NCBI GenBank assembly: GCA_028719205.1
Contig: JAQUKH010000001.1
Span: 1-64,000 of the forward strand
Reading direction: 5' to 3'
Length of the DNA: 64,000 nucleotides
Origin: a bacterium
GTDB taxonomy: Bacteria; JACRDZ01; JAQUKH01
Within the stretch, counting starts at the first letter, position 1. The number at the start of each line of letters is the position of its first letter. A program made the translations under genes and the position numbers. Shown here piece by piece: positions 1 to 64,000 of the stretch. A model generated the notes under the pieces. It searched no databases. It saw only the letters and a program-made list of their open reading frames with translations, and was not told the origin of the DNA.

Positions 1-272
1 TCTTTGGTCATTCCTATGCCGGTATCTTCAATTGAAAATGTTCCCTCTTTTGGATCGATCTCGATCCGGATCTCGAGAGCTGTATCCTGATCAATAATAT
101 CCCTGTCGGTCAGCTCCTGAAAACGGATCTTATTAAGCGCGTCGGAAGCGTTAGAGATAAGCTCTCGTAAAAATATCTCAGGATGGGTGTATAATGAATG
201 AACAATTATGTTCAGCAGCTGCTTCATTTCCGCTTTATACTCAAATGTTTTCACTTTTTGTTTTTCAGCCAT
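1..272 (-). CDS. htpG: HSP90 family chaperone HtpG, N-terminal part (truncated by window edge)
   Basis: Reverse-strand translation [56 protein letters not shown]... is the HtpG N-terminal ATPase signature. Confidence 0.93.
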
Positions 273-318
273 GATGTTTCTCCTATTTTGGTTTTAAATG
301 GTGTGGAAACTATGCTCT

Positions 319-3300
319 TTACTTCCACCAATCCAGCGCGTTCTGGAATATCTTAATTCCCCATCCCGGTGCTTTTCCTTCTCGGGTCCACCTTGGATGC
401 TGGGTAGGCTGCATATGGCGTTCAGGATGCGGCATAAGTCCGAAAATATTGCCTTTTTCATTGCAGAGCCCGGCAATATTTTCCTGCGAACCGTTTGGGT
501 TATATTTGTGATATTGAAGCGCGTGAAGGTTATTTTTTAAGATGTTATCCAGCACTTTTTTGTTTGCAGTAATAAAACGCCCTTCACCATGAGCAATCGG
601 AACTTCAAGATAGTCTATCCCCTTTGTAAAAATACACGGGGATTTTTTGTTTGCTTTTAGATTGATCCATTCGCATTGATATGTTCCTGAGGTGTTCCAT
701 GTTAAAGTTACTCCCGGGAAACCCGGCAAAATTCCCATTTTAACAAGCACCTGAAATCCGTTACAGATACCCAAAACTAATTTATCCTTTTCCAGAAGTT
801 TATCTTTTAAAGATTCCATTTCCTTCGCCAAAACCATACCTGCGGAAATGTGATCACCGTATGAAAATCCGCCAGGGATTACTATTATTTGATAATTATT
901 CAGGTCTTTTAACTTCACAATTTCATTTATATGCTTCAGGTCAACTGTTGCCTTTAAACTTTCAAACGCGTAAACGCTTTCCGTATCACAATTTGTACCC
1001 GCGGTTCGAACGACCAAAACTCTTGCTTTTGATGAGATTTTCGAAGGTTTTGATATTTTTATTTTGTTTTTTATTGTTTCGATTTTTTTGGCCAGATCCT
1101 TTTTATATTTCAAAGTTTTCTGCCAGCATTTTTTTAAGGTCCATATATCAGTAACAATAATATTTTGTTCGTGTATCCCATGGACTATAAATTTAGCATC
1201 CTTTAAAACAAAGCCCAATTCCGATATATCAACATCGCTCATCATCTTTTTAAATATCTTTTCTTTATCAACAGGCACTTCAACGACAAATCTGCTATTT
1301 GATTCTGAAAATAGTATTTCATCATCATAAATCAGGTCATCTGACTTAATAATATTCCTTATATGTAAATTCATTCCATAACCGCCGGCGAAAGCCATTT
1401 CAGCGGCTGCTACCAGTAAACCGCCTTCAGAACAATCATGGCAGGAAACAACTGTCTTTTTTGTTATGGCCTGATGAAGTTTAGTCATCGTATATTTACA
1501 GTCTGAAACTCTTACAAACGGGACATCGCCGCCTTTAATATTGCGGGATAAATAATAATGCGACCCGCCTAATTCACGGTAAGTTTTTCCGACAAGATAG
1601 ATCTTATTACCAGGCGATTTTACATCCATGGTGATACAATCATTAACATCAGGTATAACAGATATCGCGGAGATTAAAAGTGTAGGAGGTATGCAAATCG
1701 TTGTGCCATCCGGAAGCGCGTATTCGTTATTTAAACTGTCTTTCCCTGAAATTATAGGTATCCCGTAACCATAACAAGCCTCTGTATAACCTTTTGTAGC
1801 GAGATACAGGCTTCCCAATCGGTCAGGTTTATTTGGATTTCCCCAGCTGTAATTCCCAAGTATTCCTGTAGGATTTGAAAAAGGATCCCCGCCAATGCTT
1901 ATTATCTGCCGTAAAGCTTCATTTACAGCGGACGCAGCCATATTTTCGGGGTTCAGATCACCGTATAATGGATTCATACCCGATGAAACGGCAATACCTC
2001 GGTTGCTGTCAAGCAATGGTTTAATAACGGCGGCGTCACCCGGTCCGTCATTAGCGCATCCTACAAGAGGCTTAATAACGCTTCCTGCCTGAACTTCATG
2101 GTCATAACAGCGTATTACCGCCTCTTTACTGCAGATATTCGGCATGGAAAGAATATTTTCCAGATATCCGGTTAAATTATCAGGCAGGCTGTATTTTACA
2201 AATACCGAGTTTGTTGGATTCCAGACGGCTTTCATTTCCTTTTTAGGAAGCCCGCCGCTTACAAAGGAAAGATCAAGATCGGACACCTGTTTATCTTCAT
2301 AAAAAAGTTCAAGTCTACCCGTGCCTGAAAATATACCGATATCTGTTGCTTCTACATCCTCAGAACCGCATAATTCTATCAATTTCTTGACATTTTCAGG
2401 AGGCACAGCAAGAATTATCCTTTCCTGAGCCTCTGATAACCATATCTCCCAAGCGGATAATCCGCTGTATTTTAAAGGAACTTTTTCAAGATTTACCTTT
2501 ACACCTGTTTTCTCACCCATCTCGCCGACTGCTGAAGCAAGCCCTGCCGCCCCGCAATCAGTAATAGCGCGGTATAACTTCAGGTCACGGCATTTAAGAA
2601 GGATATCGAACATCTTCTTTTCAACTATCGGATTACCGATCTGGACTGAACCGGAGGATATTTTCTCGGACTCTGATGTTAATTCACCTGAACTGAACGT
2701 TGCGCCGTGTAATCCGTCGCGTCCAACCCTTCCGCCGACCATTATAATATGGTCATTAACCTTTGGGTATGTTTTTTTACTGTATTCAATTGGCATGATC
2801 CCACCGGTACCGCAATAAACCAGAGGATTTCCGAGATAGCGTTCATCAAAATAAATTCCGCCGTTAACAGTGGGTATTCCCATATTATTTCCGCCGTCTT
2901 TGACCCCTGCTACCACTCCGGCCATTATTCTTTTTGGATGCAGAACCCCGGCAGGAAGTTTTTCATATGGATAATCCAGCGGCCCAAAGCAGAATGTGTC
3001 TGTGTTGAATATCAACCGTGCTCCAAGGCCTGTTCCGAACGGATCTCGATTTACACCCACGATCCCTGTGATCGCCCCTCCATAAGGTTCGAGCGCCGAC
3101 GGGCGGTTATGAGTTTCAACCTTAAAACAAATACCGTGTTCATTATCAAATTTAATAACGCCTGAATTATCAATAAAGACCGACAGGCAATAATCCCTGT
3201 TTAATTTTTGAGTAACATTTTTTATCATTTTAAAAAGGCTTCCCACATTTCTACCGTTAAAAATAATATCCGCCTTGAAAGTTTTGTGCACGCAGTGTTC

Positions 3301-3966
3301 TCCCCACGCGGCCGCGATATGTTCCAATTCCACATCTGTGGGATTTCGTTTTATTTTTTGAAAATAACTCCTGATGGCCTTCATTTCGTTTAAGTCAAGC
3401 CAAAGGCGGTTTTGTGAAAGTTTTACTAACTCTTCGTCTGTTGAATTTAAAATGGGAACTTCAGTAAAAGCATATTCAGGTTTCTGCGGCGCAATAATTA
3501 TATTTTCTTTATCTTTTATCCTGTGTTCAATAACCTTATTGTAAAGTAATTTTTCTGAAATAAGATCAAGCTCATTTTTGGAGAGCGTACCGCCCAAAAG
3601 ATATTTTCTTCCGGTTTTAACCTCAAAATATTTTTTTATACCGAGGCTTTTAACACCTTTTTTTATCGCGTCGCTCCAAAGTACCAGAACGCCGGGGTTA
3701 GTATTGATCTCAATTACGCTGAAAGACTTTTCAATAAACAGGTTTGAATTTACGGCATATTCCTCTATAATCGGATCTGCCAGAAATTTTTGGCAGATAG
3801 TTTCCATTTCAGTCAGAGTAAGATCTCCTTCAAAATAGAAAGTCTTTAACTCAATAGCCTCTTTAACAGTCGATATTCCAAGATCCTTGATCTTACTTTT
3901 GATCCCGTGCCCGGATATATCATATATTTTATTTTTACAGCCGATCTCAACCTTATATGTGTTCAT
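319..3966 (-). CDS. purL: Phosphoribosylformylglycinamidine synthase, fused PurS-like x2 + PurL + PurQ
   Basis: 1215 aa; PurL motifs (AAAWGEHCVHKTF, FKVETHNRPSALEPYGGA), C-terminal class I glutaminase (GGFSYGDHISAG, LGICNGFQVLVKMG, MPHPERH); N-terminus resembles two tandem PurS domains. Confidence 0.93.
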   Translation of the reverse strand: MNTYKVEIGCKNKIYDISGHGIKSKIKDLGISTVKEAIELKTFYFEGDLTLTEMETICQKFLADPIIEEYAVNSNLFIEKSFSVIEINTNPGVLVLWSDAIKKGVKSLGIKKYFEVKTGRKYLLGGTLSKNELDLISEKLLYNKVIEHRIKDKENIIIAPQKPEYAFTEVPILNSTDEELVKLSQNRLWLDLNEMKAIRSYFQKIKRNPTDVELEHIAAAWGEHCVHKTFKADIIFNGRNVGSLFKMIKNVTQKLNRDYCLSVFIDNSGVIKFDNEHGICFKVETHNRPSALEPYGGAITGIVGVNRDPFGTGLGARLIFNTDTFCFGPLDYPYEKLPAGVLHPKRIMAGVVAGVKDGGNNMGIPTVNGGIYFDERYLGNPLVYCGTGGIMPIEYSKKTYPKVNDHIIMVGGRVGRDGLHGATFSSGELTSESEKISSGSVQIGNPIVEKKMFDILLKCRDLKLYRAITDCGAAGLASAVGEMGEKTGVKVNLEKVPLKYSGLSAWEIWLSEAQERIILAVPPENVKKLIELCGSEDVEATDIGIFSGTGRLELFYEDKQVSDLDLSFVSGGLPKKEMKAVWNPTNSVFVKYSLPDNLTGYLENILSMPNICSKEAVIRCYDHEVQAGSVIKPLVGCANDGPGDAAVIKPLLDSNRGIAVSSGMNPLYGDLNPENMAASAVNEALRQIISIGGDPFSNPTGILGNYSWGNPNKPDRLGSLYLATKGYTEACYGYGIPIISGKDSLNNEYALPDGTTICIPPTLLISAISVIPDVNDCITMDVKSPGNKIYLVGKTYRELGGSHYYLSRNIKGGDVPFVRVSDCKYTMTKLHQAITKKTVVSCHDCSEGGLLVAAAEMAFAGGYGMNLHIRNIIKSDDLIYDDEILFSESNSRFVVEVPVDKEKIFKKMMSDVDISELGFVLKDAKFIVHGIHEQNIIVTDIWTLKKCWQKTLKYKKDLAKKIETIKNKIKISKPSKISSKARVLVVRTAGTNCDTESVYAFESLKATVDLKHINEIVKLKDLNNYQIIVIPGGFSYGDHISAGMVLAKEMESLKDKLLEKDKLVLGICNGFQVLVKMGILPGFPGVTLTWNTSGTYQCEWINLKANKKSPCIFTKGIDYLEVPIAHGEGRFITANKKVLDNILKNNLHALQYHKYNPNGSQENIAGLCNEKGNIFGLMPHPERHMQPTQHPRWTREGKAPGWGIKIFQNALDWWK

Positions 3967-3981
3967 CTTACTCCATGTACC

Positions 3982-4020
3982 ACCCCTTATCCCCTCCTTA
4001 CCAAGGAGGGCTTGGGGGAG
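3982..4020. repeat. Intergenic palindrome CCCTCCTT-ACC-AAGGAGGG with flanking CCCC/GGGG arms
   Basis: Perfect 8-bp stem 3992-3999 / 4003-4010, extended by ACCCCTTATCC / CTTGGGGGAGG; no clear T-run. Confidence 0.6.
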
Positions 4021-4022
4021 GT

Positions 4023-4409
4023 TTATAATAAAATTAAAAGTGTCGAAATAACAAAACTTAAAAGCACAATTGATTCAGGTAAAAGCATTAATATAATTAA
4101 ACCGCCTAAAGTTTCAGGTTTTTCGGTAACTGTTCCTAATCCCATTCCGATAACCTTGAATTGCACGGCGATCGTGCTTAATATCCCGACTATTAAAACA
4201 ACCCCTGCTGTGACCCTTGTCACCATCTTAAGCCTGATATTACTCTCAATTTTATCCTGATCGCCCTTGTCTTTAAAAATATTTTCCAGATCAAATAATC
4301 TGCTTTGTGTTTTCTCTGAAGTAACATTTGGCTCTTGAGCTTTAACCAAAGGCATTATCATAAAATAAATACCTGTTATCAATATTATTAAATAAAATAA
4401 TTTTCGCAA
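4023..4409 (-). CDS. Orphan V/A-type ATPase K (c-like) subunit paralogue with N-terminal signal/TM extension
   Basis: TTG start. C-terminal part ...AVQFKVIGMGLGTVTEKPETLGGLIILMLLPESIVLLSFVIS matches the in-operon K subunit ...AMTQGKIGQAGCGAMAEKPELAGTIFILVAIPETMVVLGFVVG. Confidence 0.75.
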   Translation of the reverse strand: MRKLFYLIILITGIYFMIMPLVKAQEPNVTSEKTQSRLFDLENIFKDKGDQDKIESNIRLKMVTRVTAGVVLIVGILSTIAVQFKVIGMGLGTVTEKPETLGGLIILMLLPESIVLLSFVISTLLILL

Positions 4410-4547
4410 CTAAGTTCTCCCTTTTTTAGCATTACTTTTGATCAGCTTTTTAGCATATTTATAAACCTCAACAAAAAAAACAGTTTTAATTAAAATATAT
4501 ATGATATAAGCCGATAATATTATCAGTAAAGTTGATGAAAACATCAT
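4410..4547 (-). CDS. Small single-pass membrane protein (45 aa), upstream of orphan K-like gene
   Basis: Frame read manually: MMFSSTLLIILSAYIIYILIKTVFFVEVYKYAKKLIKSNAKKGRT*; its TAG stop abuts the TTG start of the K-like gene (TAG|TTG). Confidence 0.5.
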   Translation of the reverse strand: MMFSSTLLIILSAYIIYILIKTVFFVEVYKYAKKLIKSNAKKGRT

Positions 4548-4679
4548 TTGACCTGTAATTAAATAAAGAGATTTTACTATTTTTATGGTTATCAGTCAAT
4601 TCATTTTATAATAAAGCTGTTGACAGTAAATTAAAGCTGAATTAAAATAACATAGTTAAATAAACCAAGAGGAGAATTT

Positions 4680-5018
4680 ATGGTAAACAACGTTACAGAT
4701 GAAGAGTTAGGCATAAAATCGTTCCATCTCCGCCGAGACAGGGCTGTAGAACAAAGCATTGAAAAGATCAGGCAAAAAGTAGGTAATGACTGGATTCTTC
4801 TGTCCTTCAAGGATACTCAGACACTGCACTGGATCTTAGGCGAGATATGGTCGTTTATAGCGCATGATAATTGGGATAAAATATTGTTCAGCGAAATTGA
4901 ATTTAAAGACCTTAAAAAAGTATTATCCATCTCCGAAGATATTATGTCGCGTAAAAAAATGGGCGGTGCCGGGCTGGATCAGATACATAAAATACTCGCT
5001 TCAAAAAAATTAGGATAG
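4680..5018 (+). CDS. Hypothetical protein (112 aa)
   Basis: ATG ORF preceded by AGAGGAG ribosome-binding site; divergent from neighbours. Confidence 0.65.
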   Translation: MVNNVTDEELGIKSFHLRRDRAVEQSIEKIRQKVGNDWILLSFKDTQTLHWILGEIWSFIAHDNWDKILFSEIEFKDLKKVLSISEDIMSRKKMGGAGLDQIHKILASKKLG

Positions 5019-5444
5019 TTATTTCTTGAATTTTATTTTAAAAAGCGGTTCATTATTGATACCGTAATCATCGTCGTCATTTTTCGCGGGGATTTCTTTT
5101 TGTTTATTGATGTGGACGGTCTTTTTTCCTGGGATGTCAGTTAAATATTTATCATCTTTTTCTAAAAATAATTCATATTTAGCCAGCGCAATATTTCTTG
5201 AATACTCGATGCCTGAAACTCTTCTGAAAACGCTGTCTTCATACCACATTTGTAATTCAATGTCACTTACTTCCTTTAATCTTTTTTTAATATCCAGTCT
5301 TTTTTTATAATCTTTTTTTGCTTCTTCACTATTGGCTAATTTATTACCATACCTGGTGAATCGCATGAACAAAGATAATTTAAAACTTAAATATATAAAA
5401 AAAGCTACAAAATATAGTAGTATAAATTTGAAGCTAAACATCAA
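5019..5444 (-). CDS. Hypothetical protein with N-terminal transmembrane segment (141 aa)
   Basis: Hydrophobic N-terminus FKFILLYFVAFFIYLSF then charged C-terminus. Confidence 0.6.
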   Translation of the reverse strand: MMFSFKFILLYFVAFFIYLSFKLSLFMRFTRYGNKLANSEEAKKDYKKRLDIKKRLKEVSDIELQMWYEDSVFRRVSGIEYSRNIALAKYELFLEKDDKYLTDIPGKKTVHINKQKEIPAKNDDDDYGINNEPLFKIKFKK

Positions 5445-5483
5445 TATTTTGGGATAACATAGAGGTGTTTAATAATATTAGGC

Positions 5484-6653
5484 CTAAGTAAACTTAATAA
5501 ACGCTGTAGGCGGTTTTTTAAATACTTTACTTTTCTTTTTCGATGAAAAACTTAACCCCAGGGAGAATTTTGGTTTCGGAGGAGTTGGAGCTGCCAGTAA
5601 TTCAATAACAAAATCGACCATTCCGTATAATACAGGGAATTTAAATGACTTGTCATTTTCAAAAATTTCAACCTCGTCATTATTCTTAAATATGAATGTT
5701 TTGTCTCCAAGGATATCTTTTGAAATTATTACATTAAAATTTCTTTTTTGCCATCTGGCAATTTCTAAAAGATTAAGGGCAAATGATAAATTATCAATTT
5801 CATCAGCCTTAGAAACAAGATTACCGGCTTTTAAATACGCTGTTAACTGTGTTTTATAAGATTTACTCTTACTATATTCTCTGACCTCTTTAAGTACCCA
5901 GTTCTTGTATATTTCTTTTTGCTCTTGAGTCGAATCATTTATATAAAAAATATTGTGTGCCGTAATTTCAGATTGAGATTCGTCTTTTTTTACATTAGAA
6001 GTTTTGTCCTGCATTTCTTTAACGTTGAAACGGTTAAATGCTTTAATTACCTCTTTATATTTAGGATTTTGAAGTTTTTCAGTCAGTTGAAGCAATCTGC
6101 TGTCGTCAAATTGAAATAATGCTAAAGGAGCAAGATCATGGCCCCGGGTAAGTTCTAATAATGGTTCTATTTTCTTAAAAAAGCCGTTTATATTAATTAA
6201 AACTTTGCTTATTAAAGCTTTTAACTGTTTCTTAATTTCAATGGTGGATTTTTCTTTTATCAGATCTTCGTAATCTTTGTTAATTGAATTATTAAAAAAT
6301 GTAACAGCATTAGTAAAAAATGCGCTTGTTTTTTTGTTTTCTTTTAATATCTTAAACTCATTAATAACCTTTTCTGCCATCCAATACGAATCTGCCGGAT
6401 GGTCCTTAGTTAAAGGCTGAATGTTCTTAAAAGAATAATGATCCAATATACCTTGGATAATGAAATAATTTAACCATTGCTCGGCAGGAACTTCCTCTAA
6501 ATTTTTAATTACGGGATTTTGAAGATAAAATAAAGAAAAAAGATCTGTTTTAAGATCAGAGTCATTTGTTCCGGTAGCTGAAGGCTTATTTAAACTATTG
6601 AATATTTCAATAGTTTGATCTGTCGTTTCTATTACAAGTTTATCTGCTGACAT
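5484..6653 (-). CDS. Hypothetical protein (389 aa) at distal end of V-ATPase operon
   Basis: Long ORF co-directional with ntpD, 39-bp gap; no recognised family. Confidence 0.7.
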   Translation of the reverse strand: MSADKLVIETTDQTIEIFNSLNKPSATGTNDSDLKTDLFSLFYLQNPVIKNLEEVPAEQWLNYFIIQGILDHYSFKNIQPLTKDHPADSYWMAEKVINEFKILKENKKTSAFFTNAVTFFNNSINKDYEDLIKEKSTIEIKKQLKALISKVLININGFFKKIEPLLELTRGHDLAPLALFQFDDSRLLQLTEKLQNPKYKEVIKAFNRFNVKEMQDKTSNVKKDESQSEITAHNIFYINDSTQEQKEIYKNWVLKEVREYSKSKSYKTQLTAYLKAGNLVSKADEIDNLSFALNLLEIARWQKRNFNVIISKDILGDKTFIFKNNDEVEIFENDKSFKFPVLYGMVDFVIELLAAPTPPKPKFSLGLSFSSKKKSKVFKKPPTAFIKFT

Positions 6654-6692
6654 TTAGAGCCTCCTCATTATATAAATAAAAACCTTATTATT

Positions 6693-7352
6693 TTATTTTT
6701 GTTTTTCCTGTTCGATCAATTTTTTATTTTTTTCTATTGATTTTTTAACTTTCTTTAGACGGAACAGGTCCTCGCGCGCGCGTTCCTCCAGGGTCATTTT
6801 AATAAATGTTACTTGTTCTTTTAAGGCAGGAACAACTATATGTTCTAAAGCGTTTACGCGGCGGTTAGTTTTTTGAATTTCTTCACCAAGACGTCTAAGC
6901 CTGGTTTCAATGTGCGCGTTATCAATAATTACATCGACTATTTTTTCAAATTTTTCCGCTGTTTCACTGATACGGCTGCTTACTCCGGCGATACTGTATC
7001 CTCTGGAAAACTGATTTCTAAGCGGGCTTACACCTTTTGTTACTACAGGTAACGGTACACCCATAACCTGAGTACCTGTAATTGTCGCGGTGACATTCGA
7101 TTTTGTCGCGAAACTGGCAGATTTAACGGTTATCATACCGTCAACAGCCTGAGCGGTAGCCAGTGAGTATTGCCCTTCCGCTAAAGCGCGCTGCAAAAAA
7201 TTACTCATACGAAGGGCATGATCAAGAACTTTCATGAATTCCATCATTAAAGCGTCCCGTTTCTGCTTTAAAAGTTCTTTACCTTGATTAGCCAGATTTA
7301 TCTGGGTTTTTTTCAGTAATAGTTCTGTTCTTGTAGGGCTGGATGACTCCAT
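6693..7352 (-). CDS. ntpD: V/A-type ATP synthase subunit D
   Basis: PTRTELLLKKTQINLANQGKELLKQKRDALMMEF and RRLGEEIQKTNRRVNALEHIVVP are V-ATPase D signatures. Confidence 0.95.
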   Translation of the reverse strand: MESSSPTRTELLLKKTQINLANQGKELLKQKRDALMMEFMKVLDHALRMSNFLQRALAEGQYSLATAQAVDGMITVKSASFATKSNVTATITGTQVMGVPLPVVTKGVSPLRNQFSRGYSIAGVSSRISETAEKFEKIVDVIIDNAHIETRLRRLGEEIQKTNRRVNALEHIVVPALKEQVTFIKMTLEERAREDLFRLKKVKKSIEKNKKLIEQEKQK

Positions 7353-7380
7353 AAATTATTTTTGTCCTCTTATCTCAAGT

Positions 7381-8778
7381 TTATTCTGTTTTAGTTTTTA
7401 CCCTGTATTTAGCAATATGTTCTTTCTTGACCTGCTTTAATTCGCCATCCGGATACGCGGATACCAATTCCCATCCCATATCCAATGTTTGCTCAATGGT
7501 CCTGTCCTCATTACCTTGAGAAATAAAGAACTTTTCAAAATCATCGGCGAATTTTAAATGTTTTCTGTCTAATTCCGACAAAGCTTCTTCACCGACAATT
7601 GCCACCAATCTTCTCAGGTCACGGCCCTGCGCGTAACTGGCATATAACTGGTTCGCGATACCGCGATGATCTTCTCTTGTTTTTCCGTCACCTATACCCA
7701 TATTCATCAAACGTGAAAGACATGGAAGAACATCTATCGGAGGGAAAACACCTCTTCTGAATAGTGAACGGCTTAGAACGATCTGGCCTTCTGTGATATA
7801 ACCTGTTAAATCCGGTATAGGATGCGTAATATCGTCATCAGGCATCGTTAAAATAACAAGCTGTGTTATGGAGCCTTTTTTTCCTTTAATCCTTCCAGCT
7901 CTTTCATAAATAGTTGAAAGGTCGGTGTACATATATCCCGGATAACCGCGCCTGCCGGGAACTTCTTCACGCGCAGTTGATATTTCACGCAACGCTTCGC
8001 AATAGTTTGTCATATCGGTTAATATTACCAGTACCTGCATGTCTTGTTTGAATGCCAGATACTCAGCAACAGTCAAAGCGCACCTGGGAGTAACAATACG
8101 TTCAATTGTCGGGTCATCAGCGAGATTTAAGAAAAACACGACTTTTTGCAGAGCGCCGGTTTGCTCAAAATTCTTTTGAAAAAATGAAGCCTCCCTGTTA
8201 GTGATACCCATAGCTCCAAAAACTATCGCGAATTCTTCCCCGCTTTTAACTTTTGCCTGCTGAATAATTTGCGCGATCAATTCATTAGCAGGTAAACCGG
8301 AACCTGAAAAGATCGGCAGTTTCTGGCCACGGACCAGTGTATTTAACCCGTCGATCGCGGAAATACCGGTCTGTATAAAATCTCTCGGTTCAGCTCTTGA
8401 ATAGGGATTGATCGGAGAACCGGCAATTTCAAGCATTTCGTCGGGTATTATTTCAGGGCCGCCATCGATCGGTTTTCCAAAACCATTCAAGACCCTTCCC
8501 ATCATGTCTACTGAAACACCTATTTTAGCTACTTCACCTTTAAATTTTACAGTTGTTTTATCAGCATCTATACCCTGCGTACCCTCAAATATTTGAACGC
8601 AAGCCATTTCTTCTGAAATTTCCAGTACCTGCCCATTTCGCACTTTCCCATCCGGTAAGGTAATTTCAACCATTTCTCCATATGAAACACCTTTTATTCC
8701 CTTTAGGAAAACTAAAGGGCCGGTAACATAATTTACTGTCCGGTATTCACTAGAGACTAACTTTATTTTATTTGACAT
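7381..8778 (-). CDS. ntpB: V/A-type ATP synthase subunit B
   Basis: [56 protein letters not shown]. Confidence 0.97.
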
Positions 8779-8781
8779 TTT

Positions 8782-10542
8782 TTATAATACCTCCAACGCA
8801 ACAATTTCGTTATTTATTTTGTCTGCTAAATGGGTTAAGACCTCTACTGCTTTATCTAACGGAATTTCTTTCATTCTCGCGATCTCATTTTTAATAGGTA
8901 ATGAAGAGATCTGCTGTAAGGTTACTCCTCTCTCTACCGCCTGAGCGATCGCGTTATAATAATTTATAATTACTTTCAACATCCAATATTGTTTTTTTGG
9001 AGAACAATACGCGTCTATGTCATGAAAAGCGAATTGCTGAAGAAAATCTTCTCTTATTATTTTCGTAACTTCTAAAATTATCTTTTCTGTTTCAGGCAAG
9101 GCATCCGGCCCGACTAACTGAACTATTTCCTGAAGTTCAACTTCCTTCTGCAAAAGGAACATTGCCTTATCCCTTAACTCTTTCCAATCAGCTCCGACAT
9201 TTGTCAAATACCAATTCAGTACCTGATCAACATATAAAGTGTAACTTTTTATCCAGTTGATAGCCGGGAAATGCCTTCTATGGGCAAGACTCGCGTCCAG
9301 CGCCCAGAACGCGCCTGAAATTCGAAGTGAATTTTGCGTCATCGGTTCGGAAAAATCTCCTCCGGGAGGTGAAACCGCTCCAACAACTGTAATAGATCCT
9401 GTACGCTCATGCTTGCTCGCGAGGCACATGGTTCTTCCGCTTCTTTCATAAAAATTAGCCAAACGTGTAGCAAGATATGCAGGATAACCTTCTTCTCCAG
9501 GCATTTCTTCCAAACGGCCTGATACTTCACGCAGTGCTTCACCCCAGCGTGAGGTTGAATCCGCCATCATCGCCACGTCATAACCCATATCTCTAAAATA
9601 CTCGGCAAGTGTTATTCCTGTATAAATAGAAGCTTCACGGGCGGCAACAGGCATGTTAGAAGTATTCGCTACAAGAATTGTTCTCTGCATTAAAGGAATA
9701 CCGGTTTTTGGATCAACTAATTGAGGAAACTCAACCAGAACTTCAGTCATTTCATTACCGCGTTCACCGCATCCGACATAAACAATTATGTCCGCGTCAG
9801 CCCATTTAGCCAGGGACTGCTGTGTTACTGTCTTTCCGCTTCCGAAAGGCCCGGGTATGATCGCGTTTCCGCCTTTAGCAATAGGGAAGAACGTATCAAA
9901 AATTCTCATTCCTGTTAAAAAAGGAAGATCTGGATCTAACTTCTTTTTAAATGGCCTTGCGATACGCACCGGCCACTCCTGTTTCATTTTTATTTCAACA
10001 TTATTATCTAAAGTGACTATTGTGTCAGTTATTGTATATTCACCTTTTTTAGCGACCTTAGTAACTTTATGCAGTTTGTTCAGTGTCGGCGGTACCATTA
10101 TCCGGTGTTCAAAAGTTCCGTTTTCCACGACAATTCCTACAATATCGCCGTTACCTATTTCGTCGCCAACGCTGATCTTAGGTTCAAATAACCATTTTTT
10201 ATCTGCATCCAGGGCAGTGACATTTACTCCTCTTGTAATAAATTCACCGTATTTCTTAGCTATTTCAGGTAGAGGACGCTGAATACCATCATAGATCGAT
10301 GTTAAAAGGCCAGGCCCTAATTCGATCTTTAAAGGCTGTTCAGTACTGATTACCGGTTCACCGACTATTAAACCGGAGGTATCTTCATATACCTGGATCG
10401 TTGCTTTATCACCTTCCAAACGGATTATCTCACCAATTAAACTCATATCCCCGACTTTAACAACATCATACATTCTTGCGCCGGCAATTTCTTTCGCGAT
10501 TACAACGGGCCCTGATATTTTTGATATTTTACCTTTAAGCAT
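8782..10542 (-). CDS. ntpA: V/A-type ATP synthase catalytic subunit A
   Basis: Walker [51 protein letters not shown]. Confidence 0.97.
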
Positions 10543-10571
10543 ATTTTTCCTTTAATCCTTATAATAAATGG

Positions 10572-10907
10572 TTAAGTTTTTCTTAATGAAATATCAAATC
10601 CAACTGCTTTACGGATCAAACGAGCCAGATAACTCCGCCGTACGTCACCAACTGCCTCAATTTTTTCCCTGACAGGTAAAGCAACAACTATAGGCTTATA
10701 GACACGATCAATTTTTTCCTGTGTACGTTGATCTATGGCAGGTATAAAACTCTCATTCAAGCCAATAATTCCGATAGTGTCATCGTTTAAAAGAGTGAGC
10801 AAGATCCTTTTTGCTTCTTCTCCATTTGCGGCTTCATATGATTCAAGTCCGGCCAATCTAAAACCATATACAGTATCTTTATCAGATATAACTACTACTT
10901 TATACAA
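10572..10907 (-). CDS. ntpF: V/A-type ATP synthase subunit F
   Basis: Small ORF between A and C; DKDTVYGFRLAGLESYEAANGEEAKRIL is F-subunit-like. Confidence 0.88.
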   Translation of the reverse strand: MYKVVVISDKDTVYGFRLAGLESYEAANGEEAKRILLTLLNDDTIGIIGLNESFIPAIDQRTQEKIDRVYKPIVVALPVREKIEAVGDVRRSYLARLIRKAVGFDISLRKT

Positions 10908-10925
10908 GAAAACTCCTTTAGCTAT

Positions 10926-12311
10926 TTAAACAAGTATTAACTCTTCACGTATTTTCTTTTCCGGCATTCCAACTTTTTTACAGCGCAGTATAATTCTTAA
11001 ATTTACTACTTCATTATATTTTTTCCATATATACCCGATAGGGACACCTATGGATAAAGAATTCTTATGATAAGCGTTAATTCCTTTTTTTATGACCATT
11101 TCTTCTATTTTTCTTTCCAGAACTGAAATTGTATTATATTCTAAAAAACGCTGCAGAACACTTTTTAAAACTATGCCGAAAGAAGTCGATTCTAATTCCT
11201 TTAAAACCTTTTGCACATCCATTGTAAGGCACATTTTTACGAATTTTCTTTCAGTTATTTCTTTACCGCCGTGAACAAAGTATTCTTCAATATTTTTTAC
11301 AACATCATCCTTACTGTATATTTTAATATTTTCAAAAGAATCTCCATAAAGATCCTTTTTGTTTTCCGCTTTATTCCTGAAATTATATTCACCTTTTGCT
11401 TTTTTAAATTTCCGTCCTAAAAAATTAAAACCATTTTTCCATAATCTTGAGAAAATATTTGTATGGAATTTTTTTGTAAAAATTATACCGCCGTATTTTT
11501 CTTCCTGAGTCATCATCTCCCAAAAAGAAATTTCATCCTTTGGGATATTTTTAGTTTTTTTAGCTTCTTCTTCAATCTTTTTTTCCATCAGGTCATTTAG
11601 ATCCGCAAGCTGTAATCGCAATATTGTAGTTGTATTAATAGCGTCTATCTCGTATGATATCAATTCTTCTAAAACCTTACAGTTGTAACTTCTGTTCTTT
11701 ATTATTTCAAGAACGTGCTGATAATACATCTTATAAAGTGATAACTCCATCATTGATAAGTTCTTTGTTTCTGTATATTCCATGAATTTATCAATTAAGG
11801 CTTTTGCGTAAGGAGACCCCCAGGTGGCTAACAAATCAATTACTTCTTTAATCGAATTCAGATGCGCTAATTGATCTAAAAACGGAGTGTCTAATTCACC
11901 GGCAGGGATAAGGCTTTCCATTATTTGCTCGGGCGTAGCTTTTATATGTATGCCCCTGAGCAAAGTAATTATATTATGCAGATCCCATCTTCCGAGCAAA
12001 AGCATAATCAGATCATGAGGCTCTCCAGCAGTAAAATTTAATATTCTCCTGAAATTGCGAGATAAATTTCTCTTGAGAGCCTCATCTACTCCCGCCATCT
12101 CTGATTTAGAAATGGCACACTCTTCAACTTCTGTCCTATAGGGTGATTTATCCATAAGGCTTATTAAACTCATAAATTCATGAGTATGCAATAATTCCTC
12201 ATAGAAATCACGGCTAAGAAGAACACTTTTCATCGCTCTCACCCGCGCGTTTATATATCCATAATCATCTATATGCGCGTGTGACTTAGCGTTCACTGAA
12301 AAGTACCTCAT
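10926..12311 (-). CDS. ntpC: V/A-type ATP synthase subunit C (d-like), with internal lysine-rich insertion
   Basis: YGYINARVRAMKSVLLSRDFYEELL, GRWDLHNIITLLRG; 461 aa, longer than typical. Confidence 0.9.
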   Translation of the reverse strand: MRYFSVNAKSHAHIDDYGYINARVRAMKSVLLSRDFYEELLHTHEFMSLISLMDKSPYRTEVEECAISKSEMAGVDEALKRNLSRNFRRILNFTAGEPHDLIMLLLGRWDLHNIITLLRGIHIKATPEQIMESLIPAGELDTPFLDQLAHLNSIKEVIDLLATWGSPYAKALIDKFMEYTETKNLSMMELSLYKMYYQHVLEIIKNRSYNCKVLEELISYEIDAINTTTILRLQLADLNDLMEKKIEEEAKKTKNIPKDEISFWEMMTQEEKYGGIIFTKKFHTNIFSRLWKNGFNFLGRKFKKAKGEYNFRNKAENKKDLYGDSFENIKIYSKDDVVKNIEEYFVHGGKEITERKFVKMCLTMDVQKVLKELESTSFGIVLKSVLQRFLEYNTISVLERKIEEMVIKKGINAYHKNSLSIGVPIGYIWKKYNEVVNLRIILRCKKVGMPEKKIREELILV

Positions 12312-12876
12312 TGAGTTGGGTTCTTAGAAACTCTCTGGATTTAATCAAGCGTGACTCAAGAGTATTTGAAACAGAGATCCTATTGTCGTTTACATTCAGA
12401 GTTAAACCGCCTAAATAATCCTTATCAGCGCTGACTGTGTAATTTAAATTTAACTCTTTTAAGCTGCTACTGGCTAAATCTTTATCTTTAGGATTTACTT
12501 CAACTATTATTTTAGTTCCTTTGACCGCATCTAAAGATTCAATCAATAAATTCTTGAATATCTTTTTGTAAGCTTCCTGATCTTTACGGATATTACTCAG
12601 ATGCTTTTCGATATCGGAATAAATTTTAGAAGTAAATTCTTCTTTAGCCCTGGTAATCGCTTTTTTTCGAAGCAGATCTGATTCAATTTGGATCCTCGCT
12701 GAGTCGCCTTTTAGCTTTATATCCATTTTTTGAATATGAAACGTCTTTAAATTTTCAGCTTCATCTTCTGACTCTTTAATAATTTGCTGTGCCTCTCTTT
12801 TAGCTTTATCTATTAAATCGTCACGCAAATCTTTAGCTTCATTTTCAAGAGTTTCAAAAACCTTCTCTAATGACAT
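12286..12876 (-). CDS. ntpE: V/A-type ATP synthase subunit E
   Basis: Coiled-coil N-terminus and GGLTLNVNDNRISVSNTLESRL E-subunit motif; position in operon. Confidence 0.9.
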   Translation of the reverse strand: MSLEKVFETLENEAKDLRDDLIDKAKREAQQIIKESEDEAENLKTFHIQKMDIKLKGDSARIQIESDLLRKKAITRAKEEFTSKIYSDIEKHLSNIRKDQEAYKKIFKNLLIESLDAVKGTKIIVEVNPKDKDLASSSLKELNLNYTVSADKDYLGGLTLNVNDNRISVSNTLESRLIKSREFLRTQLNEVLFSER

Positions 12877-12902
12877 AAGTTAATTCTCCTGTGCTACTAA
12901 TG

Positions 12903-13196
12903 CTATTTAACAAAGAATAAAATCATTGCACCGACAACAAATCCTAAAACTACCATTGTTTCCGGAATAGCTACAAGGATAAATATTGTACCTGCTAATT
13001 CCGGTTTTTCCGCCATAGCTCCGCATCCGGCCTGCCCAATTTTACCCTGGGTCATTGCCGTCGCTATTGCTGTTAGAGCAACTGACAACATTGCTGCGAA
13101 CGCAACACCGATCTTTAAAATTACCGGCGCCATTGCAGACGAATTTGCTGCTACTACTGTAGCCACTTCTGCGACTGCCTGAACTGGTTCTGACAT
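12903..13196 (-). CDS. ntpK: V/A-type ATP synthase subunit K (proteolipid/rotor)
   Basis: Start at MSEPVQAV with GGAGGTGAATAAC ribosome-binding site; two-helix hairpin, ...AMTQGKIGQAGCGAMAEKPELAGTIFILVAIPETMVVLGFV. Confidence 0.92.
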   Translation of the reverse strand: MSEPVQAVAEVATVVAANSSAMAPVILKIGVAFAAMLSVALTAIATAMTQGKIGQAGCGAMAEKPELAGTIFILVAIPETMVVLGFVVGAMILFFVK

Positions 13197-13197
13197 G

Positions 13198-15189
13198 TTA
13201 TTCACCTCCCATCTTTTTAAAAGGTTTGTATTCTGATTTTGCTGGTTCATAAAATTTAGAGAAACATTCAACTAAATGTAAACGCAGCGTATGTATTGAC
13301 GGACTGAAAGAACTTACTATTATATTAACTGAATGAAGTAATATGGCTAAAAATATTCCGGCAAGTTTCATTCCAATTCCTCCCATGCCGCCGATCTTTA
13401 CTCCTAAACTATTTGCAACTACCCCTAAAATTACTCCGGCCAATCCTATTGCCATTATTCTGGCATATGAAAACGCATTACTGAAAGTACCTAATATTTC
13501 CACAATTCCCCGAATACCTCCACCCATAGCAGCTAAAACAATTCCGATCGATATCGCAACTCCACCAAAAATTCTCAGAAATGCTATTTTATAAAATACT
13601 CCAATTATTAAAAGGATCGGTCCGATTATAATAACTGAAAAAATTCCTGCCTTTTCAAAAGCATGATCTCTGTTTTTTTCTCTTATCCCATTAATAAAAC
13701 CAAATATCAGACCAAACCCGATATGAATAACCCCCATTATTATGGCTAAAATTAAAAGTTCTTTCATAAATTTCATTCGATCCAACGGGAAAGGAATTCC
13801 CATTAGAATAGTTGGTTTAATTGGCTCAATACCAAAATGTTCAAAGACAACTTCCAGTCCATTTCCAAAAATTTCCATATACATAAAACCCCAGATTATC
13901 GCGCCAATGGAAGATATTCTTAAAACTTTTGACAATACTAATAAAACATCATCGCCTTTAGACGCGTTTTTCATTAGATAAGAAATACCGAAAATTATTA
14001 TTCCATAACCTATATCCCCAACCATCATTCCAAAAATGATCGGAAAAAATACAGCCATAAAAATTGTCGGGTCTATTCCGCCGTATCTTGGTTTTTTCAC
14101 AAAAGAATAGAAAAATTCAAATGGTTTGGCCCAGGCCGGATTATTAAGTGAGACAGGAGCTTCTTCCAATTCATGATGGGTAAGTTCTAATCTCAGTAAC
14201 GCGACTTTACCCAGAAATTCATTTATTAGCGCGAGTGAGCATTTTTCCAGGTCTTTTTCAGGAATCCATCCCGTAATAATAAAAGTGTGTCCAGTGCTTC
14301 CGAATTGAGGGATTACCTTGATCTCTTCATCTTTATCTTTCAAAACATTCCTTACTGCGATAACCCGGTGATGCCAGGTGGCGGATATATTTTCGAGGTC
14401 AGTATTAATAGTCTTTAATTCTCCGGGGATCTCCTTTTTCCTGTCATTAATTTTAGCTAACGCATTTTCAAAGGATTCTTTCGCGATTTCTTCAGGCAGT
14501 TTTATCTCATTAACTTTTTCCATTGAAAAGAAATCATGTACTGATTTGGAATAAATTTTGTTATAAATTATTATTATACCGATATTTTTCTCATCAACAT
14601 CAGCGGAAACCAAATGGCATTGTTTCTTGCATATATTTTCCAGTTCTTCTCTTAAGCCATCGATAGCCGCCTTATTTTCTTTATCAAGCAGAAGGGCAAT
14701 TGATTCGAATCCTTCAGTTGTACAAATTTGTTTAGCTAAAGGCTGAATTTTTTCCAGGATAGGTTCATATTTTGAATATACGAACAATTTCGCTTCAAGA
14801 TCATTCTTCTTCTCATAAAGTTCTGTAGCTTTTGTTTTTACACCATCAATTATCAGGTCAACCTCATGTAATAATTCGTCAAAGGTCCTGTTATATAGTT
14901 CTTTGTAAAGAGATCTGGTTTTTGCTTTATCGATCTTAGTATCTTTTAAAGTAATAATGATCCCGTTGATCTTCATTAGCGCTGACTCTATTTTTTTCTT
15001 CTTTTCAGCAAGGATAGGCTCAACGATCATAGGAGTTAAATAGGATTGCTCCGTTTCTGCATCATTTTCTTTTATTTCGCGGGTGATATTTTCGACATGA
15101 AGGGTTCCTACCTGGTGCATGTAGCTGACAACGTCAAGAAAAAGGCTTTTAGGCCCTATTACTTGTACTTTAGCCATTCTTAAATGCAT
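13198..15189 (-). CDS. ntpI: V/A-type ATP synthase subunit I (a-like)
   Basis: 663 aa; MAKVQVIGPKSLFLDVV N-terminus, FFPIIFGMMVGDIGYGIIIF, FSNAFSYARIMAIGLAG. Confidence 0.95.
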   Translation of the reverse strand: MHLRMAKVQVIGPKSLFLDVVSYMHQVGTLHVENITREIKENDAETEQSYLTPMIVEPILAEKKKKIESALMKINGIIITLKDTKIDKAKTRSLYKELYNRTFDELLHEVDLIIDGVKTKATELYEKKNDLEAKLFVYSKYEPILEKIQPLAKQICTTEGFESIALLLDKENKAAIDGLREELENICKKQCHLVSADVDEKNIGIIIIYNKIYSKSVHDFFSMEKVNEIKLPEEIAKESFENALAKINDRKKEIPGELKTINTDLENISATWHHRVIAVRNVLKDKDEEIKVIPQFGSTGHTFIITGWIPEKDLEKCSLALINEFLGKVALLRLELTHHELEEAPVSLNNPAWAKPFEFFYSFVKKPRYGGIDPTIFMAVFFPIIFGMMVGDIGYGIIIFGISYLMKNASKGDDVLLVLSKVLRISSIGAIIWGFMYMEIFGNGLEVVFEHFGIEPIKPTILMGIPFPLDRMKFMKELLILAIIMGVIHIGFGLIFGFINGIREKNRDHAFEKAGIFSVIIIGPILLIIGVFYKIAFLRIFGGVAISIGIVLAAMGGGIRGIVEILGTFSNAFSYARIMAIGLAGVILGVVANSLGVKIGGMGGIGMKLAGIFLAILLHSVNIIVSSFSPSIHTLRLHLVECFSKFYEPAKSEYKPFKKMGGE

Positions 15190-15215
15190 AACAAGCCCCC
15201 CTATTTGATGTTAAA

Positions 15216-15563
15216 TTAGACATTAGGGATTATCTGTTTCAACAGATAATCGTACGCTTTACTGAAATTTTTATCGGCAGTATTCTTTACTTTTACAACA
15301 TCTTTGTCATCAAATTTACTTTTGTCGCGATTCAGCGCGGATAATTTTTGTTTGTAATAGGTTTCCGCCTCTTTTATTGAACTTTCCTGCGAATTCGCTT
15401 TTATCTCATGGGCTGTCTTTCGGGCATCAGCAATAATTCTTTCAGATTGTTTTTTCGCTTCAAGATATTTCCCGCCGAATTCCAGCTCTTTTTCTTTGAT
15501 TTTTTTCAGAGGGCTGTCAGCCTTTGGGTGTGAATCTTTATCATGATCATTCTTTTTTGACAT
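15216..15563 (-). CDS. V/A-type ATP synthase subunit H/G-like coiled coil
   Basis: KQSERIIADARKTAHEIKANSQESSIKEAETYYKQKL, first gene of operon. Confidence 0.7.
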   Translation of the reverse strand: MSKKNDHDKDSHPKADSPLKKIKEKELEFGGKYLEAKKQSERIIADARKTAHEIKANSQESSIKEAETYYKQKLSALNRDKSKFDDKDVVKVKNTADKNFSKAYDYLLKQIIPNV

Positions 15564-15644
15564 TTATCTCTCCTAATTTGATCAAGTTATTCTAAAATAA
15601 AGTTGATCAGTATATCGTAATTTTAACATTAAGTCAAGCGAAAT

Positions 15645-15779
15645 TCAATCAATTTTTTTATTTTTTTCAATTTCCCTGATTATTTTATGTTGTTTTTGCC
15701 CAATATAGAACAAGTAAAAACAAATAAAGATCCAAATTATGCTATATGCCGCAAAAAGATAATTTAGATTTTGCATCAT
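15645..15779 (-). CDS. ccmD: CcmD-like small heme exporter protein (44 aa)
   Basis: Read manually: MMQNLNYLFAAYSIIWIFICFYLFYIGQKQHKIIREIEKNKKID*; one TM plus charged tail directly after ccmC. Confidence 0.75.
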   Translation of the reverse strand: MMQNLNYLFAAYSIIWIFICFYLFYIGQKQHKIIREIEKNKKID

Positions 15780-15787
15780 TTAACTCC

Positions 15788-16462
15788 TTATGACCTGTTT
15801 TCAATCTCATCTTTAACTAAATATATACTTACATTAAGTATTATAACTAATAAATATAAAAAAGTAAATCCAATTATTGAAATAAATAATGTTTTTAACA
15901 TCACAGGATCAAGCCCCCCGCTTTTGCTGTTTAAAACAGCCTGCGGATGTATTGTCCTCCACCAGCGTATGGACATATATACTATCGGAACATCTAAAAA
16001 ACCAATAATGCCGAATACCGCAGCGGCCTTCGCGCCTTTAATCTCGTTTTCAGTGAAAGGACGGATAAAAATGTATGCCATATATATCATCCACAGGATC
16101 AATGTGGTTGTAAGCCTGGCATCCCAGGACCACCAAGCGTTCCAGATCGGACGGGCCCAGATCGGCCCGGTAATTAGAACAATAGTACAGAAAATCAGCC
16201 CTATTTCAGCGGATGAGCGCGCTATAATATCCCAGATCTTTTCTTTTTTCCATAGGAAAATAATACTCGAAACAAAAACTACAAAAAACGCGAAAAATGA
16301 AAGCCATGCGGACGCGACATGAAAATAAAATATTTTTTGGATGATCCCCATTGTCTCTTCAACCGGAGCTAAAATGAAAATATAATAAAGCGAAGCCTCG
16401 ATCATAAGAAACGTTATACCTAAAAGAAAAAGATATGTTCTATAAAAATATTTGTTGACCAA
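15788..16462 (-). CDS. ccmC: Heme exporter protein CcmC
   Basis: IFYFHVASAWLSFFAFF, GPIWARPIWNAWWSWDARLTTTLILW tryptophan-rich WWD motif. Confidence 0.94.
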   Translation of the reverse strand: MVNKYFYRTYLFLLGITFLMIEASLYYIFILAPVEETMGIIQKIFYFHVASAWLSFFAFFVVFVSSIIFLWKKEKIWDIIARSSAEIGLIFCTIVLITGPIWARPIWNAWWSWDARLTTTLILWMIYMAYIFIRPFTENEIKGAKAAAVFGIIGFLDVPIVYMSIRWWRTIHPQAVLNSKSGGLDPVMLKTLFISIIGFTFLYLLVIILNVSIYLVKDEIENRS

Positions 16463-16557
16463 TTTTGCTCCCTGTCATAATTAACTGTTTACTGTTAAAT
16501 ATACCTGATTTTCCGGATTAAGTTACTTAATTACGCGACCGGCTCCAAAGGACTTAC

Positions 16558-17238
16558 TCACTCCTCGATCAAATATTCAAAAGTAAGATACGGAACCGTA
16601 ATAAATATTATATCAAACGCTGTAAGTAATTTTAACCAGCCTGATATTTCAGAAAATGACTTTCCCTGTAAAATACTGCCTGTGGTCTTTACTGCCGCGA
16701 GAATTAAAGGCACCATGAGGGGAAATAATAAGATCGGAAGCATGATCTCCCTCGTTTTTGTATTTACCGCCATCGCGCTAAGCGCGGTACCTAAACCGGC
16801 TATACCGGCAATACTAAGAAAGAATACTAATAGTAATTTCGGCAAAAACGGGAAAATGTTTATATTATAAAAAATAGTGAATATCGGAAGGCTTAACCCT
16901 ACCACAATAAAAATAAAAATAATATTACCCAGCATTTTCGCTAAATATATCGCGCCCCTGTCTATCGGGGTCAGCATAAGGCCGGAAATACAATTATTTT
17001 CACGTTCAGGCAGAAATGTGCGGTTTAATCCCAATACGCTTGCGAAAATATAGGCGACCCAGAGTATTCCCGGAGCGATCTCATTTATATATGACGCGCC
17101 AGGCTCAAATGTAAAATTGAAGATCACAAAAACTAAAACGGTAAAAATAATAATTGAACTGATAGTTTCTTTTGTCCTGAGTTCACTGATCAGGTCTTTA
17201 TTTATTATGGCCCATACTATTTCAAAATAATTTTTCAT
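16558..17238 (-). CDS. ccmB: Heme exporter protein CcmB
   Basis: NKDLISELRTKETISSIIIFTVLVFVIFNFTF, LLFPLMVPLILAAVKTTG. Confidence 0.93.
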   Translation of the reverse strand: MKNYFEIVWAIINKDLISELRTKETISSIIIFTVLVFVIFNFTFEPGASYINEIAPGILWVAYIFASVLGLNRTFLPERENNCISGLMLTPIDRGAIYLAKMLGNIIFIFIVVGLSLPIFTIFYNINIFPFLPKLLLVFFLSIAGIAGLGTALSAMAVNTKTREIMLPILLFPLMVPLILAAVKTTGSILQGKSFSEISGWLKLLTAFDIIFITVPYLTFEYLIEE

Positions 17239-17945
17239 TTTGTCTTTATGCAGTTTAAATATATCTCGGAAATATTTTCTTTTTTTATGTTACTTTTATC
17301 TTCTAATAATCTTATCTCTCCGCATGCAAGAATAGCAATTTTTGTCGCGGTTGTCCATCCCTTTTCAAGGTCATGTGTCGTGATGATCATGGTTTTTTTA
17401 TCCTGATGAAAACCAAATAGAATATTTGTAAGTGAATCTGAAGCCTGCGGATCTAATCCCGTATATGGTTCATCAAGAAAGATTATCGCGGGGTCATGAA
17501 TAATGGCCCTGGCTATTGCGAGCCTTTGGCTCATTCCGCGGGAAAATGTGCGGACCAGGGTATCCCTGTGAATGGTCAAATTGAATTTTTCTAAAAGTTC
17601 ATCGACTCTGTTTTTTAAATTTTTAACGCCGTATAATTTGCCGTAGAAAAAAAGATTTTCTTCCGCGGTAAGATTTCCGTACAGGAACGAATCATGTGAT
17701 ATTATACCTATATATTTTCGGATGGACGGTTTATCGTCGTGTATTGATATCCCGCATATGGTTACATCTCCCGCTGATGGATGAAGCAGGGTTGACATTA
17801 TTTTAAGGAGGGTGGATTTGCCGGCGCCGTTCGGCCCGAATAGAGTAAGAGATTCGCTGTTACACAGACTTAAATTTACATTATTAAGAGCGACTTTTTT
17901 CCCAAAATATTTTGATACCTGCTTGACTTCAATGACACTATCCAT
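17235..17945 (-). CDS. ccmA: Heme ABC exporter ATP-binding protein CcmA
   Basis: Walker A GPNGAGKST, signature FSRGMSQRLAIAR, Walker B IIFLDEP. Confidence 0.93.
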   Translation of the reverse strand: MDSVIEVKQVSKYFGKKVALNNVNLSLCNSESLTLFGPNGAGKSTLLKIMSTLLHPSAGDVTICGISIHDDKPSIRKYIGIISHDSFLYGNLTAEENLFFYGKLYGVKNLKNRVDELLEKFNLTIHRDTLVRTFSRGMSQRLAIARAIIHDPAIIFLDEPYTGLDPQASDSLTNILFGFHQDKKTMIITTHDLEKGWTTATKIAILACGEIRLLEDKSNIKKENISEIYLNCIKTK

Positions 17946-18261
17946 TATTAGCCGATATTGTAGAAGCGTTTTCTGTCCCCGCCGCTATATGGTCTATTTC
18001 CTGGTAAATCAGAATGACTTTTGTTTTATATTCTTCGTGCAATTTTTCAAAATCAGAGGTTGACAGCTTTCCTGTTTTAAATTCAAACTCCAGGTCTTTT
18101 AATAAAGTAAACAGTACTTTTTTATGTTCATTTAATTCTCTTATTCTATCCTCGCCTGAAACCGTTTGCGCGGCAGCTTCTTCTTTTTTGCCTAAAAATA
18201 CCGGCAACAAAATAAAAATAATTCCAAATGAAGTTAAAACTGCTAAAATAATCGTAACCAT
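17938..18261 (-). CDS. CcmI-like small membrane protein (107 aa)
   Basis: N-terminal TM then ELNEHKKVLFTLLKDLEFEFKTGKLSTSDFEKLHEEYK, typical of the CcmI N-terminal region; position in operon. Confidence 0.7.
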   Translation of the reverse strand: MVTIILAVLTSFGIIFILLPVFLGKKEEAAAQTVSGEDRIRELNEHKKVLFTLLKDLEFEFKTGKLSTSDFEKLHEEYKTKVILIYQEIDHIAAGTENASTISANNG

Positions 18262-18708
18262 TTAATCCTCTTTTTTGAATATTTCGAATTCTTCATTAAA
18301 CCGTTTATTATAATCAGTAATATCTTTAGAGGCTTCAACTATCTCTTTATCACGGAGATTAGTCTTTTCTCCTTTTGTGATCCATTTTTTAATGTAAACA
18401 AAAACAAGAACGAACGCGATGGTCAGGCCGATCACCGGGATCACATAAGGTTTAAATCCCATTCGTTTCTCTCTTGTAACTACCAGTACTCCCTCACCGA
18501 ATTGTTCCGCTACCGCGTCTAATATCTCATCTTTAGCTTTACCCTCTTTAATTAAGCTATTAACCAGAGAAACAATTTCCGGGCGGTCATGATCCGGACA
18601 TTTTATTTCAGCGCGAATATCTTCTACGCTAACCGCAAGAACAGGCTGTATCCCGGAAAATATTATCGCTGCCAGAATTATTAAAATAAAAACTTTTTTA
18701 TTTCTCAT
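18262..18708 (-). CDS. ccmH: CcmH-like cytochrome c biogenesis protein lacking CXXC
   Basis: IRAEIKCPDHDRPEIVSLVNSLIKEGKAKDEILDAVAEQFGEGVLVVTREKR then TM; aligns to CcmH but has CPDH in place of CXXC. Confidence 0.82.
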   Translation of the reverse strand: MRNKKVFILIILAAIIFSGIQPVLAVSVEDIRAEIKCPDHDRPEIVSLVNSLIKEGKAKDEILDAVAEQFGEGVLVVTREKRMGFKPYVIPVIGLTIAFVLVFVYIKKWITKGEKTNLRDKEIVEASKDITDYNKRFNEEFEIFKKED

Positions 18709-20674
18709 TTTTTTTCCTATTAGGACAAAAGGCTATTGTTGTCCCGATAAATATCACAATACCGCCCAGCCACATCCAGACCACCAATGGATTTATTAAA
18801 ACCCTGAAGGTAGCATTACCCGTGTTAGCATTATAACCGTTTAGTATTACATACAGATCATCTAAAAGCGTAGTAGCTATCGCAACCTCTGTCGTCGGTT
18901 GTTCATGATTAGGGAAAAATCCCTTTTCAGGCCGCAATTTATATATCGATTTATTATTTTTATAAACTGTTAATACAGCATAAACCGACTGTTTATCCGG
19001 ATGTTCGACAGCCTGCAGGTCATCATATGTTAATTTATATTTACCTATTTCAATTGTACTGCCTATTTTAATATTTTCCACATCCTTTTCAATGGAATAG
19101 GCTCCTATCCCTATCATTCCTACAAACATCATAACTATTCCAATATGAACAATATAACCGCCGTACCTTCTTTTATTGCTCCAGATCAGCGCAAAAAAAG
19201 ATGTAAAATAATTTTTCCCTGTATTCTGGTGCCGGATGATTGTCCCTCTGTAAAATTCCACGATAATAGCCATAATTACAAATACTACAAAAATGGAAGG
19301 AATCAGGGCAATTATTTTTCTGTTACCGAGTATATAAAAAACAACTAACGATATTCCTGAAATAATTACCGGTAATAGAAAATTTTTCTTAAAGTTTTGA
19401 GGTGAGGTTTTACCCCAGGAGATCAACGGACATACTGCCATAAGTATCAAAAGTAAAGTCCCGAGCGGAACATTCGCTTTATTAAAATAAGATTGGCCAA
19501 CGGTTAATTTGACTCCGGTAAATAATTCCGAAAAGACAGGGAACATTGTTCCCCAAAAAGTAACAAAGAAAATACTGAATAAAATGAAATTGTTAAAAAG
19601 GAACATATTTTCTTTTGAGATCATTGATTCCATCTCATTTTGATTTTTTAAATATTTTCTGCGGATTATAAGCAGCAAAAGCGATCCGGCTAAACATAAC
19701 GAAATAAAGCTGATAAAATACGGGCCGACACCTGTTTCGCCGAAAGCGTGAACCGAAGATAAAACTCCGCTTCGCGTAAGAAATGTGCCAAATACGCATA
19801 AAATGAATGTTAATATTATCAAAACCATATTCCAGGTCTTTAACATTTCCTTTTTTTCCTGGATCATCGCCGAATGTATAAAAGCGGTACCAACGAGCCA
19901 GGGCATTAATGAGGCGTTTTCGATCGGATCCCACGCCCAATAACCGCCCCATCCTAATTCCACGTATGCCCATTGCGCTCCCAGGAGAATTCCTAAACTC
20001 AGGAAAAACCAGGAAAACAAAGACCACCGCCTGATATCTTTTATCCATTCATTATCCAGTTTTTTACTTATAAGGGCCGCGATCGCGAACGCGAAAGGAA
20101 TAGTGTATCCGACATAACCTATAAAAAGTGTAGGCGGATGCCATATCATTCCTGGATTTTGCAAAAGCGGATTTAAACCGTAACCATCAGGCGGTGTAAA
20201 CATCTTTCCTGTTGTTGTGTCCATTACCCTGGTAAAAGGATCGGCAACACGGACCAGAACAAAAAGAAAGAAAAACTGTATAAAAGATATTATTGATATA
20301 ACATAAGGGAAAAATTCAATTTCTTTTTTCCTTTTTGTAAGAATCAATACTGCGTTAAATAACGCCATGATCCACGCCCAGAAAAGCAAAGACCCCTTTT
20401 GCCCCGCCCAGAAAGCAGAGATCGTATAAAGCAGTGAAAGCGTCCGGCTCGTATGTTCGTAAACATATTCAATGCTGAAATCCCTGTTAAGCAATGAATA
20501 TAATAACGCGAAAGAAGTAATAGAAACAAAAATAAAACTGACAAGTAAACCGTTTTTTGAGCTCTCCACCAGGGAATATGATTTAAATTTTATCCCGAAA
20601 ATAACCGCGATAAAAGTATAAAGGGCGAATACAGCGCTTATAATTAACGAATAGTAACCAATTGTTGTTATCAT
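18698..20674 (-). CDS. ccmF: Heme lyase CcmF
   Basis: AFWAGQKGSLLFWAW, GWGGYWAWDPIENASLMPWLVGTAFIHS, FGTFLTRSGVLSSVHAFG. Confidence 0.97.
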   Translation of the reverse strand: MITTIGYYSLIISAVFALYTFIAVIFGIKFKSYSLVESSKNGLLVSFIFVSITSFALLYSLLNRDFSIEYVYEHTSRTLSLLYTISAFWAGQKGSLLFWAWIMALFNAVLILTKRKKEIEFFPYVISIISFIQFFFLFVLVRVADPFTRVMDTTTGKMFTPPDGYGLNPLLQNPGMIWHPPTLFIGYVGYTIPFAFAIAALISKKLDNEWIKDIRRWSLFSWFFLSLGILLGAQWAYVELGWGGYWAWDPIENASLMPWLVGTAFIHSAMIQEKKEMLKTWNMVLIILTFILCVFGTFLTRSGVLSSVHAFGETGVGPYFISFISLCLAGSLLLLIIRRKYLKNQNEMESMISKENMFLFNNFILFSIFFVTFWGTMFPVFSELFTGVKLTVGQSYFNKANVPLGTLLLILMAVCPLISWGKTSPQNFKKNFLLPVIISGISLVVFYILGNRKIIALIPSIFVVFVIMAIIVEFYRGTIIRHQNTGKNYFTSFFALIWSNKRRYGGYIVHIGIVMMFVGMIGIGAYSIEKDVENIKIGSTIEIGKYKLTYDDLQAVEHPDKQSVYAVLTVYKNNKSIYKLRPEKGFFPNHEQPTTEVAIATTLLDDLYVILNGYNANTGNATFRVLINPLVVWMWLGGIVIFIGTTIAFCPNRKKNEK

Positions 20675-20704
20675 ATTTATTTTCTTCCTAGTTGCTGACC
20701 GCTA

Positions 20705-21118
20705 TTACTTTTTAGCCTTTTCAGCTTCATATTTTGACGGACATTTGGCTAACAAAGTTCTTGCTAAAAAAACCCTTTGTTCAGAAAATTTTCCTTCAAC
20801 AATAACCGTAACACCCTCTTTAAAAGTATCAGGAATTGTTCCGTGATACTCTACATTGAGTTTTTCATGCGTTTTTTCATCTTCCATTTCAAATTTTAGA
20901 TTTAAATTATCCTGATCCCATTTTATTGAATTTTGGGTTACTTTGCCGCCCACCCGCATACCCTTATCATTAGATGTAAGGCCTTTTGATAAAACCTCAC
21001 TGACAGTGTAGTAATAAACCATAGTGTCTTTCATCCCGGCGAATATTAAATATCCCACCGCCGCGATAACTACAAGAGAGCCTGCAATAAGTTTTTTCTG
21101 TTTAGATGTTAGTACCAT
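20705..21118 (-). CDS. ccmE: Heme chaperone CcmE, CXXXY type
   Basis: KKLIAGSLVVIAAVGYLIFAG; MRVGGKVTQNSIKWD; LLAKCPSKYEAE (CXXXY rather than HXXXY). Confidence 0.93.
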   Translation of the reverse strand: MVLTSKQKKLIAGSLVVIAAVGYLIFAGMKDTMVYYYTVSEVLSKGLTSNDKGMRVGGKVTQNSIKWDQDNLNLKFEMEDEKTHEKLNVEYHGTIPDTFKEGVTVIVEGKFSEQRVFLARTLLAKCPSKYEAEKAKK

Positions 21119-21249
21119 AATTTAAATATTAAAATGAAAATTTATTCTATTATATTTTATAAATAATGTCAATGTTTAATTATATTAAAATATTTTAATC
21201 TTCAATTTTAATTGACGATTTATTTATTATGGAATATAGATTAAACAGA

Positions 21250-21392
21250 AGCGATGAGGCGAAATCAAAAACCGCCCCGATCATATGTCGGAGATGATAA
21301 CAAGGCTAAAAGTTTTTAACTGCGATAACCTTCGAGTTATCAAAAGTAACAAGCCGGTTTAACTTCTCTGATTTGGTCGGGTTTTTTTTTTG
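21250..21392 (+). ncRNA. Putative structured intergenic RNA ending in a U-run; class unknown
   Basis: GGCG..CGCC and CCGA..TCGG hairpins, GATAAC(c ttcg a)GTTATC hairpin, GGCT/AGCC pairing, terminal GC segment followed by 10 Ts. Confidence 0.4.
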
Positions 21393-21396
21393 CAGA

Positions 21397-23079
21397 CTAT
21401 TTTGTCCGGATTATAATATGGTATCCTAGTTTAGTTTTCACTATTTCACTTATTTCGCCTATTTTTAGTTTTTCAACTACTGCTACAAATTCTTTTATAA
21501 GGTCATCCCTGTTAAATATTCCCAGATCTCCTCCGTTTTTCGAGCTGTATTTATCATAAGACCGTTTTTCAGCCAGGTCTTCAAACTTATTACCTTCATT
21601 TAACATCTTTTTTACTTCTTCAGCCTCCTGCATTGTTTTTAATAATATATGTTTTGCCCCGAATGCCGGCTGTTTTTTAGCATTCTGGTTTGTATTTTTC
21701 GGTTTAGCCGAAAGATTCTCCATAACTTTATTCAGATCAGCCATAACTTTATCATATTCTTCTTTTTTCCCGGAAGCTGAGCCGTGACCTTCATCTTTCG
21801 CGTGTTCTTCCTTTTTATTAAATGCCGCTTTACGATTTTCATACGCATCTGTATAATTCGGGCTGATTTCTAATGCTTTATTAAAATCAGATATGGCTTT
21901 ATCATATTCTTCATCTATAAAAAATGTAAACCCGCGATCGTTATATGCTTTCGCGTATTTTGGATCTATTTCTATGGCTTTATTAAAATCAGCTAAGGCT
22001 TTTTCTCGTTCTCCTTTTATGCCAAAAACTGCGCCGCGATTAGTACGTGCCTTCGCGTCATCCGGGTCGATCTCCACGGCTTTGCTAAAATCAATTATGG
22101 CTTTATCATATTCTTTTTCACCAAAATATGCTATCCCGCGGTTATAAAACGCTTCTCCATAATTTGTATCTATCTCTATAGCTTTGTTATAATCAGACAG
22201 GGCTTTTTCCTTTTCGCCCTTTAGATCATTTACTAATCCGCGATTGGAATATGCTTCCGCGTAATCCGGGTTGATCTCCATTGCTTTATTAAGGTCAGCC
22301 ATAGCTTTCTCATATTCTCCTTTTACGCCAAAAGCTAATCCCCGGGCGGAGTATGCCACCGCATATTTAGTATTTATCTTTATAGCTTTATTATAATCAT
22401 CTATGGCCTCGTCATATTTTCCCATTTCAAAATAAATTTTCCCGCGGTCAATATATGATCTTACATAATATGGACTGATACCAATGGCTTTTGCAAGATC
22501 AGCTAAGGCTTTTTCATTTTCATTTTTTCCCTTGAAAGTTAAAGCCCGGCTGATATATGCTTCCCCAAAATACGGCTGTAGTTTTATGGCTTTGTTAAGA
22601 TCAGCTATAGCTTTTTGATGTTCTTTATTTTTGCTAAAAACTACTCCGCGATTGTAATAGGCCACAGCATAATCAGGGCTGATATCAATGGCTTTGCTGA
22701 AATCAACAATGGCTTTATCATATTCTTCTTTCTTATCAAAAACTAATCCCCGGTTTGAATAAGCTTCCGCGTAATCAGGAACGATCTCTATCGCTTTACT
22801 GAGGTCGTCAATAGCCTTATCATATTCTCCTTTTTTCATAAAAACCAGTCCGCGATGGGAATATGCCTTCGCGTAATTTGGATCGATCTCTATAGCTTTA
22901 TTAAAATCAGCTATGGCTTTCTCATATTCTCCTTTTTTCATAAAAGCTAATCCGCTGCGGGAATATGCCTTCGCGTCATTCGGATCGTTTTCAACGGCGT
23001 TGTTAGGATCTATAAATATTGTGCTGAATCCAATTAAAATAAAAATTATTATTGCCAGTATAAATTTGTATTTTTTCAT
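21397..23079 (-). CDS. TPR-repeat protein with C-terminal parvulin-type (PpiC) rotamase domain
   Basis: At least 11 34-aa TPRs (NRGLVFDKKEEYDKAIVDFSKAIDISPDYA...) then AKHILLKTMQEAEEVKKMLNEGNKFEDLAEKRSYDKYSSKNGGDLGIFNRDD. Confidence 0.9.
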   Translation of the reverse strand: MKKYKFILAIIIFILIGFSTIFIDPNNAVENDPNDAKAYSRSGLAFMKKGEYEKAIADFNKAIEIDPNYAKAYSHRGLVFMKKGEYDKAIDDLSKAIEIVPDYAEAYSNRGLVFDKKEEYDKAIVDFSKAIDISPDYAVAYYNRGVVFSKNKEHQKAIADLNKAIKLQPYFGEAYISRALTFKGKNENEKALADLAKAIGISPYYVRSYIDRGKIYFEMGKYDEAIDDYNKAIKINTKYAVAYSARGLAFGVKGEYEKAMADLNKAMEINPDYAEAYSNRGLVNDLKGEKEKALSDYNKAIEIDTNYGEAFYNRGIAYFGEKEYDKAIIDFSKAVEIDPDDAKARTNRGAVFGIKGEREKALADFNKAIEIDPKYAKAYNDRGFTFFIDEEYDKAISDFNKALEISPNYTDAYENRKAAFNKKEEHAKDEGHGSASGKKEEYDKVMADLNKVMENLSAKPKNTNQNAKKQPAFGAKHILLKTMQEAEEVKKMLNEGNKFEDLAEKRSYDKYSSKNGGDLGIFNRDDLIKEFVAVVEKLKIGEISEIVKTKLGYHIIIRTK

Positions 23080-23127
23080 ATCCGGTTTAGTATATCAAAT
23101 TAAATTCTCTTGTCAAATTGGTAAGTT

Positions 23128-24624
23128 TCACTCTTTACCATTTATTACCATATCTGACATTACCCAGAAATGAAGATAATAAATTGACATTTCGATAGCA
23201 ATAGGAAGCGCTTTTGGTTTTGTCAAGGCGGTTTTTATTAATAGTTTCCAGTACAGCCATTTTTCTTTTGACCTGAATCCGATTATCCAGACACTTTTCA
23301 TAAAAGCTTTTAATTCTCGTAAATTAACCGTTTTTTTTGCTGTCGGTTCATATATCTTTATAAAATTGCCGATCCGTTTGTAATAATTATCCGCTGACAA
23401 ATATAGTTCATCCAGCAATTTTTTATAACCATTGATCAAAGTACCGGGATTCATCTTAGGGACAAAATTCATCTTTATATCCGTATTGTTACCTGAAGCA
23501 AGTGTTAACAGCCGCCCTTCTTTTTTAAGCCTTTCCCAAAGTTTGGTTTTTGGCAGTGCCATTAAAATACCTGTCATCGCAAGCACAATGCCTGTTTCCT
23601 GAACAAATTTTTTGATCTCGTCGAAAACACCGGGTTTATCATTATCAAAGCCGACAATAAATCCTCCGAAAACCATCATCCCGTTTTTTTCTATCGTTGA
23701 CACTCTTTTCCTCAGATCAAATTTCAAATTTTGATATTTTCTGCATTCTTTTAAACTCTCGATATTAAGGGTTTCTATTCCTATGAAAACTTTTTCAAAG
23801 TTTGCCTCGGACATAAGGCCCATTAATTGTTTATCCTCGGCAAGGTCAATGCTGGCCTGAGTAAAAAAGCTGAACGGGTATCCGTGTTTTTTTTGCCATT
23901 CAATTACAGTATTTAAAACTTTTTTAACTTTGATCTTATTGCCGATAAAATTATCATCAACAAAAAAAACACCGCTTCGCCAACCCAGTTTGCGCAGATG
24001 GTCAAGTTCAATAATGATCTGTTCAGGTGTTTTCAGGCGCGGAGTGCGCCCCAGGGTCGTTGTAATATCGCAAAACTCACAGTCATACGGGCACCCTCTT
24101 GAAAATTGGACCGGCATCGTTACATATTTATGTATGTTCACCAGATCCCACATAGGGGCAGGGGTATCAATAAGATCCGCTTTTTTATCTGATGAATAGA
24201 TCCGTTCAGCTTTATTGTTTTTCAGGTCTTTTAAAAACGCGGGTAAAGTAACTTCAGCTTCGCCGGTGATCAGATGATCGACCTCAGCAAAAATATCTTT
24301 TGATCCTGAGAACAACGGGCCGCCGGCAACGATTTTTTTATTTAATTGCCTGCACCTTTTTATAACCTCTTTTGCCGATCCCTGTTGAACGATCATCGCG
24401 CTGACAAAAACATAGTCAGCCCATTTTATACTGTCATCTGTTAGCTTCTCTGTATTTTCGTCTGCAAGTTTTTTTTCCCATTCCACGGGAAGCATTGCCG
24501 CGACGGTTAACAGTCCAAGCGGCGGGTAGGCTGTTTTCGCACCGGTATAAAAATTATGCCTGAGCACATACTGGAACCCCCAAAATGTCGGCGGAATTTT
24601 TGGATATACCAATAATATTCTCAT
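23128..24624 (-). CDS. Cobalamin-binding-domain radical SAM protein
   Basis: SRGCPYDCEFCDITTTLGRTPRLKTPEQI (CX3CX2C), FFVDDNFIGN, FIGIETL; N-terminal B12-binding-like region. Confidence 0.9.
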   Translation of the reverse strand: MRILLVYPKIPPTFWGFQYVLRHNFYTGAKTAYPPLGLLTVAAMLPVEWEKKLADENTEKLTDDSIKWADYVFVSAMIVQQGSAKEVIKRCRQLNKKIVAGGPLFSGSKDIFAEVDHLITGEAEVTLPAFLKDLKNNKAERIYSSDKKADLIDTPAPMWDLVNIHKYVTMPVQFSRGCPYDCEFCDITTTLGRTPRLKTPEQIIIELDHLRKLGWRSGVFFVDDNFIGNKIKVKKVLNTVIEWQKKHGYPFSFFTQASIDLAEDKQLMGLMSEANFEKVFIGIETLNIESLKECRKYQNLKFDLRKRVSTIEKNGMMVFGGFIVGFDNDKPGVFDEIKKFVQETGIVLAMTGILMALPKTKLWERLKKEGRLLTLASGNNTDIKMNFVPKMNPGTLINGYKKLLDELYLSADNYYKRIGNFIKIYEPTAKKTVNLRELKAFMKSVWIIGFRSKEKWLYWKLLIKTALTKPKALPIAIEMSIYYLHFWVMSDMVINGKE

Positions 24625-24745
24625 ATTTTGATTTTATAGAATAATCACAAATAAAATAATGGCTTAAATCAACTTTTTATTGATTTATTTCCGCTTCGAT
24701 ATTTATATGTTGTAACGATTTTAAACATGAGTTAATATTGAAGCT

Positions 24746-25705
24746 ATGTCAAGAGTTACTAAGATACTTATTATTTTATGCATTTTTACGGGGCTCGGGG
24801 CGATTGATATTGATCAAACTGATACAGAAGCAGATTTTCCCATGGCGATCAAAGTATTACGTAAAAGAAAATATCCCGGTGGAGATTTTCTTATTGAAAA
24901 AAAATTATCCAATGGAACAAATTATAGTCAGTTTAAAGTCTCCTACCTGTCTGAAGGCCTGAAGATATACGGGCTTTTAACGGTACCAACTTCTCCTAAA
25001 CCGGAAAAAGGTTATCCGGCCATTCTTTTCGTGCACGGCTATATTCCACCTAAAAAATACACTACTACCGGAAGTTATCCAACCTATCAGGCCGCGCTCG
25101 CGCAAAGAGGCTTTATAACTTTTAAACCGGACCTGCGCGGGCATGGAAATTCTGAAGGAGAAGCAGTCAGCGCTCATTATTCAGAAAAATACGTTGTTGA
25201 TATTATGTACGCCATTTCATATTTAAAAAATTTCAGAGAAGCGGATCCTAAACGGTTAGGCTACTGGGGACACTCAAACGGCGGTGAGACAGGATTGCGC
25301 GTGCTTGTCATTTCTTCCGACATTAAAGCAGCTTCTTTCTGGGCGGGAGTTGTAGGAAGTTATAAGGATATGCTTGAAACATATAACAACAAGATCCGCT
25401 TTCTCAAAAATGGAGACAATCCGCTAGTCGCGAAATACGGCCTCCCGGGTAAAAATAATGAATTTTGGAACAGGCTTGATCCCTATTCTTTTTTGAACGA
25501 TATTTCCGCCCCGGTACAGCTTCATCACGGGACTGCCGACAAAAGCGTGCCGATCGAACTTTCTATCCATCTTAAAGAAGAGCTGCAAAAGTTAAATAAA
25601 AAAGTAGAATATTATGAATATACCGGAGATGACCATAACATCAGCAGGAATTCCGATATAGCATGGCAAAGAACTATTACCTTTTTCAAGAATGAATTAA
25701 AATAA
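24746..25705 (+). CDS. Secreted alpha/beta hydrolase (prolyl oligopeptidase-like)
   Basis: FVHGYIPP, LGYWGHSNGGETGLR (GXSXGG nucleophile elbow), HHGTADKSVPIELS, DDHNIS. Confidence 0.87.
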   Translation: MSRVTKILIILCIFTGLGAIDIDQTDTEADFPMAIKVLRKRKYPGGDFLIEKKLSNGTNYSQFKVSYLSEGLKIYGLLTVPTSPKPEKGYPAILFVHGYIPPKKYTTTGSYPTYQAALAQRGFITFKPDLRGHGNSEGEAVSAHYSEKYVVDIMYAISYLKNFREADPKRLGYWGHSNGGETGLRVLVISSDIKAASFWAGVVGSYKDMLETYNNKIRFLKNGDNPLVAKYGLPGKNNEFWNRLDPYSFLNDISAPVQLHHGTADKSVPIELSIHLKEELQKLNKKVEYYEYTGDDHNISRNSDIAWQRTITFFKNELK

Positions 25706-25749
25706 TTTGTTTATACATTATTTCTGAAATCGGGTAAAATAATATAATT

Positions 25750-26853
25750 ATGTTTGGAACCATTCTTTTATCTTTTGTTACCTTCTTTCATTTATACGTT
25801 TTCTGGCGTATATATTCAATTCCGTTTCTAAAACGGTCCATTCCAATTAAGACTTTTATTCTTACAGGAATTTTATGCTGGAGCCTGTTTTTTTCAGGAA
25901 GGATCCTGGGAGACGGGAAAACAGGAATATTCGGTAAAATAATCGAATTGGCCGGTATGGACTGGATGGCTTCACTTTTTCTGATCTTTATATGTTTATT
26001 GTTCGTAGATATTATAACTTTATACGGATATTTATTTTCTAAATACACGCCTTCATTAAGGACACTGGCTTTATTAACCGGGATAACGCTTTCGGCCATT
26101 GCTATTGTGCAGGGGGTTCGCGAGCCGGTAATAAAAAAATACGACGTTTACCTCCCCGGCCTCCCCTCTGAAATGGAAGGCAAAGTTATTATCGCGGTAT
26201 CAGATACACATATCGGATCTATTCTCGATAAAAACTGGCTTGAAGGCCGCGTAACACAGGTGCAAACCCAAAAACCTGATATTATATTGCTGTTAGGCGA
26301 TATGATCGAAGGGCACGGCACATCGCCTCAGGATCTTATTCCTATTCTTAAACGTTTATCGGCGCCATTAGGGGTCTGGACTGTTAACGGTAATCATGAA
26401 TCCCACGGGCGGGAAAATACAAACAGATCAATATATAATGAAGCGGGCTTTAATATCCTGAAGAACTCATGGGCGGAACTTTATCCGGGATTTATACTTG
26501 CCGGCATAGAAGACCTTACATCAAATGGCAGAAACGGAATAAAAAAGGATATTATCGCGGAAACTCTCGCGAACAAACCTTCAGGCGCGACCATATTACT
26601 TTCTCATTCCCCGCTTGATATTGAAAATGCCGCGAAAAACGGCGTGAACTTAATGCTCAGCGGGCATACTCACGGAGGACAGATATGGCCGTTTAATTAT
26701 TTAGTTAAACTCCGTTATCCTTATATCCAGGGAGCCTTCAGGGTAAATGGTATGGACCTTATTGTCTCCCGCGGCACAGGCACCTGGGGGCCCAGGATGC
26801 GCTTATGGCAGCCTGGTGAAATTTTAAAAATAACATTGCATAGAAAAGACTAA
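25750..26853 (+). CDS. Membrane-anchored metallophosphoesterase
   Basis: VSDTHIGSILD, LLGDMIEGHG, VNGNHESHGR, LSHSP, GHTHGGQIWP. Confidence 0.93.
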   Translation: MFGTILLSFVTFFHLYVFWRIYSIPFLKRSIPIKTFILTGILCWSLFFSGRILGDGKTGIFGKIIELAGMDWMASLFLIFICLLFVDIITLYGYLFSKYTPSLRTLALLTGITLSAIAIVQGVREPVIKKYDVYLPGLPSEMEGKVIIAVSDTHIGSILDKNWLEGRVTQVQTQKPDIILLLGDMIEGHGTSPQDLIPILKRLSAPLGVWTVNGNHESHGRENTNRSIYNEAGFNILKNSWAELYPGFILAGIEDLTSNGRNGIKKDIIAETLANKPSGATILLSHSPLDIENAAKNGVNLMLSGHTHGGQIWPFNYLVKLRYPYIQGAFRVNGMDLIVSRGTGTWGPRMRLWQPGEILKITLHRKD

Positions 26854-27239
26854 GGAGCATCCAGTTTTTTAAGGTCCTGTTCTATTTTATTAAGTTCACT
26901 TTCCAGGGCGTCATATTTTTTTTGCAGTTTTTTTGTCTCATTTTCCGCGTCAGCTACCTTTTTTATATATTCATTATTCAAATTTCTTTCATCAATACTC
27001 ATTACGCGGCCGTGTCTTTGTCTCGCGGTAAATATAAGTATTTGCGCCGCGGCATCATCCAGTTTTCCGTCAATGACCTTTTGTTCAGCGGTAATTTTCC
27101 GGTGTCTTTTCAAAAGTTTATTTCTTTTTTGTTCTTTTTTTTGCGCCTCATATTTTTCAGACTTAATGAACATCCTGCCGCATCCGGATGATAAATTAAG
27201 AAGTATGAATATAATAATTATTATGCCTTTAGGCCTCAT
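26850..27239 (-). CDS. Lipoprotein with single coiled-coil repeat unit
   Basis: Lipobox LSSGC; C-terminal VADAENETKKLQKKYDALESELNKIEQDLKKLD similar to repeats in 29556..32225. Confidence 0.65.
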   Translation of the reverse strand: MRPKGIIIIIFILLNLSSGCGRMFIKSEKYEAQKKEQKRNKLLKRHRKITAEQKVIDGKLDDAAAQILIFTARQRHGRVMSIDERNLNNEYIKKVADAENETKKLQKKYDALESELNKIEQDLKKLDAP

Positions 27240-27751
27240 TATTGTCCTTCAAAAATTGGTTTTTCTTCCTTTACAAACCATTCCGTGGGATTATTCAGAT
27301 AATTAAATGTATTATCCAGGAGTTCATAATGCTCATTTTCGATCTCTGCGAGTTTTTTAAAAAACATTTTAATATTATTTTCTTTGATCTCTTCTGAGAT
27401 CTCTTTGTAAAATTCAAAACTTTTCTTTTCGATCTCAAGCGCCGTTTTTACAATATCCATTTCATATTTGGCTTTTTTTATTTTCTTCCGATTTTCATTC
27501 GCGTATTTTTTAAATATGGTCTTTGAATCATGGTTTGCTTTTATTTCTATATTATCCGGCCAGTTATTATTTTTTTTAAATGAATCGTAAATAATTAAAA
27601 AAGAATTATAATGTTCTTCTTCATCTTTTGCCAGCGATATTAAAAGATCCTTAATGAGTTTATTTGAGGCTTTCGCGGCGGATTCAAGGTAAAATTTTAG
27701 GCCGTCTTTCTCCATTTCAAGTGCGATCTCCACAGGTTTTATTTTATTCAT
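27239..27751 (-). CDS. Rubrerythrin/ferritin-like diiron protein
   Basis: Two ExxxxFY...E..H repeats: EMEKDGLKFYLES...DEEEHY; EIEKKSFEFYKEI...EIENEHYELL. Confidence 0.85.
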   Translation of the reverse strand: MNKIKPVEIALEMEKDGLKFYLESAAKASNKLIKDLLISLAKDEEEHYNSFLIIYDSFKKNNNWPDNIEIKANHDSKTIFKKYANENRKKIKKAKYEMDIVKTALEIEKKSFEFYKEISEEIKENNIKMFFKKLAEIENEHYELLDNTFNYLNNPTEWFVKEEKPIFEGQ

Positions 27752-27808
27752 AATGTTTTCTCCTTTAGTACAAGTTTTTATTGACTTTTTTACTCCATTA
27801 TTTTGAAA

Positions 27809-28024
27809 TTATTTCCTGATCAGAAAAAATACAAGGCTTATTACGATACTTAAAATTATGCAGGTTGTTAACGGAAAATAAAACGAGAACCGTTCGTTTT
27901 TGATCACAATATCTCCGGGCAATTTTCCAAAAGGGATATTGAACTTTTGTAAAAGAAACATCCCGATTCCGGCCGCGACAAGTATTATTCCCGCGATAAT
28001 AAGTGTTTTATAAAGGTTAGCCAT
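27809..28024 (-). CDS. DUF2905-type small membrane protein
   Basis: LIIAGIILVAAGIGMFLLQKFNIPFGKLPGDIVIKNERFSFYFPLTTCIILSIVISL. Confidence 0.85.
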   Translation of the reverse strand: MANLYKTLIIAGIILVAAGIGMFLLQKFNIPFGKLPGDIVIKNERFSFYFPLTTCIILSIVISLVFFLIRK

Positions 28025-28092
28025 AAAATTATTTTTCTTTTTGCTTTATTTATATTATATCTTATTTTCATATTTATTGATAAAATAATACT

Positions 28093-29562
28093 ATGAAAAG
28101 AAACGTCTTTTTTACATTAATAATGATGAGTTTTATTGCCGTATTATTTGTTTTTGCCGGAGAAATCAAGGAAAATAATAACAACTATATGCATAAAAGA
28201 AAATTATTTAACTTTGACGCAAATGAAGTTGTTAAACCCGACGCCTGCAAGGAATGTCATTCCGATATATATAAACAATGGGAAAAATCAACGCACAGCA
28301 AGGCCTTTATTGACCCAATTTGGCGCGCTGCCACTAAATTATTTTACAGCGGACCTGAAACAACGGGACAGATACCGGAAATGAAGCTTTGTATAAAATG
28401 TCATATTCCTCTTGACTTCAGTTTTGATATTACTAAATTCACTGACGAAAATTATGAAGAATTATTTAATCTTCATTCACAGGCTACTTACTGTAACTGG
28501 TGCCATAATATGAATAAGGCGGTGTATATTGGCAGTTCGGGAATTAACGCGGAAACAAGCCCTGGAGGAATTTATTCTTCGACCATATTAGGCCCCCGGA
28601 AAGATCCAAGATCTATGGATACCTCTGATGATGAAAAAACAAAAATGCATAATACCGAATATTCAGAGTTTTATACTAAATCGGAATTTTGCGGTTTATG
28701 CCATGATATGTCTGAATTAGATAATAAACTCCCTATAGTACAAACTTACAGCGAATGGAAAAAAAGCCCGTATAATACAAACGATCCTAAAATTGCAAGG
28801 AATTGCCAGGATTGCCATATGCGGCAATTGACAGGAGTCCCGGCTACAGGAAGTACCGAAAAAATAAATAATCCCGGAAAAGCCGCGGACAACGGGCCTG
28901 AGAGGGAACATGTCTGGACACACTATTTCGCGGGAGGAAATTCAATAATACCAAAATTTCTTGGAGGCGACATTCATTCATTTCTGGCTATTGAAAGGCT
29001 TAACAACGCTGCAACTTTGGAGATAATTGAGGATGGTATTTATGAAAAGGGTAAAAAAACACAGGTAAAAGTCAAGATCATAAATTCAGGCGCGGGCCAT
29101 TATTTACCGACCGGTATGACTATTCTGAGGCAGATGTGGCTGCAGGTTAAAATTACGGATAAAAAAGGGGCCGAGATATATGGCTCAGGCAAAACGGATA
29201 ACAAAGGAAACCTTGAGAAAAATACCATTATTTATAATACTGTGCTTGGTGATAAAAACGGGAAACCGACTATAAATATCGCGCTTGCCGACAGGATACT
29301 TTATGATAACAGGATCCCTCCAAAAGAGTATGTTATCGAGACCCATGATTTTGTTATTCCTGAAAACGCGGTTTCTCCGATCAATGTCGAAGCCACCTTG
29401 AAGTATCGTACAGTGTCTCCGGAAGTTGTAGAAATTCTAATGGGAGATAAAGCGCCCCATTTGCCGGATAATGTGAAATCCCTCCTGAGTGATAAAATGT
29501 CGGACTTAGCAATTCCCTTTGTAGATATGACAAGTATGACAAAAAATATTGATTTTTATTGA
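28093..29562 (+). CDS. Pentaheme c-type cytochrome
   Basis: Signal peptide; five CXXCH motifs: CKECH, CIKCH, CNWCH, CGLCH, CQDCH; C-terminal ~200 aa heme-free beta-rich region. Confidence 0.9.
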   Translation: MKRNVFFTLIMMSFIAVLFVFAGEIKENNNNYMHKRKLFNFDANEVVKPDACKECHSDIYKQWEKSTHSKAFIDPIWRAATKLFYSGPETTGQIPEMKLCIKCHIPLDFSFDITKFTDENYEELFNLHSQATYCNWCHNMNKAVYIGSSGINAETSPGGIYSSTILGPRKDPRSMDTSDDEKTKMHNTEYSEFYTKSEFCGLCHDMSELDNKLPIVQTYSEWKKSPYNTNDPKIARNCQDCHMRQLTGVPATGSTEKINNPGKAADNGPEREHVWTHYFAGGNSIIPKFLGGDIHSFLAIERLNNAATLEIIEDGIYEKGKKTQVKVKIINSGAGHYLPTGMTILRQMWLQVKITDKKGAEIYGSGKTDNKGNLEKNTIIYNTVLGDKNGKPTINIALADRILYDNRIPPKEYVIETHDFVIPENAVSPINVEATLKYRTVSPEVVEILMGDKAPHLPDNVKSLLSDKMSDLAIPFVDMTSMTKNIDFY

Positions 29563-32225
29563 AATCCTTTTTTTATAATTTCAAGTTCTTTTTTTAAATT
29601 GTCATATTTTCTCTGGAGCCATCTTTTCTCAACCCTGGCTGCTTTCGCCTTTCTTTTATATTCCTCAGCTAATTCAGGATAGCTGCCATACCTTGCTGTC
29701 CTTTGCAGATCCGAATAGATCATTCCTTCTGCTTGTATTATATCCAATTGGTATCTTTCCTCTTCAGAAACTTTAATTTCACTTTGGAGCCCTTCATATA
29801 TTTCAAAAAGCCTTTCATTCTTTTCTTCCCCGGTTATTTCCATTTCTAAAATATATCTATCTATCCTTAAACAATAAGGAGCATTAAGCTCTTTTTTTAT
29901 TTCCCAAAGCTCTTTTGACAGGCCATCATATCTTTCCCTGAGGTCTTCCGCCGTCTTTTTAATTACCTCGATCTGCGCTTTATCATTTTCTGAATTTTTC
30001 TTAATATCTTCTACGCCCTGTCCCGGAAAAGAAACATATATCTGTCTGTTTATCCTTTCCAGCTCATTTCCGGTAGCTTTTATTTCTTTTCGAACCATTC
30101 TATATCTTTCCAGAAACCTATTTGCCCCTGATTTTGTCAGTATTTCCTCAGAATATCCAAGTTTTTTTTCTATTGTCCTGATCACTCTTTCTGTTATTTC
30201 AAGTTTTATTTCTATTGGCTTGATCTTTTCCGCTAATGTATCATATTCTTCCTGGACGCATTTTCTCTGGCCATTTAAAAATTCTTTCTCCTCCTTATAT
30301 TCATCAGCATTTTCCTGATCTTTGCGAATAGCGGTTGCTCTTTCTTTAGCCGCGTAAATATCTATTTCTTCTTTTATTTCGTCCATTATATTTTTAAGAG
30401 TTTTCATTTCATTTTGAATTCCTTCATAACTTTCAAGAAGCCTTTCTTTATTATCTTCCGCTGTTATCCCTGTTTCTAAAATATTTTTATCTTCCGGTGA
30501 TAGATCGGAATCACTAAGTTCCTGTTTTATTTTCAAAAGCTCTTTTTCCAGGCCATCATATTTTTCCCGAAGATCTTTCGCGGTCTTTTTAATTATCTCA
30601 GCCTTATCTTTTTCCAGATCCGGTTGAATTTCTTCCGCTCCATTTATTCCGTCCATTTTATTTTTTACAGCTTTTACTTCTTTGCGAATATCTTTATATA
30701 TTTCCATAAGCATTTTTGGATCCGGTCTTGATAGTATTTCCCCTGAATATCCCATATCTCCAAGCTCTTTTTCTAATATTTCAAGCTCTTTTGCTGAAAC
30801 ATAATATCTCTTCCGGATATTTTCTATCTCTTTTTCATCAACTTCGCCTTTCCCCTCATTTTTACCCATTAATTCAGACCAGCTTTTAACCATAGACGCT
30901 TTATATTTTAAATAAATATTTGTTTGTTCTTTTATTTTATTTAATTTGTCTCCCGCGGCCTCATCTTCATTTTTAGCTTTTTCATATTCTTCAAGAAGTC
31001 TTTTTGCTTCTGATAAATATTCTTTTAAATAATCTGTATTTTTACGTTCATCTTCTATTTTATTGATCTTTTTTAACAGGGCATCATATTCTTTTTGAAT
31101 GTTTTTTGCCTCATTTCTGGCTTTTTCAGCCATTTTTTTATATTCATCAACTTCTTTTATATTTCCGCGAATATTGGCTACTCTTTCTTTAGCTGTGTAA
31201 ATATTTATATTTCTCTCTATTTCATCCAGTTTATTTTTGGGAATCACTATTTCCATTTGTAGCTCATTATAATATTCCAGAAGCCTTTTTTCCTTTTCTT
31301 CTTTTGCTGTTTTAAATCCTGAAGACTTTGTCTTTCCCGTCGAATTTTCATTATCTTTAAGTTCTTTTTCTGTTATTTTGATCATTTTTACTAAGGCATC
31401 ATATTCGTTCTTAATATCTTTTTCTTTATTTACCGAGTCTAATCTGTCTTTAGAAATTATTGCTTCTCTTTTGATCTCTTCATATTCTTCAAGAAGTATT
31501 TTTGATTCTGATAAATATCCTTTTAAATAGTCTGTATTCTTACGTTCTTTTTCCATCATTTCAATTTCTTTTTCTGTTCTTTTGATCATTTTTAGCAGGT
31601 CGTCATATTCCTTCCGAATACCTTCTGCTTCATTTACAGCCGCCGTTGCCTGTTTTTCGTCAGCTTTTTCAGACCAGTATTTTGTCAGGAATAATTTTAT
31701 CTGATTTTTTGTTGAACCAAATTTATTTTTCGATATTTTTACTTCATTTTGCGCATCTTCATATTTTTCAAGAAATGTTATTACTTCCGCGGAATAATTT
31801 AAATATCTGAGTTTTCTAGCTGTGAACTTAAGTTCTTCTAACTGCGTAATATATATTTCGTCGATATCTTTAACCTTATTTTTTGCATCGGCTAATTTAA
31901 TCTGCCATGCTTCGTTTTTTGCATACCAATTATAATCACTTTTTTGTTTATCATAATCCAAATTGATCAGTTCGATCATTTTGTCTTTTTCATTCTTGTT
32001 ATGTTGCATTTCTTTTATAAGATTTTTACATTTTTCAATGAGTTTTTCCTTATTTTCCTTTTTTTGCGCTAAGCTGACTACAGGCGTTTCTACAGGTATC
32101 TCTTTAGACATCTCAATTTTTTCTGATCTAATAACAGGTTTAGTGCAGGATGGCAGCAGGTTTAAGATAATACATAGGAGGATAAAAAAAGAATAAGTAA
32201 TTTTTCTTTTGAATAAAAAAATCAT
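29556..32225 (-). CDS. Large coiled-coil repeat lipoprotein (889 aa)
   Basis: Lipobox LLPSC; multiple degenerate ~110-aa repeats (KKTAKDLREKYDGLEKELLKIKQELS / KKTAEDLRERYDGLSKELWEIKKELN). Confidence 0.75.
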   Translation of the reverse strand: MIFLFKRKITYSFFILLCIILNLLPSCTKPVIRSEKIEMSKEIPVETPVVSLAQKKENKEKLIEKCKNLIKEMQHNKNEKDKMIELINLDYDKQKSDYNWYAKNEAWQIKLADAKNKVKDIDEIYITQLEELKFTARKLRYLNYSAEVITFLEKYEDAQNEVKISKNKFGSTKNQIKLFLTKYWSEKADEKQATAAVNEAEGIRKEYDDLLKMIKRTEKEIEMMEKERKNTDYLKGYLSESKILLEEYEEIKREAIISKDRLDSVNKEKDIKNEYDALVKMIKITEKELKDNENSTGKTKSSGFKTAKEEKEKRLLEYYNELQMEIVIPKNKLDEIERNINIYTAKERVANIRGNIKEVDEYKKMAEKARNEAKNIQKEYDALLKKINKIEDERKNTDYLKEYLSEAKRLLEEYEKAKNEDEAAGDKLNKIKEQTNIYLKYKASMVKSWSELMGKNEGKGEVDEKEIENIRKRYYVSAKELEILEKELGDMGYSGEILSRPDPKMLMEIYKDIRKEVKAVKNKMDGINGAEEIQPDLEKDKAEIIKKTAKDLREKYDGLEKELLKIKQELSDSDLSPEDKNILETGITAEDNKERLLESYEGIQNEMKTLKNIMDEIKEEIDIYAAKERATAIRKDQENADEYKEEKEFLNGQRKCVQEEYDTLAEKIKPIEIKLEITERVIRTIEKKLGYSEEILTKSGANRFLERYRMVRKEIKATGNELERINRQIYVSFPGQGVEDIKKNSENDKAQIEVIKKTAEDLRERYDGLSKELWEIKKELNAPYCLRIDRYILEMEITGEEKNERLFEIYEGLQSEIKVSEEERYQLDIIQAEGMIYSDLQRTARYGSYPELAEEYKRKAKAARVEKRWLQRKYDNLKKELEIIKKGFQ

Positions 32226-32341
32226 TTGTGATCCCTATCAGGTAAGGTTATTATTCTTATTTTATACTATTTTCGTTTATTTGTCTTTGTTTTTTTCCGC
32301 CATAAAGCGTTGGTAGACAAGTGTGACTTGTGACTTACTTA

Positions 32342-32590
32342 TTACAATATTGTGATGACGGTAGGTATTTTTTTAATTTTATTGAATATTTCAATTCTTT
32401 TTTCTTCGCTTTCTACGTTTACCGTCAGATTAAACGAAGTATATTTGCCGGTCTTGCTTTTATTGCTCGTACAAAACTTATAACTGACGTCCCCCATAAC
32501 TGAAGGCAGCGCCTTTTCAACAACATCTCCTTCATAACCGATGATCTTGTAAGTCCATTCGCAGGGATAATCTATTTTTGGTTTTTCCAT
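32342..32590 (-). CDS. DUF493 (YbeD-like) family protein
   Basis: DYPCEWTYKIIGYEGDVVEKALPSVMG...KYTSFNLTVNVESEEKRIEIFNKIKKIPTVITIL. Confidence 0.8.
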   Translation of the reverse strand: MEKPKIDYPCEWTYKIIGYEGDVVEKALPSVMGDVSYKFCTSNKSKTGKYTSFNLTVNVESEEKRIEIFNKIKKIPTVITIL

Positions 32591-32733
32591 ATGAAATAAT
32601 ATTATTCTAAACGAAATTTATCCTGAATATTTCTTACTAATGAGAGTATATCAAATATATTTTTACAATGCAATAGCCGTTTAAACGACTTTTATTCTTC
32701 CGACTTCCGCCCTTCCGAATCTTAAGCACTAGA

Positions 32734-33603
32734 TTACAGTCCCCTCATAAATTCCTGTCTCAGAGCCACTTTCCCCCTGATTGCGGATCTTAAAATATCC
32801 AGTAATGCAGGTTTGTCTCTGGGAAACCTTCCGCCAAGTGGAAGGTAATTTGACGCGTGATCCGATCGGAATATCGTATTTTTTAATTCAAGGCCTTCAA
32901 TAATATCATGGGTCTCCTGCAATAATTCAGAAGGGTTCAATTCAATAAAATTTCCATTCTGCTTTTCTTCATATAACGGCGTTCCCGGTATGATCATAAG
33001 AGAAAGAAAAGAAAGGTAATTCGGCTGCATTTTGTTTATTGTGATAATGGAATTCTCCACATGCTGTTTTGAATACTTTCTGCCGCCCAAACCAAGCAGT
33101 AATATAACCGAGGTTTTTATTTTAAATTGTCCGCATTTATTTACCGCCTCTATCATTTCATTTACGGTCGATCTTTTCCTGCAATAATTAAGTATGTCCT
33201 GATCCCCGCTTTCCAACCCCATATATAAAACCCTGATCTTATGCTCATATAGTTCAGCCATCTCGGCGCAGCTTCTTCCGGTTATATTGTACCCGTTGGC
33301 ATAACTTGAGATCCGGGTAAGCTTAGGAAAAGCCTCATTTATTTTTTCCAGGATAGGCAGAAGTTTTTTATTATTAAGGACCAAAGCGTCACCGTCTAAA
33401 AGGAATACCCGTCTTATTTCAGGATCCGACTTCCCGGCCTTTTGAATATCCTCATAAACCTCTTCGATATTTTTCACCCTGAAAGGTTTCCCGGTATACG
33501 CCCCGCAGAAAACGCAGGCATCAGAAGAACATCCCGTCGTTACCTGTAAAAGAAAACTTTCCGCCTCACTCGGCGGCCTGATAATATGCCCTTCAAGAGC
33601 CAT
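32734..33603 (-). CDS. Radical SAM protein (CX4CX2C cluster motif)
   Basis: QVTTGCSSDACVFCGAYTGKPFRVK; FLLDGDALVL; LYMGLESGDQDIL. Confidence 0.88.
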   Translation of the reverse strand: MALEGHIIRPPSEAESFLLQVTTGCSSDACVFCGAYTGKPFRVKNIEEVYEDIQKAGKSDPEIRRVFLLDGDALVLNNKKLLPILEKINEAFPKLTRISSYANGYNITGRSCAEMAELYEHKIRVLYMGLESGDQDILNYCRKRSTVNEMIEAVNKCGQFKIKTSVILLLGLGGRKYSKQHVENSIITINKMQPNYLSFLSLMIIPGTPLYEEKQNGNFIELNPSELLQETHDIIEGLELKNTIFRSDHASNYLPLGGRFPRDKPALLDILRSAIRGKVALRQEFMRGL

Positions 33604-33852
33604 AGATCACCTTATTATTATTTTTTTTATTTGAAATGTCAGCCTTGTTTTATGGGATATTATACATTATAAAATTTTTATAGAGTGGAAATTTTATTGC
33701 AGTAGTTATTATATGTAGGAAACAACGTTCCGGAAACTAAAAAACATAAAATCAGACTCGTTAAGATTTCTTTCATAATTAGTCTGATATTTTACCACCG
33801 AAACCCAATAATATTTCCAATTATTTTAATTATCGAAGTCTTGAATTACCTC

Positions 33853-33880
33853 TTGACATTCTATTTGGAGGGTATATAAT
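33853..33880 (+). promoter_or_regulatory. Sigma70-type promoter TTGACA-16-TATAAT
   Basis: TTGACA at 33853-33858, TATAAT at 33875-33880; perfect consensus boxes, 16-bp spacer. Confidence 0.88.
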
Positions 33881-33887
33881 TTTATCA

Positions 33888-34005
33888 GTGATCCCGAAAA
33901 AGCTAAACCTTTCACTTCACTGGAAAGGAATGGAAAGTTACGGGTCTTATTGTTCTCTAAATAAAAATATACGACTGGTAAGATAGCCGGGCTGCCGAAG
34001 GATAA
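33888..34005 (+). promoter_or_regulatory. GEMM-I-like riboswitch aptamer (c-di-GMP or 3',3'-cGAMP)
   Basis: GCTAAACCTTTC....GGAAAGGAATGGAAAGTTACGGGTCTTA....TAAGATAGCCGGGCTGCCGAAGG follows the GEMM-I consensus (GCAAACC stem GG-ACGCAAAGCCACGGGTCTAAG ... GGACAGCCGGGTTGCCGAA). Confidence 0.78.
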
Positions 34006-34032
34006 AACTTCAGGTGTGCGCCGGTTTTTTTT
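33986..34032 (+). terminator. Riboswitch expression-platform intrinsic terminator
   Basis: CCGGGCTGCCGAAG-gataaaa-CTTCAGGTGTGCGCCGG followed by TTTTTTTT; overlaps the 3' part of the aptamer. Confidence 0.75.
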
Positions 34033-34077
34033 ATTTCAGGAATAAACGGATATGTCAAAAAGGAAAGGAGAGAAATT

Positions 34078-34818
34078 ATGAAAAAGAAAAATCTGCTTTA
34101 CCCTTTGATCATTCTACTGTGTTTTATGGTTCTTCCTCATGAAAAGAGTTTCGCGTACAGTATTTGTGAATATTGGGGATTTATACCCCCTGCTCAAAAT
34201 CCTATAGTGCCAGACCCGAATTTTCTGGGATACTGGTTCCCGCCTGAAAATAATCCCACTGAACCGTTTAGCGCTGGTGGACAGGATAATCAATTTAGTA
34301 CGGATGCAACTCATCCAAAAGGGCCTTATTTTGTTGGTGACAGCACAGGTGCAACACATGACGGGATTGATTTATTCGCATGGCTTGAAAAAGTCGGTGA
34401 TTCATGCATAATCCATTTTTTCAACACAACGAATGTAGTTAAACCAACCTCTGGCGGTTTGGTTAAAGAAGATACGTTTAAAAAAGGACCGGATGGAGTC
34501 GCTGAAATTATGCATAAACCAAAACCGATGAACACTTATGAAAAATACGCACATGTTGAATTTACTATAAATGGCGGCAATGTTGACACAAGCACAAGTC
34601 TTGGTACACTTTCAGATTCAACAAGTACTACTTATGTACATCTGCATTATTCTGTTTACATTGACGGAGAGGCAAAAAATCCTTTAAATTATATGCAAAA
34701 AAGTTATGCGACATGCGGGGTACTTACTCCTGAGCCCGCGGCTTGTATATTGCTCGGATCTTTATTTTCCGGGCTGTTTATTTCATCAGGGTATTTTAAA
34801 CGCAGATCTAAGCGATGA
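34078..34818 (+). CDS. Secreted PEP-CTERM protein with M23-like metallopeptidase domain
   Basis: Signal peptide; THDGIDL (HxxxD), YAHVEFTINGGNVDTSTSLGTLSDS, VHLHYSVYIDGEAKNPLNYM (HxH); C-terminus TPEPAACILLGSLFSGLFISSGYFKRRSKR. AGGAAAGGAGAG ribosome-binding site. Confidence 0.8.
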   Translation: MKKKNLLYPLIILLCFMVLPHEKSFAYSICEYWGFIPPAQNPIVPDPNFLGYWFPPENNPTEPFSAGGQDNQFSTDATHPKGPYFVGDSTGATHDGIDLFAWLEKVGDSCIIHFFNTTNVVKPTSGGLVKEDTFKKGPDGVAEIMHKPKPMNTYEKYAHVEFTINGGNVDTSTSLGTLSDSTSTTYVHLHYSVYIDGEAKNPLNYMQKSYATCGVLTPEPAACILLGSLFSGLFISSGYFKRRSKR

Positions 34819-34900
34819 AAGCCACAGGTTAAGAATTCGGACAATTAGAAATTAAGGATGGAAAAAAGTACTCAGAGCAAAGAAAAAAAGTGTGGAAGTG

Positions 34901-34927
34901 CGGACTGCAATAATTTATTGCAGTCCG
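34901..34927. terminator. Perfect inverted repeat CGGACTGCAATAA-t-TTATTGCAGTCCG between convergent genes
   Basis: 13-bp arms, 1-nt spacer; includes the stop codon of the minus-strand gene; T-run downstream on minus strand. Confidence 0.65.
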
Positions 34928-35502
34928 GCTTCAGGCAGTGCTCGTGGTTTAGAAACAGGATACAAAAATTTTATAATGAACCAGGCTCTATCGGTAGCTC
35001 CTTGATTATTGCCATAGTCCTTGGAAATAAATACTACTTCATCTGCGGGAAATTTATCATTTTTCAGGATCCAACCGGACGATACAGCATCTGCATTTTT
35101 ATATTCAATAACCTGATCGATCGGCATGATATTTCCTTTTTCATCATATCCCTTAAATTTTAGTATCGCGTTATTTTGATAAAATTTAGAAAGTGCCAGT
35201 GAAAAATACTCGATCTTTACTTCATCACAATAATATTTCCCTTCCTTTTCTAATGTTGTTTTAATAATAGTTGTTAAAAATGGTATTAAAAATACTGAAG
35301 TATCAAAACTAACTTCAACTTTATGCGTCATTTTATCAACCGGCAGCAAATAATCCGTAATGATATACGGATCTTTATTAGAATCTTCAAACAATCCTGT
35401 TAAACTGATATTTTTTATTTTAGCTTTTGTATCCTGCGCGAATACAATGTTTAAGCTAAAAATAAAGCTGATGAAAAACAATATTAAATATCTTTTCAAC
35501 AT
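34915..35502 (-). CDS. Secreted hypothetical protein (195 aa)
   Basis: Signal peptide MLKRYLILFFISFIFSLNIVFAQ; no recognised domain. Confidence 0.65.
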   Translation of the reverse strand: MLKRYLILFFISFIFSLNIVFAQDTKAKIKNISLTGLFEDSNKDPYIITDYLLPVDKMTHKVEVSFDTSVFLIPFLTTIIKTTLEKEGKYYCDEVKIEYFSLALSKFYQNNAILKFKGYDEKGNIMPIDQVIEYKNADAVSSGWILKNDKFPADEVVFISKDYGNNQGATDRAWFIIKFLYPVSKPRALPEAGLQ

Positions 35503-35535
35503 AATATTTACTCTATTAATTTATGTTTACCAGAT

Positions 35536-35581
35536 AAAAAAAAACTCTATAAGCATATTTTGGCCAATATACTTTATAGAG
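35536..35581 (-). terminator. Intrinsic terminator downstream of HD-GYP gene
   Basis: Minus-strand reading CTCTATAAAGTATATTGGCCAAAATATGCTTATAGAG then TTTTTTTTT. Confidence 0.7.
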
Positions 35582-35741
35582 CGAATTTGTTCTTCATTTC
35601 TCTACTCCTCACATTTTGCATGCTAAACGTAGAAAATTGATTATTTAGACTAATATCCCTATATTTAGACTATTCTATTTTTGTGTTTTTGTCAAGTGTA
35701 TTTATTCATTTTCCTATTATTATAGTTTGTACTGACTCATT

Positions 35742-37118
35742 TTATGTAAAAAAAGCTAAAGCATCAATTCCGTGTTCCTTAGGATCAATTACTGATGAGA
35801 TATTGCGCCCTGAGGTATTTGAATCTTTATTGGATAGGTCTATGAACGTCGGTTCTTCAAGCATTGTGCCGTTTTTGCCACTGATAATTTTTATTTGCGG
35901 CAATAAAAGCGCGTGCGGCAGGACATTTTGAACTATAGCGATCTCTCCGTTGTTCAGTAAAACAAAAGTACCGGGTGGGTAAACTCCTATCATCTGGGCA
36001 AATATTTTTAAAAAATACGGATCAAATTCAGTACCGATAAACTGCAGCATTAGCGCTATAGCTTTGTCAGAAGATATAGGGTTTTTATACGGCCTCGTAC
36101 TGGTAATGGCATCATAAACATCGCATATACTTGTGATCAAAGATAATGGATGAATCTCTGTGATCCCTTTTATTTTTGGGTAGCCGCTCAGATCGAATTT
36201 CATATGGTGCTGTGCGGCAATATTAATAGCTAACATATCTGTATTATCCTGTTCTTCCAATATTTTTGCCCCCATTATAGAATGCTGCTTCAAGATCGCC
36301 CATTCATCCGGAGTCAATTTTGGGGTTTTGTGCAGTATGGAAATAGGAATTTTTATTTTCCCGATATCGTGCAATAATGCGGCTCTGGCAAGTTTTGAAA
36401 GTAATTCAGAGTCATTGATTATATTAGTTGCCAGAACAACTGAAAGTATCGCTACGTTAGTAGAGTGAGTGAAAGTGTACTCATCATAATCGCGCAGTGT
36501 AGTGGTGGCAAGCCCCGAGGCCTTGTCTTTAATTACCATAGAGGTTATATCCTGTGAGACTTTATCAATGATATCTATTGGCAGAGCTTTGCCTTCAAAC
36601 ACGGCATTATAAACCATTTTATTTGCCTCAATGCTTGAACCATAAATTTTTTCAGGTTTCAGCAACGCATATTTGCCGTCATCATCTTTCGCGCGGACAT
36701 TTTTTACGATAACTATACATGTTATTCCTGATCTTTCTAACTCCTTCTGCAGCTCGTCAGCATCGAGCGGCCTTGTTTTTTCAATAAGGATACTTGAAAA
36801 AAAAGCAATATTTTGCTGTGTAACTCCCTTTTTAAAACATATTGATTCAATAGCCTTTGATTCGATAAGCTGGAATGCTTTTTCCACGCTGTGTTTTAGA
36901 TCGTAAAGAGGTATACCTTCAAAAACAAAATGTTTTTCCACTATATCTATATATATGGAATCAGTCAGTACGAATATTTCATCAAGGCTAATACATGTTT
37001 TTTTTAATTGCGCTATTACATTAGGATGCAGCGCCGGATAAAGCATGTTTTCAGTAATAAAGATCGCAAAATCCTTTATGAATTTTTTAACATTATTTCT
37101 TAATAATAAACGGTCCAT
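35742..37118 (-). CDS. HD-GYP domain phosphodiesterase
   Basis: LLHDIGKIKIP, QHSIMGAKIL, AQHHMKFDLSGYPKIKGITEIHPLSLITSICDVYDAITSTRPYKNP. Confidence 0.9.
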   Translation of the reverse strand: MDRLLLRNNVKKFIKDFAIFITENMLYPALHPNVIAQLKKTCISLDEIFVLTDSIYIDIVEKHFVFEGIPLYDLKHSVEKAFQLIESKAIESICFKKGVTQQNIAFFSSILIEKTRPLDADELQKELERSGITCIVIVKNVRAKDDDGKYALLKPEKIYGSSIEANKMVYNAVFEGKALPIDIIDKVSQDITSMVIKDKASGLATTTLRDYDEYTFTHSTNVAILSVVLATNIINDSELLSKLARAALLHDIGKIKIPISILHKTPKLTPDEWAILKQHSIMGAKILEEQDNTDMLAINIAAQHHMKFDLSGYPKIKGITEIHPLSLITSICDVYDAITSTRPYKNPISSDKAIALMLQFIGTEFDPYFLKIFAQMIGVYPPGTFVLLNNGEIAIVQNVLPHALLLPQIKIISGKNGTMLEEPTFIDLSNKDSNTSGRNISSVIDPKEHGIDALAFFT

Positions 37119-37173
37119 AAATACCCCTTATTTTTACTGCTATCCTGTTCCCCCTGCTTTCTGCCCGTGATAT

Positions 37174-39354
37174 TCATGATAATTTTTTTAACCTTTCCGC
37201 GGCGAATACCCTTAAGATTTTAGGTTCAGTAGGAATAAAAAAGAAACGCTTTTTTCCCATTACATTATTAAATATTTTTTTAGCTTGCGCTTTATCCAGT
37301 AATTCCAGCGATCTCAAAGCTGCCATGCGGATATCTATATTTTCCGATAGCGAATCAGTCATACTTATTTTACCCTGAGATATATCAACAAGTATAGAAC
37401 AAACTTTCGGAGTGTTGTAAAGGCCTAAGCATTCAATTGCTGTAATACGTAAAGGAATATTAGAAATATCTACTGCCTTGAGTAAAAAAGGTAATGCCTC
37501 CTCTGATCTTTTTGAGGCAATAAGTTTTAACGATTTTTTCGCGATACCAAGGTTTTCCAGCAAAGTTATTTCCCATAAAAAAGGAAGCGTGTCATCGCTG
37601 TTTATATCTTGCAATAGATCCAGAAGCCGCATAATTTGAGAAAGAGGTGCTTTCCCAAGTTCAGCATCAAATTTCAGATCACCGGTTTTATAATTGTTAA
37701 TTATTATCTCTCTAAGCATGGGCCCTTTTGATGAAGTCTCAATAAAAATGAAATAATTTATAAGCAAAGTCATTAAATTGGATGGGAACAGATAAAATAA
37801 TTGCTTGAACGCTGTTTTAATATCCTGCTCTTTGGGCAAGTATAAAGTTTTAGTGATCAGCCCTTCCAAAACAGGGAGAGGTAAAGTTGCAAGAGATTCA
37901 AGAACTATTTTTTTATGCTCAGGTTTTATCTTTTTTGTCTCCGAAATTAAGTTAAATAAAAAAAACATAATTTTCGCTAATTGTTCTGTATTGTTTTGCT
38001 CAAACAGTATTTTTATTTGTGCGATCAGTTTATCAAGCATCTTTATAAACTTTTTAGTTTCATTCTCCTCTTCTATAAATTCTTCCAATACCGCAAAATA
38101 TCCCAGAGCCTGGTCAAACGAGTTAATACGTTTTGCCATTGTTTCTTTTACAAGATGCACTGTTTTCAAAACATTCAATCCTTTTAAAATATCCGCCGGT
38201 TCATTGTCAGAAACAAATCCCAGTGATAATTCTGTGTCCATTTCCAAAGAATATTCAGGATCAATTGAGGAGCAAATATCGTTAATTACCTGTTTGGCTT
38301 TACTTTCCGAAGGTATGTTTTTCTGAAGCGTATCCGTAAAAGTAGGAAGGAAATTCAGCATTTCCTGGCGGTCTTTGAATAGTTTATTTATTATTGTTTT
38401 TGTCCGGGTTACTACTTTTGAGTTTCCATCTGACTCGGCTATTTTTTGCGTCATGAATTCTGCTGTTTTTTGCGGCCCTAATTTATCGATCACTGAGGCG
38501 GAAACATTTGTATAATTAATTATTTCATCGTCCGGGTGTTCGAAAACAAGATCAAAAAAATCTTTTTCTGAATTTGAAGCTATAATATCGTGAAGAATGG
38601 ATTTTATCTCTGTCTTTTCGGAGATGTTATGTTTCTCGATCGCCGCTTTTATCTTTTTTACGATCTCTAAAATATTTGCGTTTTCCGACAATTTTGATGT
38701 TTGTTTAAGGCCTTGATCCTGAGAAGCGGTTTTTATTAATGAGCATATAAGAGGTGTTTCTTTAAGTAATTCATAAATAGAATATGCCTGTTCAGAAGAC
38801 AGTGAAGATTTGGAATCATCAGTAAGAAACTGAAATATTGAGCTGTTAGTAAGGCTCGAGAGCCGTTCCTGATTTATGCTCCTGCGGTCCTTGTTATAAT
38901 ACTCGATTATTTTTATATTTTGAGCCCCATTTTTCTCTAAAATGCCATTCGGGCCTCCTTCAGGGCTGATGTTCTCCGGATCGGTATTTAACAGTGTCAT
39001 CAGAGCATTAATATCGTTCATGTTCGTTCCCGTGTTAAAAACTATCCGGCGTATATACCTTTCATGCAGTTTTTCTAAAAAAATTGTTATCTCCGGAATT
39101 TTTGCGGTATCAAGGGGCAGGTTTTGAAAGTATAAACTATTATCAAATATGCGCAAAGAAATTTTCTGTTCCTGAGCAACTATATCTTTCAGTTGAGAGT
39201 AGAACCTTTCTATGGCAAGAATAAGCATTTTATGCCCGCTTGGATATAACTTTTCAGCTTTTAGTAATGAAAAAAAGCATGAAACAAACATTATTGCTTT
39301 TTTCATTTCTTTAGAATCCACGTCTTTACGAATATATGTTTTCCGATCGTTCAT
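37174..39354 (-). CDS. Large HEAT-like repeat protein partnered with HD-GYP gene (726 aa)
   Basis: N-terminal region similar in pattern to that of the adjacent HD-GYP protein; C-terminal HEAT-like SEEALPFLLKAVDISNIPLRITAIECLGLY. Confidence 0.7.
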   Translation of the reverse strand: MNDRKTYIRKDVDSKEMKKAIMFVSCFFSLLKAEKLYPSGHKMLILAIERFYSQLKDIVAQEQKISLRIFDNSLYFQNLPLDTAKIPEITIFLEKLHERYIRRIVFNTGTNMNDINALMTLLNTDPENISPEGGPNGILEKNGAQNIKIIEYYNKDRRSINQERLSSLTNSSIFQFLTDDSKSSLSSEQAYSIYELLKETPLICSLIKTASQDQGLKQTSKLSENANILEIVKKIKAAIEKHNISEKTEIKSILHDIIASNSEKDFFDLVFEHPDDEIINYTNVSASVIDKLGPQKTAEFMTQKIAESDGNSKVVTRTKTIINKLFKDRQEMLNFLPTFTDTLQKNIPSESKAKQVINDICSSIDPEYSLEMDTELSLGFVSDNEPADILKGLNVLKTVHLVKETMAKRINSFDQALGYFAVLEEFIEEENETKKFIKMLDKLIAQIKILFEQNNTEQLAKIMFFLFNLISETKKIKPEHKKIVLESLATLPLPVLEGLITKTLYLPKEQDIKTAFKQLFYLFPSNLMTLLINYFIFIETSSKGPMLREIIINNYKTGDLKFDAELGKAPLSQIMRLLDLLQDINSDDTLPFLWEITLLENLGIAKKSLKLIASKRSEEALPFLLKAVDISNIPLRITAIECLGLYNTPKVCSILVDISQGKISMTDSLSENIDIRMAALRSLELLDKAQAKKIFNNVMGKKRFFFIPTEPKILRVFAAERLKKLS

Positions 39355-39389
39355 TTTGCCTTTTTAATAAAGACCTGCGGGCTTTCCCA

Positions 39390-39452
39390 CTATGACTTGC
39401 ACACTCCGGCCCTGGCGAGACCGCCTTTGTTAACAATTTCGCTTTTGCTCAT
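39390..39452 (-). CDS. Possible 20-aa leader peptide
   Basis: MSKSEIVNKGGLARAGVCKS* with GAGGA upstream of the ATG (GAGGACAACAATG); lies in the 5' leader of 37174..39354. Confidence 0.3.
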   Translation of the reverse strand: MSKSEIVNKGGLARAGVCKS

Positions 39453-39630
39453 TGTTGTCCTCGTAGCGGATAACCTAGAGATACCCCCTACCCGTACGAT
39501 AATATATCGGTGAAATATAGAATAAAGTATAATAAATATTTATCTGATATATCCCTTCGGTTATTTATTTAAACACCGTTATCCCCTTAAATATTCTTGA
39601 CAATTAGACATTTCTGTTGTTAAATGAATT

Positions 39631-41034
39631 ATGACTAAAACAAAGATAATTTGCACGATCGGGCCTGCTACTCAATCCTATGAAATGCTGCAGAAAATGA
39701 ATAATGCCGGAATGGATATTGCCAGGCTTAATATGTCGCATGGGGATCATGCTTCTCATCTGAAGGTTATTAATAATATAAAGAAAATCAATAAAAATTC
39801 AAATAAACAGATGGGAATACTTCTGGATACCCAGGGTCCGGAGATCAGGACCGGAGACCTGGCGGCTAATCTTGACCTGAAAACAGGGTCAATAATTTCT
39901 ATAAGCCTGCGTGACGCGATGAACGTTGAGGAGACTTCCATTCATATTAATTATGATGATATGGTTAATTCCGTAAATGTAGGGGACAAAATTACTGTTG
40001 ATAATGGCTTGATAAACCTGGAGATCCTTGAAAAAAGTGACCGGCAGATGAAATGTATGGTTATCGACGGCGGGATCCTGAAAAGCAAGCGGCATGTTAA
40101 CTTACCCGGGATCAGGGTGAACCTTCCTGCCATAACATCAAAAGATGAAGCGGATATTATTTTCGGATTGAAGAATGATGTTGATTTTATAGCTCTTTCT
40201 TTTGTCCGTGAAGTTCAGGATATTTATGAGTTAAAAAGCATAATAGGAAGCAGATCCGGTAAAGTAAAGATCATCGCGAAGATCGAAGATCAGGAAGGCG
40301 TTAAAAATATCGATGAAATAGTCGAAGAAGCTGACGGGATAATGGTTGCCCGGGGAGATCTCGGAGTTGAAATTAATATCGAAGAACTTCCCAGCGTACA
40401 AAGAGAAATTGTACGCAAATGCGCGGAAAAAGGGCGGCGGGTAATTATCGCGACTCATCTCCTTGAATCAATGATAGAAAATCCGATCCCGACCCGCGCG
40501 GAAGTCACTGACGTTGCCAATGCTGTTTATGAAGAGGTTGACGCGGTTATGCTCTCAGGTGAAACAACAACCGGAAAATATCCGGTCAAATGTGTAGAGT
40601 ATTTAAAAAAAATCATTATTAGATCTGAAGAACAAGATGGTTTAAAATTTTCCAGCAAACTGATCTTAGACAATGACAAACAGCAGCTTACAGCCGCGGC
40701 GGTAAAACTTGCTGAAGCTCTTAATGTAAAAGGAATAATGGTTTTCACAAAAAAAGGTTTTATGGCGGATTGCACTTCAAATTATCATCCCTATTCCGTA
40801 AATATCTATGCCTTTACAAATGCCGCTCAAACCAGGCGCACCCTGCTCTTAAACCGCGCGGTATTCCCCTTTAAAATGAACTTCAACTCAGATCCGGAAA
40901 AAAGATTGCGGACAGCTTTTAATATTTTAAAAGCTAAAGAAGGCTTTGTTCCCGGGGATAAAGTTGTAGTTATTTCCGATGTCCGTACCGGCGAAGAGAA
41001 AACAGACGCGGTTCAGATAAGAGAAGTGATTTAA
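39631..41034 (+). CDS. pyk: Pyruvate kinase
   Basis: TKIICTIGPATQSYEMLQKMNNAGMDIARLNMSHGD, IMVARGDLGVEI, DAVMLSGETTTGKYP. Confidence 0.97.
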   Translation: MTKTKIICTIGPATQSYEMLQKMNNAGMDIARLNMSHGDHASHLKVINNIKKINKNSNKQMGILLDTQGPEIRTGDLAANLDLKTGSIISISLRDAMNVEETSIHINYDDMVNSVNVGDKITVDNGLINLEILEKSDRQMKCMVIDGGILKSKRHVNLPGIRVNLPAITSKDEADIIFGLKNDVDFIALSFVREVQDIYELKSIIGSRSGKVKIIAKIEDQEGVKNIDEIVEEADGIMVARGDLGVEINIEELPSVQREIVRKCAEKGRRVIIATHLLESMIENPIPTRAEVTDVANAVYEEVDAVMLSGETTTGKYPVKCVEYLKKIIIRSEEQDGLKFSSKLILDNDKQQLTAAAVKLAEALNVKGIMVFTKKGFMADCTSNYHPYSVNIYAFTNAAQTRRTLLLNRAVFPFKMNFNSDPEKRLRTAFNILKAKEGFVPGDKVVVISDVRTGEEKTDAVQIREVI

Positions 41035-41129
41035 GATAGAAGGCTGAAGTACGGAAGAACGGAAGAAAATAAAATACATTATTTTTAATGGATTTTATAC
41101 GGTTTTTTTGATATTATATGTTTATAAAC

Positions 41130-41476
41130 GGGGGCGAATTGGTTTCGACAGGTATAAATTAAAGCTGTGCTCGCAGGCCGAGGTTCCATTGGCTCGTAAA
41201 ACAAATGGTAAAACATAAACGCTAATAACGAATTAGCCCTAGCTGCTTAATTGCGGCTGACTGAATAGGCTTTTAGCCTGAGAAGCTTATTTGGTAAAAT
41301 TTCAGGCTCAGTCTTATTTAGCGCCCGGGAAATAAGACGAAAATTTCGGGATTGCCTTTTTTCTATTCCGCCTTGGTGAAGAGATAAGAGGTGAAAAGTA
41401 AATACCTAGGACAAGCCTGTAGGATACCAGATTTGATTATTCTTGGACGCGGGTTCAATTCCCGCCGCCTCCACCA
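41130..41476 (+). ncRNA. ssrA: tmRNA
   Basis: 5' GGGGGCGAATTGGTTTCGACAGG and 3' GCGGGTTCAATTCCCGCCGCCTCCACCA; tag ORF GCT AAT AAC GAA TTA GCC CTA GCT GCT TAA at 41221-41250. Confidence 0.97.
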
Positions 41477-41518
41477 TTTTTGTTTAATCGAAAATTGATT
41501 TGACATATAAATAATATT

Positions 41519-43312
41519 ATGCTACCCTCCAAAAATATGAATAAGAGATCTTTTAATTTCATACTCGCAGTTTTTTTTACTCTGGTAATAGCAACATCAT
41601 TTATTTCCTCTGCCGCGGATGATTCCGCTAAAGTTGCTCCCGTTAAAAAAGAAAGATCCGAAAAAGGCATAGACTTAAAAAATCTTATTCAAAAAGACGC
41701 GACACCTGTATTTAAACCGAATATTCATAGTTTATTTGAATGCAATTCCTGTCATTTAGGCTCTGCGAATGAAATTAAAAACAGCAAGGATAAGGTTATG
41801 CTGATAGAGGATGAAGTATCACTTTGTTTAACTTGCCATCAGGGAGAATGTTTGCACCCTGTAAAAATGGATCCCAAAGATTTAAAACCGCCAATGGTAA
41901 TTCCTGCGAATCTTCCGTTAGATAAAAGTGAAAATTTGGGTAAAATTGTTTGTTCTACCTGTCACCAGATCCATATAGATTTCTCAAAAGATTCGATATT
42001 AAGAGATTTTCCGAATTATTTAGAAAAAAAAGAGTCAAAATACAAAAATCGCATCGAGATGTGTTTAGATTGTCATAAAGATAATTTAGATGATTATAAC
42101 AACCCGGTTTCTGCCATTAAACATATACATGAAAGTGAAACCCCTGATAAAAAGAAATATACTATTGCCTGTCAATTTTGCCACAAAGGCGATACCGAAG
42201 AGATACAAAATATTTCTAATCCGCAGCTCAAAAAGTTCTTTGTTGAAAAGAATCTCAGGGCTCCGGTAATAAACCTTTGCTATTTTTGTCATAATGAGTA
42301 TAAACTTAAGATACATTACGCGGAAAACAATGCTTTTTCTGACATAAAATTAGAAAAAGAAATTGAAGTATTAGATCTTCCCCTGGTTAACGGGAAATTT
42401 ACATGTGTTACCTGCCATGATCAGCATAACTCATTAAAAAATAAAAATTATCTTCGTTCAAAATATTTACTTTTGTCCAGTCAATCAAAAAAAATAAAAC
42501 CTCATAAAAAAGACGGATTTTGCCTTTCCTGTCATGAAAAAGAGCCTAAGGAAGGTGAAAAAATAACTTACCGTTTTAACGGAGATTGGAACCTGATATG
42601 CAACTGGTGCCATAAAGCCGGGGAAGCCAGATCACAAGCTCATCCTGTTGGAATTGTTTTAAAAGAAGGAAAAACTATGATGAAGCCAAAGGATTTCCCT
42701 TTATCGGCAGACGGCAAAATAACCTGTATCACCTGTCATTACGGAGGGAACTACGGTTGTATGGAAAATACAATATACAACGTTGAACAGCAGGTACTTG
42801 AAGGAAATGAAAAAAGGCTGCGCGGGTGGCCCTATACCGGTGTTACTCCTGAAGAAAGAAGATGGCAGCAATGCCTTAAATGTCATGTAAAAGGCCATAT
42901 TACAAAATTCAATATACATTATCAGATAGACAGTACTACAGGAAAAGTTATTGAGTCAACATGCCTTTTTTGCCACTCTTCCCGTCCTGATGAAAAAGTT
43001 GAGGGGGTAAAAAAAGCCGAGTTTAGAAGCCCTGTATTATTTCTTTGTTTATCCTGCCATAATGACCGTAAACATCCGGGTGTTACCCCATCACAACCGG
43101 ATGGAGTGAACCATATTGTTGTACCTAAAGAAGTCCCTGGTAAACTGATAATACCTCCTGACCTTCATGAAACAGATAAGAAAATGATCCATTGCGCGAC
43201 TTGCCATAATCCGCATCAGGATGGCCTGATAGGCGGCCGGAGAGGTTTAGTTGCCGGGACTGAACGTAAACGCTTTCTGGTATGTACTACCTGCCATATC
43301 GGGAAATTTTAA
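41519..43312 (+). CDS. 15-heme c-type cytochrome
   Basis: Signal sequence; 15 CXXCH motifs counted (CNSCH, CLTCH, CSTCH, CLDCH, CQFCH, CYFCH, CVTCH, CLSCH, CNWCH, CITCH, CLKCH, CLFCH, CLSCH, CATCH, CTTCH). Confidence 0.93.
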   Translation: MLPSKNMNKRSFNFILAVFFTLVIATSFISSAADDSAKVAPVKKERSEKGIDLKNLIQKDATPVFKPNIHSLFECNSCHLGSANEIKNSKDKVMLIEDEVSLCLTCHQGECLHPVKMDPKDLKPPMVIPANLPLDKSENLGKIVCSTCHQIHIDFSKDSILRDFPNYLEKKESKYKNRIEMCLDCHKDNLDDYNNPVSAIKHIHESETPDKKKYTIACQFCHKGDTEEIQNISNPQLKKFFVEKNLRAPVINLCYFCHNEYKLKIHYAENNAFSDIKLEKEIEVLDLPLVNGKFTCVTCHDQHNSLKNKNYLRSKYLLLSSQSKKIKPHKKDGFCLSCHEKEPKEGEKITYRFNGDWNLICNWCHKAGEARSQAHPVGIVLKEGKTMMKPKDFPLSADGKITCITCHYGGNYGCMENTIYNVEQQVLEGNEKRLRGWPYTGVTPEERRWQQCLKCHVKGHITKFNIHYQIDSTTGKVIESTCLFCHSSRPDEKVEGVKKAEFRSPVLFLCLSCHNDRKHPGVTPSQPDGVNHIVVPKEVPGKLIIPPDLHETDKKMIHCATCHNPHQDGLIGGRRGLVAGTERKRFLVCTTCHIGKF

Positions 43313-43316
43313 TCCC

Positions 43317-43736
43317 TTAAAATCCGCCTCTTGAATTGATCACAAATATACCGCCAAAGAATATTACGGAAACAATAATAATAAAACTGAATATCTTTGC
43401 TAATTTTTTATTTGGTTTTGAATAAACATTCGGAAAAACAGAATGGATCGTAAATACTTTTGAAAGAGGCAATGCTATTTTTGAATCAGCCTTTTGAGGA
43501 TATTTTTTTTCAAATTCAATTTTTTTCATCAAAGAAAGATGCTGATATTCACGGGCAGTTAACTCCTTGACGCTTTTTGTTTTCAGATCCCGATAATAAC
43601 TGTCAAAAACCTCATTGATCTTATTTATATTTTTATGACAAAATTTTTCCGGTAAAAACAACTTTATTAAATATCCTGAAACCAGGCCAACCAGGAACAG
43701 AATAAACGGATTAAAATTTGAAATAAGATCTGCCAT
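43317..43736 (-). CDS. Hypothetical membrane protein with two TM segments
   Basis: Probable start MADLISNF; TM near both ends; convergent with the 15-heme cytochrome. Confidence 0.55.
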   Translation of the reverse strand: MADLISNFNPFILFLVGLVSGYLIKLFLPEKFCHKNINKINEVFDSYYRDLKTKSVKELTAREYQHLSLMKKIEFEKKYPQKADSKIALPLSKVFTIHSVFPNVYSKPNKKLAKIFSFIIIVSVIFFGGIFVINSRGGF

Positions 43737-43761
43737 TTTTTTCTCCTTATTCAATGAGCAC

Positions 43762-43820
43762 ATCGTCCCGATGTTCTTCGGGATGATAGTTCGAATTGAA
43801 CCCCGATGCAACATCGGGGT
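43762..43820. repeat. Pair of related CCCGATG-type palindromes
   Basis: ATCGTCCCGA-tgttct-TCGGGATGAT (43762-43787) and ACCCCGATG-caa-CATCGGGGT (43800-43820). Confidence 0.75.
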
Positions 43821-43906
43821 ATTAGTTGCACAATAAATTTATCTTCAAATCTATTATCGGACAGGAGAAATAAAATCTTAAAATAATTTTATTATTTAAA
43901 TGGATA

Positions 43907-45631
43907 TCATGGATTTTGGGGAACTAAAATGTCTTTAAGTTCCAATTGGAGAGAAGTTTTATTCTGCCAGAGGTTTTTTGACAAATTATAAATTATATGT
44001 ATCGGCCCTTTAATATTCAATAAACATTCATATTTATTGATCATATTAAAACCTATGATATCTCTTTCTATATTTCCTTTTTTGGCTTTTAATTTTACAT
44101 GATTTATCCCTACGATTCTGGGATAATCCATTAATGACACGTTTTCAGACATAAAAACAGGTTTAGGATTGCCAAAACCAAAAGGCGCTAAATTTTCTAA
44201 AAGATCTATAAATTGCAAATTCAGGTCCTTAAAATCAATAACAGCGTCTATATTCCATTTCTGCAGTAATTTCTCCGCCGTAAAGATATTTTCAGCCGCT
44301 TCATTTATTTTTTTTCTGAACATTCCAATATTCTTAATTTCGATCGAAAGGCCCGCCGCCAGTTCATGACCTCCAAAGGACAGCAAAAGATCTTTACATT
44401 CTGATATTGCTTTAAAAATATTTAATCCGTTTTTACTGCGGGCCGAACCTTTACCATGTGACGTCTTCTCATCATGCGCTATCAAAATTACCGGTTTGGA
44501 AAATCTTTCAACCATTTTAGAAGCAACTATTCCGATAACACCCGGGTGCCACTTTTTAGAATCGAGGACGATTATTTTTTCATTTTCCAGATCAATTTCA
44601 TTTTCAATACAGGAAATAGTATCCTTCAGGATATCCGCTTCAATTATCTGCCTTTTTTCATTCATTCTGCATAATTGATTTGCCAGGCTGTCCGCGGCGG
44701 ATTGTTCGCCGGTCAAAAGTAATTCTACGGAAGTTTTTGCCGTTCCAATCCTTCCGCTGGCGTTTATTTTAGGCGCCAGCATAAAACTCACATGTCCGGT
44801 ATCTACTCTGCAGTTTGATAATCCGCTTTGATTTATTAAAGCCTTTAAACCCGGATTATCAGTGGAATTGATTTGCTCTAAACCATTTTTAACCAATATC
44901 CTGTTTTCACCGATCAGCGGGGCCATATCGGCAATTGTCCCGAGAGCGGCAAACTCTAAAAAATTACTTTCTTTGATTGTAATTTTTTTCCGCAAAGCAT
45001 TGATCAGCATATAAATAACACCTACACCCGCTAATTCGCTTATGCCGCTTAAACAATCAATTTGTTTAGGATCCACGATATATTCGGTATCAGGCAAAAT
45101 ATCAAGCGGCTGGTGATGATCAAGTATTATGATCTCTAACCCTAATGTTTTCGCGAAAGCAATTTCTTCAACGGAAGTAATTCCGCAATCGACAGTTATA
45201 ACCAGGCTATATCCATCTGAGCTTATTTTACTTAAAGCGGCTTTATTTAAACCGTAACCCTCTGTTATCCTATCGGGAATATAGTATCCGACTTCTGTCA
45301 GACCTCCCAAAGCTTTTTTTAAAATAACGACACTGGTAATGCCATCGACATCATAATCTCCGTAAATTAATATGGATTCCCTGTTCTTTATCGCTTTACA
45401 AATTCTGGCTACGGAAATATCCATGCCTTTCAAAGAATAAGGGTCGGATAAATTTTCCAGTTTTGGATATAAATATTTTTTACCTTCCGGGATTGTTTTT
45501 ATTCCTCTATTGACCATAATACCGGCTATTAACGAATCAATATTAAAACTTTCACTGATCTCTTTTTCCAGAATTGATCCTTTTTCACCTATGGATATAT
45601 TTTTATTATATAAAAGCGTGGTTATTTCCAT
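43907..45631 (-). CDS. recJ: Single-stranded-DNA-specific exonuclease RecJ
   Basis: ILIYGDYDVDGITSVVIL, VITVDCGITS, IILDHHQP, INASGRIGTAKTSVELLL, SFGGHELAAGLSI. Confidence 0.95.
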   Translation of the reverse strand: MEITTLLYNKNISIGEKGSILEKEISESFNIDSLIAGIMVNRGIKTIPEGKKYLYPKLENLSDPYSLKGMDISVARICKAIKNRESILIYGDYDVDGITSVVILKKALGGLTEVGYYIPDRITEGYGLNKAALSKISSDGYSLVITVDCGITSVEEIAFAKTLGLEIIILDHHQPLDILPDTEYIVDPKQIDCLSGISELAGVGVIYMLINALRKKITIKESNFLEFAALGTIADMAPLIGENRILVKNGLEQINSTDNPGLKALINQSGLSNCRVDTGHVSFMLAPKINASGRIGTAKTSVELLLTGEQSAADSLANQLCRMNEKRQIIEADILKDTISCIENEIDLENEKIIVLDSKKWHPGVIGIVASKMVERFSKPVILIAHDEKTSHGKGSARSKNGLNIFKAISECKDLLLSFGGHELAAGLSIEIKNIGMFRKKINEAAENIFTAEKLLQKWNIDAVIDFKDLNLQFIDLLENLAPFGFGNPKPVFMSENVSLMDYPRIVGINHVKLKAKKGNIERDIIGFNMINKYECLLNIKGPIHIIYNLSKNLWQNKTSLQLELKDILVPQNP

Positions 45632-45635
45632 AAAA

Positions 45636-47612
45636 TTATTTTTTGAAGAGTTTATTGTTTTTACTATAAAATCTTATTTTATCCCTTAATTCCGCGGCCT
45701 TTTCAAAATCCAGTTTTTCAACCGCCAGAAACATATCAACTTCCCATTCCGCTACTTTTTTCTTTATTTGATCCTCGGATGTATATTCAACGGTATCTTC
45801 TTTAACCTCGTCAATTTCATCGATCCCCTCTATCATATGCGGAATTGATTTGATTATTGTTAAAGGCGTGATATTATGTTTATCATTATACGCGATTTGC
45901 AATTTTCGCCTTCTGTCGATCTCTTCAATGGCCTTTTTCATCGATTCCGTAACAGAATTCGCGTACATTACGACCTCACCATTAATATGTCTTGCCGCCC
46001 TGCCGCAGACCTGAATTAATGAAGTCACTGAATGAAGAAATCCTTCTTTATCCGCGTCCAATATAGCTACAAGGGAAACTTCAGGAAGATCTAAACCTTC
46101 ACGTAACAGGTTAATACCCACTAAGCAATCATATTTACCAAGCCTAAGATCCCTGATAATAGTAAATCTTTCCAGTACTTCAATTTCCGAATGCAAATAA
46201 CACACCTTAATGCCATGATGGAAAAGATAATCAGACAGATCTTCCGACATCCGCTTGGTTAAGGTTGTAATAAGAGTTCTTTCGCCTTTTTCAGCTTTAA
46301 GCTTTATTCTCTGTAAAAGATCCTCTATTTGGCCGTTAACCGGCTGAATGATTATTTTTGGCTCAATAAGGCCGGTAGGCCTTACTATTTGTTCAACGAC
46401 CTCATCGGCATTTTCTATTTCATATCGGCTCGGAGTAGCGGATACATAAAGAACTTTTTTGATTATTTTATTAAACTCCTCAAAAACAAGCGGCCGGTTA
46501 TCAAATGCCGAGGGCAGCCTGAAACCATAGTTTATCAGGGTTTCTTTTCTGGACCGGTCTCCAGCGTACATCCCGCGCAATTGGGGTATCGTTACATGCG
46601 ATTCATCGATGATAACAAGAAAATCATCATTAAAATAGTCAAGTAAGGTACTGGGACGCTCTCCCGGCGCCCGATCCGAAAAATGTCTTGAATAATTTTC
46701 GATGCCTGAACAATATCCGATCTCTCTTATCATTTCAAGGTCATACCTTGTTTTTGTTTCCAGACGGTGCGCCTCAAGGATCTTATTTTGTTTGTTCAAT
46801 TCTTTTAAATGCTCTTCTAATTCAGCCTCAATTGATTTACACGCCTTTTCAACCTTTTCCTGCGGGGTGATAAAATGCTTGCGCGGGAAAATGGTAATCT
46901 CCTCAAGGACGTTCAGAATTTTTTTTGAAATAAGCTCCAGTTTGCTGATCCGCTCAATATTATCTTCAAGAAATTCGATCCTAATAATATAATCACTGTC
47001 TGCGGGATGGACTTCCACAATATCTCCTCTTACCCTGAACGTGCCTCTTCCGAAATCTATGTCATTTCTCTCATAATATAGTGCTACAAGTTTTTGCAGG
47101 ATCGCATCCCTGTCAAATTTCATATTCGTTTTTAAATACAAAATCATGGTTTTAAAGTCTTCGGGTGATCCTAATCCGTAGATACAAGACACACTTGATA
47201 CAATTATCACGTCGTTCCTTGTTAATAAGCTTGTTGTGGCTTTTAGCCGCAGCCGGTCTATCTCATCATTTATTGAAGCGTCTTTCTCTATGTAAGTATC
47301 AGTTTGCGGAAGATATGCTTCAGGCTGGTAAAAGTCATAATAGCTTACAAAATATTCTACCGCGTTTTCGGGAAAATATTCCTTAAATTCCGTATAAAGC
47401 TGGCCTGCTAAAGTTTTGTTATGGGAAATGATAAGAGTCGGTATATTAAGGCTCTGGATCAAATTAGCCATTGTGAAAGTTTTGCCGGAACCTGTTACCC
47501 CTAAAAGAACAAATCTATTCTTATTTTTAAAACCTGATATTAATTTGGAAATAGCTTGAGGTTGGTCGCCTTTAGGCTGGTAACTGGAATGTAATTTAAA
47601 TTTTTGATCCAT
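45636..47612 (-). CDS. uvrB: Excinuclease ABC subunit B
   Basis: LLGVTGSGKTFTMANLIQ, YYDFYQPEAYLPQTDTYIEKDASINDEIDRLR, C-terminal UVR motif. Confidence 0.98.
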   Translation of the reverse strand: MDQKFKLHSSYQPKGDQPQAISKLISGFKNKNRFVLLGVTGSGKTFTMANLIQSLNIPTLIISHNKTLAGQLYTEFKEYFPENAVEYFVSYYDFYQPEAYLPQTDTYIEKDASINDEIDRLRLKATTSLLTRNDVIIVSSVSCIYGLGSPEDFKTMILYLKTNMKFDRDAILQKLVALYYERNDIDFGRGTFRVRGDIVEVHPADSDYIIRIEFLEDNIERISKLELISKKILNVLEEITIFPRKHFITPQEKVEKACKSIEAELEEHLKELNKQNKILEAHRLETKTRYDLEMIREIGYCSGIENYSRHFSDRAPGERPSTLLDYFNDDFLVIIDESHVTIPQLRGMYAGDRSRKETLINYGFRLPSAFDNRPLVFEEFNKIIKKVLYVSATPSRYEIENADEVVEQIVRPTGLIEPKIIIQPVNGQIEDLLQRIKLKAEKGERTLITTLTKRMSEDLSDYLFHHGIKVCYLHSEIEVLERFTIIRDLRLGKYDCLVGINLLREGLDLPEVSLVAILDADKEGFLHSVTSLIQVCGRAARHINGEVVMYANSVTESMKKAIEEIDRRRKLQIAYNDKHNITPLTIIKSIPHMIEGIDEIDEVKEDTVEYTSEDQIKKKVAEWEVDMFLAVEKLDFEKAAELRDKIRFYSKNNKLFKK

Positions 47613-47618
47613 TAAATA

Positions 47619-48446
47619 TTAAATATCCTTCATAATATTTTTTTGCGGCAGGAAAAAAGTCCCTTCTTCTTCATATGAAAAAATATTCGAAATAGTATCA
47701 TTTTTATTTCCATTGGCAATTATTACACCGGCCCCGCTTTTTACCGCTTTTTTAGCGGCCTGGATCTTGGTTTGCATTCCTCCCACGCTTATTTCGTCGA
47801 TATTCACTCCGGCCAGCTTTTCAATTTTGTCGTCAATTATTTCTACCATTGAAATTAATTTCGCGTTTTTATCTTTTCTAGGATCAGCCGTAAATAAACC
47901 ATCCGTACATGTTAAAATTAAAAGTAATTCAGCCTGAACCAAATTTACCACCTGAGCGGAAAGGTTATCATTATCGCCAAGCTTGATCTCTTCAACCGCG
48001 ATCGTATCATTTTCATTTATGATCGGGATCGCGTTAAAATTAATAAGATTACGGAGAGTGTTACCGGCATTCAGGAATCTTTTCCGGTCAGTCAGATCAT
48101 CTTGAGTTAAAAGCATCTGGCCCACGCAGATCCCTTCTTTCTGAAAGTATTTTTCATATACATGCATTAACTTGCTTTGCCCGATAGCCGCTAAAGCCTG
48201 TTTCTGCGGTATGTCTTTAGGCCTGGTCATAATACCTAATTTTCCCATTCCCGCGCCAATCGCCCCGGATGTAACAATTACTATTTCTTTTCCCTTCTTT
48301 TTTAAAAGTGAAATGTTATTAACAAGCCTTTCAACTTTTTTTTCATCCAATTTTCCTTCATCCGTCGTTAAAACCTTTGTTCCGATCTTAATGACTATTT
48401 TTTTCGCGGAAACCAGAATGTTTTTACGCCTGATATCAATACTCAT
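47619..48446 (-). CDS. proB: Glutamate 5-kinase (without PUA domain)
   Basis: KIGTKVLTTDEGKLDEKKVERLV, VTSGAIGAGMGKLG, INENDTIAVEEIKLGDNDNLSAQVV, GGMQTKIQAAKKAVKSG; 275 aa. Confidence 0.95.
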   Translation of the reverse strand: MSIDIRRKNILVSAKKIVIKIGTKVLTTDEGKLDEKKVERLVNNISLLKKKGKEIVIVTSGAIGAGMGKLGIMTRPKDIPQKQALAAIGQSKLMHVYEKYFQKEGICVGQMLLTQDDLTDRKRFLNAGNTLRNLINFNAIPIINENDTIAVEEIKLGDNDNLSAQVVNLVQAELLLILTCTDGLFTADPRKDKNAKLISMVEIIDDKIEKLAGVNIDEISVGGMQTKIQAAKKAVKSGAGVIIANGNKNDTISNIFSYEEEGTFFLPQKNIMKDI

Positions 48447-48470
48447 AATGTTTTTCCTGTTCGATTAAAC

Positions 48471-48546
48471 TGGAGCTGGGAAGGAGAATCGAACTCCTGA
48501 CCTATTGATTACGAATCAATTGCTCTGCCAACTGAGCTACCCCAGC
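48471..48546 (-). tRNA. tRNA-Thr(CGT)
   Basis: GCTGGGGTAGCTCAGTTGGCAGAGCAATTGATTCGTAATCAATAGGTCAGGAGTTCGATTCTCCTTCCCAGCTCCA; anticodon loop TTCGTAA; CCA encoded. Confidence 0.95.
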
Positions 48547-48631
48547 AATATTTTTTAAATATTATAAACTATATTTTGAATATGAACAATAAGAAATGTT
48601 AAAAATAAAGAAGAAAAACACACATTAAGGT

Positions 48632-48652
48632 TGGTGCCGGGTCACTTAATCG
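48632..48652 (-). pseudogene. 3'-end remnant of tRNA-Phe
   Basis: TGGTGCCGGGTCAC--AATCG matches 48768-48788 (tRNA-Phe 3' end including CCA) at 19 of 21 positions. Confidence 0.6.
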
Positions 48653-48767
48653 TCGCTTCGCTCACCAGGGGTGTGACTAACGACACCCCTTTTTCCACGA
48701 TTCTGTGCGGTTTTTGGTTTACAACTGGTTTGACTTGAGATTTGCTGGTGGTAGGACTATATGTAAA

Positions 48768-48843
48768 TGGTGCCGGGTCACAGAATCGAACTGTGGACGC
48801 ATGGATTTTCAGTCCATCGCTCTACCGACTGAGCTAACCCGGC
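48768..48843 (-). tRNA. tRNA-Phe(GAA)
   Basis: GCCGGGTTAGCTCAGTCGGTAGAGCGATGGACTGAAAATCCATGCGTCCACAGTTCGATTCTGTGACCCGGCACCA; anticodon loop CTGAAAA. Confidence 0.96.
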
Positions 48844-48920
48844 ACCTAATTTTTCAATAAATTAAAGATTATACTGATTTGTATCAGCAAAGTCAATATA
48901 AAGTTAAAAATATTTAATAT

Positions 48921-50648
48921 TTAATCCCAAAATTCCCAGACTATACCACCCCAAAAATTACTTGTCGGCATTGGATAACCGCTGACCAGGGAATATTTAT
49001 TATCTAATAAATTATTCGCGGCTAAATTCATGGTAAATGACTTTGCCAGTAACATACCGATATTTAAATTAACAGTGTTAAAACTGCTTAAAAATGTATT
49101 ATTATCTCTGTCTACATAGCGGATTCCCTGGTATTCATGGCTTAACATAATGATCCATAACAGATCTCCGTCATATTTCCTGCTTTTATATGTAATATTT
49201 GTTCTGACTTTATTTTCCGGGCGATATGGCAAAGACATTTTTGTTTCTTTATCCTCGGTTATAAGATATGTGTAGATCGATTGTATATTTAAATTTTCAT
49301 TTATGTCAAATTTAATTTCAGTTTCAGCGCCTTTAGTTATTACAGATGATATATTTCTTGGTTGAAAGTAACCAAGACTGGGATCATAATCCCATAAAAT
49401 GAAATTATTTATATCCGCGAAATGTCCTGTTAAATTAACGGATGCAAAATCTGAAAATACATTTTTAAGGCCTGCAGTATAAACCCAGCCTTTTTCAGTA
49501 TTAAGGCCGGGATTACCTTTGTAATTACCGTTCTGCAGATAAAGATCATTTGTATTCGGAAAAGAAATACCCTGCCCGGCGCTTAAAAATAACGCGGTTC
49601 CGGGTTGTATTTGATAATTGATCTTAAATCTCGGGCTTTTTTCTTTTGCAAAAGAATAATTATTATCATGACGCAGTCCGATCAAAAATGCCATATTTTT
49701 GAAATTTATTTCATCTTCGTAATAAAGAGCGTCTTCTCTAGTTACGCGTTCAGTAGAATTAACCATCGTATAATTACCGTAGAATCTATTCCAATGATGT
49801 TCTTTACCGATACGAATGAGATGGTATTTCCCCATATTTTGTTCAATAATCTCTTCATTACCTTGAATAGAATTATTAAAAGTAAACATGCCATTTGAAT
49901 TGAGCTGCTCTAACCAATCATCATTTTCATAAAATCTGATCTTTAAAGCTGTCTTTGCCTGATGGGTTTCATATTTTAATTGAATATGCTTATCTTTATT
50001 TTTATCTGTCTCAATATCTATAGAATAAGGTGTTTCAATATTGTCCTCATATTTACCCGCAGTCAATGTAAACCAGGTTTTAGGGTCATAATACCAATCC
50101 ATTTTAGAATAAAAATTAACAGCATTATATTTATTGTATTTCTTAAAATCTCCAAAGCCATGTGAAAATAATTTATCGGCAAAAATAGAATACCGGAACG
50201 AACCATTCTGGTCGTTAAAATTAAACCCATAATTTTCCATGCCTGATGATCCCCACCTGCTGTATAAACGGGTATATGGTATTTCATTGTCAGCTTCAGC
50301 AGTAAAAATATTTATACTGCCGCCAAAAGCATTTGTGCCGTCTGAACCTGAGCTTATTCCTTTTTTAATCTCTATATTTTTAATAAGACCTATCGGGATA
50401 TGATTAACGTTGGCGGTACCATCAAGGGAAGAATTTATTTTTATTCCATCTAATGTTAGCAAAGTATGGTTGTTTGATAAACCCAGCAGGCCTATATAAC
50501 ATGGTAAACCGGGCTGGCCGAGATCTGTAATGTCAGCCCCCGTATAAAATCTAAAATAGTCTTCGGTTTTTCCTATATTAATATTTTCCGCGAAACTGAT
50601 CGATGGAAACAGGAATAATAAGATTAAATATAACCGGATATTTTTCAT
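48921..50648 (-). CDS. TonB-dependent outer-membrane receptor
   Basis: Plug ITDLGQPGLPCYIGLLGLSNNHTLLTLDGIKINSS...IEIKKGISSGSDGTNAFGGSINIFTA; C-terminal barrel LNIGMLLAKSFTMNLAANNLLDNKYS...WEFWD. Confidence 0.9.
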   Translation of the reverse strand: MKNIRLYLILLFLFPSISFAENINIGKTEDYFRFYTGADITDLGQPGLPCYIGLLGLSNNHTLLTLDGIKINSSLDGTANVNHIPIGLIKNIEIKKGISSGSDGTNAFGGSINIFTAEADNEIPYTRLYSRWGSSGMENYGFNFNDQNGSFRYSIFADKLFSHGFGDFKKYNKYNAVNFYSKMDWYYDPKTWFTLTAGKYEDNIETPYSIDIETDKNKDKHIQLKYETHQAKTALKIRFYENDDWLEQLNSNGMFTFNNSIQGNEEIIEQNMGKYHLIRIGKEHHWNRFYGNYTMVNSTERVTREDALYYEDEINFKNMAFLIGLRHDNNYSFAKEKSPRFKINYQIQPGTALFLSAGQGISFPNTNDLYLQNGNYKGNPGLNTEKGWVYTAGLKNVFSDFASVNLTGHFADINNFILWDYDPSLGYFQPRNISSVITKGAETEIKFDINENLNIQSIYTYLITEDKETKMSLPYRPENKVRTNITYKSRKYDGDLLWIIMLSHEYQGIRYVDRDNNTFLSSFNTVNLNIGMLLAKSFTMNLAANNLLDNKYSLVSGYPMPTSNFWGGIVWEFWD

Positions 50649-50667
50649 TATTAAAATGGTTTATTAT

Positions 50668-51054
50668 TTACAGTAATGCAATAAATAAGAGGGAAAGAAT
50701 TGTTGTCATGATAATTATATCAGATTTGAGCATGCGTTTTTTTTCTTCATCTGTGCGTTTAAAATAATAATCTTCATAAAAGGAAATAATAACTTTGGGA
50801 TTTATTAATAATGTAGTTCCAAAACAAAAATATATAAAAGATAATATAAGTAGAAGCCATGTGAATTTAAAAGAATACTTATATACTGAATATAAAACTG
50901 TAAGACTTAATGAAAGGGGTAATAAGCCTACAGCGCGAACATACTTTAATTTTAAACAAAATTTAACAAAATTTTCCCAATGATCCGGAATAGTTAATTC
51001 AATGCCCAGCAAGACAAGATAAAATATAATTAAAAATGGAATTAAAGATTGCAT
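50668..51054 (-). CDS. Hypothetical multi-TM protein (128 aa)
   Basis: Several hydrophobic segments; co-directional with the TonB receptor. Confidence 0.55.
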   Translation of the reverse strand: MQSLIPFLIIFYLVLLGIELTIPDHWENFVKFCLKLKYVRAVGLLPLSLSLTVLYSVYKYSFKFTWLLLILSFIYFCFGTTLLINPKVIISFYEDYYFKRTDEEKKRMLKSDIIIMTTILSLLFIALL

Positions 51055-51069
51055 AAATAAAAATCCTAT

Positions 51070-51744
51070 TTAGGGAGTAATGCCTCTTCTTAATTTAGCT
51101 ACATCCCAAGTGTAATCATACAAATGTAATCCTTTGCTTGACGCGATTATCTGGCCGTCTTTAACGCCGATCTCCTGCGCCATATATTCCTTCATTAATT
51201 GAATACCCGCGAGATTAGCGGGAAAACCGCCCCACAGGTCCCATGAACGAAAATATACTATAAAATGCAACGCGCCGTCTTTTATTCTTGTATCGATCAG
51301 ACGGAGGCATGGAGGATCTTCAAGATCAATGTCCTCCGGCCGGCCGACCTCCATAATGGCCTGATTTGTGCCATAACCATTTTCTTTATACATCTTTATA
51401 ACTTTATCCATTGAAATTACTATACGTTCACCGTAGGTATATTGTTCTTTTTCCTGTTTTGTACCGGTCATTAAGTATGGAAGATATTCATTAACATATT
51501 CCATAGTCGTGGGAGCCGGTATTCCTAAATGAGGGGGAATATCAGGTATTAAGGGCCGGTTACCCGGATATTTTATCTGAACTGTAATAAAATCAAATTC
51601 TCTTCTTTTTTGTCCTGCGTAACTTCCGCGGTTTATTTGATATATTCTGCCGGATTCTAAGATCCGGCTTATACACTGGAACCAGGCATCAGGGATATCT
51701 CTTGCTTGAATGAATTCTGTCAGCATTATATTTATTTTCCTCAA
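51070..51744 (-). CDS. Thymidylate synthase-like protein, methanogen type
   Basis: DPPCLRLIDTRIKDGALHFIVYFRSWDLWGGFPANLAGIQLMKEYMAQEIGVKDGQIIASSKGLHLYDYTWD matches the ThyA Cys-to-Tyr core in the short archaeal form. Confidence 0.72.
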   Translation of the reverse strand: MRKINIMLTEFIQARDIPDAWFQCISRILESGRIYQINRGSYAGQKRREFDFITVQIKYPGNRPLIPDIPPHLGIPAPTTMEYVNEYLPYLMTGTKQEKEQYTYGERIVISMDKVIKMYKENGYGTNQAIMEVGRPEDIDLEDPPCLRLIDTRIKDGALHFIVYFRSWDLWGGFPANLAGIQLMKEYMAQEIGVKDGQIIASSKGLHLYDYTWDVAKLRRGITP

Positions 51745-51792
51745 TATTTTTGAATTAAATTTTTGATATTATATCAAAAATCACTGAATTAT

Positions 51793-52830
51793 TCAACTAA
51801 ATTGTGCCAGTATTGATCTTTTAAACGGCGGACGAATTATTCCTTTTTCAGTAATTATCGCGGAAATATACTTATGAGGAGTGACATCAAATGCCGGATT
51901 TAAGATAACAGTTCCGTCGGGTGGTATTTGTTTTCCCATTATGTGCGTCACCTCTCTTGGATTTCTTTCCTCGATAGGAATGTGAGAACCATCAGGTATG
52001 GAAATATCTATTGTAGATAAAGGAGCCGCGACATAAAACGGTATTTTGTGTTCTTTTGCTAACACCGCGACACTATAAGTACCGATTTTGTTTGCCGTAT
52101 CGCCATTGACCGCTATCCTGTCGGCCCCTACTATAACACCATTTATCATTCCTTTTTTCATAAAATATCCCGCCATATTATCAGTAATAAGCACGTGAGG
52201 GATACCTTCTTCCTTTAATTCCCACGCGGTAAGCCTGGCACCTTGCATGAAGGGCCTTGTTTCATCCACAAACACCTTTATTTTTTTACCTTCGCTATGC
52301 GCTTTTCTTATAACCCCGAGGGCTGTGCCATAACCGGCTGTCGCTAAAGCTCCCGCGTTACAGTGTGTAAGTATTGTGTCATTATTTTTGATCAAGACCG
52401 CGCCGTATTTTCCTATTTTTTCATTTATCGCGATATCTTCATCATATATTTTAATCGCTTCAGCAACTAATAATTTTTTCAAAAAGGGAACCGGATGGCC
52501 GGAATTCTTTATAACAAGATCATTCATTCGCCGGACTGCCCAAAAAAGATTTACGGCGGTAGGCCTTGTTTTCGCGATAAATTCAGATATTTTCTTTATT
52601 TCTGAAATAAATTTCTGTTTATCCTCAGTTTTAGTTTTTAAACCGCCTAAAGCGATCCCAAACGCGGCCGCTACACCAATTGCGGGAGCACCGCGGATCT
52701 GCATTGATCTGATCGCCTCTGCCACTTGTTTATAGTTGCTGCATTTAACATATATCTTTTTAAGCGGAAGTTTCTTTTGGTCTATTAAACACACAGAATC
52801 TCCCAACCACTCAATTGTTTTTATATTCAT
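51793..52830 (-). CDS. mtnA: Methylthioribose-1-phosphate isomerase
   Basis: IRGAPAIGVAAAFG, LTHCNAGALATAGYGTALGVI, VFVDETRPFMQGARLTAWEL, VGADRIAVNGDTANKIGTY. Confidence 0.96.
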   Translation of the reverse strand: MNIKTIEWLGDSVCLIDQKKLPLKKIYVKCSNYKQVAEAIRSMQIRGAPAIGVAAAFGIALGGLKTKTEDKQKFISEIKKISEFIAKTRPTAVNLFWAVRRMNDLVIKNSGHPVPFLKKLLVAEAIKIYDEDIAINEKIGKYGAVLIKNNDTILTHCNAGALATAGYGTALGVIRKAHSEGKKIKVFVDETRPFMQGARLTAWELKEEGIPHVLITDNMAGYFMKKGMINGVIVGADRIAVNGDTANKIGTYSVAVLAKEHKIPFYVAAPLSTIDISIPDGSHIPIEERNPREVTHIMGKQIPPDGTVILNPAFDVTPHKYISAIITEKGIIRPPFKRSILAQFS

Positions 52831-52854
52831 AATTTAATATTTCCTTTTATTATT

Positions 52855-53676
52855 CTAAAGTTTTTCAATTACTTTAACAACTACTTTTGTAAGTTTTGGT
52901 TCGGCTTCATTAGCTATTTTAATAATTTCTGTAATATCAGCCGGTTTCAAACAGTCAGGAAAACACTGGTCAGTAACAATTGAAAGGCCCAATATCTTAA
53001 AACCGCAATGCACGCCTACAATTACTTCCGGTACTGTTGACATCCCTACTACATCCGCTCCGATAAGACGTAAAAAGCGGTATTCAGCTTTCGTTTCCAG
53101 GCAAGGCCCGGTCACTCCGACATAAACTCCATGCTGGATCTTTATCTTTTCTTCCCGCGCTATTGTATCGGCGAGCTCGATCAATTTTTTATCATAAGGT
53201 TCTGACATATCCGGAAATCTCGGGCCAAGCCTCGAATCATTTGAGCCAATTAAAGGATTATGCCCCATAAGATTTATATGGTCGGTAATGACCATGACAT
53301 CTCCTGTTTTAAATTGCGGATTCATCCCGCCGCAGGCATTGGAGATTATCAAATGTTTAGCGCCTAGGGCCTTCATTACCCTTACAGGAAAACTGACTTC
53401 AACAGCGGAATAACCTTCATAAATATGTAATCTTCCCTGCATAGCAACAACATTTTTATTGCCGATCTTACCTAAGATCAATTCGCCGTCATGGCTTTCT
53501 ACAGTGGAAAGCGGGAAATGCGGGATATTTTTGTAAGATATAACAGTTTTATTTTTTATTTCATGGCCTACCCCGCCTAATCCTGTACCTAAAATTATCG
53601 CAATCTCAGGTTTAATGTTTTTAACCGAATTGATGTAATTTTTAGCTTCTTCTACTTTCGTGAATAAATCGCTCAC
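52855..53676 (-). CDS. Purine nucleoside phosphorylase
   Basis: ILGTGLGGV, MQGRLHIYEGYS, ISNACGGMNPQFKTGDVMVITDHINLMG, GVYVGVTGPCLETKAEYRFLRLIGADVVGMSTVPE. Confidence 0.95.
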   Translation of the reverse strand: MSDLFTKVEEAKNYINSVKNIKPEIAIILGTGLGGVGHEIKNKTVISYKNIPHFPLSTVESHDGELILGKIGNKNVVAMQGRLHIYEGYSAVEVSFPVRVMKALGAKHLIISNACGGMNPQFKTGDVMVITDHINLMGHNPLIGSNDSRLGPRFPDMSEPYDKKLIELADTIAREEKIKIQHGVYVGVTGPCLETKAEYRFLRLIGADVVGMSTVPEVIVGVHCGFKILGLSIVTDQCFPDCLKPADITEIIKIANEAEPKLTKVVVKVIEKL

Positions 53677-53706
53677 TGGAATCTCCTTTCTTTATTAAAG
53701 TAATAA

Positions 53707-54009
53707 TTAATGTTTTAATTTAACTGCCAAATCAACTAAAGATTGTACTAAAAAAGAATTTAAAAAATATATTATTATAAAAACTATAAAAGGCGAAATA
53801 TCAATTCCAATATTCGGGATCGGGATATGGCGCCTTATCGGACGCAGCACCGGTTCAGTGACTTTATACAAAAATTGTACTATCGGATTATATGGATCCG
53901 GATTTACCCATGAAAGAATAGCTCTGGCAATAATAATCCAGTAATAAAAACTTAAAACCATATCTAATATCTTTGCTATCGCGCTGATAAAATTACTTAA
54001 AATAAACAT
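53707..54009 (-). CDS. YggT family membrane protein
   Basis: YYWIIIARAILSWVNPDPYNPIVQFLYKVTEPVLRPIRRHIP. Confidence 0.93.
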   Translation of the reverse strand: MFILSNFISAIAKILDMVLSFYYWIIIARAILSWVNPDPYNPIVQFLYKVTEPVLRPIRRHIPIPNIGIDISPFIVFIIIYFLNSFLVQSLVDLAVKLKH

Positions 54010-54012
54010 AAT

Positions 54013-54828
54013 TTATTCGCCCCTGCTTAATTCTTTTGATCTTTTACACGCCGATTCGACCGCGGAAATAAGAATTTCATGTAAAGATCTTTCTTCCATA
54101 ACTTTTAAGCCTGCTAATGTTGTTCCTCCGGGCGAGCAAACCGACTTTCTGAGTTCCTCGGGCTCTTTGCCCGAATTTAACGCTAATTCCGCGGAACCTG
54201 ATATAGTCTGCAACACAAGTGTTTTTGCCGTGTCCCTGGGCAATCCCTGCCTTACACCTGCCTCGATCATTGCTTCCATTATATAAAAAATATATCCCGG
54301 CCCGCTTCCGGATATCGCGGTTACTATATCCAGATATTTTTCATCAATTGTTACCGCCTTCCCGACTGACCGGAAAATACTTAACGCGATCTCTTCTTCC
54401 ATATAACTCGCATACCTTCCCTTTGATATCGCCGCCATGCCTTTTTTTATTAACGCCGGAGTATTAGGCATTACTCTTATAACCGGGATTTCTCCGATCT
54501 CCTTTTCTATCGTCTCAGTTGTTATTCCCGCGGCAATAGAAATTACCATTTTGCCTTTTAAAACATCTTTTATTTCCTTTAAAACCTCTTTTATGTTTTG
54601 TGGTTTAACAGAAAGAACAATAATATTCGCTTTTTTTACCGCGTTTTCGGGATCAGTTTCTGTTTTGATCCCATACTTATTTAATAAATAATCCAATCTT
54701 TCTTTTTTTATATCATTCGCGATAATATTATTTTTTTCGGTTAATCCTGACCCTAAAACACCGCCAATTATAGCCTCCGCCATATTCCCCGCGCCGATAA
54801 AAGCAATCGTTTCTTTAAGCATTCCCAT
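54013..54828 (-). CDS. proC: Pyrroline-5-carboxylate reductase
   Basis: IAFIGAGNMAEAIIGG, VIRVMPNTPALIKKG, AISGSGPGYIFYIMEAMIEAGVRQGLP, SPGGTTLAGLKVME; start set at MGMLKET. Confidence 0.95.
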   Translation of the reverse strand: MGMLKETIAFIGAGNMAEAIIGGVLGSGLTEKNNIIANDIKKERLDYLLNKYGIKTETDPENAVKKANIIVLSVKPQNIKEVLKEIKDVLKGKMVISIAAGITTETIEKEIGEIPVIRVMPNTPALIKKGMAAISKGRYASYMEEEIALSIFRSVGKAVTIDEKYLDIVTAISGSGPGYIFYIMEAMIEAGVRQGLPRDTAKTLVLQTISGSAELALNSGKEPEELRKSVCSPGGTTLAGLKVMEERSLHEILISAVESACKRSKELSRGE

Positions 54829-54915
54829 TTTACCTTTCTTGTGAAAATATTTCAGATATTCTATACGATTTTTCAATATCTGGCAACAATTAAACTATTT
54901 TAGCATTTTTGATCT

Positions 54916-55593
54916 TTATCCAAATATTCCTCTTCCTATCCTTACGATATTCGCTCCCTCTTCAATCGCTACTTCAAAATCGTCTGTCATTCCCATAGAG
55001 AGATATTCTATTTTCTTTCCAATGCAATTCTCCAGATCTGTCAGGAGTGTACGCAGTTTTTTAAAATACGGCCTGGCGTTTTCAGGGTTATCTGATATTG
55101 GCGCCATTGTCATCAATCCTTTAAGTTCAAGTTGTGGTAAATTATAAATATTATTTGCCAGTTCCTTCAAATCTTCAGGAGTTATGCCATATTTTGATTC
55201 CTCTCCTGAAACATTTACCTCAAGAAGAACTTTCATTTTCTTGTTGGCGCTTAAAAGTTTTGAATTTAGTTCTTCCGCCAGATGTAAACTGTCTATTGAG
55301 TGGATCCAGTCAAAGATCTCTACCGCTTTTTTGATCTTATTAGTCTGTAAATGCCCTATCATATGCCACTCGATCGGGAATTTTAAGTTAGAATATTTTT
55401 TTTCCGCTTCCTGTATCCTGCTCTCGCCGATATCGTTAATGCCTTCTTTAATGGCTTCTATTATCTTATCATCCTGAACATATTTCGTTACAGCTATAAG
55501 TTTGATCTCACCGGCATTTCTACCCGCGCGATCTGAAGCGCTGATTATCCTTCTTCTTATATTCCTGATATTTTCTTTTAATTTATTATCCAT
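54916..55593 (-). CDS. YggS-family PLP homeostasis protein
   Basis: KLIAVTKYVQDDKIIEAIKEGINDIGESRIQEAEKK, EWHMIGHLQTNKIKKAV, LSMGMTDDFEVAIEEGANIVRIGRGIFG. Confidence 0.95.
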   Translation of the reverse strand: MDNKLKENIRNIRRRIISASDRAGRNAGEIKLIAVTKYVQDDKIIEAIKEGINDIGESRIQEAEKKYSNLKFPIEWHMIGHLQTNKIKKAVEIFDWIHSIDSLHLAEELNSKLLSANKKMKVLLEVNVSGEESKYGITPEDLKELANNIYNLPQLELKGLMTMAPISDNPENARPYFKKLRTLLTDLENCIGKKIEYLSMGMTDDFEVAIEEGANIVRIGRGIFG

Positions 55594-55597
55594 ATTA

Positions 55598-56374
55598 TCA
55601 CATCCACGCAAGCGACATCATTCTTCCGGTTTTGCCAAGGTCTCTGCGGTGGGAATAAAATTGGCCAGGCAAACAAGAAGTACAAAGGCCGGTTTTGTGT
55701 ATATTTTCTTTTTCCAATCCGGCTTCACGCAGCAATAAAGAGTTTATTCCAACCAGATCAAAATATATTTTATTGTTTTTTCTTTTTATCCCGATTTCTT
55801 TACCTTTAAAAGCTTCTTTAGTTTTATTGGCCAGATCATCATTAATTTCATAACAATCTGAACAGATCGCGGGCCCCATGACCGCGTGACAATCTTTAGC
55901 TTTTGTATTAAATGCTTTTGTCATTCTATCTAAAGTTTTAGTAACTAGAAAAAGAAGCGTCCCCTTCCATCCTGAATGAATGATCCCAAAAGCTTCATTG
56001 ATCGGGTCGTAGATCAGGATCGGCAGGCAATCCGCAGTCATAATAGACAAAACCGTTTTTTTTTCTTTAGTAACCAGCGCGTCCGTCCCTGGTATCAAAT
56101 ACAGATCATTTTCTTTTATCTCAACAATATTATCCCCGTGTATTTGTTCGGGGAGATAAACATTATTTCCATTACAGCCCGCGTTTTGATAAAATATTTT
56201 CCGGTTATATTCAACCGATTCCCTGTTATCCCCGGTATTGAAACTTAAATTTGAGGAATTGCGGGTGCTGATAATAAAATTAATTTTATTCTTAAATATA
56301 TCCGGAATTAAATTTAGTACTTTATAATTTGGGCTGTTACTGTTTTTTTCCATTTTTGGAATTTTCATCCGCAA
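55598..56374 (-). CDS. YfiH/PgeF (LACC1) family protein
   Basis: QIHGDNIVEI, ALVTKEKKTVLSIMTADCLPILIYDP, IHSGWKGTLL, YSHRRDLGKTGRMMSLAWM. Confidence 0.94.
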   Translation of the reverse strand: MRMKIPKMEKNSNSPNYKVLNLIPDIFKNKINFIISTRNSSNLSFNTGDNRESVEYNRKIFYQNAGCNGNNVYLPEQIHGDNIVEIKENDLYLIPGTDALVTKEKKTVLSIMTADCLPILIYDPINEAFGIIHSGWKGTLLFLVTKTLDRMTKAFNTKAKDCHAVMGPAICSDCYEINDDLANKTKEAFKGKEIGIKRKNNKIYFDLVGINSLLLREAGLEKENIHKTGLCTSCLPGQFYSHRRDLGKTGRMMSLAWM

Positions 56375-56660
56375 ATCTTAATTTGAGATCATCAATCATA
56401 TTAAGTATATTATTTTTTACTTGTTTATCTAATAAACTTTCAATTTGCTTATATAAAGCTTCCATGGAATCAATCGCTATTTTAGCCTGATCAAGTTCTC
56501 TTTTCCCGCTGATATCCAATTTTCCTTCAGGATTCGGCACATGACCCATATAGTGCAGCGAAAGTGTTCCAAGAACTACAATATAATTTTGTAATATTTC
56601 CGTTACCTTCGGCGGGCCTTTATATTTTTTTGATTGATCTCCTTTTTTCTCTTCAGTCAT
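56337..56660 (-). CDS. DUF1844 family protein
   Basis: LGTLSLHYMGHVPNPEGKLDISGKRELDQAKIAIDSMEALYKQ. Confidence 0.82.
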   Translation of the reverse strand: MTEEKKGDQSKKYKGPPKVTEILQNYIVVLGTLSLHYMGHVPNPEGKLDISGKRELDQAKIAIDSMEALYKQIESLLDKQVKNNILNMIDDLKLRFADENSKNGKKQ

Positions 56661-56720
56661 AGTTGCTCCTCATTTGTGTTATTTAAAAATATTATATCAT
56701 ATTAAGTTACATAGCCTTGA

Positions 56721-58367
56721 TCAAAATTCCATTTCACAAAGTTTTTTAAATCCTATTTTAAGGGGTATTATCAATACCGCGAGATTAAGCAAAAATACCG
56801 CGATAAATGAGAAATAAATTCCCAGTGTTGCCTTAAATGAAAGTTGCCGCCCGAATACCTCAGCCCATAATATTCTGCTTACAGGATGCGCCTCCAGAAT
56901 AATTACGGCTCCGATAAAAAAAATAGAGATCAACATGCATACCAATCCTCCAAAGCTCGAAGAAATGGAACTTCTATTTTCAAATTTTAAAACCGGAAAT
57001 ATTATTCCCAGTGAAATGGACAGCGAAGTCAGCCCTGATGTTAAAAATATAATAGTAATAAATGATAAATAAAATACAAATTTATCAGTTTTTAATATTA
57101 TATTAGTTACACAGATCAATATTATGGATAAAATAAGCAATGGGTAAAAATTAAAAATATATTTACTATATAAATATTTTTTCAAACTGAAAGGAGATGC
57201 TTTTATCAGCATTAATGAGGCTTTTTCCGTACTTATGCAGGGAAAAGCAAACCGGACTGAGATCGCCGATAACACAAATCCGGCTAAACCCAGGTTTATA
57301 AATGAAAGCAGGTTTTTTAAATATAAGGTCGGTAAAGGCGATTTTTCCAAAGGAAGCGCTGAAAAATTAAAAATATAGACTATTACAAGAGATAATAGTA
57401 AAAAAAGCTGTGACCACTGGGATGGATCACGAAAAAATATTAATAGATCTTTACGAATAATTGGATTCTTTATTTTATTAAACCACGGCAAAGTAATTCT
57501 TTTTTGTCTGCCTTCCTGCGCGTTAGACCAACTGGAAAAGAATAAACGGCTTACAACTTCTAGCATTATCATATAAAAAAACAACGCGTTAATCCACAAA
57601 AGTGAAAAATAATACAGTATTTCTTTATTAAAATAATCCTTATCCATTAAATAAGTAATAATTTTTATTATCCAGGTAGTCGGCAGGAAAATGTTATCTG
57701 CCGATCTTAATGTCGCTAAATAACTCGTGAGCGTTAAAAACTTTTCAGGATCGACAAATTGTTCAGGTTTTAAAAATCTTATATATAAGTAAAATCCAAT
57801 TCCAAAAGTTAATCCTAAAACAAATAATATCCATTTTGTCCGCCTGACGGAAAATAATTTCGCAAGTATACCTGTAGTTATAACACCGAATAACGAAGCG
57901 ATAATAACAAAAGGTATAAATGACGAAAAAATAATAATATAAAACATAATATCCGCGTTTATTACTCTTCCAAGGCTGTAAAATACCGGCAGGCTGAAAA
58001 AAATGATCATCCATGAACTTTGGACAAATGTTTGCCAATATTTCATATTTACTATTCTATAATATGATACCGGTGATGCCAAATAAAGGTTAACATCTGA
58101 TGACAGGTAAAATGTGGATAATCCCGTTATTATATTGCTGAAGTAAATAAAAGAAAAAAATGTTAGAAAAATGAGCGAAAATAATTTTATTATTAAAAAT
58201 TTACCTATAATATCTGTTTTATTGAAATAAAGTAATATCTTAAAGAATATAAGGTAACTTCCTATACTAAAAGCCAGCGCGAGGGAAAGAATGAAAAGGA
58301 TCTTGATCATTTCCTTCTTTCCGCCAAAAATTATCCTGTTTTTTAAAGCATAAATACTTGTTATCAT
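56721..58367 (-). CDS. ABC-2 type transporter permease (548 aa)
   Basis: Many TM segments; stop/start overlap with the downstream-coordinate ATPase gene. Confidence 0.8.
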   Translation of the reverse strand: MITSIYALKNRIIFGGKKEMIKILFILSLALAFSIGSYLIFFKILLYFNKTDIIGKFLIIKLFSLIFLTFFSFIYFSNIITGLSTFYLSSDVNLYLASPVSYYRIVNMKYWQTFVQSSWMIIFFSLPVFYSLGRVINADIMFYIIIFSSFIPFVIIASLFGVITTGILAKLFSVRRTKWILFVLGLTFGIGFYLYIRFLKPEQFVDPEKFLTLTSYLATLRSADNIFLPTTWIIKIITYLMDKDYFNKEILYYFSLLWINALFFYMIMLEVVSRLFFSSWSNAQEGRQKRITLPWFNKIKNPIIRKDLLIFFRDPSQWSQLFLLLSLVIVYIFNFSALPLEKSPLPTLYLKNLLSFINLGLAGFVLSAISVRFAFPCISTEKASLMLIKASPFSLKKYLYSKYIFNFYPLLILSIILICVTNIILKTDKFVFYLSFITIIFLTSGLTSLSISLGIIFPVLKFENRSSISSSFGGLVCMLISIFFIGAVIILEAHPVSRILWAEVFGRQLSFKATLGIYFSFIAVFLLNLAVLIIPLKIGFKKLCEMEF

Positions 58368-59083
58368 TTTTCAGTGAGTTTAAGAAATACCTCTTCGAGA
58401 TTTTCATTTGATTCAGCTTTACTTTGTAATTCATCTAAGGTCCCTACCGCAATCAGTTTTCCTCTATAAATAATACCTATCCTGTCGCAAATTTCCTGAG
58501 CCAAAGATAAAGTATGAGTAGACATGAAGATCGTTACACCCTTTTTAGCAAGCTCAATAAAAATATTTTTAACAATTTTACTGCTTCTGGGATCTAATCC
58601 GACCATAGGTTCATCAACAATAAGGACCTTGGGTTCATGTAATAAGGCGGAGATCATAATCAATTTTTGTTTCATCCCGTGTGAGTATCCTTCTATAAGG
58701 TCATTAGATTCATATGATAGATTAAATAGATCAAGGAGCTTTGACGCTTTACTTTCTATTATATCTTTGTCGATATTATAAAGTTGCCCGAAAAAATATA
58801 AAAATTCCCATCCTGTAAGTTTTTCATATAAAAAAGGTTCATCAGGTATTAATCCTGTTATTTTTTTAGCTTCAATAGGATTTAAGGAAATATCAATATT
58901 ATCGATGGTAATATTTCCTGTTGTCGGTTTTAACAATCCGGCGATCATTTTTATAGTTGTTGTTTTACCCGCCCCGTTTGGGCCTATAAATCCGAATATT
59001 TCACCTTTTTTAACATTAAGATTCAGATCATTAACCGCCGTTACATTATGATATTGTTTAGAGAGATTAATAATATTTATCAT
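58364..59083 (-). CDS. ABC transporter ATP-binding protein
   Basis: Walker A GPNGAGKTTT, EGYSHGMKQKLIMISALLHEPKVLIVDEPMVGLDP. Confidence 0.95.
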   Translation of the reverse strand: MINIINLSKQYHNVTAVNDLNLNVKKGEIFGFIGPNGAGKTTTIKMIAGLLKPTTGNITIDNIDISLNPIEAKKITGLIPDEPFLYEKLTGWEFLYFFGQLYNIDKDIIESKASKLLDLFNLSYESNDLIEGYSHGMKQKLIMISALLHEPKVLIVDEPMVGLDPRSSKIVKNIFIELAKKGVTIFMSTHTLSLAQEICDRIGIIYRGKLIAVGTLDELQSKAESNENLEEVFLKLTEK

Positions 59084-60561
59084 TTATATTCCAATATTTT
59101 TATTTGAATTTGCCCGACAATTTTCAATATATCCATTTGCTGAGCTAACTCTCCCTCAATAAATTTAATATGCGTAGCGTCCGCCGGTATCTGGTCAAAA
59201 ACCGAATCAACGCTTATCCATTGGCCCCCTGCAAATACTTCGTTCCAGGCATGATAATAAAATCCATTCTCTGAATATACCAATCCTACGCAAATCTTTG
59301 CCGGCAAATTTACCGCTCTTGCCAGCGCGCAAAATAATGTAGCATGTTCGTTGCAATCACCGCACTTCAATCTTAAAATTGTAACAGCGTCAGGGACGCT
59401 TACAGTGATCTTTTTCTTTATATTTTGGAATAGCCATTTTGAAATTAATTCAGTTTTTTTATAAGCATCATTTTCATTCCCGATTATTTCTTTGGCTTTA
59501 TTTTTTATCAGAGCATCATCAGATTGGATAAAAATACTTGATGCCAAATATTCCCCCGGATTATCTGCTTTATCGTCTTTAAGCGGCAAACTGAATACTT
59601 CTAATGTATTTTTATTTAATCTTTGCCTTCCGCGATTAAGGAGAGAAAAACCATCAGTTTTAATTCCGCTAATTTCAATTTTCAAATATTTTAATTCTCT
59701 CGGGGAATCTATGCGTTTTTCGACTAAAATACTTGTAGATTTCATTATATCTATTTTATCACCGGACTCCAGTATGTTTAACGCGTCATCCTGTCTTTCT
59801 CTCTGAAGAATAAAACCCATGGGACTTTCTTCTCTGATCCTCGTGCCGTCTTCTTTTAACCAGGTATAAATGATAATTCCGTCATAATCCTCTTTAATTT
59901 TATAAGCCTGCTCCATTTCTCCGTAGACCTTAATTTGTTCCTTCTTTTCAACAGTTATGGATATATTTTTGTTTGACAAAGTAAAAGGATCGTAATATGG
60001 GAAAATATAATTGCTGTTTACAGTTAATCCTTTACTTAATATATATTGGTTCAAATTACTGGTAATAGAAGGAATTTCTTTGAGTGGAATAGAAAAATAC
60101 TTCGCGGATTTATCGGATATGAATTTAATATTCAATCTGTCACCTGCTACCTTCCCCTCGACCTTTAATTTATATTGAGACGTCGATAAATATGATGTAA
60201 ATTCCTTTAATTTAAGAGCGGGATCTACCACCGCGACATTATTTATCCTCATTTTTATATTTTCGCCCCCGGCCGTAAAACTCATATAACTTTGTTCATT
60301 TATCAGGAACATATTTTTATCTTTATCAGGAACCATCATCCAATGGCTATATCCGATCTTTTTCTTATTAAAATAAATTCCCATCCATTCATCTTTCATT
60401 AAGGAATTATCAACATTAACCGTATTAAATTTATTATTGAATATTTTTGATGGATAATTATTCCGTATTAAAATAAATATCATTATTATCCATAAAAAGG
60501 CAATTATGAGCTTTATTGCGGTATAAATATTATTTTTAATATTCATTAATAATTTATTCAC
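59080..60561 (-). CDS. Membrane-anchored transglutaminase-like protein
   Basis: LKCGDCNEHATLFCALARAVNLPAKICVGLVYSENGFYYHAWNEVFAGGQWISVDSVFDQ; Cys/His/Asp triad intact. Confidence 0.9.
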   Translation of the reverse strand: MNKLLMNIKNNIYTAIKLIIAFLWIIMIFILIRNNYPSKIFNNKFNTVNVDNSLMKDEWMGIYFNKKKIGYSHWMMVPDKDKNMFLINEQSYMSFTAGGENIKMRINNVAVVDPALKLKEFTSYLSTSQYKLKVEGKVAGDRLNIKFISDKSAKYFSIPLKEIPSITSNLNQYILSKGLTVNSNYIFPYYDPFTLSNKNISITVEKKEQIKVYGEMEQAYKIKEDYDGIIIYTWLKEDGTRIREESPMGFILQRERQDDALNILESGDKIDIMKSTSILVEKRIDSPRELKYLKIEISGIKTDGFSLLNRGRQRLNKNTLEVFSLPLKDDKADNPGEYLASSIFIQSDDALIKNKAKEIIGNENDAYKKTELISKWLFQNIKKKITVSVPDAVTILRLKCGDCNEHATLFCALARAVNLPAKICVGLVYSENGFYYHAWNEVFAGGQWISVDSVFDQIPADATHIKFIEGELAQQMDILKIVGQIQIKILEYK

Positions 60562-61078
60562 CTAAATACCGGCGAGGTATAAGATGTTTTATTTTAGGAT
60601 AAGCTACTCTGAATATAAACGGTTTATAATGGGGACTTTCAGTATTATGGCACTTTTTGCAGTCTTCTTCTGTGGGTAATATTAAACCAACTTCAATTGC
60701 TTTTTTACGCTGCTGAGAATAATTTGTTTTATATTCATTTTCATTCATAATTTCTACATTTTTATACAGGCTTCCCGGCCCATGGCATGCTTCACATTGA
60801 ACTCCGAAAAGATCTTTAGTTTCAATCCCTGGCGACATCGGTTCATTATAGCCGGTAACATGACATTTAAGACAAAATGGATTTTTCCTTTCTTCCTCAC
60901 TTAAGTCTTCATAAGCGCGCGCGTGTTCACTATCTTCCCACTTTTCGTAGATCATCCCTGCCTTTTGTCTCATATGGCATGTACGGCAGCGTTTACTGCC
61001 TTCATAGGTGGCCTGAGACGCAAAAGCGAGCCTGATCGTTATAAAGAATATTACTATTAAAAATAATGATTTATTCAT
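60554..61078 (-). CDS. Tetraheme c-type cytochrome (c554-like)
   Basis: Four CXXCH: CRTCH, CLKCH, CEACH, CKKCH; probable start MNKSLFLIVIFF (signal peptide). Confidence 0.9.
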   Translation of the reverse strand: MNKSLFLIVIFFITIRLAFASQATYEGSKRCRTCHMRQKAGMIYEKWEDSEHARAYEDLSEEERKNPFCLKCHVTGYNEPMSPGIETKDLFGVQCEACHGPGSLYKNVEIMNENEYKTNYSQQRKKAIEVGLILPTEEDCKKCHNTESPHYKPFIFRVAYPKIKHLIPRRYLGE

Positions 61079-61079
61079 G

Positions 61080-62306
61080 TCAAATATCACTTCTGGCAAA
61101 TTCAATAAATTTTTTGTAACTATTATTAGATTTTTTAAACGCTGAAATAGCTTCATCTGTATTTTTTTCATCTAAATACAGATTCGCAAGATCATAAAAA
61201 GCATTCCCCATATTTTGGGAAAGCTCATCTTTCAAAACTATATTATTACTATCATTTTCCTCAAATAATTTAATAGCTTCAATAAATTTTTCTTTTGCTT
61301 TTTCTTTCTCGCCATTTTTAAAAAAGGCGGTCCCTAATCCGTATATTATACTGGGGTCCTTGGGAGCTAATGTTAACGCCTGATTAAACTCCCCAATGGA
61401 TTCAGCGATCCTATTAGCATCGCGGCATACGATCGCGTAATAATAATGTGTCTCAACATTTTTCGCGTCTAAATCTATCGCGGTAATAAACGACGCTGAA
61501 GCGCTGTCAATGTTATCCTGGCGCGCGAATACTCTTCCCAGCAAACTATGACTCAAAGAATAATTTTCATCTTCTTTCAAGGATGTCATTAATTTTTCTT
61601 TTGCTTTCTCCATAAATCCCAATTTAAACATTTTAAGCCCAAAGTTATAATAAAATTGCGATTTCCCTTTTGGAATGTAGCCTTCAGCGACTTTTGGCCT
61701 GGCAACGATCTCTATTCCAAGAGGTTTTTCAAAAGCCTTTTTTACCAATCTCTCTCCTGAAAGTTTAGGGTACCCCGGCATTATTGATAAAATCTTATTG
61801 TCAATATCCATAATAGCTAAACTCGGAGTAGTCACAACCCCATATTGATTATAAATTTTCAAACCTTCATCTATAAGAACAGGAAAAGTAATTCCCTGTT
61901 CTGTTATTATCTTATTTACTTTATCTAATTCATCTACAGTTGTTTCTTTGTCGGAATTTGGCACGTAAACCGCTAAAATATTATAACCCGAACTTTTATA
62001 TTTATTATACAGATCCTGCAGGACGCTTAATTCGTTAAGGGAATTTTCTGAATTGTAATTCCAGAAAATAACTCCGGTCGCAATATTTTTACCGGCAAAT
62101 TCTTTTAAATTTATTTTATTTTTATTTACATCATTAAGCGTAAAATCTATAGCCGGTTCGCCTTCCCTGAGCCGTTTAAATGCCTGTCCTTTGGTTATCG
62201 GCAGGAAAACAAAAGCAACCAGACTTAATATTAAAATAAAAAATATATTTTTGCTGAAAGGATTCGCGGTTTTTAAAGCGATATTTTTTAACTTTGACAT
62301 AAGCAT
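61080..62306 (-). CDS. TlpA/AhpC-like thioredoxin-fold protein lacking CXXC, fused to TPR
   Basis: GEPAIDFTLNDVNKNKINLKEFAGKNIATGVIFWNYNSENSLNEL; TTPSLAIMD cis-Pro motif; C-terminal TPRs. Confidence 0.85.
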   Translation of the reverse strand: MLMSKLKNIALKTANPFSKNIFFILILSLVAFVFLPITKGQAFKRLREGEPAIDFTLNDVNKNKINLKEFAGKNIATGVIFWNYNSENSLNELSVLQDLYNKYKSSGYNILAVYVPNSDKETTVDELDKVNKIITEQGITFPVLIDEGLKIYNQYGVVTTPSLAIMDIDNKILSIMPGYPKLSGERLVKKAFEKPLGIEIVARPKVAEGYIPKGKSQFYYNFGLKMFKLGFMEKAKEKLMTSLKEDENYSLSHSLLGRVFARQDNIDSASASFITAIDLDAKNVETHYYYAIVCRDANRIAESIGEFNQALTLAPKDPSIIYGLGTAFFKNGEKEKAKEKFIEAIKLFEENDSNNIVLKDELSQNMGNAFYDLANLYLDEKNTDEAISAFKKSNNSYKKFIEFARSDI

Positions 62307-62331
62307 ATTACCTCCTGTAATAACTAAATTT

Positions 62332-63453
62332 TTAACAATCTATCTCTTCAAGTAACTCTAAAAATACCTTTGTAATTTTAGGGTCAAATTGTTTACCACT
62401 TTCCGCTTCTATTATTTTTTTGGCATCTTCTTTAACCAGCGCTTTTCGATAAGGCCTGTCAGATGTCATCGCGTCATAGGAATCAGCAACTGAAATTATC
62501 CGGGCCTCTATAGGTATTTCTTCCCCTTTAACCTCACCGGTATATGAGCCATAACTTCCTTTCAGATTACCGTCAAATCTTTCATGATGATATCTTATTA
62601 TTTTACGAACATATTTTAATTTATCAATGCTTTTTATAGCTTCTTCTCCGATCATTGGATGTTTTTTTATCATTTCTATTTCAAGGTCATCTAAAGGGCC
62701 CTCCTTATTCAATATGGATCCTTTAACCCCTATTTTGCCAATATCGTGCAATGAAGCCGCGATTCTTACATTCTCAATCTGTTCTTGAGGTAAATTTAAT
62801 TTAACAGCAATAGCAACCGCGTATTTACGGACGGTATGACAATGTTTACCGCCGGTATAGGGGTCTTTAAATTCAATAAGTTTGCCTAAAGCGTCAACCG
62901 TATTTATAAAATCTTCATGTTGCTGAGCCGTCATTTTTAATTCTTTTTCACGGAATTCCTGCGATTGAAAACTGCTTGTAAGAGAAATTATATAAAAAAA
63001 TGGCAAACGGATAAAAAAAGCAGGATCAATAATCTTATTAAAAGAACCGGTAGTTCTATAAATTATATAAATATATATCAGGCAGCTTAATGAGGATATA
63101 ATAAAAGTCATTTTTATATCCTGGCCTATAGTTGCCATTAAAATAGTCAAAAAGTATACTAAATAAAAATTACTGTCTATTTCACCGTTATAATAAATCG
63201 CGGCAGAAATAAATATAATATCTATAATAAATATAGTGTAATTCAGCCAACTATTTTCAAATATCTTGTCTCCAAAATAATTCAGGATAAAATTGCTGCT
63301 GACATATAAAAAAATAAAACTTAGAATATAAACCGAATCAAATATGAATTTATCGTTTTGGATAAATATTAAAATGATTATAAATGTTATTAACCATCTT
63401 AAAATTACAAAAATATTTTTTTTGCTTAAAGTACCGCCCATTGTCATTTCCAT
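62332..63453 (-). CDS. Membrane HD-GYP-like domain protein
   Basis: N-terminal TM region; ASLHDIGKIGVKGSILNKEGPLDDLEIEMIKKHPMIGEEAI, RYHHERFDG, SVADSYDAMTSDRPYRKAL. Confidence 0.88.
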   Translation of the reverse strand: MEMTMGGTLSKKNIFVILRWLITFIIILIFIQNDKFIFDSVYILSFIFLYVSSNFILNYFGDKIFENSWLNYTIFIIDIIFISAAIYYNGEIDSNFYLVYFLTILMATIGQDIKMTFIISSLSCLIYIYIIYRTTGSFNKIIDPAFFIRLPFFYIISLTSSFQSQEFREKELKMTAQQHEDFINTVDALGKLIEFKDPYTGGKHCHTVRKYAVAIAVKLNLPQEQIENVRIAASLHDIGKIGVKGSILNKEGPLDDLEIEMIKKHPMIGEEAIKSIDKLKYVRKIIRYHHERFDGNLKGSYGSYTGEVKGEEIPIEARIISVADSYDAMTSDRPYRKALVKEDAKKIIEAESGKQFDPKITKVFLELLEEIDC

Positions 63454-63468
63454 ATATTTTCTCTTTAT

Positions 63469-64000
63469 TTAATATATTTTTTGACCGGTTATAATATTAA
63501 TTATAAAATTCTGGAAATACCTGCTTTTTTTTAATAAAAAAAAGCCGATCCTGCTGAATCTAAAAATAAAAAATGAAATAATCTTCGCATATTTAAAAGG
63601 TAAAACTATTTGATTATACACTTTTTCGTTATAAATGTTAAGAGAAATATTATCTTCTAAAAAATCAAGAATACTTTTAGCGGCTAATTGTCCGCTTTTA
63701 ACCGCGTAATAGATCCCTTCACCCAAAAAAGGATCAACAAGCCCGGCAGCATCACCGGCAAGCAGGATATTTCCTTGAACATTATTTTGCTTTATACCGC
63801 CTAAAGGAATAACACCCCCCTTATGCATAAAAAATCTTTTTCTGTCCGAAAGGCCCTGTTTCTTAATAAATCTTTTCAGCGTGTCAACTATATTTATTTT
63901 TTTAAGGGAGTATATTCCAACTGAAAATCTGTCCTTTCCGGGGAATATCCACGCGTAACCTCCCGGAACAAAACCAAAATCAAAGCCTAATGATTCTTTA
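63469..64000 (-). CDS. Geranylgeranyl reductase family FAD-dependent oxidoreductase (N-terminus beyond window)
   Basis: GYAWIFPGKDRFSVGIY, GGVIPLGGIKQNNVQGNILLAGDAAGLVDPFLGEGIYYAVKSGQLAA; frame stays open to the window edge. Confidence 0.9.
   Translation of the reverse strand, partial: KESLGFDFGFVPGGYAWIFPGKDRFSVGIYSLKKINIVDTLKRFIKKQGLSDRKRFFMHKGGVIPLGGIKQNNVQGNILLAGDAAGLVDPFLGEGIYYAVKSGQLAAKSILDFLEDNISLNIYNEKVYNQIVLPFKYAKIISFFIFRFSRIGFFLLKKSRYFQNFIINIITGQKIY

Follow-up and report, generated by a model that had tools for sequence, protein, structure and literature searches.

The window, that is, the whole 64,000-nucleotide stretch of DNA analyzed here, belongs to a 2.6-Mb draft genome (G000) and harbors a V/A-type ATPase operon and, outside this operon, a gene for a protein resembling the rotor-ring subunit K (here named the orphan). 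For comparison, four genomes of this small phylum were used, of which G001 is the only other one from the same genus. The following features were identified at the locus:

4023 to 4409, minus strand: orphan K-like (c-type) proteolipid, 128 amino acids (aa), TTG start
4410 to 4547, minus strand: small open reading frame (ORF) of 45 codons (MMFSSTLLIILSAYIIYILIKTVFFVEVYKYAKKLIKSNAKKGRT) with one predicted transmembrane (TM) segment, unannotated
4571 to 4599, minus strand: promoter-like site for the unit of small ORF and orphan, TTGACT-17-TAAAAT, a 10/12 match to the consensus
4620 to 4648, plus strand: promoter-like site for the divergent 112-aa gene, TTGACA-17-TAAAAT, an 11/12 match to the consensus
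4680 to 5018, plus strand: divergent 112-aa gene, 74% identical and kept in position in G001, without a Pfam match
5019 to 5444, minus strand: 141-aa protein with one N-terminal hydrophobic segment, conserved in the genus (52 to 53% identity in G001)
5484 to 6653, minus strand: 389-aa ViaA/VWA-like protein without the MIDAS motif DxSxS, adjoining the D gene
6693 to 15563, minus strand: V/A-type ATPase operon, from upstream G/H-like, I, K, E, C, F, A, B, D
12903 to 13196, minus strand: in-operon K, 97 aa, single hairpin, 88% identical in G001

The reading frame of the orphan was confirmed as real, including its length and TTG start, which is preceded by AGGGAGAA, a ribosome-binding site. Past the D gene, the order is the 389-aa gene, the 141-aa gene, the divergent 112-aa gene, the orphan unit, and purL, which closely follows the orphan and has the same orientation. 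The operon seat between I and E is held by the in-operon K, and the orphan sits behind the divergent gene at 2.3 kb from the operon (D gene end at 6693 to orphan start at 4409), a distance that the initial annotation had put at ~2.7 kb. A near-perfect palindrome, CCCTCCTTACCAAGGAGGG, lies at positions 3992 to 4010 between the orphan stop codon and purL and occurs as a single copy within the window; it is possibly a repeat element or a processing/attenuation site.

The small ORF and its upstream promoter-like site had been missed by the initial annotation. The TAG stop of the small ORF abuts the TTG of the orphan, and the counterpart in G001 (L014:954-1088) ends with a TAA stop that abuts the orphan TTG in the same way. 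The two versions, of 44 to 45 codons, share 21/44 residues and a conserved core, YIL-I/V-K...FF-V/I-EVY-x-YAKKLIK; no Pfam match was obtained for the small ORF. Differences at the three codon positions amount to 18/12/17 overall and 4/1/7 in the core, which is not a strong coding pattern, and it is from position and core conservation that we consider the small ORF likely to be coding. The hexamers TTGACT and TAAAAT and their spacing are identical in G001. The two promoter-like sites stand back to back, and much of the region around the site of the 112-aa gene is conserved in G001 as well. The orphan appears to lie outside the ATPase transcription unit, in a separate unit with the small ORF and a predicted promoter.

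Several further observations were made around the operon and elsewhere in the genome. Over 387 aa, the 389-aa protein shares 24% identity with a VWA protein of 506 aa that is encoded elsewhere in the genome beside a MoxR (RavA-like) AAA+ ATPase (L041:6076-8873), and the MIDAS-like DTSLSM of this VWA protein reads KAGNLV in the 389-aa paralogue; structural identification of the 389-aa protein by Foldseek gave nothing meaningful. In Escherichia coli, a link between RavA-ViaA and respiratory complexes has been reported (PMC3893208, PMC10585395), and a MIDAS-less VWA relative beside a V/A-ATPase is therefore worth a look. Cytochrome c maturation-like genes (CcmC, CcmB, CcmA, and CcmF-like), identified by eye from the translations at 15788 to 21118 on the minus strand, adjoin the ATPase operon, and this cluster is syntenic in G001. 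Contig C18 (L017:7014-15563) carries a second V/A-ATPase operon, whose K is a double hairpin of ~200 aa, and the cell would have two rotary ATPases with different ring types. When the genome was inspected for a second I subunit as a partner of the orphan, just the two expected operon copies were seen. The literature on Desantisbacteria ATPases yielded nothing relevant.

Relationship to the ring subunit K

The initial annotation had proposed that the orphan is a paralogue of the rotor-ring subunit K. Against a curated cutoff of 24 bits, the Pfam profile ATP-synt_C (PF00137) matched the orphan ORF with 23.9 bits (E value of 4.9e-5), the orphan in a six-frame genome scan with 25.7 bits, and its ortholog in G001 with 24.2 bits; the in-operon K reached 52.8 bits. 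The match of ~24 bits is thus significant though borderline and supports the proposed paralogy. Alignment of the orphan with the in-operon K by hhalign gave an E value of 1.7e-6, and the hairpins are 30 to 37% identical. By sequence criteria, we regard homology to the ATP-synt_C superfamily as secure, with a profile score that sits on the cutoff line; a weak but beyond-chance match is as expected for a strongly diverged relative. The hairpin alignments quoted in the initial annotation, as well as Gln83 and Glu112-Ser113, were all correct. In a tree of 60 columns, the orphan pair from the two species stood apart on a long branch of its own; it did not group with the in-operon K and had no supported position elsewhere. 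A recent duplication of the in-operon K is not supported by this isolated position, and 60 columns are too few for placement.

The protein comprises a signal peptide (residues ~1 to 24), a hydrophilic tail (~25 to 58), helix 1 (~60 to 96), and helix 2 (~98 to 127) with Glu112, and the loop at residues 96 to 99 reads EKPE. An AF2 model built on a 16-sequence alignment (mean pLDDT of 70.6) shows the hairpin with helices at 52 to 96 and 98 to 127, together with a signal helix and a low-confidence tail. The model, which is of moderate confidence, includes a mid-membrane carboxylate on helix 2, Glu112, that is conserved in both orphans. A Foldseek search with this model placed Thermus V/A and Ilyobacter c-ring chains on top, with probabilities of at most 0.96 but E values above 0.1. 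By sequence and fold, the V-type rings of E. hirae and Thermus are the nearest solved neighbors.

We then compared the orphan with 20 single-hairpin K subunits from its own phylum and others. Many of them share a signal peptide and a hydrophilic stretch ahead of the hairpin, an arrangement that is common among bacterial V/A-type K subunits, including that of Thermus, for which solved K entries are listed in a 99-residue and a 74-residue form. The signal-like N terminus, initially singled out as a special feature, was accordingly rejected as a novelty. The reported N-terminal addition of ~60 aa is present, as ~25 aa of signal peptide and ~35 aa of hydrophilic tail, but ordinary single-hairpin K subunits commonly have one, and the orphan N terminus is typical for the family, if longer.

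Similarly, the residues initially read as the pattern of a Na+-binding ring are present but are not diagnostic for Na+. Gln at position 83 and Glu-Thr at positions 112 to 113 occur in 20/20 of the collected K subunits, including that of Thermus, whose hairpin in our set is letter identical to the solved Thermus V/A ring. The Thermus V/A enzyme is a proton pump. Since Gln and Glu-Thr/Ser are found in every collected K, they give no indication of Na+, and the argument from them for Na+ specificity of the orphan was rejected as non-diagnostic. Overall, the orphan resembles the V/A-type K (L in Thermus) in its signal peptide, hydrophilic stretch, and helix-loop-helix, with the helix-1 Gln, the helix-2 Glu, and the E-K-P-E loop. 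It differs by its longer hydrophilic tail, the location of its gene outside the operon, and the loss of small residues in helix 1 described below.

Conservation and the helix-1 pattern

The ortholog in G001 (L014:1089-1475) is of equal length and also starts with TTG. Identity is 63% overall, with 60/69 residues in the hairpin and 26/27 in the loop plus helix 2. Comparison of the two genes by the NG86 method gave dN/dS values of 0.26/1.31 (~0.20) for the whole gene and 0.10/1.00 (~0.10) for the hairpin, which are rough because dS is at least 1 and near saturation. Hairpin differences fall on codon positions 1/2/3 in a ratio of 10/3/31. The initial annotation had allowed for a decaying duplicate free of purifying selection; the low dN/dS values and the equal lengths indicate instead that the orphan is under purifying selection.

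In G001, too, the orphan has purL and the 112-aa gene as neighbors. There, the ATPase side lies on another contig, which overlaps the orphan contig by 289 identical bp at the 112-aa gene, and linkage of orphan and ATPase in this genome is likely though indirect. The two contigs concerned, C55 and C97 (L014 and L015), have different flanks on both sides of the identical 289 bp, and one of the contig ends is therefore probably chimeric.

A profile built from the two orphan sequences was searched against 386 genomes and gave full-length matches solely in the two genomes of the genus; no ortholog was detected in the 384 others. The remaining matches were partial and, with few exceptions, restricted to the hairpin; those whose context was read were ordinary K subunits. 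A search of genome contigs with the orphan sequence and a search of viral contigs revealed no ortholog, and among the loci read from a mixed-profile search only ordinary K subunits were found. Among the relatives in the phylum, G001 possesses both the orphan and a probably linked ATPase. In G003, which has the same ATPase type as the window and an assembly that is 78% complete, no orphan-like ATP-synt_C locus was detected beyond its two ATPases, and unrelated sequence instead of an orphan was present upstream of purL. G002 carries an F-type enzyme.

Among the 20 K subunits, 16 hairpin positions are Ala, Gly, or Ser in at least 90% of the sequences, and 13 of these always-small positions fall in helix 1. 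Each of the 20 K subunits deviates at 0 to 1 of them. The orphan of the window deviates at 7/16 (71V, 73I, 76I, 80I, 84F, 87I, and 89M) and that of G001 at 8/16, counts that assume an ungapped alignment, while MAFFT and phmmer favor a 2-residue gap near position 76; the replacements at positions 80, 84, 87, and 89 are safe under either alignment. All deviations are located in helix 1, and helix 2 has none and retains its Glu. Ile76, Ser/Gly78, Ile80, Val82, Phe84, and Ile87 are common to both orphans, and positions 76, 78, 80, 84, and 87 are small in 20/20 K subunits, with position 76 depending on the choice of gap. Positions 76 to 82 are the counterpart of the small-residue motif of helix 1 (GxGxGxG type), and mutations of the glycine motif in an F-type ring alter ring stoichiometry (PMC3692424). 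The packing pattern of K-type helix 1 (AxAxGxA/GxGxGxG type at 76 to 82 plus the rest of the small set) is absent from both orphans.

The divergence of the orphan thus appears targeted to helix 1, with the loop and helix 2 almost fully kept. One stripe of helix 1 is altered (73, 76, 80, 84, and 87), and small residues are retained at 68, 78, 90, 92, and 93. This stripe was chosen post hoc, and a test for clustering of the replacements by helix face was not significant; for the latter reason, we treat the single-stripe arrangement as a hypothesis.

Possible roles of the orphan protein

The homology, the selection, the conserved local gene arrangement, and the pattern of loss and retention are supported by the data. 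They fit a paralogue retained for a specific function that depends on helix 2, on Glu112, and on the loop but not on K-like packing of helix 1. Our preferred reading, held tentatively and at somewhat less than even confidence, is that the orphan is an accessory proteolipid of the neighboring V/A-ATPase, diverged, of c type, and specific to the genus, and thus more likely an accessory part of the pump than a normal ring piece. An old paralogue of the single-hairpin V/A ring subunit would have been maintained by selection and turned into an accessory proteolipid. It would be exported via its signal peptide, which would leave the ~35-aa tail outside and place the helix-loop-helix in the membrane with the orientation that K has. 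The orphan may contact the membrane sector of the ATPase with its conserved loop and its conserved, Glu112-bearing outer helix, a partnership that we infer. The protein would be made apart from the operon, together with a 44- to 45-aa single-TM partner.

Along one stripe of its inner helix, the orphan carries bulky residues at sites that are always small in K, and it is therefore not expected to form or fill an ordinary tight K ring. Its helix 1 would argue against normal ring packing, and a role as a minor ring subunit, one of the options raised initially, is possible but made harder by the lost small residues. We infer that few copies are present on the rotor or stator, in one special seat, in an assembly intermediate, or in a regulatory bound state.

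The suggested link to the neighboring ATPase draws on the adjacency of orphan and operon in the window and on their connection via the contig overlap in G001. This adjacency argument is weak, since purL follows just downstream in the same direction and a divergent gene separates the orphan from the operon. Also, the partner could be the second V/A-ATPase with the double-hairpin K, and the presence of the ATPase in G003 without a detected orphan means that the enzyme does not need the orphan everywhere.

Eukaryotic V-ATPase c' and c'' are diverged proteolipid paralogues that occupy single ring seats with ring packing kept; no specific sequence link of the orphan to them was found. The minor subunit of Acetobacterium woodii is a V-type-like double hairpin within an F-type ATPase, unlike the orphan, which has one hairpin, an altered packing, and a V/A-ATPase as its genomic neighbor. 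The likeness is that different kinds of c subunit share a bacterial rotor in the heteromeric Na+ c-ring of A. woodii, whose c2/3:c1 ratio of 9:1 is a precedent for a single special c subunit in a larger set (PMC8904574). With a minor special subunit already documented in bacterial rings, the accessory idea is not exotic.

Alternatively, the orphan might be a ring assembly or regulatory factor: while the ring is being built, it would hold either K monomers or the I subunit, and it would be released afterward. AtpI, the F-type c-ring assembly factor, is required for c-ring assembly in A. woodii (PMC8904574), and the orphan, itself a c-type protein, would be AtpI-like in its possible role alone. 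Such a role could suit the helix-1 stripe, as a one-sided contact with a partner, and the predicted transcription apart from the operon with a small TM protein. However, the stripe carries the statistical caveat given above, and homology to known assembly factors was not found. We consider this explanation rather unlikely.

Just as unlikely, in our estimate, is a part in another machine, with the orphan and its small TM neighbor assembling into an oligomer or channel that has no connection with either ATPase. The separate promoter-like site, the small TM partner, purL on the other side, and the long isolated tree branch are compatible with this, but the conserved carboxylate, Gln, and loop are ring features, and the genus keeps the adjacency to the operon.

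Slightly less probable still is an ordinary alternative ring subunit that takes some or all of the K seats when conditions differ (another ion or another ring size) and couples like K. The orphan retains Gln83, Glu112-Ser113, a basic residue at position 85, and the EKPE loop, and its signal peptide matches the architecture of an ordinary K. Against this stand the separate promoter-like site and the Val, Ile, Phe, or Met residues at positions 80, 84, 87, and 89 (plus 71, 73, and 76 if ungapped) in both species, found in 0/20 K subunits. A decaying duplicate of K, as the low profile score and long branch might suggest, is highly improbable and was rejected on the basis of intact genes of equal length in two species, the dN/dS values, and the third-position-biased differences.

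A more specific form of the accessory role, which we offer as a long shot, is a one-sided rotor subunit. With its ion-carrying helix kept and one packing stripe bulky, it could dock on K from one side only. With a co-transcribed micro-protein as partner, it could then determine how large the ring grows or when its assembly starts or stops, or it could keep the rotor in an off state.

What is new here is a conserved, genus-limited, diverged variant of a known ring-subunit family. It serves as a warning that a match to a ring-subunit profile outside the operon need not be a ring subunit. The wider questions are what sets the subunit number of rotary ATPase rings and whether bacterial V/A rings have special seats. 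A c-type protein that is conserved, with its ion-carrying helix intact and its packing helix altered, would provide a natural test case for ring start, closure, or silencing.
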